Made by a program: the position numbers and the translations under genes
Shown: positions 1 through 38,183 of the stretch, one piece after another
Numbering within the stretch: position 1 is the stretch's first letter
Layout: every line of letters starts with the position of its first letter
From: a virus
Virus record (IMG/VR): IMGVR_UViG_3300037502_001377
Span: 1 to 38,183 of that record
Length of the DNA: 38,183 nucleotides
Direction: 5' to 3' (one strand)
The notes under the pieces: model-generated
The model's database searches: none
Seen by the model: the letters and a program-made list of their open reading frames with translations, nothing else
Told to the model about the DNA's origin: nothing

Positions 1-134
1 TCGCCAACGGCGAGGGCGACGCCCATGTGTTCACTTCCCGCGAGATCTTGGCCAACCCGGCGAAGTGTGCCGAGAACGAGGAGATTTTGCAGGAACTGCG
101 CGGTCCCGAGTGGGGCGGGAGGGTGGTGGGATGA
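1..134 (+). CDS. C-terminal fragment of Cas4-like PD-(D/E)XK nuclease (duplicate of 37082-38110)
   Basis: Reading from base 3, this encodes the last 43 residues of the nuclease whose complete copy is at 37082-38110, ending at TGA 132-134. It is partial only because the window was opened inside the gene. The single mismatch changes Asp (right copy, AACGATGAG) to Glu (left copy, AACGAGGAG). It should not be counted as a separate gene. The TGA overlaps the ATG of the next gene (ATGA). Confidence 0.93.
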   Translation, partial: ANGEGDAHVFTSREILANPAKCAENEEILQELRGPEWGGRVVG

Positions 135-207
135 GGACTCAGGAGCAGATTGTCGAACTGGCACGCAAATGCCAGCACTTGGACCAACCCGGCGCGCATT
201 CTTTCCG
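1..207. repeat. Terminal direct repeat, left copy (circular overlap)
   Basis: The first 207 bases match 37977-38183 with one visible difference (G at 80, T at 38056). The repeat falls inside an operon, spanning the end of the nuclease gene and the start of the next gene. It therefore looks like the overlap of a circular or circularly permuted assembly rather than a physical end. The unique genome length is then about 37,976 bp. Confidence 0.95.
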
Positions 208-304
208 CATGACCGTTGAGGATCTGGAGCGGTTCTATGCCGCCGCGTACCACGAAGGGTGGCGCGATGAGGTGGTGAGGAGGGAGCGGGATGCAACTGC
301 GTGA
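131..304 (+). CDS. Small hypothetical phage protein (57 aa)
   Basis: Starts at ATG 131, which overlaps the stop of the nuclease gene (ATGA), and ends inside the start of the helicase gene, which begins at 291. This overlap on both sides is the normal spacing of this operon, so the gene is likely real although short. The product is charged and helical-looking (begins MRTQEQIVELARKCQH), with one Cys and an FYAAAYHEGW segment. No domain is recognised. A longer reading from 65 is rejected because it overlaps the nuclease gene. Its first 77 bases are repeated at 38107-38183. Confidence 0.7.
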   Translation: MRTQEQIVELARKCQHLDQPGAHSFRMTVEDLERFYAAAYHEGWRDEVVRRERDATA

Positions 305-1874
305 CTACCAGCAGCGTGCCATCACGCAACTCTACGATTGGTTCGCTGCCGACAATGCGGGCAATCCTTGCTTGGTGCTGCCGACTGGCTCAGGCAAAAG
401 CCACATCATTGCCGCGCTGTGCAAGGACGCGCTACAGCAATGGCCCGAAACTCGGGTGCTGATGCTCAGCCACCAGAAGGAATTGATTGAGCAAGACGCG
501 CAGAAAATGAGACTCCATTGGCCGAACGCGCCAATGGGTATCTATTCTGCCAGCATTGGTCGCAAAGACTTAGGAGAACCTATCACCTTCGCCGGCATCC
601 AGTCCCTGCGCGGCAAGGCACATCTGATCGGTCACATCGATCTAGTCATCATCGACGAAAGCCATCTCGTTGGCCACCACGATACGGGCACCTACCGCAC
701 GCTGCTGAAGGAACTGGAGCAGATCAATCCCGCGATGCGTGTGGTTGGCCTGACGGCCACGCCCTACCGCCTTGGCCACGGGATGATCACCGACCCGCCG
801 GCCATCTTCTGCGACTTGATCGAGCCGGTCAGCATCGAGGAGTTGGTCTACAAGGGCCACCTGTCCGTGCTGCGAAGCAAGGTTACGCGGGAATCGTTTG
901 ACCTGTCCAAAGTCCGCAAGCGCGGTGGCGAGTACATCGAGTCGGACTTGCAGAAGGCGGTGGACAACGACGCCAAGAACTTAAGCATCGTTGACGAGAT
1001 CATCGGGTTTGCAGGCGATCGTAAGGCGTGGCTCGTGTTTTGCGCGGGCGTGGATCACGCCCAGCACGTTTCCGATGCGCTGGTGGCCCGAGGCGTGCCA
1101 GCGGAGTGCGTGACCGGCGAGACGCCAAAGGCAAAGCGCGAGCAGATCCTGGCCGACTTCAAGGCGGGCAAGCTGCGTGCTTTGACCAATGCCAACGTCC
1201 TGACGACCGGGTTTGACCATCCGGACATTGACCTGATTGCCATGCTGCGACCAACGATGTCGCCTGGACTGTACGTTCAGATGGCAGGCAGGGGGATGCG
1301 CGTAGCCCCCGGCAAGACCGACTGCTTGGTGCTGGACTTTGCCGGCGTGGTGGAGCGGCACGGACCGATCACGGCGGTGCAGCCCCCGAGCAAGGCCGGC
1401 AAGGGCGAAGGCGATGCGCCGGTCAAGGCTTGCCCCGAGTGCCATGAGCTTGTGCCCATCTCGGCCAAGGCGTGCAGCGCCTGCGGGTTCGTTTTCCCGC
1501 TACCGCCGCCCAAGAAACTGGAACTCCGCTCCGACGACATCATGGGACTGGAAGGCTCCGAGATTGAGGTGTCGGCATGGCGCTGGAGGCCGCACACCAG
1601 CAGGGCCAGCGGCAAGCTCATGCTGTCCTGCACTTACTACGCGGGCATGACTGATCCGCCCATCACCGAGTACTTGCCGGTGCTGCACGAGGGCTACGCG
1701 GGGCAAAAGGCGATGGAGCAACTCGGCAGGATTGCCGAGGCGGCTCAGGTGCAGCTAGCCCAGCATCAGACTCTGGACACGCTGGCTGCGGTGCTGTCTC
1801 GAGGCCGGCATCCACGCATGATCGAGGTCAAACGGGATGGCAAGTTTCACAGGGTGTTGAGGAGGCAATGGTGA
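291..1874 (+). CDS. RadD-like superfamily 2 DEAD/DEAH helicase with C-terminal zinc finger
   Basis: A 527-aa SF2 helicase. Visible motifs: an N-terminal Q-like RDYQQRA segment (residues 4-10), Walker A PTGSGKS (31-37), DESH Walker B (122-125), motif III-like TATPYR (155-160), the LTTGFDHP region (304-311) and motif VI QMAGRGMR (330-337). A four-cysteine zinc finger follows (C381, C384, C395, C398). This order, helicase core then zinc finger, is that of RadD/YejH, an ATPase acting in recombination intermediate processing. Its place after a Cas4-like nuclease and before a VRR-NUC nuclease fits DNA recombination or replication repair. The ATG overlaps the preceding gene by 14 bases. The exact substrate is not shown by the sequence. 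Confidence 0.9.
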   Translation: MQLRDYQQRAITQLYDWFAADNAGNPCLVLPTGSGKSHIIAALCKDALQQWPETRVLMLSHQKELIEQDAQKMRLHWPNAPMGIYSASIGRKDLGEPITFAGIQSLRGKAHLIGHIDLVIIDESHLVGHHDTGTYRTLLKELEQINPAMRVVGLTATPYRLGHGMITDPPAIFCDLIEPVSIEELVYKGHLSVLRSKVTRESFDLSKVRKRGGEYIESDLQKAVDNDAKNLSIVDEIIGFAGDRKAWLVFCAGVDHAQHVSDALVARGVPAECVTGETPKAKREQILADFKAGKLRALTNANVLTTGFDHPDIDLIAMLRPTMSPGLYVQMAGRGMRVAPGKTDCLVLDFAGVVERHGPITAVQPPSKAGKGEGDAPVKACPECHELVPISAKACSACGFVFPLPPPKKLELRSDDIMGLEGSEIEVSAWRWRPHTSRASGKLMLSCTYYAGMTDPPITEYLPVLHEGYAGQKAMEQLGRIAEAAQVQLAQHQTLDTLAAVLSRGRHPRMIEVKRDGKFHRVLRRQW

Positions 1875-2290
1875 GCGTACCCAGCGAGCACGTTGAGCAG
1901 CGCGAAGTGGTCAAGTGGTTTCGGCAGACTTGGCCCGATGTCGTCATTTTTGCCATCCCAAACGGTGGCCAGCGCAACCCAACCACAGCGGCCAAGCTCA
2001 GGGTCGAAGGCGTCTTGCCGGGCGTCCCTGACCTGTTCGTGCCAGCGTGGCGCTTGTTCATTGAGATGAAGAAGGCCAAGGGGGGCATCACAAGCAAAGA
2101 GCAACGGGAGATGCTGATGTACTTGCGTCGTGCGGGATACGATGCTATGGTGTGCGCAGGTGCTGAGAGTGCAAAGCGCATGATCAGTGACCACGCAACC
2201 CGACTAGGAGTCATGCATGACGGTAAAGACGACGTTTCTGACGGTCAGACTGCCGCAGGAGTTGAAAGCCCAAGTGGCGGCACTGGCTAA
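1868..2290 (+). CDS. VRR-NUC domain nuclease (PD-(D/E)XK superfamily)
   Basis: A 140-aa protein of the single-domain viral VRR-NUC type. The motif order is EHVEQREVVKWF near the N-terminus, then NGGQR (32-36), GVPDLF with D55, FIEMKK with E66 and K68, and a conserved Q79. These are the expected metal-binding and catalytic residues. VRR-NUC proteins cut branched or flap DNA and are often encoded next to phage SF2 helicases, as here. AGGAGG at 1860-1865 is only 2 nt from ATG 1868 but 5 nt from GTG 1871, so translation may begin one codon later. It overlaps the helicase stop by 7 bases. The C-terminal ~35 residues extend beyond the core and overlap the next gene. Confidence 0.9.
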   Translation: MVSVPSEHVEQREVVKWFRQTWPDVVIFAIPNGGQRNPTTAAKLRVEGVLPGVPDLFVPAWRLFIEMKKAKGGITSKEQREMLMYLRRAGYDAMVCAGAESAKRMISDHATRLGVMHDGKDDVSDGQTAAGVESPSGGTG

Positions 2291-2372
2291 GCGAGAAGAG
2301 CGAACGGCAAGCCAGCAGGTGCTGCTGTTCATTAAGCAAGGGTTAGCGGCCAAAGAGTCGCAGCCCAAGTAG
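2217..2372 (+). CDS. Small ribbon-helix-helix (Arc/CopG-type) DNA-binding protein, 51 aa
   Basis: An unlisted-size gene starting at ATG 2217, out of frame inside the 3' end of the VRR-NUC gene. The product begins MTVKTTFLTVRLPQELK: a short beta strand with alternating hydrophobics followed by a helix. A second helix follows (ERTASQQVLLFIKQGL), which is the ribbon-helix-helix layout of Arc/MetJ/CopG repressors. It probably dimerises and binds operators in the phage genome. No antitoxin partner is seen next to it, so I read it as an early transcription regulator rather than part of a toxin pair. Confidence 0.75.
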   Translation: MTVKTTFLTVRLPQELKAQVAALAKREERTASQQVLLFIKQGLAAKESQPK

Positions 2373-2389
2373 TCACAAGGAGTCTACCC

Positions 2390-2584
2390 ATGAAAATCTT
2401 GGACCTTTGCAACATCATGCGTATGCCCGCTCCGGTGCAGATTGCCGAGAAAGAGCTTGCCGATGCGCAGCGCCAGTTGCTCTCGGCTCAGTCCGGTGCC
2501 GAGTACGCCCGCCGGATGGTGGAGTACCACCAGGACCGCATCAAGCGGCTGACCGCTTACGTCCAAGCAGCGAGGCAAGCATGA
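2390..2584 (+). CDS. Small helical hypothetical protein (64 aa)
   Basis: AAGGAG at 2377-2382 lies 7 nt before the ATG, a clear ribosome binding site. The product is largely helical and charged (KELADAQRQLLSAQ, MVEYHQDRIKRL) and could form a coiled coil. Its stop overlaps the next start (ATGA at 2581). No domain is recognised. Confidence 0.75.
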   Translation: MKILDLCNIMRMPAPVQIAEKELADAQRQLLSAQSGAEYARRMVEYHQDRIKRLTAYVQAARQA

Positions 2585-2901
2585 TGATCGACCTCGATGC
2601 TGCACTCGACGCGCACCGCCGGCTGTCGGTTCTGCTGCCTTGTGCTTTCCATTCGCCGCTGCGTATGCAGCAGGCAATCGCTGATGCTGCTGCGCGCTAT
2701 GGCACGGCCGAGGAGCGCATCCTTGCCGCGCTGGCTGAGATCGGCGGGGAGGCGACGATTGTCGACATCCACGAGGAAACCGAACTGCACATGGATACCG
2801 TGCGCAAGATGACTACCCGCATGGTCGAACACGGCACGTTGATTCGTGCTAATCGTGCCAACAACAAAGCTTTCTATAGGATCCGGCTATGGCTCGACTG
2901 A
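2581..2901 (+). CDS. Winged-helix DNA-binding protein (106 aa)
   Basis: Starts at ATG 2581, overlapping the previous stop. After a ~35-residue N-terminal part, the segment EERILAALAEIGGEATIVD, then an HEETELHMDTVRKMTTRMVEHGTLIR region and a final strand (AFYRI), follow the helix-turn-helix-wing order of MarR/IclR-like winged helices. The protein probably controls transcription or a replication step. The next gene encodes a protein of the same plan, so the two look like a tandem duplication. Target sites cannot be read from the sequence. Confidence 0.7.
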   Translation: MMIDLDAALDAHRRLSVLLPCAFHSPLRMQQAIADAAARYGTAEERILAALAEIGGEATIVDIHEETELHMDTVRKMTTRMVEHGTLIRANRANNKAFYRIRLWLD

Positions 2902-3218
2902 TCTTCGACACAGCCAAAGCACAGCAGGCGCACCGTCGCTTGGCGTGGCTTCCATCAAGGGCTTACCGACCTTTGCAGGTCCAGGCAACGAAGGTCGAGC
3001 GGTCCTACGGCGACGCCGAGTCTGTGGTCCGTGCCTACGTCATGCAGGCCGGGTGCGATGTCACCGTGGCCGACGTTGTTGAGGACACCGGCGTGCCCAA
3101 GAGCACTGCGGGCCGGCTGATGAACAAGCTGGTGCAGGATGGTGTGCTGATCGCATCCCGCCGACTGGAGCAGTCGCGGTGGATAGCAACTTACAGGAGC
3201 AGAACATGGGCGGAATGA
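2889..3218 (+). CDS. Winged-helix DNA-binding protein, paralogue of the preceding gene (109 aa)
   Basis: The product shares the layout of its upstream neighbour: an N-terminal AHRRLAWLPSRAYRPLQ segment corresponds to AHRRLSVLLPCAFHSPL in the neighbour. A winged helix follows (VTVADVVEDTGVPKSTAG, then LVQDGVLIAS). The shared N-terminal motif at the same distance from the HTH supports a duplication followed by divergence. It starts 13 bases before the end of the previous gene. Function beyond DNA binding is unknown. Confidence 0.7.
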   Translation: MARLIFDTAKAQQAHRRLAWLPSRAYRPLQVQATKVERSYGDAESVVRAYVMQAGCDVTVADVVEDTGVPKSTAGRLMNKLVQDGVLIASRRLEQSRWIATYRSRTWAE

Positions 3219-3778
3219 TGGTCTACACGACACTGAACAAGATCCGTTCGCGCGGCCCGTGCGAGAGCGGCTGGGTCAAACTGCTGAAACACCTTGGCAA
3301 AACCAAAGCCGACGACGAGCCGCTTGCGCTAGCGACGGTGTTAGAGAGCAACGGACTGGAAGACGCTCTCTGGTGCCTGCGTGCCTGTGATGGTATCGAC
3401 CGTGAGGCGCGTCTCTACGCAGTCTGGTGTGCTCGACAGGTGCAGCACCTGATGACCGACCCGCGCACGCTGGCTGCTCTGGATGTTGCAGAGCGTTACG
3501 CCAACGGCGAGGCCACGGATCAGGAGTTGGCCGCAGCGAGGGCCGCAGCGTGGGCCGCAGCGTGGGCCGCAGCGTGGGGCGCAGCGTGGGGCGCAGCGTG
3601 GGACGCAGCGTGGGACGCAGCGTGGGACGCAGCGAGGGCCGCAGCGAGGGACGCAGCGTGGGCCGCAGCGTGGGACGAAGCGTGGGACGAAGCGTGGGAC
3701 GAAGCGTGGGACGAAGCGAGGGACGCACAGGCAAACGAGTTCCGCCGGGTGTTTTGTACTGAGGAGGTGGTGCGATGA
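3206..3778 (+). CDS. Ala/Trp tetrapeptide-repeat protein (190 aa)
   Basis: Chosen start is ATG 3206, 6 nt after AGGAG (3195-3199); the reading frame is also open upstream from a GTG. The N-terminal ~100 residues form a mixed domain ([31 protein letters not shown]) not recognised by name. Residues ~109-173 are encoded by sixteen 12-bp repeats giving A-A-W-x / D-E-A-W tetrapeptides. This should form one long helix with Trp or Arg every four residues. A short tail follows. Similar AAW-repeat proteins of unknown role occur in phage early regions. The repeat number probably varies between related phages by slippage. Confidence 0.8.
3533..3724 (+). repeat. Sixteen tandem 12-bp repeats (GCAGCGTGGGAC type)
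   Basis: Uninterrupted array of 16 units of 12 bp, 192 bp in total. Variants are GCAGCGTGGGCC, GCAGCGTGGGGC, GCAGCGTGGGAC, GCAGCGAGGGCC and, at the right end, GAAGCGTGGGAC. The variants are clustered in blocks, which suggests local duplication. The unit is a multiple of three, so it keeps the coding frame and also leaves other frames open on both strands. Confidence 0.97.
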
Positions 3779-4338
3779 GCAGAGCCGTGATGCGGCAGGC
3801 GCTGGAGGCGTTGGAGAACGGGAAACGTGTCCGTGCTGGCGAAGGCGGAACCAAGTACCAACCGCCGCTGGAAGACTCGGCCATCACCGCCCTCCGCGCC
3901 GCGCTGGAGCAGCAGGAGATAGATTGGTCGCTGCTGGAGGCCACACAGTCATCGCTGCGCGATCACATGGCTGAGATCCGCAGGCTCCGCGCCGCGCTGG
4001 CGCAGGAAGAGCAGCCGGCGGACGCAGAAGCCGCCCTGCGGTTAGCTCTGGCCCAGCGCGATTGGGCATTCAAGCAACTGATGGCGCAGGAGGAGCAGGA
4101 GCCGGTGGCGCACTGCAACTACCCGCATTGCCAATCCGCTGCTGGCTGCGTCGGCGCGTGTGCAAAAGCGAATCGCCCACCCCGCCGCGAGTGGCGAGGG
4201 CTGACGGAGGAGGAATTACGCGATGCGTTGCGCGAATGTCCACATGACACTGTTGAAAACCTGCGTGTCCGCTGGCTCTACGCCAAAGACTTTGCCCGCG
4301 CCATCGAGGCCGCGCTGAAGGAGAAGAACCATGGATAG
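3775..4338 (+). CDS. Hypothetical phage early protein with coiled coil (187 aa)
   Basis: The ATG overlaps the previous stop (ATGA). The first ~110 residues are Ala/Glu/Gln-rich helices ([34 protein letters not shown]) likely to form a coiled coil. A cysteine cluster follows ([19 protein letters not shown]) that could bind a metal, then a C-terminal helical part ([14 protein letters not shown]). This kind of modular protein is common in temperate-like phage accessory regions and its role is unknown. Ends 8 bases inside the next gene. Confidence 0.7.
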
Positions 4339-4459
4339 CAAAACAATGCTGCTGCTGGGCACCATCTGGATAGCGCCTCACGCATCGTCTTTGGCCGGGT
4401 CTGGGTTTGCTCTCGTGTGTTTCGTAGCTAGCATGATCTTGGCGGGGAGGGGAAGATGA
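4331..4459 (+). CDS. Small membrane-associated hypothetical protein (42 aa)
   Basis: Short gene between two larger ones: ATG 4331 overlaps the previous gene by 8 bases and TGA 4457-4459 overlaps the next ATG at 4456. The product [13 protein letters not shown]... has two hydrophobic stretches (residues 6-14 and ~21-39, GSGFALVCFVASMILAG) and ends in GRGR, so it could sit in the inner membrane with a basic tail. No family is recognised. The overlaps are the main support. Confidence 0.55.
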   Translation: MDSKTMLLLGTIWIAPHASSLAGSGFALVCFVASMILAGRGR

Positions 4460-4794
4460 GTGACGAGAAAGCAATAGCTTTGCAGTTGGCTGATGCGATA
4501 TGGCCGTGGCCCGGTATCTCTAGCTTGACAGACGGACAGGCAAGGAAGCTGTCCCAAGCCGCCGCCGAACTGCGCCGGTTGCATGACTTGGTCGACAAAT
4601 ACAAGTGGCAGGTACGCGATACCTGCGTCCGAGCCGAGAAGGCCGAGGCCCAGCGCGACGAACTGCTGGCGGCTTGGCAGCGACTGCTTGAGCACTGCGA
4701 TATGTCCGAAGAACACCATTTAGGAGTCATCTCGACATCGTTTATTCGATCACTTGGGAAAGACGCCATCGCCAAAGCGGAGGGGAAATCATGA
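4456..4794 (+). CDS. Hypothetical coiled-coil phage protein (112 aa)
   Basis: ATG 4456 is preceded by GGGGAGGGGAAG and overlaps the previous stop. The protein begins MSDEKAIALQLADAIWPWPG and then has a long helix (AAAELRRLHDLVDKYKW, RAEKAEAQRDELLAAWQRLLEHC). Heads of this type are seen in early proteins of unknown function in phages of betaproteobacteria. Overlaps the next gene by 4 bases. Confidence 0.7.
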   Translation: MSDEKAIALQLADAIWPWPGISSLTDGQARKLSQAAAELRRLHDLVDKYKWQVRDTCVRAEKAEAQRDELLAAWQRLLEHCDMSEEHHLGVISTSFIRSLGKDAIAKAEGKS

Positions 4795-5012
4795 AACTGA
4801 CACCGTGGTTCCCCGCCGACGTTAAGCCGGTGTATCCGGGGGTGTATGAGATACAAGACGACGTCATAACTTGGTATCGGCGTTGGGATGGTAAGCGCTG
4901 GTTTGTTGGAGCCACAACAAAAGAATCTGCTGCGGTAGAGACGATCCCGCTCTTGGGAGAGCCTGACCCATGGCGCGGCCTCGCAGAGCCGCCGAAAGGA
5001 TGGACGAAATGA
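4791..5012 (+). CDS. Small hypothetical protein (73 aa)
   Basis: ATGA overlap at both ends. The sequence is rich in Trp and Pro (WFPADVKPVYPGVYEI, WYRRWDGKRWF, WRGLAEPPKGW). This resembles small phage proteins built around a 'P..PGVYE......YWDG..W' pattern and probably folds as a compact beta domain. Function unknown. Confidence 0.7.
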   Translation: MKLTPWFPADVKPVYPGVYEIQDDVITWYRRWDGKRWFVGATTKESAAVETIPLLGEPDPWRGLAEPPKGWTK

Positions 5013-5212
5013 CTACGAAAGACAACGGCGGGCCGGCGTTCCCTCACAGCCGACTCGGAAGCGACGCTGACGGCATGACCCTGCGCGACTACTTCGCGGC
5101 GAAGGCGATGCAGGCAGATATGACTGACGGCATACACGAAAGCGATTTTGCTCGGACTGCGTTTCGTGCCTACAAAATGGCCGACGCCATGATTGAAGCG
5201 AGGAAGAAATGA
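5009..5212 (+). CDS. Widespread small phage early protein, GGPAFP/GMTLRDYFAAKAM type (67 aa)
   Basis: I choose ATG 5009, overlapping the previous TGA; the frame is open further upstream. The protein has the pattern of a common phage family of unknown function: an N-terminal NGGPAFP segment, then GMTLRDYFAAKAMQA and a C-terminal helix (FRAYKMADAMIEARKK). Members sit in early accessory operons of many proteobacterial phages, as here. Confidence 0.8.
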   Translation: MTTKDNGGPAFPHSRLGSDADGMTLRDYFAAKAMQADMTDGIHESDFARTAFRAYKMADAMIEARKK

Positions 5213-5397
5213 TTGGCACGAAAACCATGCACAACGACGCACGCGTCCACGTTGTGCCGCTCAACGATCTGCGTGAGCACACGGCATCTCCCGACTGCTG
5301 GTGCAAGCCAACCGAGGATGATGAGTATCCTGATGTCTGGGTGCATCACTCAATGGACGAGCGCGAGCAGTACGAACAAGGTAGGAACAAGTCATGA
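5209..5397 (+). CDS. Small conserved phage protein with HVVPLNDLREH...CWC motif (62 aa)
   Basis: ATGA overlap with the previous gene. After a short head, the sequence HVVPLNDLREHTASPDCWC is followed by VWVHHSMDEREQYEQG, a pattern found in small phage proteins of unknown role. The two Cys and several His could bind a metal. An internal ATG at 5227 gives a slightly shorter alternative beginning MHNDARVHVV, closer to the usual start of this family. Confidence 0.75.
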   Translation: MIGTKTMHNDARVHVVPLNDLREHTASPDCWCKPTEDDEYPDVWVHHSMDEREQYEQGRNKS

Positions 5398-5597
5398 CCA
5401 ACGACGACCGCAACTTGCACGCTTGCAACTACTGGTGCATGAGGCCCGAGTGCATCCTTGCGCAGCGCAATGAGTTGCGCGACAGGATCATGAAGCAAAA
5501 GCCCACGCTGTGGGCTCACAAGGACAACCCGCACCTCATCACTTATGGCAGGCCGCTGGCTGAGGAACAGTGGGACGCGATGGGGCCGCTGGTATGA
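5394..5597 (+). CDS. Small hypothetical protein (67 aa)
   Basis: Overlaps its neighbours by 4 bases on each side. Contains a short Cys/His-rich part (LHACNYWCMRPECILAQRNEL) that may be a small zinc site, and a C-terminal tail (GRPLAEEQWDAMGPLV). No family recognised. Confidence 0.65.
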   Translation: MTNDDRNLHACNYWCMRPECILAQRNELRDRIMKQKPTLWAHKDNPHLITYGRPLAEEQWDAMGPLV

Positions 5598-5839
5598 CGA
5601 GAGACAAGATCTTCAAGCTGGCGCGGGAGGCTGGGGCACATGACAACGAATGGGAAGTTCGCTTTGTTGAGCCCCGTTACCTTGTACGCTTCTTCCGCGC
5701 AGCCTACGAAGCCGGTGCCTCAGCCGAACGCGAAGCCTGCGCCCGAGTCTGCGAGGCACGCTACATGGGCGACAACAACCGAGAGGATATGGAGGCGCGT
5801 CGGTGCGCTGAAGCCATCCGAGCGAGAGGTAAGCCGTGA
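5594..5839 (+). CDS. Small phage protein of the 'YEAG..AEREACA..CE' type (81 aa)
   Basis: ATG 5594 overlaps the previous TGA. Begins MTRDKIFKLAREAGAHD and continues with RYLVRFFRAAYEAGASAEREACARVCE and a final CAEAIRARG. This 'R.FA...YEAG...ERE.CA..C' arrangement is very common in small early proteins of tailed phages, but no function is established. GTG of the next gene overlaps its stop. Confidence 0.75.
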   Translation: MTRDKIFKLAREAGAHDNEWEVRFVEPRYLVRFFRAAYEAGASAEREACARVCEARYMGDNNREDMEARRCAEAIRARGKP

Positions 5840-6030
5840 CCCGCACCGACAGCACCCGCACCGCTGCGGTCGACCCCGACTACTACTGGCGGCCGATGTC
5901 CTCGTGCCCGGTGGGGAGCAAGGTGCAGCTGCTGGGGCAAGGCGGCGTCGCGGCGTACGGGAAGTGGAACGGCAAGGACAATTTCTGGCAGGGCTGGGCG
6001 CCGTTGCCGAAGATCAGGAAAGATACATGA
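5836..6030 (+). CDS. Small hypothetical protein (64 aa), GTG start
   Basis: GTG 5836 overlaps the previous TGA (GTGA). The product has a Trp-rich pattern (YYWRPMSSCPVGSKVQLLGQGGVAAYGKW and FWQGWAPLPKIR), which is that of small phage proteins with a 'W.pi.tcP.g..v.l....G....G.......W.PLP' core. Probably a compact beta fold; role unknown. Overlaps the MazG-like gene. Confidence 0.7.
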   Translation: MTRTDSTRTAAVDPDYYWRPMSSCPVGSKVQLLGQGGVAAYGKWNGKDNFWQGWAPLPKIRKDT

Positions 6031-6347
6031 CCATCATCAACACCATCGACGCCAACATCATCCATGTCATCCGCTGGGCCGAGCAACGCAAGATCATTCC
6101 GCGCTCGACCGCAATGGCCCAGGCCATCAAGACGCACGAGGAGCTAGGCGAACTGCTGTCCGCCCTGCTGCGCGGTGACCGTGAAGAGATCGAGGACGCC
6201 TACGGTGACATCCTAGTCACCCTCATCATCGGCGCAGACCTTGCCGACATTGACCTGCGCATGGCCTTGCAACGCGCCTACAACGAGATCAAGGATCGCA
6301 AGGGAACGCTTCGCAGTGATGGTGTGTTTGTGAAGGAGGCGGTGTGA
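6027..6347 (+). CDS. MazG-like nucleotide pyrophosphohydrolase (106 aa)
   Basis: All-alpha NTP pyrophosphohydrolase fold. It has the EELGEL signature (E38, E39, E42) followed by REEIEDAYGDILVTL (E54, D57, D61), giving the EExxE...(E/D)xxxD magnesium-binding set of the MazG/dUTPase-2 superfamily. Phage members hydrolyse NTPs or dNTPs, or lower (p)ppGpp indirectly; the substrate cannot be read here. Starts at ATG 6027 overlapping the previous stop, and is chosen over a much longer upstream extension that would cover two other genes. Confidence 0.88.
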   Translation: MTIINTIDANIIHVIRWAEQRKIIPRSTAMAQAIKTHEELGELLSALLRGDREEIEDAYGDILVTLIIGADLADIDLRMALQRAYNEIKDRKGTLRSDGVFVKEAV

Positions 6348-6523
6348 GCGCCTGCCCATCCTGCAACACATGGAACAGCCGCGTGCTTGACACCCGCAAG
6401 AGCCACGATACAGGATGGTATGTCCGCCGCCGGGAGTGCTACGGGTGCAAGCATCGATGGGTGACCTACGAGGTGCCGGCCGAGGACGTACAGCAGCCCG
6501 GCGAATCAGTCCTTGAGGAATAG
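6344..6523 (+). CDS. NrdR-like zinc-ribbon protein (59 aa), GTG start
   Basis: GTG 6344 overlaps the TGA of the MazG-like gene. The product has CPSC (residues 4-7) and CYGC, with RRRECYGCKHRWVTYEVP, which is the zinc-ribbon half of the NrdR repressor of ribonucleotide reductase genes. The ATP-cone half is missing. Stand-alone zinc ribbons of this kind are found in phages and probably bind nucleic acid. Next to a MazG-like enzyme, a link with nucleotide metabolism is tempting but unproven. It is the last rightward gene, and its final 18 bases overlap the convergent endolysin gene. Confidence 0.8.
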   Translation: MSACPSCNTWNSRVLDTRKSHDTGWYVRRRECYGCKHRWVTYEVPAEDVQQPGESVLEE

Positions 6524-6976
6524 CTCGCGCTCAGCCGCCCTGCGTCGAACAAGCCCCGGCAACTTGACTCCCTGCGCAAACACCCAGCGCGGGAACTGAT
6601 CCGCAGCACCTTCGTAGTCACCGGCCAACAGGCGGCGACGCAAGGTGCTGATCTCCAGGTTGCCGGGGCCGACGTTGAAACTGAAGTCAATCAACGCCGC
6701 GAACTGCCCCGGAGTCATCTCCACCGGGCACAAGGACCACACCGCGCGGGCGTGCTTGGCAAGATCCTCGTTGCACCACTCGTCGGCCTCCGCGCGCGTG
6801 ATGGGGTGGTAGCGGCTCAGCGCTTCCCACTTGTTGCGACTGAGAAGCCTGCCCCATCCCTGCGTCGGGAAACCGACAGGATCGTGGTAGGGATAGATGA
6901 GCCCGTCTGAGCCTACTCGGTGCAAGCCCTCAAACTGATGCGCGAGATCGCGGGCGAGATGCAGCCAGCGGCCCAC
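6506..6976 (-). CDS. Endolysin, GH24 (T4-type) lysozyme
   Basis: A 156-aa muramidase cleaving the MurNAc-GlcNAc bond of peptidoglycan. The catalytic region reads FEGLHRVGSDGL then YPYHDPVGFPTQGWG, giving Glu16, Asp32 and Thr38 in the E...D...T order of GH24. The second half has the usual SFNVGPGNLEISTLRRRL and GLVRRRAAERELF segments. No signal peptide or signal anchor is seen, so it needs a holin for release. GTG 6976 follows the stop of the membrane protein gene by 3 nt, with TGAGG just upstream. It is the last gene of the late operon and runs into the end of the early operon. Confidence 0.93.
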   Translation of the reverse strand: MGRWLHLARDLAHQFEGLHRVGSDGLIYPYHDPVGFPTQGWGRLLSRNKWEALSRYHPITRAEADEWCNEDLAKHARAVWSLCPVEMTPGQFAALIDFSFNVGPGNLEISTLRRRLLAGDYEGAADQFPRWVFAQGVKLPGLVRRRAAERELFLKD

Positions 6977-6979
6977 GCC

Positions 6980-7537
6980 TCACCCCGCACGTTTGTCATT
7001 CTGTGTGGACCCGCCGAACGCCGCCCGCATCGTGCGCTGGCCGAAGTAATAGCCCAGCACGAGCAAAAGCACCGCCCAGTCCTGATCGGACCATGTGGCA
7101 AGGATGGCGGCTTCTTTGGTGGTGTTGGCGGCGAGCGACTCAAAGAGCGTCCACTTGTAGACCATGTAGAAACCAAACGCGGCATAGGTGATGACAGGCC
7201 GCACCATGCCGAGGATGAAGTCCAGCAGCGCGAACAAGTAAAACACCGGCACGATGACCACCGCGCCCCAGCGGGTGTCGGTGACCCATTCCTTCGCCGC
7301 GTCCAACAACTGCACCCCGAACGATTGCTGCGGCGTGCGCAGCGTTTTCATCTCGGCGATGTCGGCGGTTGCGCTGATCTGTTCCATGCGCCACAGGTGC
7401 TCTTGCGCGCCCTGCTCTAGCCGCATCTTCATCAGCGCCAGTTCGTGCGCGTACTCCTGCTTGCGCTCGAACCACTTGAACACCTGAGGGACGACCGGCC
7501 CGAGGAAGCCCGTAATGAAGGATAGGATCTCAAGCAT
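6980..7537 (-). CDS. Membrane protein of the lysis cassette, candidate holin (185 aa)
   Basis: I start at ATG 7537 (MLEILSFITGFLGPVV), because the longer frame covers the two preceding small genes. A hydrophobic N-terminus is followed by a charged helix (FERKQEYAHELALMKMRLEQ). Two to three further transmembrane segments follow (VVIVPVFYLFALLDFILG, VITYAAFGFYMVYKW, AVLLLVLGYYFG) and then a basic tail. This layout, with a central 'RP.ity' motif, resembles 3-TM holins. Position directly before the endolysin supports a pore-forming role, but the family is not certain. Confidence 0.7.
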   Translation of the reverse strand: MLEILSFITGFLGPVVPQVFKWFERKQEYAHELALMKMRLEQGAQEHLWRMEQISATADIAEMKTLRTPQQSFGVQLLDAAKEWVTDTRWGAVVIVPVFYLFALLDFILGMVRPVITYAAFGFYMVYKWTLFESLAANTTKEAAILATWSDQDWAVLLLVLGYYFGQRTMRAAFGGSTQNDKRAG

Positions 7538-7620
7538 TATCGGATCATCCAGATGAGCGCACCGACGAACACGGCAACGATGCAGGCCATGAAGATGTCG
7601 ATGATGTCGTAGACAGTCAT
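7537..7620 (-). CDS. 27-aa transmembrane microprotein in the lysis cassette
   Basis: Tiny gene between two lysis-region genes. Its ATG (7620-7618) overlaps the TGA of the upstream gene and its TAA overlaps the ATG of the next gene by one base (TAATG). The product MTVYDIIDIFMACIVAVFV... is one hydrophobic helix with acidic residues near the N-terminus and an Arg at the very C-terminus. This is the pattern of an inner-membrane microprotein. Coupling on both sides is strong evidence for translation; a role in holin timing is inference. Confidence 0.7.
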   Translation of the reverse strand: MTVYDIIDIFMACIVAVFVGALIWMIR

Positions 7621-7841
7621 TTGTCCGCCTTGTCGTCCAGCTTGTCCATGATCTTGCCAAGCATACCTTTTACCTCGCTGATGTCAGCGCGGTAGTCCTC
7701 TTTGGAGACGTACACATGAGGCATCTGCCTTACGTCACGATCCAGGGTGCGGATGCTTTGCCAGATGTTGTTCAAGATCCAGCCTCCTAGGCCACCGGCC
7801 AAGGTGACCGCAACGTTGAAGAGTGCTTGCGAGTCCATCAT
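7617..7841 (-). CDS. Small membrane-anchored coiled-coil protein, lysis-associated (74 aa)
   Basis: N-terminal hydrophobic segment (LFNVAVTLAGGLGGWIL), then a charged helix ending VKGMLGKIMDKLDDKADK that can form a coiled coil. Small proteins of this plan, XhlA-like in outline but with the membrane segment at the opposite end, precede holin/endolysin genes in many phages. Starts 4 bases inside the end of the large upstream gene and is coupled to the 27-aa gene. Confidence 0.7.
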   Translation of the reverse strand: MMDSQALFNVAVTLAGGLGGWILNNIWQSIRTLDRDVRQMPHVYVSKEDYRADISEVKGMLGKIMDKLDDKADK

Positions 7842-9853
7842 TCGGCCAGTGCGTTTTGGGATTCTGTTTCGCCAAGCAGCGCATTGATGGCAGCGCCTTT
7901 GGCACCTTTGGGGATAAATTCACCACCCCCGCGATGGCTTTCGCTCAGAATTTTGACCACACGGGCGCGTTCAGCAGGGTTGAGCACGGCAAGCAGATCG
8001 TCGGCCCGCTGGCCGGACTTCATGGCTTCCGTCAGGATTCGCATGGACTTCTCGCCAATGCGGTCTTCAGCCTTGGCAAGCGCCTGATTGATGGCGGCAC
8101 CTTTGGCGCTCAGACCCCAAGGCACGCGGATTCGACTGCGGTTCTGATCCAGCACCAAGCGCAGCGCATCTTGGCCGCTAGCGGCTTGAGCCTCCATCTT
8201 GGCCGTGCGCTCAAGCGTGCCGGCCGCTTGTTTGAGCACGCCCATTGCGCTGTCGCTCATCTCTTTGACGATGTCATACGAACCCGGCCCGAAAATCTTT
8301 TCCACTTCGTCGGGCGAATTGCCACGAACCAGACGGATCAGTTCTTTCGGGTTCTTCTCGTACAACTCCATCGCCTTGGCAGCAAGCTCCTTTTGCTCAA
8401 CCGCTTGCCTGCCTTTAGTGTAGTTATCGAGAAATTTAATCCAGCCCTTGCCGCCGGCAGACTCGATGGCGTTATCGATCAACGGTTTGACTTGCGACAG
8501 CACTTTGGAGGCAAGCTCTTTGCGAGTGCCAGGATCGGTGCCTTGCAAGAGTTCGTCAATGGCCGAATTGACAGAGTTGGTGCGGATCGCAGCAAGCCTT
8601 TCCGCGTCAATCACACCATTTCTGGACGCATCGCCAATGTCCGTAGCAACACGATCCAGCACCCTTTGAACCGTCTTGTTGCCGGTAAACGAAGGCGTGT
8701 TTTTGGCCGTTTGAATGCCAGACAAAATGGATTCGGTTGTGAGCGGCCGGAAGCCGGCTTTCTCAAGAGCGCTGGCAGCGGCTTCCAGCGAACGACGCGT
8801 TGCGCCTTCGTCAAGTGATCGCTGCGCCGCAGCGCCGGCAACTTCCTCAGCACGTTCGCCAAGCCTGAAGTTGGCCGGAGGAAATGGAGGCGTTGTTTGA
8901 GGCGCTCTTTGTGCAGCTTGACTAAACCTTCGCACATCCTGAACAGACTGCGCCGCTTGAGCGCCCGCCTGCTCCGCCTGCTCTCGGAACCGCAGGATGT
9001 CTTGGCCAACATTGGCCGCACGCAGGATGCTTTGCCGCTCCGGGCCGGTCAGTTGGTTCAGATTGGCAATCGCCTGCTCTTGAGTCGCTCTGGCAGCAGT
9101 CTGATTTGCGCCACCGGCAAGCCGAGCAAGCTCATTCATGTCGGCCATCTTCTGCGTCAGCGTCAACGCATTCATGAAAGCCGGATCTCGGGCAGCAGTA
9201 CGCGCAGCTAGCGCCTGAGCAGCAGGAGCGTTGATGTCCGCAAGCGCCTGGCCAGCGGGCAAATTCGGCTGAGCACGCAACGCCTGACGACCCTCTTCAA
9301 CATTCTTTCCAAGAGCTTGGGAAAGGATGCGAGCAGCACGCTCTTGAGGAAGCTGAGAAATCTTTTGCAGTCCCGCTTGGACGCCGCGTCCGATGACTTG
9401 GCCACCGGCTTCCATCGTTGCGCCCTCAAGCACATCCTTGGCACCGCCCAGCATAGCTTGCGTAGCGGTTGGCGCAGGCTCATTGCCAAGCGCCACATCC
9501 ATCAGACGGGTGAGTTGCCTGCCTGCGCCATATCCAAGGCCAGCGCCGGCAAGCGTACCAACGGGGCCGAACGTCGTCCCTGCTATGCCGCCAAGCGCAG
9601 CAGGCACTGCCTCGATGGTCGGACCAAGGACGTTGCGAGCGGTCCGAAGCGCAGACTTAAGTTGCGATTCAGGTTGCTTGGCAGGGGCGCCTGTCTCTAC
9701 GCCAAAACGCTCCCGAATCGCTTTCTGAGTTTCGGCATTGGCGTTGACATAGTTGGGGTCTTGCTGCGACCACTTGTCAAAGATAGCCCGCTTCGTCTCA
9801 GCATTTGCTGAAGTGTAGTTGGGGTCTTGCAGGATCTGCGAGAGCGAAGCCAT
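7838..9853 (-). CDS. Large Ala-rich virion protein, candidate DNA-ejection protein (671 aa)
   Basis: A long helical protein rich in Ala, Gln and Arg. The N-terminus has two copies of a motif: DPNYTSANAETKRAIFDKW and DPNYVNANAETQKAIRERF. A glycine-rich hydrophobic stretch follows (VPAALGGIAGTTFGPVG, then TLAGAGLGYGAG) that could insert into membrane, and then long coiled-coil-like helices. It is the last of three consecutive large late genes, the position of P22 genes 7, 20 and 16, whose products leave the capsid to form the DNA conduit. I infer an equivalent role from position and composition; sequence similarity to P22 proteins is not evident by eye. Confidence 0.6.
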   Translation of the reverse strand: MASLSQILQDPNYTSANAETKRAIFDKWSQQDPNYVNANAETQKAIRERFGVETGAPAKQPESQLKSALRTARNVLGPTIEAVPAALGGIAGTTFGPVGTLAGAGLGYGAGRQLTRLMDVALGNEPAPTATQAMLGGAKDVLEGATMEAGGQVIGRGVQAGLQKISQLPQERAARILSQALGKNVEEGRQALRAQPNLPAGQALADINAPAAQALAARTAARDPAFMNALTLTQKMADMNELARLAGGANQTAARATQEQAIANLNQLTGPERQSILRAANVGQDILRFREQAEQAGAQAAQSVQDVRRFSQAAQRAPQTTPPFPPANFRLGERAEEVAGAAAQRSLDEGATRRSLEAAASALEKAGFRPLTTESILSGIQTAKNTPSFTGNKTVQRVLDRVATDIGDASRNGVIDAERLAAIRTNSVNSAIDELLQGTDPGTRKELASKVLSQVKPLIDNAIESAGGKGWIKFLDNYTKGRQAVEQKELAAKAMELYEKNPKELIRLVRGNSPDEVEKIFGPGSYDIVKEMSDSAMGVLKQAAGTLERTAKMEAQAASGQDALRLVLDQNRSRIRVPWGLSAKGAAINQALAKAEDRIGEKSMRILTEAMKSGQRADDLLAVLNPAERARVVKILSESHRGGGEFIPKGAKGAAINALLGETESQNALAE

Positions 9854-9860
9854 GTTTGCC

Positions 9861-11192
9861 TCACCTCAACAGCGGGTTGTTCATGTCTACGCCGCCGCCA
9901 CTAGCAGGAGCCTGCCTCCCGGTCGGTACGCCTTCTCTTGCCATGTCTTCCGACACAAACTGGTCCTTGCGTTCACGCATGAGACGCAGAATTGTTATGC
10001 CCGCTTGCTTGCGAATTTCATTGGGCAAAGAAGTGTCAGCCAACTGGCCTGCCGCTTCTTTGTACGACCTAGTGTCCTTATCAGACTGCGGCCCCTCAAA
10101 TCGAGGAACCATCTTGAGCACCATGTCGGCAATGGGCGCAAGTTTGCCGCCAGCAATAGCCCCTGGGGTTGCTTTTCCGACAAACCCTGCGCCAATATCA
10201 ATTGCACGACCTATGCCGCTGCCTGTTGACTGATCAATCAAGCCGCCTTTTTTGGTTGCGTCGGTCAGTTCCTTGATAGCGCGGTCAATATCAACAGTCA
10301 ATTGCTTGCGTTGTGCCGCAGCCTTTTCTCCAAAAGCAGTAGGCCGAGCCATTGCCGGGGCTCCGCCAATCGTCGAAGGAGTAACCACTCCTGTGTCCAT
10401 GTTCATGATGCCTAGCCTGCCATCAGCCATGGTCACTTGTTGAGTTCTAGGAGCAGGCTCTTGCCTCGGCTGAACAGGCGCTCGCCCAGCCGCCGCCACA
10501 TCGCGTTTGAAGTCAAGAATCGTACCTTTGTACCCTTGACTAACAGCCGTTTCGTATTCTCTCTGTGTTGGCGTTTTGGCTTCAGGCGCAGGAGGCGCAG
10601 CAGGCCGCTCAGGCGCTTGAAACAGCACTTGCCCTGTTGGCGACACAAGGGAACGATCAACCACAAACGGTCGACTGCGCTCCATCTGCCCCGTCAGCGC
10701 ATCAATCACTCGCTGATCAAACTGCTCAGGCAGCACCCCCGCAAGCGCAGGCGCACGAGCAATGCCCATTGCACGAAGTTGAGCGTAGTTCTCAGGAGTT
10801 GCTGCTTTCAGCATCTTGTAAGCAGCATCCAGTTGCTGGTTACGCAACTGCTCCTCGCGCAATTGCCTTTCAGCCGCCCGAGACTGCGTTGCAGCACGCT
10901 GCTCCAGCACGCCAGGAATGCGCGAGGCAAGCCCGCCCTGCGCCATGCCCTGCATGAGCTTGCCATAGTCAATCTCGCCGCCTTCGCCGATGGATTCGGC
11001 ATACAGGCGGTTGGCAAGCTCGTTCTGCTGCGCTTCCCGCTGCGCCTGCTGCATCTGCAAAGCACGCAACTGGTTGGCCATCTGAGCGCCGCGCACCTCT
11101 TCGACCCGCGCCATCGCATTGACCGGCGACTCGGGAAGCACCGAGATCTGCGGCAGGCGCGCTCCCATCGCAATCGAAGGATCAAGCGGCAT
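9861..11192 (-). CDS. Virion protein, candidate DNA-ejection protein (443 aa)
   Basis: N-terminal half is Gln/Arg/Ala-rich helix (QMANQLRALQMQQAQREAQQ), typical of phage internal virion proteins. A proline-rich linker follows (RPAAPPAPEAKTPTQREYE) and then a C-terminal domain ending in a FEGPQSDKDTRSYKEAAGQL segment and a RERKDQF helix, seen in ejection-type proteins of P22-like phages. Middle member of the three-gene set between the fibre genes and the lysis cassette. Role inferred from context. Confidence 0.6.
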   Translation of the reverse strand: MPLDPSIAMGARLPQISVLPESPVNAMARVEEVRGAQMANQLRALQMQQAQREAQQNELANRLYAESIGEGGEIDYGKLMQGMAQGGLASRIPGVLEQRAATQSRAAERQLREEQLRNQQLDAAYKMLKAATPENYAQLRAMGIARAPALAGVLPEQFDQRVIDALTGQMERSRPFVVDRSLVSPTGQVLFQAPERPAAPPAPEAKTPTQREYETAVSQGYKGTILDFKRDVAAAGRAPVQPRQEPAPRTQQVTMADGRLGIMNMDTGVVTPSTIGGAPAMARPTAFGEKAAAQRKQLTVDIDRAIKELTDATKKGGLIDQSTGSGIGRAIDIGAGFVGKATPGAIAGGKLAPIADMVLKMVPRFEGPQSDKDTRSYKEAAGQLADTSLPNEIRKQAGITILRLMRERKDQFVSEDMAREGVPTGRQAPASGGGVDMNNPLLR

Positions 11193-11194
11193 AG

Positions 11195-13105
11195 TCAGCC
11201 TCGCGCCCCGTAGAGTTGCCCAAGCATATTACGATTCTGGGCAGCATTGTAGATGCTAATCCCCTGACCGATCGCTTGGTTGATTGCATTGGCCGAGCCA
11301 ATCGTCCCAGCAGCCTGCACGTTGCCAATCTGGCCCAGCATATTGGCCCCCGCCTGGCCAAACTGACCCGCCTGCTGCCCCAGTTCGCTCGATGCCGTCT
11401 GACCACGCCCAGAAAGCGAGAGCAGCGGATTCAGAAGATTCTGACGTTCCGTGTAGAAACGGTTGAAGGCATTGCCGTACTCCTGCGATGCCATGTCCTG
11501 CCCATAGCGTTGCAGCGCCTTGCCAGTAGAGCCCGACAGCAGGCCACCCCTTGCTGCCGCGCTACGCTCCAGCGCCTTCAGCCCCTCGCCAAGGCGGAAA
11601 GCGTAGCCCGGATCCTGCTGGAACGACTCCATCGTGAAGGGCCGTGCAGCAGAGCCAAAGTCACTCTGAGTCGCGCCCATGCCGGTCGTCTGACCCAACA
11701 GCATATTGCGCGCCTGCATCAGCCGCTGGTCAGGAATGCCTTGGCTGCGCGCCCACTGGACGAACTGAGCCTCAGTCATCTGACCAGTGCCAACGCGACT
11801 GCGGTACTCCTGCGCAATCTGATCGGGGCTGTAGCCGATGCCAAGCAGATCCAGCAGGCGATTCTGAGCCCCCATGCCTGCTTGCCGGAAAGGCTCTTGC
11901 AGGCCAATCTGGCGCTCAAACATCTCACGCTGGAGCGCAAGCCCTTCCCGGCCAAGTTGCGCTTGGATCTCAGCGGCTTCTCTACCCGCCTCTGCCGCCT
12001 TGTAGCCACCGAAGGCGGTGCCTAGCAGGCCGAGTACGTCGCCGATGCCAAGACCGCCTGCTAATCCTCCAAGGATGTTTCCTGCGCCGGCAGCAGCACC
12101 CCCAGCAGCCGCTCCACCAGCGGCTGCGCCTCCAGCCGCCGCACCACCGGCTGCTCCGCCAGCAGCGCCTCCAGCACCTCCAGCAGCGCCTCCTGCGGCA
12201 CCACCGGCTCCACCTGCTGCTGCACCACCAGCAGCACCTGCCCCACCGGCTGCGGCACCGCCAGCAGCAGCGCCACCAGCCGCTCCGCCCGCACCCGTTG
12301 CGGTTGTAGACAGAGCTTCAATGCCAGTGGTTGCGGCGCCGCCTGTTGCGCCAAGATTGGCAGCAGTCAACCCACCAGTGGTGGTTGGAAGCAAGCCGCC
12401 GGGAGGACCAGTCATAGCCCCCGTCGCCCAGTCGCTTCCAACAAGGTCGGCTCCACCAAGCGTTGTACCCTGAGCGCCGCCAAGAGCCGAGAAGTCAGGC
12501 AGCATCCCTGCCGCAGCAGCAGCAGCGACGGCCATCGGAATCACATACCCATACTGGGTCGCAAACTCCTGCAACGCCCCGGCATTGCGTTCACCCTTCT
12601 GGAACTGCACATCCTGAAGGTTGCCGTTGGTGTCGTAGATGCCAACATACGAACCAAACTGCCCGCCTTCATAGGTGGGATCAAATTCGGCAAGGTATCG
12701 GGTGTACCCCAGAAGTTGGCTAGGGTTCTCTCCCTCAGCGGGCGAATAGATCGGCGTGAATCGCTCGCCGCCCGGGCCCGACGCTTGGACAGCAGCACCA
12801 GGCGCGTTGGGGTCAAAGTCAGGCGTGATCTGCGTCTGGCTCGGCGTCGCTGCCTGCAAATAGTTGACGACTTCTTCTTGCGGCAACTGTTGCAGAAACT
12901 GCGTAGATTCTTGCGGACTTAGACTCTGAGCGTTAGCAAGCACATTAGGATTGTCAGCCCCAAGAATTACAGCCTGAGCCGCAACCAACTGGCTAGCGTT
13001 GATCCCCATTTCGGCGGCAGCAGCAACGAACTGCGCCTCCGTCATGGTTCCTGCGCCTACCGTAGCAAGGTAGGCGTTTGCAATGTCCTGCGCGGTGTAA
13101 GCCAT
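11195..13105 (-). CDS. Gly/Ala-rich virion protein, candidate DNA-ejection protein (636 aa)
   Basis: Begins at ATG 13105 (MAYTAQDIANAYL), 2 nt after the upstream stop; a TTG six bases earlier is ignored. The motif MTEAQFVAAAAEMGINASQL near the N-terminus recurs in the second half as MTEAQFVQWARSQGIPDQRL, so there is an internal duplication. The centre (about 12060-12300) codes for a long low-complexity Gly/Ala stretch with hydrophobic character. A helical C-terminal region follows. Such Gly/Ala-rich membrane-active segments suit a protein that crosses the cell envelope at infection. First of the three candidate ejection proteins. Confidence 0.6.
   Translation of the reverse strand: MAYTAQDIANAYLATVGAGTMTEAQFVAAAAEMGINASQLVAAQAVILGADNPNVLANAQSLSPQESTQFLQQLPQEEVVNYLQAATPSQTQITPDFDPNAPGAAVQASGPGGERFTPIYSPAEGENPSQLLGYTRYLAEFDPTYEGGQFGSYVGIYDTNGNLQDVQFQKGERNAGALQEFATQYGYVIPMAVAAAAAAGMLPDFSALGGAQGTTLGGADLVGSDWATGAMTGPPGGLLPTTTGGLTAANLGATGGAATTGIEALSTTATGAGGAAGGAAAGGAAAGGAGAAGGAAAGGAGGAAGGAAGGAGGAAGGAAGGAAAGGAAAGGAAAGGAAAGAGNILGGLAGGLGIGDVLGLLGTAFGGYKAAEAGREAAEIQAQLGREGLALQREMFERQIGLQEPFRQAGMGAQNRLLDLLGIGYSPDQIAQEYRSRVGTGQMTEAQFVQWARSQGIPDQRLMQARNMLLGQTTGMGATQSDFGSAARPFTMESFQQDPGYAFRLGEGLKALERSAAARGGLLSGSTGKALQRYGQDMASQEYGNAFNRFYTERQNLLNPLLSLSGRGQTASSELGQQAGQFGQAGANMLGQIGNVQAAGTIGSANAINQAIGQGISIYNAAQNRNMLGQLYGARG
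12060..12300 (-). repeat. Low-complexity Gly/Ala-coding repeat
   Basis: About 240 bp of GCN/GGN codons giving (GGAAA)n and GGAGG runs inside the 636-aa virion protein. The DNA is imperfectly repetitive (CCAGCAGC and CACCAGCAG units on the plus strand). Instability or length variation is likely here. Confidence 0.9.
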
Positions 13106-13107
13106 GA

Positions 13108-13695
13108 TCAACCCCCAAACGTCGCAGGCCAGCCCGCGCTAACGTCAAGCGACTCATCAGCAAGCAACTTCTCCGCGTGCTGGAAGATGGCAATGTCTTG
13201 CGCCGCAGCAGCCTCAAAAACCTTCTGAGCCAGTGCCGCAGTCATGGGCACAAACGTCCCATCCATCGTTTTCCACTCCAGCCCGGCCGGGATGTTCTCA
13301 CCAAGCATCACAAGCCCAATCTGCTGTGTGCGGCTTTTGGTATCGCTGTGGAACCACTTGCCATCCACAGCATACCCGCCGTTTAAGGTCTTGTCATCGC
13401 GCAAGAAACGGATGCGAGCAGCACGTTCCTCACGAATCCTTTTGAGATTGGCTTCGACAACATCAGGCGGCAGATCCACCACCGCCCAACGCTGCTCCCA
13501 TTTGTTGGTCTTGACCGGCGCGACTTCTTGCACCGCCTGGCGGTTTGCGTCATGGCTGGGCGCCGGCGTGGGAAACACCCACGCATACTCCGGCGGCGGC
13601 ACGAACTGAGCAGGAAACGAGGTATTGGGGTACGCAGCCCGAATCTCGGACTCGTTGACCGGATACCGTTTCGTGATGATGTGGATGTAGCTCAT
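13108..13695 (-). CDS. DUF4376-domain protein, tail-fibre-associated (195 aa)
   Basis: The C-terminal half matches the DUF4376 pattern. It has a helix with RIREERAARIRFLRDDKTL, then GGYAVDGKWFHSD, SRTQQIGLVMLGENIP, WKTMDGTFVPMT and a final helix LAQKVFEAAAAQDIAIF. DUF4376 proteins follow fibre genes in many phages and resemble fibre assembly proteins; a chaperone or fibre-tip role is likely but unproven. Overlaps the fibre gene stop by 4 bases (ATGA). Confidence 0.8.
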   Translation of the reverse strand: MSYIHIITKRYPVNESEIRAAYPNTSFPAQFVPPPEYAWVFPTPAPSHDANRQAVQEVAPVKTNKWEQRWAVVDLPPDVVEANLKRIREERAARIRFLRDDKTLNGGYAVDGKWFHSDTKSRTQQIGLVMLGENIPAGLEWKTMDGTFVPMTAALAQKVFEAAAAQDIAIFQHAEKLLADESLDVSAGWPATFGG

Positions 13696-15710
13696 GCTAT
13701 CGCCAAGAAGATGTAAGTGCCGTTCAGCACGTTGACATTCGTTGCAACTTTTTGGTTAACGTAAAAACCACCGCTAAACACATCAATTGAGTCATCAGAA
13801 CTTACTTCAGCACTGGTTCCATTGGTTATCAACCAAGGATCGTTTGCGCTCACAATGCCCCGAGCACTGTCCCAGATGTACCAGTTGCCTGAAGCGTTTG
13901 TACGCTTGATCAACACAAACCTAGCTCCGGTTGTAAACCCGCAGTCAACAGACAATGTTGCCCCGTTCCCGGTGTAAGAGCCAACTCTTGACACATTGGA
14001 TGCCGAAGCAAACATCATCACCAGAAACCTGCTACTGAGCAGATTCAATTGCACCGCAGGCCCAATATACAGATTGGAAGCGTCAGGCGATGCTCTCGTG
14101 GTGCTATTAATTGCCCACCATTCAGTACCAACACCTGTGCTAGCAATGTTGCTGTTCAAATTCAAAAAGTTGGCAACGCCAATTTCTTTGCAGTACACAG
14201 GCCAAAACTGGGTTCCGCCTACGCTCATGTCCTTGTAGATGACAAGTTCAGGAGGTGTTCTCAGATTGTGCGGGATGACGCTGTAGTTGTTAGGCATCCC
14301 GTCAGCAACTGATCCGGTGCCGGTGTAAATCAGGCTGTCAAAGAATTCTGGCGCACGCTTGAACGCTTCAACAATGTGATTGCCAACTTGCGTGTTGACG
14401 TTTAGCTTGGCTGTCGCATCGTTGCCAACCCAAACGCCATTCATGGCGCTGAAAGCGTTGCCGTACTCTGTGCCACCTTGTAGTTGCTGGTCAAACGCAT
14501 CAGCCGCGCTGGCTTCAGCGTTCAAAGAGCCTGTAAGCACATAAGGCTGTCCTCTCAAACGAGAGGCGACAACCATGCCCGCAAGTACATTGTCGTTACG
14601 CTGCCGCATCCACACCACATCAGGCGCAATCGTCGTTGTGACCAAACGATTGTCCACATTGGTGCCGGTGTACACCGACGGCACAAACACGCTGGTGCCA
14701 ATTACAGGAGGCCGCATAGGCCCACGCCGAATGGCAATGAACACAAACTGCGCCGCGTTGCCGTTGACCTGCGTGGCAGTCGACTTAACCTGAAAGCCCG
14801 TTGCATTCAGGCGAAAGTACGCCGCGGCGCTGGTCTCTGCTGCGTTGGTGTTAGGCTCAAGCTGGGATGACAGATCATTTGACAACGCCCTGAAGTTGTC
14901 GTACATGACCCAGTTCTGCGAGTAGGTGTCAGCACACTTGACCAGCAGCCACTGAGGCTCCCAACCAAGCGTCACCGAGGGGCCACTTGTGCTCGCGTTG
15001 CCCGTGTACGACCCGCAAAACACCACGCCATCATTGCCAGCAGGCCCGAAACCATTGGTGTTTCTAGCAAACAGGTACGCAACATAGGTGTCGCCGTTGG
15101 CGTTAACGATGCCATCCGTGCCAATCGAAAACACGCTGGAAGTCGGCACCGCGCTGTACACATTGGCGCTAGTAGCCTTGTTTGCGTTGCTGTTGAGCGC
15201 CAGGTACTCATTCGTACCCAACTGGTCATGGTAAACAGCGCCACCACTTGTCCCGTTGATTTTCTTGATGATGATGCACCCAGGCACAGCACCAAGCGAG
15301 TGAGGAATGGTGCGTGCCGTACCGTTGCCGGTGTACGTCACCATGTCAAAGAACTTGAACTGTTCCTTGAACGTCCACGCGGTGTAGATGCCACCGCTGG
15401 TGTTGACACCCGTTGCCGCTCCAAGCGTGAACCCATTCGTGTTGAACGAGGTCAGACTGTTGGCAAGCGCCGTCGACGCATCAGTCGTGTTGCTGTTCAG
15501 TTCCTGATTGACACCTCGGATGGTGTCAAACAAGTAGTGATCTTCAGTCGAATCCCGGCGTTTGATCCAGACCAATCCACCAGACAGATTCAGATTGATT
15601 CCGTTGTTGATCGTCTGAACGCCGCCCGTGCCCTCATAAAGATGCGTGGCAAACACATCTTCGATGTTGGAGCCTACGGTCGCCGAGCCGGCTTGTGCAG
15701 ATGCAAACAT
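13692..15710 (-). CDS. Tail fibre / receptor-binding protein with repeated DUF7483-type domains (672 aa)
   Basis: The protein contains repeats of one beta-rich module built on 'YTGNGT...hsLG..P..iiiK', then a segment of the 'yh..LG....L.LN' type. Copies start near FDMVTYTGNGTARTIPHSLG, CGSYTGNASTSGPSVTLGW, DSLIYTGTGSVADGMPN and VGSYTGNGATLSVDCGF. This is the DUF7483-like unit of phage fibres. The weaker GC bias and many Asn/Thr/Ser codons are usual for host-recognition genes. Followed by a DUF4376 gene, which supports a fibre role. No variable repeat/template repeat pair or reverse transcriptase was seen. Confidence 0.8.
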   Translation of the reverse strand: MFASAQAGSATVGSNIEDVFATHLYEGTGGVQTINNGINLNLSGGLVWIKRRDSTEDHYLFDTIRGVNQELNSNTTDASTALANSLTSFNTNGFTLGAATGVNTSGGIYTAWTFKEQFKFFDMVTYTGNGTARTIPHSLGAVPGCIIIKKINGTSGGAVYHDQLGTNEYLALNSNANKATSANVYSAVPTSSVFSIGTDGIVNANGDTYVAYLFARNTNGFGPAGNDGVVFCGSYTGNASTSGPSVTLGWEPQWLLVKCADTYSQNWVMYDNFRALSNDLSSQLEPNTNAAETSAAAYFRLNATGFQVKSTATQVNGNAAQFVFIAIRRGPMRPPVIGTSVFVPSVYTGTNVDNRLVTTTIAPDVVWMRQRNDNVLAGMVVASRLRGQPYVLTGSLNAEASAADAFDQQLQGGTEYGNAFSAMNGVWVGNDATAKLNVNTQVGNHIVEAFKRAPEFFDSLIYTGTGSVADGMPNNYSVIPHNLRTPPELVIYKDMSVGGTQFWPVYCKEIGVANFLNLNSNIASTGVGTEWWAINSTTRASPDASNLYIGPAVQLNLLSSRFLVMMFASASNVSRVGSYTGNGATLSVDCGFTTGARFVLIKRTNASGNWYIWDSARGIVSANDPWLITNGTSAEVSSDDSIDVFSGGFYVNQKVATNVNVLNGTYIFLAIA

Positions 15711-15712
15711 GA

Positions 15713-16351
15713 TCAGAAGTAGTTCTGACCGACCACGCGGGCGATCCAGTTGACGCCATCAGACGTAAACGCAAACACATCCGCCTTGCTTGCCGTCGCG
15801 GTCAGCGTTGGAGCAGTCGAAGAAGGCCACTTGACCGTCGCAGGCCAAGTCACCGTCCGCGCGCCAGAACCATCTTGATACTGCACCAGCAGGAAAGACT
15901 TACCCGCCGTCGGCGTCGGGAATGTGTAGGTGCAGTTGGCCGTCAACGTCAGGATCTGCACCGTACCGCCGGCAAGGCTGATGGTGTACGCCGACCCCGT
16001 GTTGGCCGTCGCGGTTTCCTCGGTGTACCCATCCAAAAACGTCGCGTTGACCAAGATCTTGTTGGTCAGCGTGACCTGCTCTGACCGGATTTGATCAACC
16101 GTCCAGATGGTGACATCAGCCGGCGTCTTGAGCACAAACTTGTACGCCAGCGTCGGATCAAGCCACACATCCGCCTCACCCCTTGAGTCAAGGATGATGG
16201 GGTTAGGATTGGTGACAACACCGTTCTCGCTGGTGTAGGTCGTGCGAGGCGTGGTCGTGCCGGCCTCATAGGTGTAGAGCTTGCCTCCCACCAGAGGATC
16301 GCCATTGGCATCAAAGAACTGTAGCTTTGGCGGCGGGGCAAGCGCGGTCAT
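15713..16351 (-). CDS. Tail fibre/spike protein with tailspike-like N-terminal module (212 aa)
   Basis: The first 70 residues follow a well-known phage pattern: LQFFDANGDPLVGGKLYTY, AGTTTPRTTYTSENG, NPIILDSRGEADVWL. This module is found at the virion-attached end of fibres and spikes of short-tailed phages. The C-terminal ~110 residues are a beta-rich part (CTYTFPTPTAGKSFLLVQYQ, WPATVKWP, VFAFTSDGVNWIA) like small fibre tips. Probably connects the tail to, or forms, a fibre. Overlaps the upstream gene by 4 bases. Confidence 0.8.
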   Translation of the reverse strand: MTALAPPPKLQFFDANGDPLVGGKLYTYEAGTTTPRTTYTSENGVVTNPNPIILDSRGEADVWLDPTLAYKFVLKTPADVTIWTVDQIRSEQVTLTNKILVNATFLDGYTEETATANTGSAYTISLAGGTVQILTLTANCTYTFPTPTAGKSFLLVQYQDGSGARTVTWPATVKWPSSTAPTLTATASKADVFAFTSDGVNWIARVVGQNYF

Positions 16352-16908
16352 ATCGAATCCTCAGTCACGGTCAAGATGACCGACGGAATGTCCGGCGACG
16401 GAGCAATGGCGGCAATCGCAGGAATCGTGATGTTTGTGGAGTCTACGCTCCACATCAGTTCAAAGTAACTTCCGGCTTCCATCTCAACCAGAAAGTTCCA
16501 GGCAAGAATCTTGTCGTTGCCCGCGCCTTTGAACTCTACCCTACTTGACGACCAAGGCACATCCACGCCATCGATCCTGAGCCAAACATACAGATACTCA
16601 GACGAAGAAGATGTCGTCGTCGCTTGCAACGAGAACTGGATGTTGTAGCTGCCTCGATAGGTGACGTACACCCTAGAAGTCGGCGTGCCGATGTAGACGT
16701 TCTTGCTGAAGTCCGTCTTGTCAAACGTCAGCGCATACGCCGTGTTGATGGCCAAAGCCGTCTGCGTCACTTCGCTGTGAAACGCACCCCTGCTCAGTTG
16801 CCGGCTGTACAGATTGAAAAAGAACCTGTACCAGTCGCGCGCGACCGTGCCCGCCTGATCTTGCGTGATTGGCGTGCGATTGGCCGGGATGCCAAACGGT
16901 TCAAGCAT
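16348..16908 (-). CDS. Beta-rich virion protein, candidate fibre or head-spike component (186 aa)
   Basis: A short N-terminal helix (TVARDWYRFFFNLYSR) is followed by a jelly-roll-like beta domain with alternating hydrophobics (YALTFDKTDFSKNVYIG, YNIQFSLQATTTSSSSEYLYVWLRIDG, FLVEMEAGSYFELMW). Small phage proteins of this type are encoded next to gp10-like genes. In P22 this position holds the tail needle gene, but the sequence here does not look like a trimeric coiled-coil needle. Overlaps the gp10-like gene by 8 bases. Confidence 0.65.
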   Translation of the reverse strand: MLEPFGIPANRTPITQDQAGTVARDWYRFFFNLYSRQLSRGAFHSEVTQTALAINTAYALTFDKTDFSKNVYIGTPTSRVYVTYRGSYNIQFSLQATTTSSSSEYLYVWLRIDGVDVPWSSSRVEFKGAGNDKILAWNFLVEMEAGSYFELMWSVDSTNITIPAIAAIAPSPDIPSVILTVTEDSI

Positions 16909-18421
16909 TGGTCGGGCTCAGAATTAGTTCCGCACCCATGATGGCAATCTTGACCGGATCGGTTCCCGACACTTCATAGACCCGATCCCGGATTTTGGTC
17001 GTCATGCCCAGCCTGCGCCAAATGGTCCGGTGCTTGTACTCGCCAATCCGGCCCATCGACTTCCAGTGCTCGTTGCTCCAAGTGTGCCCACCATCATCAG
17101 ACCAGCGCAGCATCACCCTCGGATTGGCTCCTTGCACCGTGATCACCGGGCTATCAATTTGATAGTCTTGCGCAACAAAGTTCAGATCCAGCGACGCCCC
17201 TGAGTTGTCCACAGGATCCATCGGATCAACGCCGTTCAGCCCAACACCCGTCTCACAATCCAGTTGCAGGGAGTGATGCGCCGTGCGCTTCAGGTTGTTG
17301 GTGCCTGGCGGAAGCGCACGCCATGAACGCAACCACTTCTGGGTCTGGCCATTGTCGCTGTGCGCTTCAAGGTCAAACTCGTAGATGTTGCCGTTCTCGT
17401 AGTCGCCAATCAGGATGCGATTGGCGTAGTTCAGTTGGCACACGCCTCGATGGCGCACAAACCGGCTACCATCCCAACCAGCGCGCTCATGCCACACACC
17501 CGTGCTGGCGTCGTACACCCAAGTCGTATTCGCCGTCGGGAACACCAGCACATAGAAACTGTGCCCGTCCTGCTGGTAGGTGTACGCCCTAGCGTCACCC
17601 AGATTGCTGTAGCTCTGAATCTGCCACTCAACCGCGTGCGTGCTCACGCGCTTGCCGCGGTAGCCCTCGGCCCGGTACACAATGCCGTTGCCGCGAGCGT
17701 CAGACCCGAGCCAAAACAGACTGTTGTCGAGCTTGGCCACGCTGTACGGTGCAAGGCATCCGATCTCATTGAACGCGCCCGAGATCCGCGAGAGTGGAAA
17801 GTCAGGAAGCCCCGCGTTGTACCAAACCTCAACCGAGTTCTCGCCAAACGCCCACACTTCCCGGTGATCAACCGCAATCGCCACCACGTTGTCAGGCGCA
17901 CCTTCCGCGCTGGCAAAGTCGGTCGGGTCAATCGATGTGCCATCCAGCAGTTCTGTGACGTACAGACGCTGGGAGTTGGGCTCGTTGTAGACGAAGTACC
18001 CATCCAGGTACCCAACCGTCACCGCTCCATTGAAGTCAGGGTCGACAATCTGCTGAAGCGTATCCAGCGGCAGGTTGTAGATGTAACTGATGCCATTGGC
18101 GGCAATGAACAGTTGCACCCCGTTGTCAGCCATGCTGACCGGGCCGACGTTGCCAATCGTGCCGATCAGCTTGATTCCAAAAGAACTGTCCAGACGGTAC
18201 AAGGCTGCGCCGCTGACCACAAAGGCAAACCCGCCAAATGTCCACATTCCCCGAATAGGGCCAGTTCCCACCGAGGTGACAAACGCAAGCCCCGGCGCGC
18301 GTTGCAGATACGCCGCCTCCTTGCCCTCCGTCAGCACTTCCGGAAACAGATTGACCATGCGGTTGTCCGCAGCATTGACGCTGCGGGCCACATACGCCTG
18401 CCCTAGAATCGGGGACTTCAT
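16901..18421 (-). CDS. P22 gp10-like packaged DNA stabilisation / tail hub protein
   Basis: A 506-aa protein with the features of the Phage_stabilise family. The N-terminus is ILGQAYVARSVNAADNRMVNLFPE, followed by a WD/kelch-like series of beta blades (GMWTFGGFAFVVSGAALYRL, VGYLDGYFVYNEPNSQRLYV, VWAFGENSVEVWYNAG, SLFWLGSDARGNGIVYRAEG). A C-terminal part follows (RVMLRWSDDGGHTWSNEHW). P22 gp10 closes the portal after packaging and carries the tailspikes or needle. It directly follows the gp4-like gene, the P22 order, and its start abuts the gp4 stop. Confidence 0.9.
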   Translation of the reverse strand: MKSPILGQAYVARSVNAADNRMVNLFPEVLTEGKEAAYLQRAPGLAFVTSVGTGPIRGMWTFGGFAFVVSGAALYRLDSSFGIKLIGTIGNVGPVSMADNGVQLFIAANGISYIYNLPLDTLQQIVDPDFNGAVTVGYLDGYFVYNEPNSQRLYVTELLDGTSIDPTDFASAEGAPDNVVAIAVDHREVWAFGENSVEVWYNAGLPDFPLSRISGAFNEIGCLAPYSVAKLDNSLFWLGSDARGNGIVYRAEGYRGKRVSTHAVEWQIQSYSNLGDARAYTYQQDGHSFYVLVFPTANTTWVYDASTGVWHERAGWDGSRFVRHRGVCQLNYANRILIGDYENGNIYEFDLEAHSDNGQTQKWLRSWRALPPGTNNLKRTAHHSLQLDCETGVGLNGVDPMDPVDNSGASLDLNFVAQDYQIDSPVITVQGANPRVMLRWSDDGGHTWSNEHWKSMGRIGEYKHRTIWRRLGMTTKIRDRVYEVSGTDPVKIAIMGAELILSPTNA

Positions 18422-19131
18422 CAGTAATTGCCTGCGTACACATTGAACCGCTGCCGCGTACCCACCAGCGAGTACGGCAGGGCCATGATGTCGCCAGGAT
18501 TGTTGATGCGCTTCAGGTTGCGCTTGCTGGTCATGGCGATCCGCGTCACCGTTGGCGGAGGCTCAACACCCGCCTCGGCAGCAATCTCGCAGGCCAAGTT
18601 GTACCGGAAGCAGCGCAAGTACCCAGGCGGGAACGTCAGATTGGTTGCAAGTGTCGCAGGCTGCGTCAGAGGCTCAACCGAGATGAAGTGGAACTCCAGA
18701 TCCCGCAGCGGCACCGGGTAGACATACATCTCGATGTCCGGGTAGGTCATGTTGACCCACATGATCTGCGGATAGGTCGAAGTGACCGTCTTGACCGCAA
18801 TCCCGTTGTACTGCTGCTGGTTGATGAGCTTCAGACCGTAGCTGACGTTGTTCAGCGGGTCGCGAAAGTAGGTGGAGTCGTCAAGCTCAATCGGCCGTTG
18901 CCCGACAAAGTTGCCGGTAGGCCCAAGCGTGCGGCTGATGGTGCTGGACGGCCAAGTGAACACTTGGTCCTGCGTGGAAAAAACAGAAAGACGCTCTGTG
19001 TTCCACGAATCGACCATTTGGTCGAACGCGGTAAGAGCGTCTTGCGAAGTCTCGGGAGAGGGCGACTCACCCTCTGCCAGCATACCGATCAGGCGCAGCG
19101 CGCCGTTAATCAGTCCCCCGGCTGTAGCCAT
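18421..19131 (-). CDS. P22 gp4-like head completion / tail accessory factor (236 aa)
   Basis: Matches the P22_Tail-4 pattern. It has an N-terminal helix GGLINGALRLIGMLAEGE, then ETSQDALTAFDQMVDSWNTERLSVF, YPVPLRDLEFHFISVEPL, and a conserved LPPGYLRCFRYN-like segment (FPPGYLRCFRYNLACEIAAE). In P22, gp4 binds the portal after packaging and prepares the tail interface. The order coat, small proteins, gp4, gp10 fits. Length is slightly above the 166-aa P22 protein, as is usual for this branch. Confidence 0.9.
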   Translation of the reverse strand: MATAGGLINGALRLIGMLAEGESPSPETSQDALTAFDQMVDSWNTERLSVFSTQDQVFTWPSSTISRTLGPTGNFVGQRPIELDDSTYFRDPLNNVSYGLKLINQQQYNGIAVKTVTSTYPQIMWVNMTYPDIEMYVYPVPLRDLEFHFISVEPLTQPATLATNLTFPPGYLRCFRYNLACEIAAEAGVEPPPTVTRIAMTSKRNLKRINNPGDIMALPYSLVGTRQRFNVYAGNY

Positions 19132-19297
19132 CAGGCATCTCCTTGCGGCGACGGCGCGGCGTCAACACGAGTTCGTTTACCGCTGTCTCGCCCGGAGTAT
19201 ACCGCTGCCAGCCGTTTTGTTCATCATACTCGGCTTCTTGGTCGCTGATAGCAACCTTGTGGCCGTAAACAGGGTGTTCCAGGTAAATAATGGGCAT
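19106..19297 (-). CDS. Small late protein (63 aa)
   Basis: I start at ATG 19297 (MPIIYLEHPVYGHKVAISD); the frame extends upstream only through a terminator-like hairpin. The product is a compact acidic-then-basic protein ending RRRRKEMPDGYSRGTD. Short proteins with 'YL.HP.hG.kvA..e.Ea......GW.ry' occur between coat and gp4 genes in related phages. Overlaps the gp4-like gene by 26 bases. No strong ribosome binding site is visible, so expression may depend on readthrough from upstream. Confidence 0.65.
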   Translation of the reverse strand: MPIIYLEHPVYGHKVAISDQEAEYDEQNGWQRYTPGETAVNELVLTPRRRRKEMPDGYSRGTD

Positions 19298-19304
19298 AGA
19301 AGAA

Positions 19305-19322
19305 GGGGGGCCGAAGCCCCCC
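19305..19322 (-). terminator. Intrinsic terminator-like hairpin after the coat/decoration genes
   Basis: On the minus strand, GGGGGGC-TTCG-GCCCCCC: seven G-C pairs and a UUCG tetraloop, followed by the weak run TTCTTCT. Placed 5 nt after the stop of the decoration-like gene. It could trim transcription so that coat and decoration messages exceed tail messages. The poor U tract suggests partial termination. Confidence 0.65.
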
Positions 19323-19327
19323 ACCTC

Positions 19328-19678
19328 TTACGAGGCCATGATTACCCAAGCAGAGCCCGTGCAAACCAGCATCGCCCACGCCCCGGCAGTGCCCGCAAGA
19401 ATCGCGGTGCCGAGAGTGGCCGAGTTGGCCGGAGCCACGTTGCTGGACGCCGAAACCACCGTCTGAGCAGCAATCGTCTTGATGACGACAACCCGACCGG
19501 CATTGGTAGAGGCTTCAGGCAGCGTGACCGTGATCGACCCCGAGCCATTGCAGATAACGAAGTTCTCGGTATCCGCAAGCGTGAAACTCGCCGTCTTGGT
19601 GACTGGCGCGTTCACAAACACAGTCGAGATAGCCGGGTCAGAAAAGGCTACCCCAACCGGGACTTGGTTGGCGGGCAT
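19328..19678 (-). CDS. Beta-rich decoration-like virion protein (116 aa)
   Basis: Starts at ATG 19678, 2 nt after the upstream stop. The sequence contains NFVICNGSGSITVTLPEAST, AGRVVVIKTIAAQTVV, and ends GAWAMLVCTGSAWVIMAS. It shares with the next upstream gene the order 'VTLP..T/S...(G)..f.v.n/k...' and an 'AWV' end, so the two look paralogous. Lying just after the coat gene, it may decorate the capsid, but this is inference from position and fold type. Confidence 0.6.
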   Translation of the reverse strand: MPANQVPVGVAFSDPAISTVFVNAPVTKTASFTLADTENFVICNGSGSITVTLPEASTNAGRVVVIKTIAAQTVVSASSNVAPANSATLGTAILAGTAGAWAMLVCTGSAWVIMAS

Positions 19679-19680
19679 GA

Positions 19681-20094
19681 TCAGGCGACCCGATACAGAA
19701 CCCAAGCACCAGCCGAAGTCTTGCGAGCAACCAGCATCGCACCAGTCGTCACCGGGATGACCATCGTCAGCGAGCCGGTGATAGTCCAACCGGTGTTCGT
19801 GGTAATGGTCGCGGTGCCGGAACTGGTACCAAGGTTGACAACCCGGAAGGTGAACGAAGTGCCAGGGCGATCAGAGTTGGCAAGCGCCGCCTCCAGAGTG
19901 GACACCAGCGGCAGCGTGTAGGCAACGTTGGCAGTGATGCCGCTGTTGACCAGAAGCAGGCCGTTGAACAGTTGCGCAGGAGTCAGCGTCTGCGCAGTAG
20001 TGATCGAAACCGGAGTCGGGATCAGCCCGATAAACGGTTCGTCAAGATTGGCAGCGCCGAGTTGCTGACCACCAGCGCCATTGGGAAGAGCCAT
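19681..20094 (-). CDS. Beta-rich decoration-like virion protein (137 aa)
   Basis: Preceded by AAGGAA 7 nt before ATG 20094. The sequence has AQLFNGLLLVNSGITANVAYTLP, then FTFRVVNLGTSSGTATI and TTNTGWTITGSLTMV, ending SAGAWVLYRVA. Beta-rich and Thr/Ala/Gly-rich, like small capsid-surface proteins. Immediately downstream of coat and followed by a smaller protein of similar plan. No named family is recognised. Confidence 0.6.
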   Translation of the reverse strand: MALPNGAGGQQLGAANLDEPFIGLIPTPVSITTAQTLTPAQLFNGLLLVNSGITANVAYTLPLVSTLEAALANSDRPGTSFTFRVVNLGTSSGTATITTNTGWTITGSLTMVIPVTTGAMLVARKTSAGAWVLYRVA

Positions 20095-20120
20095 GATGTC
20101 GTTCCTTTCAGTTCAGTTGA

Positions 20121-21579
20121 TCAGCCCCAGATGCGGCAGGCCATCGGAGGACGAATCACACCGTAGCCGTACAGAACATCAATCCGGCAAGGCATCCGGT
20201 CGTTGTTGATGTCGTACTGGCGCACAATCCGCATCGAAATGCCGTTGTGAACTTGGCGCGAAGCCATGTCCACACCCTGCGGCAGCAGCAAGTCAGCAGT
20301 CGCGAAGGTGATCGCATCCTTGTGATAGACCAGGTTCTGCGGGAACTGGGTCGAGGCCGCACCCAAGAAAGTCACCACAGCGCCCGACTGCGGGAACGAG
20401 TCCACCGTCGCCAGCGCGTTGCTGGAAGTGTAGATCGCAGGGCTGATCTTCACGCCAGTATACGCACCACCAGCAGCGGTGTTGGTCTCGGTCACCACGA
20501 ACTGCTGAAGCGCACCAGTCGACTCACGGGTCTGCGGGTTGACCGCAAACACGCCAGCAATGGTGAACACATCGCCACGGTTGATGACCTGAGTGCCAGT
20601 GCCGGTGATGGCAATGGTGTCAGCGCCTTGGGTCGCAACGGTCGTGGTGACCGTGTGCGCGCCAGTCCGGGTGCCAGTGGTATGCACCTTGATCGACTGG
20701 CTCATGTTGACCTCCTCATACCCGAGGATGCCTTCGCCCATCATGCCGTTCTTGAACTGACGGCTGATAGCAGAAGTCGGGTTGAACAGGCCTTTCATGC
20801 CTTCGACCAGAGCAGCATTCGCCGCCGGGTTGACGGTCGCATAGCGCGGCGACATCACAGCGGCCGACTCGTTCAGTTTCTGTTGAGCTTGCAGCAGAAC
20901 CAGCGAGGTGCCCGGAGTGGTACCAGGCGTGCCAACCGATTGGAAGATCGAGTTGTACGCATTGGCCACATCCGCGTCGATGCTGGACGCAAGCTGCGAA
21001 ATACGCGGCTTGAGAACGCGCTCGGCGAAGTCGTCAAGTTGCATGGTCAGCTCAGCGGTCGTGAAGTTCACGCCGATGTGCTTCTGCGAAGAAACGGACA
21101 AGGTGGTGAATTGCTCGTTGTCGTCCTGCACTTGCAGGGCGGCACCGTCAGTCACCAGCGCGCGGTCCGGGAGGCGGATGCGCAGAGTGGAGCCGATCTT
21201 GGCTCCTTCAACAGCGAACGAGTCGTCGTATTGACGAGATACGTTCCGAGTGATCACGAGGTTGTTCTCTAGGCCAAATGTTCGCCAAGGTTCGCTACTC
21301 CTTGACCGCCCTTTCGGGCTGCTGCACGTCACCGTGCAGAGCAGACTATCTCTTCACCCTCTTACGAGGGGCTGTGCGCTTCCGGCCGCTTGGCCGTACT
21401 CCCTTTCGGGATAGTCGTTACACCTTCCGGTTTCCCGGCTTGGCTCGGTATTTCCACAAATTGTGGGGTCCACCGAATTCACACAGTTTTTTACTTAGGG
21501 TTACCCCTAAGGGAGACCATTAGTTAATCTCCAGAGACTTCCGCGTGATCATGTCAATAGTAAGCAGGCTATTTGCCAC
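20121..21579 (-). CDS. Major coat protein, P22 gp5 type, interrupted by a group I intron (join 21579-21527, 21273-20121)
   Basis: Exon 1 (21579-21527, 53 nt) starts at GTG, 5 nt after GAGGTG, and encodes MANSLLTIDMITRKSLE plus two bases of the next codon. Exon 2 (21273-20121, 1153 nt) completes that codon as ATC (Ile) and continues LENNLVITRNVSRQYDD, FAVEGAKIGSTLRIRLP to the end. The joined gene is 401 codons plus stop. P22-type coats classically begin 'MAN..LT..MITREALRILEN', so the intron breaks a conserved N-terminus. Without splicing, translation stops after SLEIN. The protein assembles the capsid around scaffold. Its 401 residues are slightly fewer than the 430 of P22. Confidence 0.93.
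21274..21526 (-). ncRNA. Group I self-splicing intron (253 nt, ORF-less, subgroup IA-like)
   Basis: Read on the minus strand. P1: exon end GGAGAU with intron GUCUCC (21517-21512), the terminal U.G wobble marking the 5' splice site. P2: CUUAGGG-GUAA-CCCUAAG (21511-21494). P3: CUGUGUG (21486-21480) with CGCACAG (21378-21372). P4: UCGGU/ACCGA. P5: CCACA/UGUGG with AAA in J5/4. P6a: CCGG-GAAA-CCGG. P7: GACUAUC (21416-21410) with GAUAGUC (21350-21344), preceded by AAGA. Between P7 and P3 lie two extra hairpins (P7.1/P7.2, typical of subgroup IA). P8: CCCUC-GUAA-GAGGG. P9: CUGCACG-GUGA-CGUGCAG, then GCCC-GAAA-GGGC. The last base is the required G. No endonuclease ORF lies within. Confidence 0.95.
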
Positions 21580-21587
21580 GTTTCACC

Positions 21588-22349
21588 TCAAAGTTGCCGG
21601 TTTTTGGCTTCCCAAGCCTTGATCTGCCTCTGCCTTTCGGCTTCGATCCACTGGCTGGTCGTCATGGATTTGATTGACCGGGGGTCAGTGGTGTCGTATG
21701 TCGGTGCGCTGGATTGGCGCGTGTTGACAGGCGTGATCGGGTTCGGGGCGTTTGTCGGTTTGGCGACCGGAGGACTGTCGGCCACTTTGGCCTCAATCTT
21801 TCCGATCTCCTTGGCTTGCAGGAACGGCGAAAGTTTGGAGATGCGCTCTGCCTCTTTCGGATGCGACCCAAGATAGTAGGCAATCTCAGGACCAATCTCA
21901 GAGGCTTGGATGGTTTGAGCCATCACGCTGGTGACGGGAAGGTTGGGGTTGTAGGCGACTTGCTGGAAGTCGGCATACTTATCCCGCGCTTTTTCCTCAC
22001 GATCGTGATACGCCTCCAGCACTTCGGACTGTCGCCGCTGAAGTTCTCGTTGCTGGAGCAGTTCTTCTGCCTTGCGGGCAGCGAGCGCCTCGGCGTAAGC
22101 CTCGACAGACTCAAACTGATCAGCAGGAGGAACCTCTTTCGGCGCACTTGCCACGGGCTGCTGTACCCGTTCGCGCTCCCATTTTCGCTGCTCGCGGGCA
22201 AGCCGCTTTGCAACAATCGCATCAAGCTCTTCTTGCGTGAAGGTCTTGACCGGCTTTTCTTCCGGCGTTTCAGCCGGCGCGGGCGCCGTAACCTCTACTG
22301 CTTGCGGAGGGACTGGCTCCGCAACAACTTCTGTTTGTTGATCGTCCAT
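21588..22349 (-). CDS. Scaffolding protein, P22 gp8-like (253 aa)
   Basis: An acidic, proline-rich N-terminus (TEVVAEPVPPQAVEVTAPAP) is followed by KTFTQEELDAIVAKRLAREQRKWERE, the typical start of the helical part of phage scaffolds. A long coiled coil and a basic, Pro/Ser-rich C-terminus (RQRQIKAWEAKNRQL) follow, as in P22 gp8, whose C-terminal helix-turn-helix binds coat. It sits directly before coat, as expected. ATG 22349 is used; a GTG six bases upstream is possible. The stop lies 8 nt before the coat GTG. Confidence 0.85.
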   Translation of the reverse strand: MDDQQTEVVAEPVPPQAVEVTAPAPAETPEEKPVKTFTQEELDAIVAKRLAREQRKWERERVQQPVASAPKEVPPADQFESVEAYAEALAARKAEELLQQRELQRRQSEVLEAYHDREEKARDKYADFQQVAYNPNLPVTSVMAQTIQASEIGPEIAYYLGSHPKEAERISKLSPFLQAKEIGKIEAKVADSPPVAKPTNAPNPITPVNTRQSSAPTYDTTDPRSIKSMTTSQWIEAERQRQIKAWEAKNRQL

Positions 22350-22394
22350 GTTCACTTACAAGAACCCTGGCGAACCGGCCAGTACGGTGTGGCG

Positions 22395-22423
22395 ATTATG
22401 TACCACAGTTGTTTACATTGCAA
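22395..22423 (-). promoter_or_regulatory. Sigma70-like promoter ahead of scaffold and coat
   Basis: On the minus strand TTGCAA (22423-22418), 17-nt spacer, CATAAT (22400-22395). It lies in a 74-bp AT-richer gap between the DUF5658-like gene and the scaffold gene and would feed scaffold, coat and decoration genes. The hexamers match 4/6 and 5/6 of consensus. Confidence 0.5.
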
Positions 22424-22717
22424 TCAACCCTTGGTCATCTGCCGCACGTTCCACGCCACCACGCCGGCGTAGATTGCTACCAGCAGCACCAGCGCCGCCG
22501 GGTAAGGCAGCAGGAACGCCCCGCACACCATCACCAGCACGCCCTTGATCGCCAACGCCGGCTCGGTGCCGAACCACTCCATGAGCTTGCGCATCACCGG
22601 ATTCAACTCTCGCCCACCGCCGTCAAGGATCGTGACGGTGGTGTACCAGTCGGCAATCTGCAATGCGCCGAGTAGCGCAAGCCAGGCCAACGGCGGCAGC
22701 AGGTCGATCACGCCCAC
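22424..22717 (-). CDS. Small membrane protein, DUF5658-like (97 aa)
   Basis: Three hydrophobic segments (LPPLAWLALLGALQIADW, ALAIKGVLVMVCGAFLLPY, PAALVLLVAIYAGVVAW). The pattern 'L...QIADWYTTVTILDGGGRELNPVMRKLM' resembles the DUF5658 motif (D..sT......GG.E.NP). Function unknown; a membrane protein in the capsid gene region is unusual, although it is common in this group. Overlaps the upstream gene by 10 bases. Confidence 0.7.
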   Translation of the reverse strand: MGVIDLLPPLAWLALLGALQIADWYTTVTILDGGGRELNPVMRKLMEWFGTEPALAIKGVLVMVCGAFLLPYPAALVLLVAIYAGVVAWNVRQMTKG

Positions 22718-22986
22718 ACCCGCACCGGGCGCGTCGGGGTGACCGAGACGGCCTCCAGCTCCGGCACCGGGTCACGATGCCGCACGTTGGCGTGCCAACC
22801 CTCGACAGGCTTCATCTCATCGACCGGGCCTTCGGGGGTCTTGATGACCTTGCCCGTGGGCTTGTAGATCGTGCCGATGATGTCCACGGCGTCGTAGCGG
22901 GGGCGCATGGTCTCGCCCTCACCCTCGTACAGCGCAGCCATGCCGGTGGCCTCGTCGGCGAACTTCAGACAGTAGTCGTGGTACAT
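22708..22986 (-). CDS. Small conserved phage protein (92 aa)
   Basis: Begins MYHDYCLKFADEATGMAAL and ends with GWHANVRHRDPVPELEAV and a VTPTRPVRVWA tail. That last block, 'GWHVN......el..y.v.P.tP.RvWA', is typical of small proteins near tail genes in proteobacterial phages. No function is established. It follows the HNH gene by 8 nt. Confidence 0.75.
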   Translation of the reverse strand: MYHDYCLKFADEATGMAALYEGEGETMRPRYDAVDIIGTIYKPTGKVIKTPEGPVDEMKPVEGWHANVRHRDPVPELEAVSVTPTRPVRVWA

Positions 22987-22994
22987 GGTTGGCC

Positions 22995-23621
22995 TCAGAT
23001 TGTGAGGGTTTGGATATGTGCTGGCAATTTGCCTTTACGGCGCATTTCGAGAATTTGTGACGGATGAACGCCAAGCGCCCGAGCTACGTCAGCTTGAATC
23101 ATCCGTTCATCTCCAACCTGATACCAAACGTTTGTGCGCTGGTTGCGGGCCTGTTCAGATGTCGAAGCCCAACGGCAGTTTTCTGGGCTGTAATCTGCGT
23201 TGACATCAATGCGGTCAAGCGTACATCCGTCTGGTCGTTCGCCCATGTCCGCAAAAAAGTTTTCAAACGACTCTCGCCACCTGTCGCACACTTTGATGCC
23301 ACGCGCGCCATAGGCATAGAAACGATTGTTGTCCTCGTTATAGCACCTGTCTTTCATGGTGCGCCACGAACGGTATGCGCCAGTTAGGTCACCTTTTGCT
23401 GCCGCACCGTGTTTGTAGTTAACCGTGCCAATGCGCGTTGCTCTAAAGCATCCGCAAGACACATTGTTACCTGTTTGAAGGTCTGCGCCGTTCACAATAA
23501 CTTCTTTGCCGCACTCACAGGCGCAAACAAATAGCGTGCGCCCCTTTGGAGGAACGATTCTGCTCTTGACCGTCAAGCGACCAAAGATGCGTCCAGTGAG
23601 ATCTATGCGTGGTTTTGTCAT
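22995..23621 (-). CDS. Free-standing HNH homing endonuclease (208 aa)
   Basis: Start ATG 23621, 2 nt after the upstream stop. The N-terminal zinc-finger-like domain has LTGRIFGRLTV, then CACECG (33-38) and SCGC (55-58). The HNH/AP2-associated core follows: YRSWRTMKDRCYN, YGARGIKVCDRW, FADMGERP, LDRIDVNADYSPENCRWAS, EQARNQR. The C-terminal part (IQADVARALGVHPSQILEM) is a helix-turn-helix that would help bind DNA. It sits between virion genes without disrupting either, as free-standing homing endonucleases do. Local GC is lower than the surroundings. It may mobilise itself, and possibly the coat-gene intron 1.5 kb away. Confidence 0.9.
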   Translation of the reverse strand: MTKPRIDLTGRIFGRLTVKSRIVPPKGRTLFVCACECGKEVIVNGADLQTGNNVSCGCFRATRIGTVNYKHGAAAKGDLTGAYRSWRTMKDRCYNEDNNRFYAYGARGIKVCDRWRESFENFFADMGERPDGCTLDRIDVNADYSPENCRWASTSEQARNQRTNVWYQVGDERMIQADVARALGVHPSQILEMRRKGKLPAHIQTLTI

Positions 23622-23623
23622 GA

Positions 23624-24817
23624 CTACACCGTAAGACTTTGGAGTTCGGCATTGCTCAGGCGGCGGGGGTAGTAAGTGACGCGGCGGAGCCAAAGATTGG
23701 TGTACGAGGTAAACGCCGTCGTAGCTCCCAAACCTAATCTATTTGCCGTTGGCAATGCGTTTGTCGTTGTGTCTAAATTTACAGCGGAGCCATTAACACT
23801 CAAAGCAAAATCGTTAATTTTTGCCCCTAGTGCCGCTTTGAAAACAGTATTTTGCGGCATTGCACTTGCAACTATTGTGCTTACGCCATCTCCAAAACCT
23901 CGGGCGTCTGTTCCATTTCTTTGGATAGATATAACATTGTTAAATGCAGAATCTTCAATGGAAGCAACACGAGTAAAAGAAGATGATGGAGAAATTGGCA
24001 CTCCCTCCGCGTACAACGTCCCTTCTGTCGCGTTGTACCAAGGGCTCAGCGTATTCACGCTCGCCACATCGGCTGCGCGGGTGACTGCGGCGGAAGTGGT
24101 GGGGATAACGGACGTGGCGAACGCACCCTGCTCCAGTTGGGGCAGGCCGATGCGAAGGGTGATGTCGATGGCGACGCCGGAAGAAAACGAAATCACTATG
24201 TCATTTGTAACGCGAGCCGCGGATGCGTTTGACAAAGTGCGGGTAGTAAAAATTCTGGTTAGCGTTGACGTAAAAATAGATTTGAAATCTGTGATTGTAG
24301 TACCCAAAGATGCGCCAGCAGCATCTCTTTCAACAACTCTGTTTTCTACCGTGCTAATGTTTGTTAGCGACCCCGCTTGAAGAGCAGCCCAAAAACTGCT
24401 TGTCCAAGTTTGTCCATTAGCTGCAACAATTTGTGTCGTTGATTCAAAACTGTAGCCAACTGAAGTTGTGCTGGTTGTGCCACTTAACTTGATGTCAATG
24501 TAAGTAATGCCGTTTGCTGTGCCTGTTCCAACAACTTGCTGAGTCAACGTACCCAACCCGCCAGCAACCACATTCCAATTCGTCGGCAGCGTCCCCGGCG
24601 TCCCTGCCGCCGCACCCTGCATGGTGTTGTTGCGGATGCTGTTGGTGCGCGACTCCTCGATCAGGAACCCCTGCGCGGCCAGCGTGGTGGGGTTGTAGTC
24701 GAAGCGAGGAACGTCGGTCGTGGCGGTCTGAAGCGTGCCAGTCGCATCAAAGTACGTCGCGCTGCTTGCCCGCGTAAACGTGATGATCTGAGAGAAGGTC
24801 TTGCTGACAAGAGGCAT
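23624..24817 (-). CDS. Fibre-like virion protein with LamG-type C-terminal domain (397 aa)
   Basis: N-terminal part: FTRASSATYFDATGTLQTA, VPRFDYNPTTLAAQGFLIEE, SRTNSIRNN, a signature of phage fibre or head-spike proteins followed by a beta sandwich. The C-terminal half has LYAEGVPISP, IDITLRIGLPQLEQGAF and a final WLRRVTYYPRRLSNAELQSL, typical of concanavalin/LamG-like carbohydrate-binding folds. It likely binds host surface sugars. Position between portal and scaffold suggests a head-attached fibre rather than a tail fibre. The middle part is notably AT-rich, suggesting exchange. Confidence 0.75.
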   Translation of the reverse strand: MPLVSKTFSQIITFTRASSATYFDATGTLQTATTDVPRFDYNPTTLAAQGFLIEESRTNSIRNNTMQGAAAGTPGTLPTNWNVVAGGLGTLTQQVVGTGTANGITYIDIKLSGTTSTTSVGYSFESTTQIVAANGQTWTSSFWAALQAGSLTNISTVENRVVERDAAGASLGTTITDFKSIFTSTLTRIFTTRTLSNASAARVTNDIVISFSSGVAIDITLRIGLPQLEQGAFATSVIPTTSAAVTRAADVASVNTLSPWYNATEGTLYAEGVPISPSSSFTRVASIEDSAFNNVISIQRNGTDARGFGDGVSTIVASAMPQNTVFKAALGAKINDFALSVNGSAVNLDTTTNALPTANRLGLGATTAFTSYTNLWLRRVTYYPRRLSNAELQSLTV

Positions 24818-24819
24818 GG

Positions 24820-25140
24820 TTAGCTCGCTTCTTGATAATATTGGTTCACAAAGTCCAAGTTCAGACTCGGCTCCCAAGGAGCGTAACCGACCCAGATGAA
24901 GTAGGCTCCCTGCGGCTCTGCAGGCATCGCCCACTCAAAGTACCGATCTGTCGTCGGAATCAAGTCAAGCGTCGGACCAGTCTCATAACTGGTGTCCATC
25001 GCAATGAACTGCAAATCCAACGTCGCGCCCAACGGGTTAAACCCACCCGTCGATGGCGTCGAAATCGATGGGCCGCTACCCGCCTCCCAGGACTCTTGAA
25101 CCCGGTTGACGTACTGCGGGCTGAAAAAGACCTCAGTCAT
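24820..25140 (-). CDS. Small virion-region hypothetical protein (106 aa)
   Basis: Acidic and aromatic (MTEVFFSPQYVNRVQESWEAG, DRYFEWAMPAEPQGAYFIWVGYAPWEPSL). It follows its neighbours by overlap (ATGA) and 2-nt spacing, so it is clearly co-translated. No domain recognised; likely a small structural or fibre-associated protein. Confidence 0.65.
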   Translation of the reverse strand: MTEVFFSPQYVNRVQESWEAGSGPSISTPSTGGFNPLGATLDLQFIAMDTSYETGPTLDLIPTTDRYFEWAMPAEPQGAYFIWVGYAPWEPSLNLDFVNQYYQEAS

Positions 25141-25412
25141 GCGTAGTAGCTGATGTTCAGCGTCGCACTGGTCGTCTGCTCAATGAACTGAATCCGGCTT
25201 AGATCGCCATCGTAACTGAGCACCGCAGCCACGCCCAGCGGCATCCCAACCGATCCAGTCGGGGCCACTCCATCATCTCGCCACCGCACAGGCTGCACCT
25301 CCGGCACAATCACCGCCAGCGTCGCCCCTCGCGGCACCGTCAGAGACTGCGCGCTGGAGAGCGAAGTGATCTGCTGGTAGCCCAGGCAAACAGTCGTGGA
25401 TTTCAGACCCAT
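25137..25412 (-). CDS. Small beta-rich virion-region protein (91 aa)
   Basis: A compact beta protein: LTVPRGATLAVIVPEVQPVRWRDDG, GVAAVLSYDGDLSRIQFIEQ, ATLNISYYA. The 'vP.ga..a.i..e.q.vRwrDDG..Pt...G' pattern is shared by small phage head-region proteins of unknown role. Overlaps the next gene by 4 bases. Confidence 0.7.
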   Translation of the reverse strand: MGLKSTTVCLGYQQITSLSSAQSLTVPRGATLAVIVPEVQPVRWRDDGVAPTGSVGMPLGVAAVLSYDGDLSRIQFIEQTTSATLNISYYA

Positions 25413-25420
25413 GATGATCC

Positions 25421-25783
25421 TTACGCAAGAAAGCGCAGCTTGTACAACGTGCTCAGATACAGCGCCGCAATCTCGTCAATGATGTTCTGAAGCGGCGTGT
25501 CCGTCTTGGCACACACCTCGTAACGCATCTCTTCAATGTCCTTGAGTTGATCCTCAAGGAACTCGATGACGTTGCCAGTCTTCTTGGCGCTCATCAGCGT
25601 GATCGGGCCAATCAGGCCATGCCGGCCCTGATAGGCCTCGGCAAACGAGTCGGCCAGATCCACGATCTCATCGTAGAACTCATTGAGCGCCTTGTGCTTG
25701 GCATACGAGCGCGTGTTCAGATGCACGCTGTGCGTGACATCACGCGCCAGAAACAGCATCCCGACGAAGTTCTCACATGACAT
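25421..25783 (-). CDS. Ferritin/Dps-like helical protein, DUF5856 type (120 aa)
   Basis: Begins MSCENFVGMLFLARDVTHS, then HLNTRSYAKHKALNEFYDEIVDLADSFAEAYQGR and further helices to the end. The four-helix arrangement and the H..T.sy..H..L..fYd...dl.D...E pattern resemble Dps/ferritin-like phage proteins. Iron binding or DNA protection cannot be shown here. It overlaps the portal gene end by 11 bases, so it is translated with the head genes and might be virion-associated. Confidence 0.7.
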   Translation of the reverse strand: MSCENFVGMLFLARDVTHSVHLNTRSYAKHKALNEFYDEIVDLADSFAEAYQGRHGLIGPITLMSAKKTGNVIEFLEDQLKDIEEMRYEVCAKTDTPLQNIIDEIAALYLSTLYKLRFLA

Positions 25784-27818
25784 TGCGCTGCGCCCCGATA
25801 GCCATGTCGCCCACGCTCATCACATCGCGCAACGTCTGAAGCACGATCTCCTGAATCTGCTCAGGCTGCATGGCCTTCTGAACCGCCGTGATCCGCTTGG
25901 TTTCCGCATCATACTCCTTGATGCGCAACTCTTGGGCTTCCATCGACTGGTTCACCCGCATCAGCATCTGATGCAACTGGTTCATCTCCTGACCCATAGC
26001 CTGAATCTGCTGGTTCGCAGCCTGCAAGGCCGGCGAGTCATCCTCATCCTCCAGCAACTTGGGATCAATGGTCCGCGCCAGTCGTGCAGCCATCTCCTGC
26101 GCACCAGGCCAATCCATGTTCTTCACGAACAAGTCACCGGCCACCGCCCACAGGTTCGGATTGCCCTGAAGGATCTGCGCCATCGCCTCCATCGACTCCT
26201 GGCGCTTGGTCATGTAGTTCGGACCCGTCGTGACCCGCACATCGTACTTGCCAACGCTCGGGTTGTAGATCTTCTGCACCACCACGCCGCTCTGATCCTG
26301 AATCTTGCGCACCGGCATCGGCTGGTTCGGGTCAATCTGGACCATCTTGGTCTCCCCGTCCAGACCAATGATCCGCGCTACCCGCTGCGTGTCATAGATC
26401 CGGGGAATCAGGTCCACAATTTGCCGCGTCACATACCTTACAGCCCGTGCAAGGTTGTCCACGAAGTGATACGTCCCCGTATCCCCCTGCCGTTCCCTTG
26501 CCAAAATGGCTTTGCCCGACCGCTCGTTGCTGGTCGCGCCAATGCTGGAGTCATACTGCCCCGTCGTGGCCTTGATGTCGTCGGCCGCACCCATTTTGGC
26601 GGCAATCAAGCCCTGCTGGGCCATCGGGGGCATTGCCCGCTGCGGTAGCGGCAGCACCGCACCCGACCCATCCGTTACATCAGGGTTGACCTCAAGATAC
26701 GGCCAATTGGTCGTGTTGGCGGTCTTCCACTGGTGCTCATAGCCCTCAAACTGCCCGCCGTACCCGATAAACGGCGCTTTGGGAGCAAGAGCCAGCATCT
26801 CAGCCTCTTGGCTGACCCAGTAGTTGTACATCCGCTGCGCGTCCTTGGCATTGCGCACAAGGCCCGAGACGTACACCCGCCCGTCGATCTCAAACTCGTT
26901 GCCAATCACCCGCACGACCGGAATATGCTTGCCGGCCCAGTCGCTTTCCTCAAGGATCTCGTACCCGTTAGTCTTGATCCACTTGACCTGCTTACGATTG
27001 GCCTTGCGGGTTCGCACCGGCTGCAAACCCATCATCTCCAACTGCTTGGCCTCGGGCGATCCTTCAAACGCCGTCACCCCACCAGGGTACATATTCAGCG
27101 TCTGAAGCGACTCCTCGATGTAAAAATACTCGGCAATCCGGATCATCGACTCGCTGACCCACATGGCCAGCGATTGATCACCCACCCCCTGCGCCTGAAT
27201 CGACGTCACCGGCGCAGCATTGGGGAACAGCCGCTCGTACTCGTCGCGGGCAATGTCCTCGGTGATAAAACACCACTTGGCATCCGCCCCGCACGGATCC
27301 TGGATTGCCGGGTCCATGTACACGCTGAACGAATTGCGCACCCGCCCGATCTTGATGTCCTGCTCAAACGTGTTCTCGTCGCAGTACTCGGTCAGGATCC
27401 GGATGTACCCCTCGCCAAACGTGACCTGATTGTCGCAAGCGGTGTCATAGGCCACATCAGCATCGCTGATGTACTCGATGTGCCGGACCATGCCCTCAAA
27501 GATCTCGGCCATCTCGGGATCGGCTTGCGAATCGACCGGAATGACCTTCCCGGCAGGGCGATTCTGGCGCTGATCGTTCGTTACTTGGCGAACGTGCTGC
27601 GGGAGCTTGTTGATCGTCAGGCAGGGCCGCGCATTGATCGTTTGACCCTGCACCGAGCCGCGTGTGGCCAGCACATCAGCAGGCCACTGGTACTGATTGT
27701 CCGGGCTACCTGCCATGAAACGCAGGTCATCCAGCTCATCTTCCCGACTGTCACTGTACGCCCCGATGGCCAACTGCATCCGGTGGCGCATCGTGTCCAG
27801 CACATCCTTTTTGCTCAT
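25773..27818 (-). CDS. Portal protein, P22 gp1-like (681 aa)
   Basis: Start ATG 27818 (MSKKDVLDTMRHRM) overlaps the TGA of the small upstream gene; the longer frame is a shadow. Typical P22 portal features include LPQHVRQVTNDQRQNRPAGKV, AYDTACDNQVTFGEGYIRI, VYMDPAIQDPCGADAKW, and RMYNYWVSQEAEMLALAPK. SIGATSNERSGKAILARERQG follows. A C-terminal barrel-like coiled coil (LQAANQQIQAMGQEMNQLHQ) completes it. Twelve copies would form the DNA channel at one capsid vertex, where TerL docks. Length is close to the 725 residues of P22 gp1. Confidence 0.95.
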   Translation of the reverse strand: MSKKDVLDTMRHRMQLAIGAYSDSREDELDDLRFMAGSPDNQYQWPADVLATRGSVQGQTINARPCLTINKLPQHVRQVTNDQRQNRPAGKVIPVDSQADPEMAEIFEGMVRHIEYISDADVAYDTACDNQVTFGEGYIRILTEYCDENTFEQDIKIGRVRNSFSVYMDPAIQDPCGADAKWCFITEDIARDEYERLFPNAAPVTSIQAQGVGDQSLAMWVSESMIRIAEYFYIEESLQTLNMYPGGVTAFEGSPEAKQLEMMGLQPVRTRKANRKQVKWIKTNGYEILEESDWAGKHIPVVRVIGNEFEIDGRVYVSGLVRNAKDAQRMYNYWVSQEAEMLALAPKAPFIGYGGQFEGYEHQWKTANTTNWPYLEVNPDVTDGSGAVLPLPQRAMPPMAQQGLIAAKMGAADDIKATTGQYDSSIGATSNERSGKAILARERQGDTGTYHFVDNLARAVRYVTRQIVDLIPRIYDTQRVARIIGLDGETKMVQIDPNQPMPVRKIQDQSGVVVQKIYNPSVGKYDVRVTTGPNYMTKRQESMEAMAQILQGNPNLWAVAGDLFVKNMDWPGAQEMAARLARTIDPKLLEDEDDSPALQAANQQIQAMGQEMNQLHQMLMRVNQSMEAQELRIKEYDAETKRITAVQKAMQPEQIQEIVLQTLRDVMSVGDMAIGAQRNVM

Positions 27819-27964
27819 TTCTTGCCCTTGGAAGGCGACTTCTGAGCCTCGCGCTTGACCGAGTACGCAATGGCTAGGCTTTGCTTTTGCGATTTTCCGC
27901 TTGCTAGCTCTGCCTTGACGTTCTTTCGGAAGGCCGCAGGAGAGGCCGATTTCACCAAAGGCAT
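27815..27964 (-). CDS. Small basic phage protein (49 aa)
   Basis: MPLVKSASPAAFRKNVKAEL... with QKQSLAIAYSVKREAQ and a Lys-rich end. This is a conserved small phage protein whose 'kKN...E...GKpqkQAlAIAYs.kR' pattern is found between terminase and portal genes. Stop overlaps the portal ATG (ATGA). Function unknown; the high positive charge suggests nucleic-acid or capsid contact. Confidence 0.8.
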   Translation of the reverse strand: MPLVKSASPAAFRKNVKAELASGKSQKQSLAIAYSVKREAQKSPSKGKK

Positions 27965-27966
27965 GG

Positions 27967-28122
27967 TCACTTCCCCTTTTTGGCCGTCTTGGCCGACTCT
28001 CTGAACGCCTTGGCCGTCGGCGCACCCGCAGCATTAGGCTTTCGCATCTTCTCGCCACTTCCGGCCTTGATGCGCTCGCGCTTGGCGTGGATTGCAGCGT
28101 ACAAGCCGGGTTTTGTGGCCAT
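27967..28122 (-). CDS. Small basic phage protein (51 aa)
   Basis: MATKPGLYAAIHAKRERIKAG... with SGEKMRKPNAAGAPTAKAF and a Lys-rich tail. This is the common phage pattern 'GLYanIhaKr.RI.aGSGEkMRkpG..GaPTa..F..sakTAk'. Separated by 2 nt from the gene on each side. Role unknown. Confidence 0.8.
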   Translation of the reverse strand: MATKPGLYAAIHAKRERIKAGSGEKMRKPNAAGAPTAKAFRESAKTAKKGK

Positions 28123-28124
28123 TC

Positions 28125-28382
28125 TCAGCACTTCCACCGTTTCAACGCCGCCTTGGCACGCTCACCATCCTTGGCCTTGGCCGCAACTGCACCCATCCGC
28201 GCACAAAAGCTCGCCTTCCTGCCCTTGTCCGCCTCACTCTTGGGGTTCGGAGCAGGCGCCTTCAGGTTGGAACCCGTCTCACGATTGTACTTCTCCCGCC
28301 CCTTGGCCGTCAGACCCGCCCCCTGACTGGTCGGCAACTTCTCACCCCGACTCACACTCAGCGATACGGACTTTCTGGCCAT
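28125..28382 (-). CDS. Small basic protein with DUF6321-like motif (85 aa)
   Basis: Starts at ATG 28382, which touches the end of the TerL gene. Contains GAGLTAKGREKYNRETGSNLKAPAP and SFCARMGAVAAKAKD, the DUF6321 pattern 'GLT..GR.kYn..tGsnLkaP....g.r..SFCaRM.gm'. It is the first of three tiny basic proteins between TerL and portal. Function unknown. Confidence 0.8.
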   Translation of the reverse strand: MARKSVSLSVSRGEKLPTSQGAGLTAKGREKYNRETGSNLKAPAPNPKSEADKGRKASFCARMGAVAAKAKDGERAKAALKRWKC

Positions 28383-29908
28383 CACGACCCCATCCAAGAC
28401 GTTGAAACACCACCACGCTGCGGCATGGTCAGGCGACGGACAGGCTCACGCACCTGCCTCGTGGCCACCGGGTACGCAAACGTCACGGCCAACGCATCGG
28501 CCGCATCCGGACTGGCCAATCCTCGCGCTTTCATGTCCTTCTTGCTCTCAAGAAAGATCGTCCCACTGGAGTCAGGCTTCGTCTTCGGGCCCGTCAGATC
28601 CACCTTCAACTGACGATCCTGCGGAATGCTGGCCGTCCTCAGCCACTCCCGCATCGCACCCCACATCTCAGCCCGCTTGTTACCCCACATCACCGGGTTC
28701 TTCGACTTCCAGCCAAAGTTCACCCCACGCACCTTATACCGCTGCTCCACCAATCTGTCCAGCACCCCATAGCCCAACCCGCCCTCATCAATCACCGTCA
28801 ACACCGGCCGGTACTCCTCGATCACATCAATCACATTCCCAACCGTCGTCATCGTGTCATCCCCCCGAAACCGCCGGATCGACACTACATCACGACCCTG
28901 CCTCACCACAATCACCGTACTGTCCAGGCCACTTCTCGCCGGGTCGACCCCCACCACAATCCCAGCCTCCTCATCCTTGTACCGGGGCCGCCCCATCGCC
29001 TCATCCACCAGCCTCGGCGCAATGAACTGATCATCCCCAGAACTCGGGAACTCCCCATACACCTCCACCCGCGCCTGAAAACTGTCCTCCCCATACTCGG
29101 CAATGATCTGCTCATACACCGCCTTGTCCGTCCCCTCCACCGTCCGCGCATCAATGTTGAACGTCCGCCAAAAATCCCTCTTTGAGTGAAAGCACTCAAA
29201 AAAATACCCGGAATTCCTCCTCGGATTGCTGAACGCACACCAGAACCTGTGCGGCGTGTTTTCCGTAAAGAACCCCTGCGCCACATCCCAGATCGCATCC
29301 GGAATGCCCGACGCCTCATCAAACACCAACATCACACCATCATCATTGTGCAAACCCGCATACGCATCCGGGTTCTCCTCCGACCACAACCTGCCCTCCG
29401 CACCCCAATACCGCGTCCCCTTCTTCAGATCCTCCTCCACCAGATCCGTCAGCCACTTCGCAGGCATCACCCTCGTCGCACTCACCTCAAACCAATGGCT
29501 GTTGATCAACATCGCCAGCCACTTCGTAATCTCCGACCACGTTATCGACCGCAACTGCGCCTCCGAGTTGGCACTCACAATCACACTCGCGCCAATCCTC
29601 GTACTCAACATCCACAACACCAACCAACTCACCAGCGCAGACTTGCCAATCCCCCGGCCCGAAGCCACAGCCATCCGGAACACCTCAAACGCCTCCCGCG
29701 TCCGGTTCGCCTTAATGTGCTCGGCCATCTCCCGCAAAATCTTTCGCTGCCACGGCCTTGGCCCCTTGTGCCGCGCCAACGGCTTGCCTTCCTCACCCCA
29801 CGGAAACGCAAACATCACAAACGCCTCCGGGTCATCCCTCAACAAAGGCGCCCACAACCGCGCCATCAACTCCTGCTCCTCCGCAGGCGCGTACTTCATC
29901 TGTTGCAT
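28382..29908 (-). CDS. terL: Terminase large subunit
   Basis: A 508-aa ATPase-nuclease motor that packages DNA into the prohead through the portal. ATPase domain: Walker A ASGRGIGKS (82-90) and Walker B VMLVFDEAS (192-200, D197/E198). RNase H-like nuclease domain: GVDPARSG (D322), TVIDEGGLGYGV (D374), and SPDAADALA (D468, D471). An almost perfect Shine-Dalgarno AGGAGGTGA (29920-29912) precedes ATG 29908 by 3 nt. The small subunit gene is not adjacent but lies 1.5 kb upstream beyond an oppositely oriented cassette, so TerL probably uses its own promoter. Confidence 0.95.
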   Translation of the reverse strand: MQQMKYAPAEEQELMARLWAPLLRDDPEAFVMFAFPWGEEGKPLARHKGPRPWQRKILREMAEHIKANRTREAFEVFRMAVASGRGIGKSALVSWLVLWMLSTRIGASVIVSANSEAQLRSITWSEITKWLAMLINSHWFEVSATRVMPAKWLTDLVEEDLKKGTRYWGAEGRLWSEENPDAYAGLHNDDGVMLVFDEASGIPDAIWDVAQGFFTENTPHRFWCAFSNPRRNSGYFFECFHSKRDFWRTFNIDARTVEGTDKAVYEQIIAEYGEDSFQARVEVYGEFPSSGDDQFIAPRLVDEAMGRPRYKDEEAGIVVGVDPARSGLDSTVIVVRQGRDVVSIRRFRGDDTMTTVGNVIDVIEEYRPVLTVIDEGGLGYGVLDRLVEQRYKVRGVNFGWKSKNPVMWGNKRAEMWGAMREWLRTASIPQDRQLKVDLTGPKTKPDSSGTIFLESKKDMKARGLASPDAADALAVTFAYPVATRQVREPVRRLTMPQRGGVSTSWMGS

Positions 29909-30112
29909 TTGTCACCTCCTGTGTCACATTGTAATGGAGGGATGGGGAAAAAATAAAAATTTGGGGCGGGTCCTCCGTGCACGAACACCCGATTGCTCGG
30001 CCCTACCCGGGGGGGCGTGCGCGCGCTGGCGCGTCGAGCGGCTGGGCGGCGCCTGGGCGTCGCGTTGGCTGCGCCTGGGCGACGGCGCGTGCAGAATGGC
30101 GTGCGATAACGC
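29909..30112. other. Intergenic region between TerL and the rightward cassette
   Basis: About 200 bp without a credible gene. Next to TerL it has the strong ribosome binding site (29912-29920) and, on the minus strand, a possible -10 TACAAT (29933-29928) with only a weak -35 in the AT tract AAAAAATAAAAATTT (29949-29963). The rest is very GC-rich (GGGGGGGCGTGCGCGCGC) with GCGCCTGGGCG repeated at 30049-30059 and GCGCCTGGGCG again at 30070-30080, possibly a regulatory or moron-boundary sequence. Confidence 0.45.
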
Positions 30113-30140
30113 TTGACACAGTGCGCGAGCGTGTTACTAT
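30113..30140 (+). promoter_or_regulatory. Sigma70-like promoter of the rightward cassette
   Basis: Perfect -35 TTGACA (30113-30118), 16-nt spacer, -10 TACTAT (30135-30140). It lies 50 bp before the first gene, and the frame open across it from 29977 is therefore not used. It makes the cassette an independent transcription unit. Confidence 0.7.
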
Positions 30141-30189
30141 GTGCCCATGCCCAGACGGATTGGCCGACCGGGCGAGACTGGAGAGAACC

Positions 30190-30465
30190 ATGCAACGCAT
30201 CACCCTTGCCCACCTTGAAGCCGTGATCGGCCGCATCAACCGCGCCACCAACTCGCCCGCTGAGCCTTACGCCAAGCAGCCCGACGGCTCGCACAAGGCG
30301 CAGCCCGGTTGCTATCACCTGAGCCGCGCATATGGCGGCTACAGCTTGCACCAAATGAGCAACGAAGGCGGCGGCGTGCGTGACGTGTTCGGCTGCGGGC
30401 ACATTCCCGCCCGCGACCTTGCAAACCGTATGCACGCTTTCCTCGCTGGATTCGACGTCCGCTAA
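30190..30465 (+). CDS. Hypothetical protein, first gene of the cassette between the terminase genes (91 aa)
   Basis: ATG 30190 follows GGAGAG by 4-5 nt and lies just downstream of the promoter. The sequence begins MQRITLAHLEAVIGRINRATNS, then QPGCYHLSRAYGGYSLHQMS. A 'Y.i..aYGg..L.r......V.....G..parel...i.afl.G' layout is found in small accessory proteins of several phages and mobile elements. Function unknown. Confidence 0.75.
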   Translation: MQRITLAHLEAVIGRINRATNSPAEPYAKQPDGSHKAQPGCYHLSRAYGGYSLHQMSNEGGGVRDVFGCGHIPARDLANRMHAFLAGFDVR

Positions 30466-30472
30466 CCCACCC

Positions 30473-30506
30473 GCCGCCCTCCGGGGCGGCTATGGAGACC
30501 ATGACC
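30473..30506 (+). repeat. Hairpin plus RBS module, copy 1
   Basis: GCCGCCC-TCCG-GGGCGGC hairpin (30473-30490) followed by TATGGAGACCATGACC, which contains the GGAG used for ATG 30507. A near-identical module is at 30799-30830 in front of the next gene. No U tract follows, so it is more likely an mRNA-stabilising or translation-tuning element than a terminator. Confidence 0.8.
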
Positions 30507-30788
30507 ATGACAACCAAGCACACTCCCGGCCCGTGGGCCGCTGATCAATCCGGTCTAGTGACGGCCGGCAAGAATCGGCTGCACGTTGCCCAAGCTGCGA
30601 CGACGGGCATGGGCAAGGCGGTAGAAGCTAACGCCGCGCTCATCGCCGCCGCGCCCGAGCTCCTCGCGGCGCTGCAAGCAACGATGCGCGCCCTCGGCGA
30701 TTTACCTAGCACACAAAAACCCGGAACTCGAACCCGCGCCGCATACGACGAAGCCCGCGCTGCAATCGACCGCGCCACCAACGCCTGA
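30507..30788 (+). CDS. Small hypothetical protein with HTPGPW start (93 aa)
   Basis: The frame opens at 30492, but ATG 30507 lies 9 nt after GGAG, like the next gene. The protein begins MTTKHTPGPWAADQSG and has ANAALIAAAPELLAALQA, then a short C-terminal helix. The 'HTPGPW......ANA.LIAAAPELLEAL' signature is very common in phage accessory genes of proteobacteria; function unknown. Confidence 0.85.
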   Translation: MTTKHTPGPWAADQSGLVTAGKNRLHVAQAATTGMGKAVEANAALIAAAPELLAALQATMRALGDLPSTQKPGTRTRAAYDEARAAIDRATNA

Positions 30789-30798
30789 CCACAACCCC

Positions 30799-30830
30799 CC
30801 GCCCTTCGGGGCGGCAATGGAGACCATGAC
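30799..30830 (+). repeat. Hairpin plus RBS module, copy 2
   Basis: CCGCCC-TTCG-GGGCGG hairpin (30799-30814) followed by CAATGGAGACCATGAC and ATG 30831. The stretch GGGGCGGC(A/T)ATGGAGACCATGAC is the same as in copy 1 except one base, while the flanking genes are unrelated. Confidence 0.8.
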
Positions 30831-31019
30831 ATGACCATCAAAACCACCACCGTCCGTTGGCTTGGCCGGCGCACCAGGGCCTACGCCGAGCGTATCGCCG
30901 GCGCCACCGTCGTCCGGGTGTACGACCCGATTGCCGGCCATTACACCGTCTGCCACAGCCTGACGGCCGGGCAAATCCGCCGCGTCATCGGCATCACCCT
31001 TACCGCCACCGGAGCCTAA
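30831..31019 (+). CDS. Small hypothetical protein (62 aa)
   Basis: Directly after hairpin/RBS copy 2. Basic N-terminal half (IKTTTVRWLGRRTRAYAERIAG), then YDPIAGHYTVCHSLTAGQIRRV and a small C-terminal strand. Its compact mixed fold and position in the cassette support a real gene; no family recognised. Confidence 0.65.
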   Translation: MTIKTTTVRWLGRRTRAYAERIAGATVVRVYDPIAGHYTVCHSLTAGQIRRVIGITLTATGA

Positions 31020-31024
31020 CTATC

Positions 31025-31132
31025 ATGAAACGTAATGATTCCACCTTCGCCGAGCGGGTCCTGCTCCCGCTCGTGGTCGCGGCCGGCTGCATAGTCGCGT
31101 GGCTCGATCTCTTCGTCTGGCGGCCAATGTGA
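31025..31132 (+). CDS. Small single-pass membrane protein (35 aa)
   Basis: ATG 31025, 5 nt after the previous stop. MKRNDSTFAERVLLPLVVAA... has one hydrophobic helix (VLLPLVVAAGCIVAWLDLF) with a basic N-terminus, so it is likely an inner-membrane microprotein. The stop overlaps the GTG of the next frame (GTGA). Confidence 0.55.
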   Translation: MKRNDSTFAERVLLPLVVAAGCIVAWLDLFVWRPM

Positions 31133-31296
31133 TCCCCCTCTGGCCATTCCCCCCGTTCCCCCGAGCCCCCTCCCATCCCCCTAATCCCCCCGAGGGGCAA
31201 AAAGGGGCACCCGTAACAGCGGAAACGCAACGTAACAAGCGGAAAGTTACGCGTAATTCTCGCCGTTACCGCACGCAGGAGGAAGCGCCATTCTGA
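31129..31296 (+). CDS. Possible proline-rich/basic small protein (55 aa)
   Basis: GTG 31129 overlaps the previous stop. The first half is Pro-rich (PLWPFPPFPRAPSHPPNPPEG), coded by C runs, and the second half is Arg/Lys-rich (ETQRNKRKVTRNSRRYR). It may be a real gene or just an open frame across a C-tract spacer. The overlap is the only positive evidence. Confidence 0.35.
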   Translation: MIPLWPFPPFPRAPSHPPNPPEGQKGAPVTAETQRNKRKVTRNSRRYRTQEEAPF

Positions 31297-31352
31297 TCTA
31301 CCTTGCCGGCGCTCTAATCATCGGGGCCATCATCTGGATGGCCGATCTGTAA
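31290..31352 (+). CDS. Possible 20-aa transmembrane microprotein with ATT start
   Basis: AGGAGG (31277-31282) is followed after 7 nt by ATT (31290), opening a frame that ends at TAA 31350-31352. The product would be (M)LIYLAGALIIGAIIWMADL, one hydrophobic helix with an acidic end, just before a strong terminator. ATT starts are rare, so this is tentative. The same Shine-Dalgarno bases are also codons of the overlapping proline-rich frame. Confidence 0.3.
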   Translation: MLIYLAGALIIGAIIWMADL

Positions 31353-31355
31353 CCC

Positions 31356-31380
31356 AAAGGGGCCCGCGAGGCCCCTTTTT
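31356..31380 (+). terminator. Rho-independent terminator, probably bidirectional
   Basis: AAAGGGGCC-CGCGA-GGCCCCTTTTT: six G-C pairs plus three A-T pairs followed by TTTTT. It ends the rightward cassette 4 nt after its last frame. On the opposite strand the hairpin is also followed by a short T run (TTTGGG), so it may stop small-terminase transcription as well. Confidence 0.9.
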
Positions 31381-31385
31381 AGCCC

Positions 31386-31913
31386 CTACACGCCCTCGCC
31401 ATCGTCGGGCTGGTACTCACCCTCACCCGGCCCCTCTAGAGCCCTCTGGACGCGCTCTACAGCCTCTCCCTCGATCACCCTGGCCTGCGCAGCTTCCAGT
31501 GCCCCTACGATGCTCACGCGGGTGTCATTCTGGATGCGTATTTCCTGCGGGGCTGGCGACCAGCGCAGCTGAGTCTTGCTCCACCAAATGAGGCACGCGG
31601 TATCGCCGGCCATGGCGCGCTGGTACAGGGTGCCGCTAATCGCCTCGGCCGCTTTCGCCTTGCCTTGGGCGATCTCATGCGCGAACCACTTGGTCAGAAC
31701 ATCCCGCGAAATCCCGCCAGGCGGTCCGACCACGGCCGCAATGTGCTCAAGCGGCACGCCGAGGCCAGCAAGGTGCTCAACCTTCCTTCGATCCTCATCC
31801 GTCGGCACGATACTCGGAGGCCGACCCGCACCCTCCTGAGCCCCGCCCCATTTCTTGCGGGGTTTTTCTACGTTCGCACTCATTGTGTTCTGTTGTGACT
31901 CTCCTATGCTCAT
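31386..31913 (-). CDS. terS: Terminase small subunit
   Basis: I start at ATG 31913, 5 nt after GAGGA; GTG 31925 and ATG 31883 are alternatives. A KKWGGAQEGAGRPPSIVPTDED start leads into a helix-turn-helix (VEHLAGLGVPLEHIAAVVG, ISRDVLTKWF). A helical oligomerisation region follows, then the usual AGDTACLIWWSKTQLRWSP segment of small terminases. The protein recognises the packaging site and feeds DNA to TerL. Leftward like TerL but separated from it by the rightward cassette. Confidence 0.88.
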   Translation of the reverse strand: MSIGESQQNTMSANVEKPRKKWGGAQEGAGRPPSIVPTDEDRRKVEHLAGLGVPLEHIAAVVGPPGGISRDVLTKWFAHEIAQGKAKAAEAISGTLYQRAMAGDTACLIWWSKTQLRWSPAPQEIRIQNDTRVSIVGALEAAQARVIEGEAVERVQRALEGPGEGEYQPDDGEGV

Positions 31914-32073
31914 GTTAGTCCTCACTCACCAAAACGTTGCAAACAAACAACAAAACCGGCCGCATCGAAGCCCCCTAACCCCCTCCCCCTTATAGGGGGG
32001 AGGGGAGGGGAGGGGGCATTTCTCGCCTTTGCCCCCCCTCCCCTAAAAACCCCCCTAGGGGGCTTTAGGGGGC
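31914..32073. other. Intergenic G/C-tract region between the small terminase and primase genes
   Basis: 160 bp without a gene, full of C and G runs. On the plus strand 31995-32016 is G6-A-G4-A-G4-A-G5, a canonical four-tract G-quadruplex motif with one-base loops. Around it are CCCCCTAACCCCCTCCCCC (31972-31990) and TTTAGGGGGCTTAGGGGGC (32064-32082). On the minus strand CCCCCTAGGGGGGTTTTT (centred near 32052) could form a terminator after the primase gene. A role in termination, regulation or packaging recognition is possible. Confidence 0.6.
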
Positions 32074-33936
32074 TTAGGGGGCATCCGATTTCGCCATCCT
32101 CATGGCGCTAGACTGTACCCCATCGATCACGATCCATCCATGTTCATGGGGACGGATGATCTCCGCCACGATGAGTGACCCGATCAATTTGTCGGTGTAA
32201 CTGGCGCTCAGATCGTTTTCGATGGTGCGCGGTTTGCGCCCATCTTGGCTCAATTGATCCTTGAGAGCGGATCGACTCAGGTAGGGGGATCCGTCGCGCA
32301 TCTCGGCCCCCCCGCTCCACCAGGCCCGCTCAAACACCTTTTGATGCACGGCTAGCTTGGAATCCTTGCGACTGGTGGCCACGGGGGGCTCTTGCGGCAT
32401 CAGAATGGCCGATGTGACCGGTTCCCCATCCTCATCCACCCATCCGGGGATGGTCACCTGTTGCAGGCTGGCGTAGATGGGCTGCGCAAGCTCCGCATCC
32501 TTGGATTTGCGTTGCACGATCTGGATGGGCTGGCCATCTTTGGCAGGGACGACGCTGATCTCAATATCGAGCGCCCCTCGCCACGCACTCGATCCCCTGG
32601 CGCGGTGCTGGGCCTCCTCCGAGACGCCGGTATGGTGGACCAGCAGGACCGAGCACTCAAACTCACGCATCAGGCCGGCGCAAGCATCGAGCATCGTTTT
32701 GGCGTCTTGGGCGCTGTTTTCGTCGCCGGCCAGGAACCGATGCAGGGTGTCCACGATGATCAGACGCGGCTTTCGGGGCAGGGTGCGTATCTGCTGAAGC
32801 GCCTTTGCGTAGCCTTCGGGGGTGTTCAAATCCACCCCGGCGCGGCTTAGCCACATGGCCAGAGATTTCTGTTTGTGATGGTACTTCCACCCTGCGATGC
32901 GCCCTCGCAGGCCGTGATGGCCTTCGCCGGCCAGATAAACAACGTCGGCGGGGCGCACTTTTTTGCCCATCCACTCGGCCATGCCGGACGCCAGGCGTAG
33001 GCACATATCCAAGACGACGAAAGTTTTCCCGCCGCCGGATGGGCCATGCACCATCATCAAGGCCGAGTCCTGTAGCCACCCCTTGATAAGCCACGAGATC
33101 GGGGCGGGAGCCTCGCTGAACGTATCGGCCGGGATGAGCCAATCGGGATCGGGGGCGAGCAAAGCCTCGGCCGCCTCATCCCCGAGTGCTGCCGATGCTG
33201 CGAGATCGGACGCGGGCTCATACCGTGCCACGGAGGCGGCAATACGGGCGACCTCGCTTGAGGGCAGGGGGATGTCGCACCGGGTTTCGTTGGCCACGCG
33301 CAGCGCCGCCAGGATCTCGGACTCACCCATGCCGTGCCGGCGCATGGCCCCCGCAAGCGCAGTCAGGCCCGCGTTGCGGTTGCCACGGATCAACTCGCCG
33401 GTAGTGGTCGGAGAGCGCCTCTCACGGGCCAGATAGGCCGCGAGCCACGCCGAGGGAACGGGTGGCGGGGCAACGCCCTCGAGGGGGTCGCTGGATGCCT
33501 CCCAAACGTATTCGCGCCCGCCGACGACGCTGGGAGAGGCGACGAAATAGCGGCCGTCGCTGAGCAGGTCCACCCCATCGGCGAGCTTGCAGGAGCGCAA
33601 CTCGGGCGTGTACAGATACAGATGATGCTCGCCCCCGCCGGCTGTCAGGGCGATGGGACCGTCAGGACCGGCACCATGCTCCGAGAGCCAGCGTGCCCAA
33701 CTGGTGTCGCCACCGTTGCGCGGATCGATGTCCGCCACCACCAACCCGCTGGCCCGTCCGGCTGCGATCCCGACGTTCGCTTGAGGCTGCGCCGCCCACC
33801 ATTGCCGGATCGTCGCGGGATCGGTGGTCGCATCGTTGACCCCGTGCGCGGTGGCGGGCACCTTGCCCCCAGGCACCAGCGGCAGGACCGGCCAGCCCCA
33901 GCTAGCGTAGGTCAGGGCAGCGTCAAGCAGCGACAT
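32074..33936 (-). CDS. Primase-polymerase (Prim-Pol) fused to RecA-like/SF4-type helicase ATPase (620 aa)
   Basis: The N-terminal Prim-Pol domain has SWGWPVLPLVPGGKVPAT, the metal-binding VVADIDPRNGG (D69, D71) and GGGEHHLYLY (H104/H105). A middle PriCT-like segment (RGNRNAGLTALAGAMRRHG) follows. The C-terminal AAA_25/RepA-type ATPase has Walker A GPSGGGKT (298-305), Walker B RLIIVDTLH (D396) and LLVHHTG. Such fusions prime and unwind phage and plasmid origins. The C-terminal ~110 residues resemble a DNA-binding tail. Start ATG 33936 is used (GTG 33945 possible), overlapping the regulator gene by 14 bases, so the two genes are co-expressed. Confidence 0.92.
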   Translation of the reverse strand: MSLLDAALTYASWGWPVLPLVPGGKVPATAHGVNDATTDPATIRQWWAAQPQANVGIAAGRASGLVVADIDPRNGGDTSWARWLSEHGAGPDGPIALTAGGGEHHLYLYTPELRSCKLADGVDLLSDGRYFVASPSVVGGREYVWEASSDPLEGVAPPPVPSAWLAAYLARERRSPTTTGELIRGNRNAGLTALAGAMRRHGMGESEILAALRVANETRCDIPLPSSEVARIAASVARYEPASDLAASAALGDEAAEALLAPDPDWLIPADTFSEAPAPISWLIKGWLQDSALMMVHGPSGGGKTFVVLDMCLRLASGMAEWMGKKVRPADVVYLAGEGHHGLRGRIAGWKYHHKQKSLAMWLSRAGVDLNTPEGYAKALQQIRTLPRKPRLIIVDTLHRFLAGDENSAQDAKTMLDACAGLMREFECSVLLVHHTGVSEEAQHRARGSSAWRGALDIEISVVPAKDGQPIQIVQRKSKDAELAQPIYASLQQVTIPGWVDEDGEPVTSAILMPQEPPVATSRKDSKLAVHQKVFERAWWSGGAEMRDGSPYLSRSALKDQLSQDGRKPRTIENDLSASYTDKLIGSLIVAEIIRPHEHGWIVIDGVQSSAMRMAKSDAP

Positions 33937-34105
33937 CTGTGCCACGGCGCAGGTACTCGCTCAGAGCGTGCATCACGCGGTACGTCGGGTTGCACGCCTT
34001 GCCATCCCGGATGTTGGCCAGAGTGTTGTGATGCACCCCCGTGGCCCGAGCCACCATCGACAGGCGCCGGTCCTGTAGCGCCCGCCGGATCTCATCTAGC
34101 GTCAT
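33923..34105 (-). CDS. Cro/C1-like helix-turn-helix regulator (60 aa)
   Basis: MTLDEIRRALQDRRLSMVARATGVHHNTLANIRDG is a helix-turn-helix with the usual small-regulator ending (PTYRVMHALSEYL). It stands at the divergence point between the leftward primase unit and the rightward early operon and likely represses one or both promoters, as Cro does. It has no partner repressor gene in view, so it does not by itself show lysogeny. Confidence 0.85.
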   Translation of the reverse strand: MTLDEIRRALQDRRLSMVARATGVHHNTLANIRDGKACNPTYRVMHALSEYLRRGTDVAA

Positions 34106-34220
34106 TTCATCGCCCCGTGTAGTTTTTTGCGAAAAGGTGTTGACAGCCTAACAGGATGCCGGCACACTAGCAACACCTCGCAGCCAGATTTCCTGACCGC
34201 GAGCAACACATGGGAGCTAG
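34106..34220. promoter_or_regulatory. Divergent control region with rightward early promoter
   Basis: 115 bp between divergent units. Rightward promoter: perfect TTGACA (34140-34145), 17-nt spacer and a weak -10 CACACT (34163-34168). Just upstream, AGTTTTTTGCGAAAAGG (34121-34137) contains the small inverted repeat TTTT-GCG-AAAA, a candidate operator for the adjacent HTH protein. The weak -10 suggests that an activator may be needed. Confidence 0.6.
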
Positions 34221-34493
34221 ATGATGTACCCGACTTTCGAATACGAATTCATCGAGCCTCGCCACGGCTACAACGTCACCGCTGTCATCCGGATCGATTG
34301 GTATGACTCCGGCTACGCATCAACCTGGGACGAAGAGGGCTACGGCCCCGAAGTCGAATTCACCGTCTGCAATCACCGAGGCCAGCTCGCGCCTTACATC
34401 GAAAAGCGCATGAGTCAGCGCCACATCGACGCCATCACCGACATGGCGCTCGACATCATGGCCCAAGACGCGGAAGAGGACTACTACCCATGA
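34221..34493 (+). CDS. First gene of the early operon, hypothetical (90 aa)
   Basis: GGGAG (34212-34216) precedes two adjacent ATG codons (34221 and 34224). The protein is acidic and aromatic, beginning MMYPTFEYEFIEPRHGYN, then VTAVIRIDWYDSGYASTWDEEGYGPEV, and a C-terminal helix DIMAQDAEEDYYP. The segment resembles small phage proteins of unknown role placed ahead of recombination genes. A DNA-mimic function is conceivable from its acidity but unsupported. Confidence 0.7.
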   Translation: MMYPTFEYEFIEPRHGYNVTAVIRIDWYDSGYASTWDEEGYGPEVEFTVCNHRGQLAPYIEKRMSQRHIDAITDMALDIMAQDAEEDYYP

Positions 34494-34693
34494 ACACAAC
34501 CCTCACCGCCGCCCACATTGCCGAGACGCATGACCTACTGATGCGTATCTATCGGCAACTCCGAGAAAAGCCCATCAGCACATGGACCATTGACGACATC
34601 GTTGACGTTCGGATCAGTTGCCTCAACAACGCGATCCGCCTCAAGGTCCACTGCCTCGACAACCTGCCCACCATCAGCATCAAGGAAGACTGA
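34490..34693 (+). CDS. Small hypothetical protein (67 aa)
   Basis: ATGA overlap with the previous gene. Helical N-terminus (AAHIAETHDLLMRIYRQLRE), then STWTIDDIVDVRISCLNNAIRLKV. No domain recognised. Ends one base before the ATG of the Sak4-like gene, so it is co-translated with it. Confidence 0.65.
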   Translation: MNTTLTAAHIAETHDLLMRIYRQLREKPISTWTIDDIVDVRISCLNNAIRLKVHCLDNLPTISIKED

Positions 34694-34694
34694 C

Positions 34695-35369
34695 ATGGCC
34701 ATCCAACTCAAATCCACCAAAGACCTCGCCGCCGGGGGCGTGAAACTGCTGGTCTACGGCGCGGCCGGTGCCGGCAAGACCTCGCTCATCCCCACCCTGC
34801 CGACGCCCGTCGTCCTGTCGGCCGAAGGTGGCCTGCTCTCCATCGCCGGGGCCGAGGTGCCCTACATTGAGATCGGCAACATGGAGACGCTGCGCGAGGC
34901 CTGGAAATGGCTTGCCGAGTCGGACGAGGCCCGCGCCTTTGAGTCGGTCGCGCTCGACTCCATTAGCGAGATCGCCGAGGTGGTCCTGAATGCCGAGAAG
35001 AAGGCCACCAAGGACCCGCGCCAGGCCTACGGGGCCATGCAGGAGCAGATGACAGACATCATCCGCGCCTTCCGCGACCTGCCCGGTCGCAATGTCCTGA
35101 TGACGGCGAAATTGGAGAAGCAACAGGACGAAATGGGGCGCGTGCTCTACAGCCCTTCCATGCCTGGCAACAAGACGGGGCAGGCTCTCCCGTATTTTTT
35201 CGATGAAGTGCTGGCCCTTCGCGTGGAGAAGGACGCCGAGGGTGCCGTCCAGCGCGTGCTCATGTGCGACAGCGACGGCCTGTGGTTGGCCAAGGATCGC
35301 TCGGGCCTGCTGGATATGTGGGAGCAGGCCGACTTGGGCGCGATCATTCGCAAGATCAGGGGGGAGTGA
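34695..35369 (+). CDS. Sak4-like RecA-fold ATPase (single-strand annealing recombinase), 224 aa
   Basis: Walker A GAAGAGKT (22-29), then TPVVLSAEGGLLSIAG, the Walker B-like FESVALDSISEI, and RNVLMTAKLEKQQDE. This is the AAA_24 core-RecA layout of phage Sak4 proteins, which pair or anneal complementary single strands. With the DUF669 SSB-like protein and the PD-(D/E)XK nuclease encoded just downstream, it forms a complete phage recombination set. Starts at ATG 34695, chosen over a longer frame that overlaps the previous gene. Confidence 0.85.
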   Translation: MAIQLKSTKDLAAGGVKLLVYGAAGAGKTSLIPTLPTPVVLSAEGGLLSIAGAEVPYIEIGNMETLREAWKWLAESDEARAFESVALDSISEIAEVVLNAEKKATKDPRQAYGAMQEQMTDIIRAFRDLPGRNVLMTAKLEKQQDEMGRVLYSPSMPGNKTGQALPYFFDEVLALRVEKDAEGAVQRVLMCDSDGLWLAKDRSGLLDMWEQADLGAIIRKIRGE

Positions 35370-35818
35370 TGATTCATGCCGTGCCAATGACTTTGACTGA
35401 AGCAAAGACCTTCGTGGCGAACTTTCATCGCCACAACAAAGCGCCGCAAGGTGGCTTGTTTGCGGTTGGCGCAAGTGACGGTCAAGGGCTCATTGGCGTG
35501 GCTATTGTTGGCCGTCCCGTTGCCAGATTCTTGGACAACGGGGAGACGGTCGAAGTCATCAGGTGTTGCGTCAAAGACGACGCGCCAAAAGGGGCGTGCT
35601 CATTTTTGTACGCACGCTGCTGGAACGCCGCAAAGGCACTGGGATGGAAAAAGATGATCACTTACACATTGCAAAGCGAGTCTGGCGCAAGCCTGCGTGG
35701 AGCAGGTTGGCGCGTTGTGGCTGAACTCAAAGCCAACGACGGAGCCGGGTGGCAAAACCGACCCGGCCGCGAATGGCAAGCGGTTGTTGGTCAAGCCAAG
35801 TTTCGATGGGAGGCATGA
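35369..35818 (+). CDS. XF1762-like protein, GNAT-fold (149 aa)
   Basis: TGATG coupling to the Sak4-like gene. The sequence follows the XF1762/phage pattern: MTLTEAKTFVANFHRHNKAP, GQGLIGVAIVGRPVARFLDNGETVEV, GACSFLYARCWNAAKALGWKKMITYTL, and LRGAGWRVV. This order of strands and helices resembles a GNAT acetyltransferase fold with a GW...i.Y pattern. Substrate unknown; it could modify a protein or base, but that is conjecture. Confidence 0.75.
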   Translation: MIHAVPMTLTEAKTFVANFHRHNKAPQGGLFAVGASDGQGLIGVAIVGRPVARFLDNGETVEVIRCCVKDDAPKGACSFLYARCWNAAKALGWKKMITYTLQSESGASLRGAGWRVVAELKANDGAGWQNRPGREWQAVVGQAKFRWEA

Positions 35819-36195
35819 TGGAATACCTGATCCACCTCTGGCTCCAAGCCAAAGAGACTGAACGCGCGGCCGTCGAGGCCCGCCGGCAGGCCGAGGACGC
35901 AATGGTCGAAGTCCTGCGTATCGACCCGACGGTCGAGGGCACGATCAACCGCGAGACGGAAGGGTTCAAGATCAAGGTCGAGCCCCGCATTGATCGCAAG
36001 GTCGACGCCGGAAAGCTCATCGATCTCGCGGCCGAGAACAATCTGAACGCCCACCTCGAGACCCTGTTCCGCTGGGGCGCGGATCTCAACATGACGGCTT
36101 GGAAAGCCGCTGATCCCCTGATCCGACAGGCACTTTCGGGTGCCATCACCGTGCGGGCCGGTCGCCCGAGCTTCAAAATCGTACCCAAGGAGTGA
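35818..36195 (+). CDS. Hypothetical protein linked to the recombination genes (125 aa)
   Basis: ATG 35818 is 4 nt after GGGAGG. N-terminal helix (HLWLQAKETERAAVEARRQAEDAMVE), then a small beta part with GFKIKVEPRIDRKVDAGKL and NMTAWKAADPLI, ending GRPSFKIVPKE. Homologous-looking proteins (DUF7173 type) occur beside Sak4/SSB genes in other phages. Probably an accessory recombination or replication factor. Confidence 0.65.
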   Translation: MEYLIHLWLQAKETERAAVEARRQAEDAMVEVLRIDPTVEGTINRETEGFKIKVEPRIDRKVDAGKLIDLAAENNLNAHLETLFRWGADLNMTAWKAADPLIRQALSGAITVRAGRPSFKIVPKE

Positions 36196-36200
36196 CAAGC

Positions 36201-36686
36201 ATGAACTTCGAAGCCATTTCCCTCGACGAACTGCCGGTCAACGACAAGCCGACCGGAGCCTACGATCCGGTCCCGGCCGGCGCGTACTCGGCCAGCATCA
36301 CCAGCGCCGAGGCCCGCCCGACCAAGGACGGCAGCGGCCAGTACATCAAGGTCCGGTATGACATCACCGGCCCCAGCCATGTCGGGCGCGTGATCTTCTC
36401 CAACATCAACATCCGCAACAACAGCGCTGAGGCCGAGCGGATCGGTCGCGCCCAACTGGGCGACCTGATGCGTGCGTGCGGGCTGCGGCAACTGACCTCG
36501 CCCGAGCAGTTGATCGGCGCGCAGGTCGAGATCCAGGTCGCCATCCGACCGGCACGCGGCGAGTACCCGGCAAGCAACGAGGTGAAGGGGATTCGGGGCA
36601 GCGGCACGCCATCGTTCGCCGCCGACATCCCCGCTGCGCCTAAGCCCGCTGCCGCGAAAGCCGCGCCCCCGTGGGCGAAGAAGTAA
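36201..36686 (+). CDS. DUF669-type single-strand DNA-binding protein (161 aa)
   Basis: AAGGAG (36187-36192) is 8 nt before ATG 36201. The DUF669 signature is clear: PAGAYSASITSAE, IKVRYDITGPSHVGRVIFSNINI, and AQLGDLMRACGLRQL. V.I.V.IRPARGEYPASNEVKGI follows. The C-terminus is flexible and Pro/Ala-rich and ends in Lys (APPWAKK), not the acidic tip of host SSB. DUF669 proteins bind single-stranded DNA with an OB-like fold in phage recombination operons. Confidence 0.85.
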   Translation: MNFEAISLDELPVNDKPTGAYDPVPAGAYSASITSAEARPTKDGSGQYIKVRYDITGPSHVGRVIFSNINIRNNSAEAERIGRAQLGDLMRACGLRQLTSPEQLIGAQVEIQVAIRPARGEYPASNEVKGIRGSGTPSFAADIPAAPKPAAAKAAPPWAKK

Positions 36687-36699
36687 CAACAATCATGCG

Positions 36700-36717
36700 G
36701 CGGGTCGAAAGGCCCGC
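36700..36717 (+). other. GNRA-capped hairpin between the SSB-like and HTH genes
   Basis: GCGGGUC-GAAA-GGCCCGC: seven pairs including one U.G, in the 61-bp gap after the DUF669 gene. No U tract follows, so it is not a classic terminator. It may stabilise mRNA or give partial termination. Confidence 0.5.
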
Positions 36718-36747
36718 AGCGTCACACGAAAGATTGATTAGCTACCG

Positions 36748-37017
36748 ATGAGGCAGACACGCAACGAGCGGCAACTTGAGCGGGGCGACTACCTTGTGCG
36801 GTCGTCCGAGTTTGCTCTGCGAGGCCAGGAATTGCCGCACGCCAAGCTGACGGATGATGATGTCGTTGCGATCCGAAGCGCGGTTCGGCAGCGCGAAGCA
36901 TTGCGCAAACACATTCGCAACAACCTGAGCAACGAGGCGCTCGCTCGGCATTTCGGAGTGCATGAACGCACCATCGAAAAGGTGGTGCAGCGCGAATCTT
37001 GGTCGCATCTTCTGTGA
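36748..37017 (+). CDS. Helix-turn-helix phage protein (89 aa)
   Basis: The C-terminal half (LTDDDVVAIRSAVRQREALRKHI then NLSNEALARHFGVHERTIEKVVQ) is a homeodomain-like helix-turn-helix. Phages often encode such short 'AKLT.ddV..IR......lA..fgVs..tI..i....W' proteins. It probably regulates early genes. No clear ribosome binding site precedes the ATG. Followed by an inverted repeat before the nuclease gene. Confidence 0.8.
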   Translation: MRQTRNERQLERGDYLVRSSEFALRGQELPHAKLTDDDVVAIRSAVRQREALRKHIRNNLSNEALARHFGVHERTIEKVVQRESWSHLL

Positions 37018-37018
37018 C

Positions 37019-37044
37019 AAAAAAACCCCGGCATTGCGCCGGGG
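37019..37044 (-). terminator. Intrinsic terminator pointing leftward inside the rightward operon
   Basis: On the minus strand CCCCGGC-GCAAT-GCCGGGG followed by TTTTTTT: seven G-C pairs and seven U. On the plus strand the same hairpin lacks a U tract, so rightward messages pass. No leftward gene ends here, so it may block antisense transcription into the Sak4-SSB region. Confidence 0.7.
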
Positions 37045-37081
37045 AAAGTCACAGGAGACTACCCACAGGAGAGACAGAGAC

Positions 37082-38110
37082 ATGGACCTACAGGGACAGC
37101 ATACGCTTGCAGCGGCCATCGATCAAGCCCACCAAGAGCGCCCGCAGGATTGGCGCGACCATCTCGGCGCGTCAGTGCTGGGCCACCCATGCGAGCGGTG
37201 GCTATGGCTATCTTTTCGCTGGGCGATCAAGGAGGAATTCCCCGGCCGCATCCTGCGCGTGTTTCGGCGCGGCCAGAACGAAGAGGCCATCGTCGTCAGC
37301 GACCTGCGGGCCGCTGGGCTGGATGTTCGCTTTACTGGCGACAACCAGAAGCGCGTGGATCTCGGGCCGCACCTGGGCGGCTCGCTGGATGGCATCGTCG
37401 AGTCAGGCGTGCCAGAGGCGCCGAAGGCTCGCCATGTGCTGGAGATCAAGACGCACAGTCTGAAGTCATTCAACGACTTGGTGCGTGACGGCGTGGAGAA
37501 GTCCAAGCCGCAGCATTACGTCCAGATGCAGTGCTATATGCACGCGACCAAAATTGAGCGTGCGCTTTACATCGCCGTCTGCAAGGACGACGACAGGTTG
37601 CACATTGAGCGCGTGCGGTATGACAAAGCGGTGGCCGAAAAGTTCATTGCCCGTGGCCGTCGCATCGTGAGCGCCGACCGCATCCCCATGCGTATCCATC
37701 ACGATCCGTCTTGGTGGCAATGCAGCTATTGCGCGGCGCACGCCATGTGCCACAAGGCGCAGCCGACCCGCGAAACCAATTGCAGAACTTGCGCCCACAG
37801 CACGGCGATGGACGATGGAACTTGGCGCTGCGAGCGGCACGATGCCGATGCGATCCCGCCGGGATTTCAGCGGCAGGGATGCGAGAGCCATGCGCTGCAC
37901 CCGGATCTCGTGCCGTGGGAGATGGCCGATCCGATAGACAAATGGACGCCGGTCTTCGTCATCAACGGCAAGAAAGTCGCCAACGGCGAGGGCGACGCCC
38001 ATGTGTTCACTTCCCGCGAGATCTTGGCCAACCCGGCGAAGTGTGCCGAGAACGATGAGATTTTGCAGGAACTGCGCGGTCCCGAGTGGGGCGGGAGGGT
38101 GGTGGGATGA
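37082..38110 (+). CDS. Cas4-like PD-(D/E)XK exonuclease with Fe-S-type cysteines (342 aa)
   Basis: RecB/Cas4-type nuclease motifs: SVLGHPCERWLW (C37), RRGQNEEA (E67), GGSLDGIV (D103), HVLEIKTHS (E121, K123) and QHYVQMQCYMHA. After the core, C214, C217 and C223 (CSYCAAHAMC) together with C37 match the four-cysteine iron-sulphur pattern of Cas4/AddB nucleases. A second cysteine group follows (NCRTC, WRCERHD, GCESH), likely a small zinc domain. It probably resects DNA ends for Sak4-mediated annealing. AGGAGAG lies 8-10 nt before ATG 37082. The end is repeated at 1-134 because the genome is circular. Confidence 0.9.
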   Translation: MDLQGQHTLAAAIDQAHQERPQDWRDHLGASVLGHPCERWLWLSFRWAIKEEFPGRILRVFRRGQNEEAIVVSDLRAAGLDVRFTGDNQKRVDLGPHLGGSLDGIVESGVPEAPKARHVLEIKTHSLKSFNDLVRDGVEKSKPQHYVQMQCYMHATKIERALYIAVCKDDDRLHIERVRYDKAVAEKFIARGRRIVSADRIPMRIHHDPSWWQCSYCAAHAMCHKAQPTRETNCRTCAHSTAMDDGTWRCERHDADAIPPGFQRQGCESHALHPDLVPWEMADPIDKWTPVFVINGKKVANGEGDAHVFTSREILANPAKCAENDEILQELRGPEWGGRVVG

Positions 38111-38183
38111 GGACTCAGGAGCAGATTGTCGAACTGGCACGCAAATGCCAGCACTTGGACCAACCCGGCGCGCATTCTTTCCG
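37977..38183. repeat. Terminal direct repeat, right copy (circular overlap)
   Basis: Same as bases 1-207, with T at 38056 instead of G at 80. In the nuclease gene this gives Asp instead of Glu. The repeat crosses a gene boundary, so these are not natural transcription-unit ends. Confidence 0.95.
38107..38183 (+). CDS. N-terminal fragment of the 57-aa protein (complete copy at 131-304)
   Basis: ATG 38107 overlaps the nuclease stop. The fragment is cut by the window end and is the same as the start of the gene at 131. It is a consequence of the circular overlap. Confidence 0.9.
   Translation, partial: MRTQEQIVELARKCQHLDQPGAHSF

Follow-up and report, generated by a model that had tools for sequence, protein, structure and literature searches.

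The stretch of DNA analysed here (the window) comprises positions 1 to 38,183 of the uncultivated virus record IMGVR_UViG_3300037502_001377. On its minus strand it carries a gene for a P22-type major coat protein that is split near its 5' end by an intervening sequence. The gene has the following predicted parts.

21527..21579, minus strand: exon 1, with a GTG start, 17 codons plus AU, reading VANSLLTIDMITRKSLE-I
21274..21526, minus strand: group I intron (IA2-type) of 253 nt without an endonuclease gene, from the RF00028 match and comparative boundaries
21520..21522, minus strand: in-frame UAA at intron nt 5-7, the translation stop of the unspliced message
20121..21273, minus strand: exon 2 with the stop codon, from PF11651 and phrog_283

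Exon 2 matched the P22_CoatProtein profile (PF11651; E 5e-38, 131 bits with a cut-off of 24) as well as phrog_283 (E 8.5e-72, 243.6 bits), in agreement with an earlier note, made from the sequence alone, that had called this a P22-type coat gene. Both matches begin at profile position 20 (of 423 and 385 positions, respectively), and the 18 residues missing from them come from exon 1. Joining exon 1 (21579-21527) to exon 2 (21273-20121) gave a frame of 401 aa without internal stops, which places the intron after the second base of codon 18; the peptide across the junction of the predicted spliced coat protein reads ITRKSLEILENN. Without splicing, translation would end two codons into the intron, so that splicing would be needed to make the coat protein. 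The unspliced sequence also holds an open frame of 403 aa that starts at a GTG inside the intron (21332) and runs into exon 2.

The splice sites could be placed by comparison with coat genes that lack the insertion. Among the best-scoring 80 of at least 600 coat relatives on viral contigs, 79 were uninterrupted at the site and one (L014) carried the intron, proportions that, being those of the best-scoring loci, give no estimate of intron frequency. The uninterrupted relatives within this set read ...ITRKALEI/LENNL..., with the exon 1 residues running straight into LENNL, and the coat genes of two annotated phages, MW202483 and OR003940, likewise have no insertion there. These relatives fix both splice sites to the base. 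With the joined flanks open and the uninterrupted relatives matching the boundaries, the 253-nt minus-strand interval 21274-21526 proposed by the earlier note was borne out.

When the whole window was searched against Rfam at the gathering threshold, the sole match was to the group I intron model RF00028 (21322-21536, minus strand, full model; 75.1 bits, E 1.9e-17, gathering score 50), which confirms the group I assignment made earlier. The strand from 21535 to 21274 was predicted to fold at -108.4 kcal/mol; dinucleotide shuffles averaged -80.6 (sd 5.0), and none of the 200 folded as well (z -5.5). The fold predictor considers nested pairs, and P7 is absent from the predicted fold because its pairing makes a pseudoknot with P3. 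The helices of the intron were assigned as listed below; the fractions of paired cells and the doubly changed pairs refer to an alignment of distinct cores.

21512..21517, minus strand: P1 3' strand GUCUCC, pairing with exon GGAGAU (21532-21527), with the U.G at the splice site
21494..21511, minus strand: P2 hairpin with a GUAA loop; 7/7 pairs changed on both sides
21480..21486, minus strand: P3 5' strand CUGUGUG; 294/294 cells paired
21444..21477, minus strand: P4 (21477-21472 with 21449-21444) around P5 (21466-21454); the relatives' endonuclease start codon lies in the P5 hairpin
21422..21444, minus strand: P6 (GCC/GGU) and P6a (CCGG GAAA CCGG), the position of the HNH gene in relatives
21411..21416, minus strand: P7 5' strand GACUAU, with the 3' strand AUAGUC at 21349-21344; 251/252 cells paired, nearly invariant and hence uninformative on covariation
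21383..21410, minus strand: P7.1 (21410-21401) and P7.2 (21396-21383), with the AGUA link that marks IA2; P7.2 paired in 210/210 cells, with double changes in 4/5 pairs
21372..21378, minus strand: P3 3' strand CGCACAG, from the helix alignment of distinct cores
21357..21370, minus strand: P8 with a GUAA loop, from the same helix alignment
21286..21339, minus strand: P9 (21339-21322), P9.1 (21319-21308) and P9.2 (21304-21300 with 21290-21286); P9.2 with double changes in 5/5 pairs

P1 with its U.G pair, the helices from P2 to P9.2 and the terminal G can all be read in the window intron, and they include every helix that the earlier note had described. Where that note had spoken of five or more GNRA loops, six were counted (P2 GUAA, P6a GAAA, P7.1 GAAA, P8 GUAA, P9 GUGA and P9.1 GAAA). 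Inspection of the window by eye for a P10 helix between the 3' exon and the guide sequence gave no convincing candidate, with no contiguous pairing beyond one G-C. Subgroup IA2 is defined, in the part of PMC3428280 available to us, by P7.1 and P7.2 hairpins that are linked by G-U-A. The window intron has AGUA between P7.1 and P7.2, and both hairpins are paired across the distinct cores, so that the earlier suggestion of IA-type hairpins between P7 and P3 also stood. Taken together, these sequence features identify the element as a putative group IA2 phage intron and very probably a self-excising RNA.

Two patterns were used to collect introns at the same site in other phages. The intron found in L014 is the same as that of the window, but it is longer and encloses an HNH frame. 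The first pattern, a word of 19 bases taken from the 3' end of the intron and containing no coat sequence, matched 17 contigs, of which 16 have the intron at the same position of the coat gene; the 17th (L099) proved to be a chance 20-base match without an intron and was excluded from all counts. This word is the only free test of location, and its matches, sharing 19 bases with the window intron, are near kin of it. The second pattern found 74 contigs at the junction, although the pattern includes coat codons and the CCT after the splice site and so presupposes, for all 74, both the coat location and the C that follows the junction; the terminal G of the relatives is likewise partly fixed by the search pattern. 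Both intron ends were visible in 69 of the 74, and the remaining five (L085, which is the same contig as L014, L213, L253, L254 and L259) were left out since their available stretches do not include both ends.

Including the window, this gave 70 introns, of which 65 are long (747-768 nt) with an intact HNH gene and five are short and lack an endonuclease gene (253 nt in the window, 248 in L207, 257 in L217, and 251 in L218 and L232, which are identical). RF00028 also matched the other four short loci (4/4; 64.0-72.8 bits), and none of the endonuclease-bearing loci searched at the gathering threshold (0/17 and 0/1), probably because the gene splits the model. A pattern for an endonuclease-less P6-P7 core gave 105 matches on 104 contigs, of which 0/105 lay in a coat gene by a simple test; these are accordingly introns of other genes or look-alikes. 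Two such matches each per virus record were seen for L162 and L163 (which are one 285,572-base contig) and for L115, and these genomes probably contain two group I introns each, in other genes.

To judge the predicted helices we compared 42 distinct cores over 13 helices with 200 shuffles that ignore relatedness. The paired fraction exceeded that of all 200 shuffles in nine of the 13 helices (P2, P3, P5, P7.1, P7.2, P8, P9, P9.1 and P9.2), and at least one pair was changed on both sides in 11 of them. Doubly changed cells numbered 66 in P2, 56 in P9.2, 40 in P7.2, 25 in P8 and 19 in P9.1, with one or two in P1, P6 and P7.1. In these 42 cores pairing was not above the shuffles in P1, P4, P6 and P7; P4, P6 and P7 are almost invariant, which explains this result, and P4 and P7 are neutral on covariation. 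P5 is poorly aligned (84.7% paired as compared with 83.2% in the shuffles), and the outermost pair of P1 is broken (C-C) in 6/42 cores. The U.G pair at the 5' splice site was present in all 42. The predicted P3-P8 core and the other helices are thus supported by compensatory changes across the aligned sequences.

The exon partner of P1 also carries a signal. At the splice site, glutamate is encoded by GAG in the window and in all 69 other genes that bear the intron, as compared with 19/79 of the intronless genes among the best-scoring relatives. Since GAA would break a P1 pair, the retention of GAG in intron-bearing genes points to a constraint of P1 on the exon. The bias could partly reflect co-conversion of exon bases during homing, in which case it would not be independent of the homing signal discussed below. 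Furthermore, in 69/70 introns the frame of exon 1 meets an in-frame stop at intron nt 5-10, the exception having it at nt 35. Stops at the start of an intron are viewed, in the part of a review that we consulted (PMC3984707), as halting the ribosome so that the ribozyme can fold, and by analogy the early stop of the coat introns would have a ribosome-halting role.

All 65 long introns contain an intact frame of 174-179 aa with a common stop codon in J6/7. The median dN/dS of this gene was 0.11 (413 pairs of 49 distinct genes, codons overlapping the ribozyme core being left out), which suggests that the endonuclease genes are under purifying selection. A Pfam search with the intron-coded protein gave no family, a PHROGs search gave HNH endonuclease (E 2.1e-5), and tblastn matches in 32 phage records, all below 60% identity, were to HNH and 'icea' proteins. 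In 65/65 introns the start codon of this frame is part of the P5 hairpin, on its 3' strand; the stem of the hairpin has 8 bp in L091. In L084, L086-L098, L100 and L205-L262 the HNH frame was seen to overlap the ribozyme core at both ends: its start, MKTPSQ or MKIPSQ, is coded by J5/4-P4-P6, and its end, K-V or K-A plus stop, by P6-J6/7.

The window intron itself has no homing endonuclease gene, although 65/70 introns at the site have one. A helper endonuclease may act on its behalf in trans. The HNH gene of the window (23693-22998) was considered for this part and rejected, being unlike the intron-coded HNH of the relatives (best blastp E 4.0). This gene (22998-23693, minus strand; phrog_374, E 2.8e-62) lies between scaffold and tail genes and overlaps the frame at 23624-24934. 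Outside the coat region, the genes of the window are known from a profile scan, which also revealed a primase-polymerase (32077-33945, minus strand; Prim-Pol, AAA_25, PriCT_1) and a DEAD/ResIII helicase (294-1874, plus strand). Both are shared with phage DSL-LC05 and with MW202483, whose gene sets are related.

Comparison of introns with their host genes bears on mobility. Intron cores vary down to 71% alike and are thus able to diverge. The cores were at least 98% alike in 93 pairs, and in 33 of these the coat genes were less than 85% alike, although these 33 pairs are not independent (L205 occurs in 10 and L218 in 9). The window and L091, for example, differ at 8/208 core columns, and their coat genes are 78% alike. 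The core was more alike than the coat gene in 1360/1378 pairs, so that part of the likeness is due to ribozyme constraint. Hence the site has intronless alleles as well as introns that are more alike than the genes around them, as is characteristic of a mobile intron. On this comparative evidence, the window intron is a stripped-down form of the apparently mobile intron found at the same site in dozens of related phages.

We then asked how the presence of the endonuclease gene is distributed over a tree of the cores from which the P5-P6 block was left out. At least four changes in presence were required, all forced by well-supported branches, on a tree that is blind to the direction (gain or loss) and that recombination may blur. 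Presence was no more clustered on this tree than expected by chance (131/500 shuffles as low). Sister introns with and without the gene differed outside the block at 8/208, 0/206, 2/208 and 14/212 columns, and inside it the P5 loop and P6 were wholly different. The start-codon hairpin was kept in 0/5 endonuclease-less copies. For the P5-P6 block of the window, the best donor among the matches listed, the window aside, was a stretch of 28 bases at 93% (L218 and L232). That the cores are near-identical outside the block and unlike inside it suggests repeated recombination within the ribozyme rather than simple deletion. We therefore tentatively consider, as one possibility that falls somewhat short of an even chance, that the endonuclease gene enters and leaves the intron as a single block, bounded by its start codon (P5 hairpin) and its stop codon (J6/7) and overlapping the core at both ends.

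The explanation that we consider highly probable is that a self-splicing IA2 intron sits after the second base of codon 18, that it spread by homing, and that the window copy lacks the endonuclease and survives by splicing. As judged from the biochemistry of group I introns, translation of exon 1 would halt at intron nt 5-7, so that ribosomes keep clear of the core and it can fold. The 5' site selected by P1 would then be attacked by guanosine, and the freed exon 1 would attack behind the terminal G, the joining of the exons yielding the full coat message. As judged from the comparison of loci, the intron would have arrived in the coat gene through endonuclease-driven homing between related phages, and the window copy would be a form without the endonuclease gene that persists because it splices and that would now be immobile by itself.

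It is conceivable that the intron is instead kept because it is beneficial, delaying or tuning coat production via splicing, with loss of the endonuclease as a step towards this role. In favour of such a role, the coat gene is a late, high-output gene and five introns persist without the endonuclease gene. Yet 79 of the best-scoring 80 relatives (of at least 600) do without the intron, and in 65/70 copies the endonuclease is intact and under selection, which is the mark of a selfish element; we regard a regulatory role as unlikely. Still less probable is that the RNA no longer splices and that the coat protein is made from a downstream start, for which the GTG at 21332 and its open frame into exon 2 would serve. 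The product would then gain intron-coded residues and lose 18 conserved N-terminal residues, and virions would contain no MANSLLTIDMITRKSLEILENN peptide, unlike those with the spliced product. Moreover, the core pairing is intact in the window copy, and an essential gene would be expected to shed an intron that does not splice. An in-frame insert or intein removed at the protein level has a negligible probability, as no point in its favour was found, the frame of exon 1 stops at intron nt 5-7, which refutes it, and the insert has a ribozyme core. Least probable of all is an assembly artefact, which the uncultivated nature of the record might invite, as many independent contigs have the intron at the same base with the frame restored.

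Capsid-gene introns as such are already known, and the rarity that the earlier note attributed to the coat-gene site was overstated. In the part of PMC3706429 that we consulted, the capsid-gene intron of mycobacteriophage LittleE is demonstrated by RT-PCR and N-terminal protein sequencing, and one in lactococcal phage Tuc2009 is cited. Like the window, LittleE (Cluster J) has its intron in the major capsid gene, with a U at the end of the 5' exon and a G at the end of the intron; like the relatives of the window intron, it carries an endonuclease frame and has intronless relatives. A related intron without endonuclease is found in tail genes (BAKA, Optimus), which resembles the endonuclease-less form of the window. 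LittleE differs in that it is a mycobacterial siphovirus with an unrelated capsid site, an intron of ∼820 nt and a LAGLIDADG-like frame on the other strand, and in that its splicing was demonstrated whereas that of the window is read from sequence (PMC3706429).

IA2 introns with HNH endonucleases are also known in phages, according to the part of PMC3428280 available. One known HNH-bearing intron of another gene shares with the coat introns the GUA-joined P7.1/P7.2, an HNH frame over P6 and a stop at the intron start. It differs in lacking P2, and its HNH frame starts in P6a and spans P7, whereas the frame of the coat-intron relatives runs from the P5 hairpin to J6/7. Parts of the core matched 285 phage records, ∼70-80% alike among the matches listed, and 0/285 covered 80% of the intron. 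Those listed include a DnaB-like helicase gene region (Klebsiella phage Roth32) and a DNA polymerase (Xanthomonas phage MK21), thus differing from the window intron in lying in other genes. In introns of the T4 td type, as described in the part of PMC2988022 that we consulted, RNA structure hides the ribosome binding site of the endonuclease, and limiting ribosomes on the core protects splicing. In the coat-intron relatives the P5 stem contains the start codon itself, and the window intron lacks an endonuclease gene; the P5 arrangement looks like the T4 hiding strategy at another place.

Among the titles and abstracts covered by our literature search, none named an intron of the P22-type coat gene. 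New here are the P22-type coat site, its HNH-bearing relatives and the repeated switching of the endonuclease suggested by the core tree. A practical consequence concerns annotation, since in such phages a wrong start is easily assigned to the coat gene, which so loses its first 18 residues. Beyond this, intronless, endonuclease-bearing and endonuclease-less alleles coexist in one phage group, and with these three allele types at one site the cycle of gain and loss of a homing intron becomes testable at a single essential and highly expressed gene.

Follow-up and report, generated by a model that had tools for sequence, protein, structure and literature searches.

DUF7173, a constant member of a widespread Sak4-type phage recombination module, is probably a detached exonuclease accessory domain

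In phage HK620 and in Firmicutes phages such as Sfi21, the gene of the annealing protein Sak4 adjoins genes for a DUF669-type single-strand binding protein (SSB) and a ResIII/helicase_C helicase (PMC5928155, PMC8093625), and in HK620 the last six residues of the SSB, NDYPPF, are required to recruit Sak4 (PMC5928155). In Firmicutes phages, sak4 frequently adjoins a Mu gam-like or an orf157-like gene (PMC8093625); Sfi21 displays the order 'Mu Gam-like'-Sak4-helicase-SSB, i.e. with the Gam-like gene located 5' of sak4. For the DUF2800 (RecE-like) phage exonucleases, the published gene context is duf2800-gp2.5-polA (PMC8093625).

Here, we analysed the recombination genes of the IMG/VR virus record IMGVR_UViG_3300037502_001377, which comes without a host genome and whose full 38,183 bp are referred to as the window. 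Bases 1-207 repeat bases 37977-38183 with 206 of 207 positions identical (single mismatch at base 80), which speaks for circular permutation or terminal redundancy. A first-pass annotation of the window had joined the two ends and read the genes on either side as one recombination module that is continued by a RadD-like helicase and a VRR-NUC protein. Indeed, every gene it named is an open reading frame on the plus strand, the end repeat backs the closure of the ring, and family scans with Pfam and PHROGs established the gene identities and confirmed the module including its continuation (Table 1). The VRR-NUC protein additionally matches phrog_5702, 'Holliday junction resolvase' (E 5e-10). 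The Sak4 (AAA_24) gene has the SSB (DUF669) gene as a neighbour, as expected for a Sak4/SSB module, and the SSB carries a C-terminal PPW tip that might recruit Sak4, which is conserved in 86 of 94 loci and which is basic, not acidic.

Table 1 Features of the recombination module, listed in the order obtained after joining the ends of the window.
Feature	Position	Strand	Evidence
Sak4-type core-RecA ssDNA annealing protein, 224 aa	34695..35369	+	phrog_124 E 9.7e-54; AAA_24 E 2.1e-27
GNAT-like protein, predicted Mom-like DNA-modification enzyme, 149 aa	35369..35818	+	phrog_1384 E 2.5e-33
DUF7173 protein, 125 aa	35818..36195	+	PF23791 E 5.6e-20; AF2 model pLDDT 90
DUF669 SSB-like protein, 161 aa, C-terminal end APPWAKK	36201..36686	+	DUF669 E 2.6e-9; phrog_2300 E 3e-38; phrog_6015
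Small HTH protein, 89 aa	36748..37017	+	HTH_38 E 1.5e-5 (below cut-off); phrog_6156/20467 E 3-4e-5
Intergenic hairpin (HTH-nuclease interval)	37026..37044	-	sequence scan; core identical in other loci
Cas4/YqaJ-type PD-(D/E)XK exonuclease (Exo), 342 aa	37082..38110	+	phrog_1990 E 1.3e-95
Small protein between nuclease and helicase genes, 57 aa	131..304 (beyond joined ends)	+	ORF; 5-locus cluster
RadD-like SF2 helicase with zinc-ribbon motif, 527 aa	291..1874	+	ResIII E 3e-22; UPF0547; phrog_16 E 8.5e-102
VRR-NUC nuclease, 140 aa	1868..2290	+	VRR_NUC E 2e-4 (below Pfam cut-off); phrog_824 E 1.9e-37

The order Sak4-DUF7173-SSB-Cas4-type exonuclease-RadD-like helicase-VRR-NUC is constant in about 100 IMG/VR loci. 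DUF7173 or Exo served as bait in gathering these loci, so that all counts are conditional on those two genes, and the set includes some short fragments as well as two loci (L009 and L011) that represent one contig. Sak4 is located 5' of DUF7173 in 95 of 97 loci, DUF7173 and the SSB are separated by at most 60 nt in 99 of 102, Exo precedes RadD in 79 of 79 and RadD precedes VRR-NUC in 45 of 45; a single exception to the order SSB-Exo-RadD-VRR was found among the loci. This conservation is far beyond chance. The same block is present in named phages: Idiomarinaceae phage 1N2-2 and Alteromonas phage XX1924 both display Sak4-DUF7173-SSB-x-Exo-helicase-VRR-NUC, although their Sak4/DUF7173 junction lacks the GNAT-like gene and their SSB-Exo and helicase-VRR slots hold other genes; CGphi29 and ct3Oc712 agree as far as visible. 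The set had been described at first as unusually full, which did not hold, as the identical block is the rule among these relatives. From these results we conclude that the genes represent a widespread, ordinary phage DNA-recombination module. It resembles the modules of HK620 and Sfi21 in the core of Sak4, SSB and helicase, but differs from them in that a Cas4-type exonuclease and a VRR-NUC protein are part of the block, and DUF7173 occupies the place of the Gam-like/Gp157 neighbour.

Two proteins within the block, the GNAT-like protein and DUF7173, had been suspected in the first-pass annotation of being new recombination partners, unless their genes turned out to be absent or scattered in related phages. 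The comparison of neighbourhoods separated the two: DUF7173 is a constant core part of the module, nearly always located between Sak4 and SSB, whereas the GNAT-like gene is absent from nearly all module loci.

Relatives of DUF7173, of which at least 545 are found among IMG/VR contigs, are mainly annotated as hypothetical or 'DNA binding protein'. The window protein scores 72.2 bits against PF23791, above the curated cut-off of 27 bits, and its AF2 model consists of a long N-terminal helix and a beta/alpha domain. In hhalign, the DUF7173 profile aligned with that of the C-terminal domain of DUF2800 phage exonucleases (P 4.2e-6, score 38.3), and all column shuffles stayed below this score (mean 12, maximum 19.6). 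Since the DUF2800 set was collected by a motif resembling the tail of DUF7173, the comparison was repeated after removal of this motif (PPGKPTLVP), which left a score of 27.7 versus a maximum of 20.0 in 100 shuffles. The alignment spans residues 48-119 and leaves the long N-terminal helix outside, and the similarity is confined to the C-terminal domain, as seven windows placed outside it in these exonucleases scored 9-11 only. These comparisons establish profile homology between DUF7173 and the DUF2800 C-terminal domain. Among the viral hits of the DUF7173 model in Foldseek were two PD-(D/E)XK/RecB-like exonucleases, namely TIN4 (E 5e-4) and KellEzio (E 6e-3), and by sequence the C-terminal match of TIN4 to DUF7173 is weak (score 20.5, shuffles up to 17). 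No significant fold match to DUF7173 was obtained in the PDB (Foldseek best E 0.65; VIA best Z 2.1), and sequence searches of solved structures with Mom, Exo and DUF7173 returned nothing useful.

Profile comparison of the Exo family encoded in the operon (scores 14 and 16) did not detect a copy of the DUF2800 C-terminal domain. Since DUF7173 matches this domain and no trace of it was detected in the Exo family, we interpret DUF7173 as a probable exonuclease accessory domain that has become detached, i.e. the stand-alone counterpart, by profile, of a domain that is fused to the nuclease in DUF2800 exonucleases. The two arrangements occur in different surroundings: Sak4, SSB, Exo and RadD of the present type were found in the fetched flanks of 0 of 80 DUF2800 loci. 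A search for DUF2800 in the genomes of L107 and L108 yielded no match, but as control genomes gave none either, this comparison is uninformative.

Instead of an exonuclease accessory domain, DUF7173 could be a Mu Gam-like protector of DNA ends or inhibitor of host nucleases, and thus, in the role of gam, complete a lambda-Red-like trio with annealase and exonuclease, as might be expected from the gene neighbourhoods of Firmicutes phages described above. Like Mu Gam, the Gp157 protein of Sfi21 and the lambda gam-bet-exo arrangement, DUF7173 is found beside an annealase and combines a long helix with a small domain, and in the AF2 models of both DUF7173 and Mu Gam a long helix is followed by strands, a helix, short helices and a C-terminal strand. 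In hhalign, residues 80-125 of DUF7173 align with residues 126-169 of Mu Gam at a score of 23.6, above the maxima of two seeds of column shuffles (18.2 and 20.1), but this match is weak (probability 9%, P 0.004) and covers the C-terminal third only. Gam (PF07352) is absent from the 25 families listed for 53 DUF7173 members scanned with Pfam at E up to 1, three distant members gave no Gam match in Pfam and PHROGs at E up to 10, and the Gam profile and the DUF2800 C-terminal profile do not match each other. Foldseek with the DUF7173 model returned a 'Siphovirus Gp157' entry (E 6e-3, prob 0.99) and, weakly, a 'Host-nuclease inhibitor' (E 0.19); however, the Gp157 profile scored 13.5 against DUF7173, which lies within the shuffle range, so that a profile match to Gp157 was rejected. 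DUF7173 thus differs from both Mu Gam and Gp157 in lacking a significant match to either family. A Mu Gam-like fold is possible, on weaker evidence than the link to DUF2800, and a role as a Gam-like end protector in place of an accessory domain appears rather doubtful.

The GNAT-like protein matches phrog_1384, 'Mom-like DNA modification protein', over 131 residues. Against Pfam Mom (PF25680), it reaches 22.7 bits, below the curated cut-off of 27.1, and 20 of 25 homologues match this family at E up to 0.01 (best 2.7e-7). The family match and a GNAT-type conserved pattern are shared with Mu Mom and the phrog_1384 enzymes, although the window protein is much shorter than Mu Mom (149 versus 241 aa) and its gene has no visible com-like neighbour. 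The protein might alternatively be a protein acetyltransferase or another GNAT that does not act on DNA. Phage GNATs can indeed target proteins, e.g. Rac of phiKMV-like phages (PMC7824862), homologues in Mycobacterium prophages are annotated as 'acetyltransferase', and when compared with Mu Mom itself the window protein gives a weak match (P 0.03). In view of the PHROG match and the Pfam Mom matches of the homologues, and given that nearby slots in relatives hold other DNA-modification genes (DNA methylases), we regard this as improbable and conclude from the sequence that the protein is a member of the Mom-like DNA-modification family, predicted to shield the phage DNA against restriction.

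The gene overlaps with both neighbours by 1 bp of stop and start codon, with TGATG at both junctions, which would fit a protein that newly joins Sak4 and SSB in recombination, encoded as it is inside the operon. However, the Sak4/DUF7173 TGATG junction is empty in four close relatives (L004, L005, L006 and L009), and three further ones carry different ORFs at this site. Besides the window, just one of about 106 module loci carries a Mom-like gene, which there lies outside the block, and Sak4, DUF7173, SSB, Exo and RadD are all missing near 25 Mom-like loci elsewhere. The empty sites and the absent linkage, together with the assignment to the Mom family, make a recombination partner highly improbable, and we rejected this candidate. 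On these grounds, the Mom-like gene is best described as predicted anti-restriction cargo dropped into the stop-start overlap of Sak4 and DUF7173. Its insertion between the core genes preserves translational coupling, a clean example of how such cargo can invade a coupled stop-start junction within a core operon.

We consider it fairly probable that the module is a 'resect, coat and anneal' phage operon, in which DUF7173 is a core subunit and stand-alone counterpart of the DUF2800 C-terminal domain, and in which the Mom-like and HTH genes are cargo. Biochemical roles, the direction of resection and protein contacts are inferred here from gene content: Exo would resect dsDNA ends, the SSB would coat the exposed strand, Sak4 would be loaded onto the SSB-coated DNA for annealing, and the RadD-like helicase and VRR-NUC would process the branches. 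DUF7173 would most likely partner Exo at the DNA end, where it might grip the end or pass resected DNA to SSB and Sak4. A more specific proposal, which we put forward only tentatively, is that DUF7173 acts in trans as a separately encoded subunit of the Cas4-type exonuclease, corresponds to the fused domain of DUF2800, has a Gam-like fold and passes resected DNA to SSB/Sak4. If true, phages would have built a resection-annealing machine in both fused and split form, and a family found in hundreds of phage contigs would gain a function. The module provides DUF7173 with a testable role, as a detached exonuclease accessory domain beside a Sak4 annealase, which could help Sak4/SSB/Exo sets to serve recombineering outside enterobacteria.

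The PD-(D/E)XK and QxxxY residues of Exo (D103, E121, K123, Q148 and Y152) are present in all 87 sequences, including the window protein, and the Fe-S cysteines C37, C214, C217 and C223, one N-terminal and three in a C-terminal C-x2-C-x5-C arrangement, in 85-86 of 86 homologues. The window nuclease harbors a second cysteine site (C234/C237/C250/C267). Extra cysteines beyond the Cas4 set had been noticed before and are real, but since about 80 of 86 homologues share them they are not peculiar to this phage, which rules them out as a novelty of the window nuclease. The cysteine domain of Exo aligns with a CHTC protein of the RadD-VRR slot at an hhalign probability of 28% (P 6.5e-4), so that the two are at most candidates for the same domain.

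The HTH gene is present in just 4 of 107 loci, which looks like variable cargo, and its product resembles the HTH parts of phage HNH endonucleases. The hairpin downstream of it appears terminator-like for minus-strand transcription, and its core sequence is identical in the loci L004, L005, L006, L008, L009 and L011. The 57-aa protein encoded between the nuclease and helicase genes is confined to close relatives, which form a cluster of 5 loci.

Joining of the ends of the 38,183-bp IMG/VR virus record, which comes without a host genome, is reasonable, since 207 bases are common to both ends with a single mismatch (base 80, G versus T); because of this mismatch, the exonuclease end differs between its two copies by Glu versus Asp. 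The gene set and order proposed in the first-pass annotation were borne out by the ORFs and by family scans. The block begins at a divergent point, opposite which a RepA/primase-type gene and a small regulator are located on the minus strand.

Features of the window, with genes of the block in their order after joining of the ends
Feature	Position	Strand	Remark
Terminal repeat	1-207; 37977-38183		207 bases
Two small ORFs	34221-34693		90 and 67 aa, before Sak4; common to close relatives only; first with weak YuA Gp49-like match, under cut-off
Sak4	34695-35369	+	
GNAT-like (Mom-like)	35369-35818	+	
DUF7173	35818-36195	+	
DUF669 SSB	36201-36686	+	C-terminus at 36645-36686
HTH	36748-37017	+	
Inverted repeat	37013-37056		TGTGAC-A7-CCCCGGC/GCCGGGG-AAA-GTCACA, ahead of exonuclease gene; terminator-like on minus strand; six related loci share an identical core
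Cas4-type exonuclease	37082-38110	+	
Small protein		+	
RadD-like helicase	291-1874	+	
VRR-NUC	1868-2290	+	
Repeat ORF	3179-3778		long stretch of AAWDAAW/AARAAAW-type repeats

HMMs derived from genes of the window were applied to 106 related loci, many of them on fragmentary contigs. DUF7173 or the exonuclease had served as bait in collecting all of these loci, so that the following counts are biased to loci with either gene. Sak4 lies ahead of DUF7173 in 95 of 97 loci and the SSB gene at a distance of up to 60 nt from it in 99 of 102, from which we conclude that DUF7173, the unknown protein suspected of being a new recombination partner, is a core gene of the operon. The exonuclease follows the SSB (89/90), RadD the exonuclease (79/79) and VRR-NUC RadD (45/45), and a RepA-type gene is found on the opposite strand in 75 loci. 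The same block is carried by Idiomarinaceae phage 1N2-2 and Alteromonas XX1924, and Salicola CGphi29 and ct3Oc712 also have it to the extent that their loci were shown. Furthermore, sak4 adjoining DUF669 SSB and ResIII/helicase_C helicase genes is already described in published surveys (PMC8093625; PMC5928155). The module, initially regarded as unusually full, is thus ordinary. In 36 of the 45 loci, the RadD-VRR gap encodes a small protein (about 65 aa) that contains a CHTC...C...C pattern (e.g. 9280-9477 of locus L041). This protein is absent from this gap in the window and only weakly resembles the exonuclease cysteine domain.

No solved structure matched DUF7173. A confident AF2 model (53 sequences; pLDDT 90, pTM 0.64) shows a helix of 31 residues, two paired strands, four further helices and a strand at the C-terminus. 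The order of these elements is the same in an AF2 model of Gam, the Mu Gam profile aligns weakly, although above all shuffles, with the C-terminal third of DUF7173, and in Firmicutes phages sak4 is commonly found next to Gam-like or orf157 genes (PMC8093625), Sfi21 being an example. DUF7173 is thus possibly a Gam, which we regard as the main rival reading; however, none of the scanned DUF7173 sequences matched any Gam family, nor did a match result with the Gp157 profile.

A Foldseek search against viral models retrieved, besides DUF7173 relatives, two PD-(D/E)XK/RecB-like exonucleases (E 5e-4 and 6e-3). In one of them, TIN4, the C-terminal 130 residues appear to form a helix and a DUF7173-type domain, with a weak sequence match. 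These observations led us to DUF2800 exonucleases. The peptide PPGKPTLVP, presumably a motif of this family, was converted into a DNA pattern, and this lead was tested by a search of IMG/VR. All 80 loci found contain the peptide in frame, mostly within long DUF2800-type ORFs. The DUF7173 profile matched their C-terminal domain (P 4.2e-6, probability 87%) with a score of 38.3, compared to an average of 12 and a maximum of 19.6 for column shuffles. Because the set had been picked by the motif, we repeated the comparison after its removal, and the score was still 27.7, whereas none of 100 shuffles exceeded 20.0; other windows of the same exonucleases scored 9-11. Profile comparison gave no sign of such a domain in the operon's own exonuclease family, and HMMs for DUF7173, Exo, Sak4, SSB and RadD found no matches over the DUF2800 loci. 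The simplest reading of these sequence comparisons is that one domain is fused to one exonuclease type and separately encoded beside another. The one useful new lead is that DUF7173 may be an accessory domain detached from an exonuclease.

The operon's exonuclease has a conserved catalytic set (D103, E121 and K123), a conserved QxxxY pair (Q148/Y152) and four conserved Fe-S cysteines. The additional cysteines pointed out previously (C234, C237, C250 and C267), which look like a zinc site, are real, but not special to this nuclease, as 79-82 of 86 homologues keep them; they belong to the family, since phrog_1990 spans residues 7-279.

While homology and synteny of the module are established, we infer all of its biochemical steps from established family roles and the work on HK620 (PMC5928155). 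The exonuclease would resect DNA, the SSB would then coat it and recruit Sak4 through its tip for annealing, and the RadD-like helicase and VRR-NUC would process branches; DUF7173 would most likely act at the exonuclease or the DNA end. The SSB ends in APPWAKK, with PPW present in 86 of 94 loci, and this tip, although basic, is a possible Sak4-recruiting counterpart of the acidic NDYPPF in HK620.

The GNAT-like protein matches phrog_1384 (Mom-like DNA modification, E 2.5e-33); it scores just under the Pfam Mom cut-off, a model matched by 20 of 25 members of its family. In four close relatives (L004, L005, L006 and L009; 84-89% identity in the flanks), the Sak4 stop and the DUF7173 start overlap directly (TGATG), and the window ORF is placed exactly at this overlap, with TGATG at both ends. 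Different ORFs occupy the site in locus L003 (about 100 aa) and in L007 and L008 (88 aa). Among 96 other loci, this junction is a direct stop-start overlap in 44, close without overlap in 8 and a gap or cargo in 44, nearly all of the latter with the next ORF beginning at the Sak4 stop. Conversely, none of the genes for Sak4, DUF7173, SSB, Exo and RadD was present in the flanking sequence retrieved for 25 Mom-like loci elsewhere, four of which are 77-80% identical. The empty site and the unlinked Mom-like loci argue against the proposed role as a new recombination partner, and judging from sequence the gene is cargo. The HTH gene, present in only 4 loci, likewise looks like cargo, filling an SSB-Exo gap that measures 66-69 nt in L005 and L008. 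DNA methylases lie in the Exo-RadD gap of locus L043 and the SSB-Exo gap of L027, indicating that the operon accepts modification genes.
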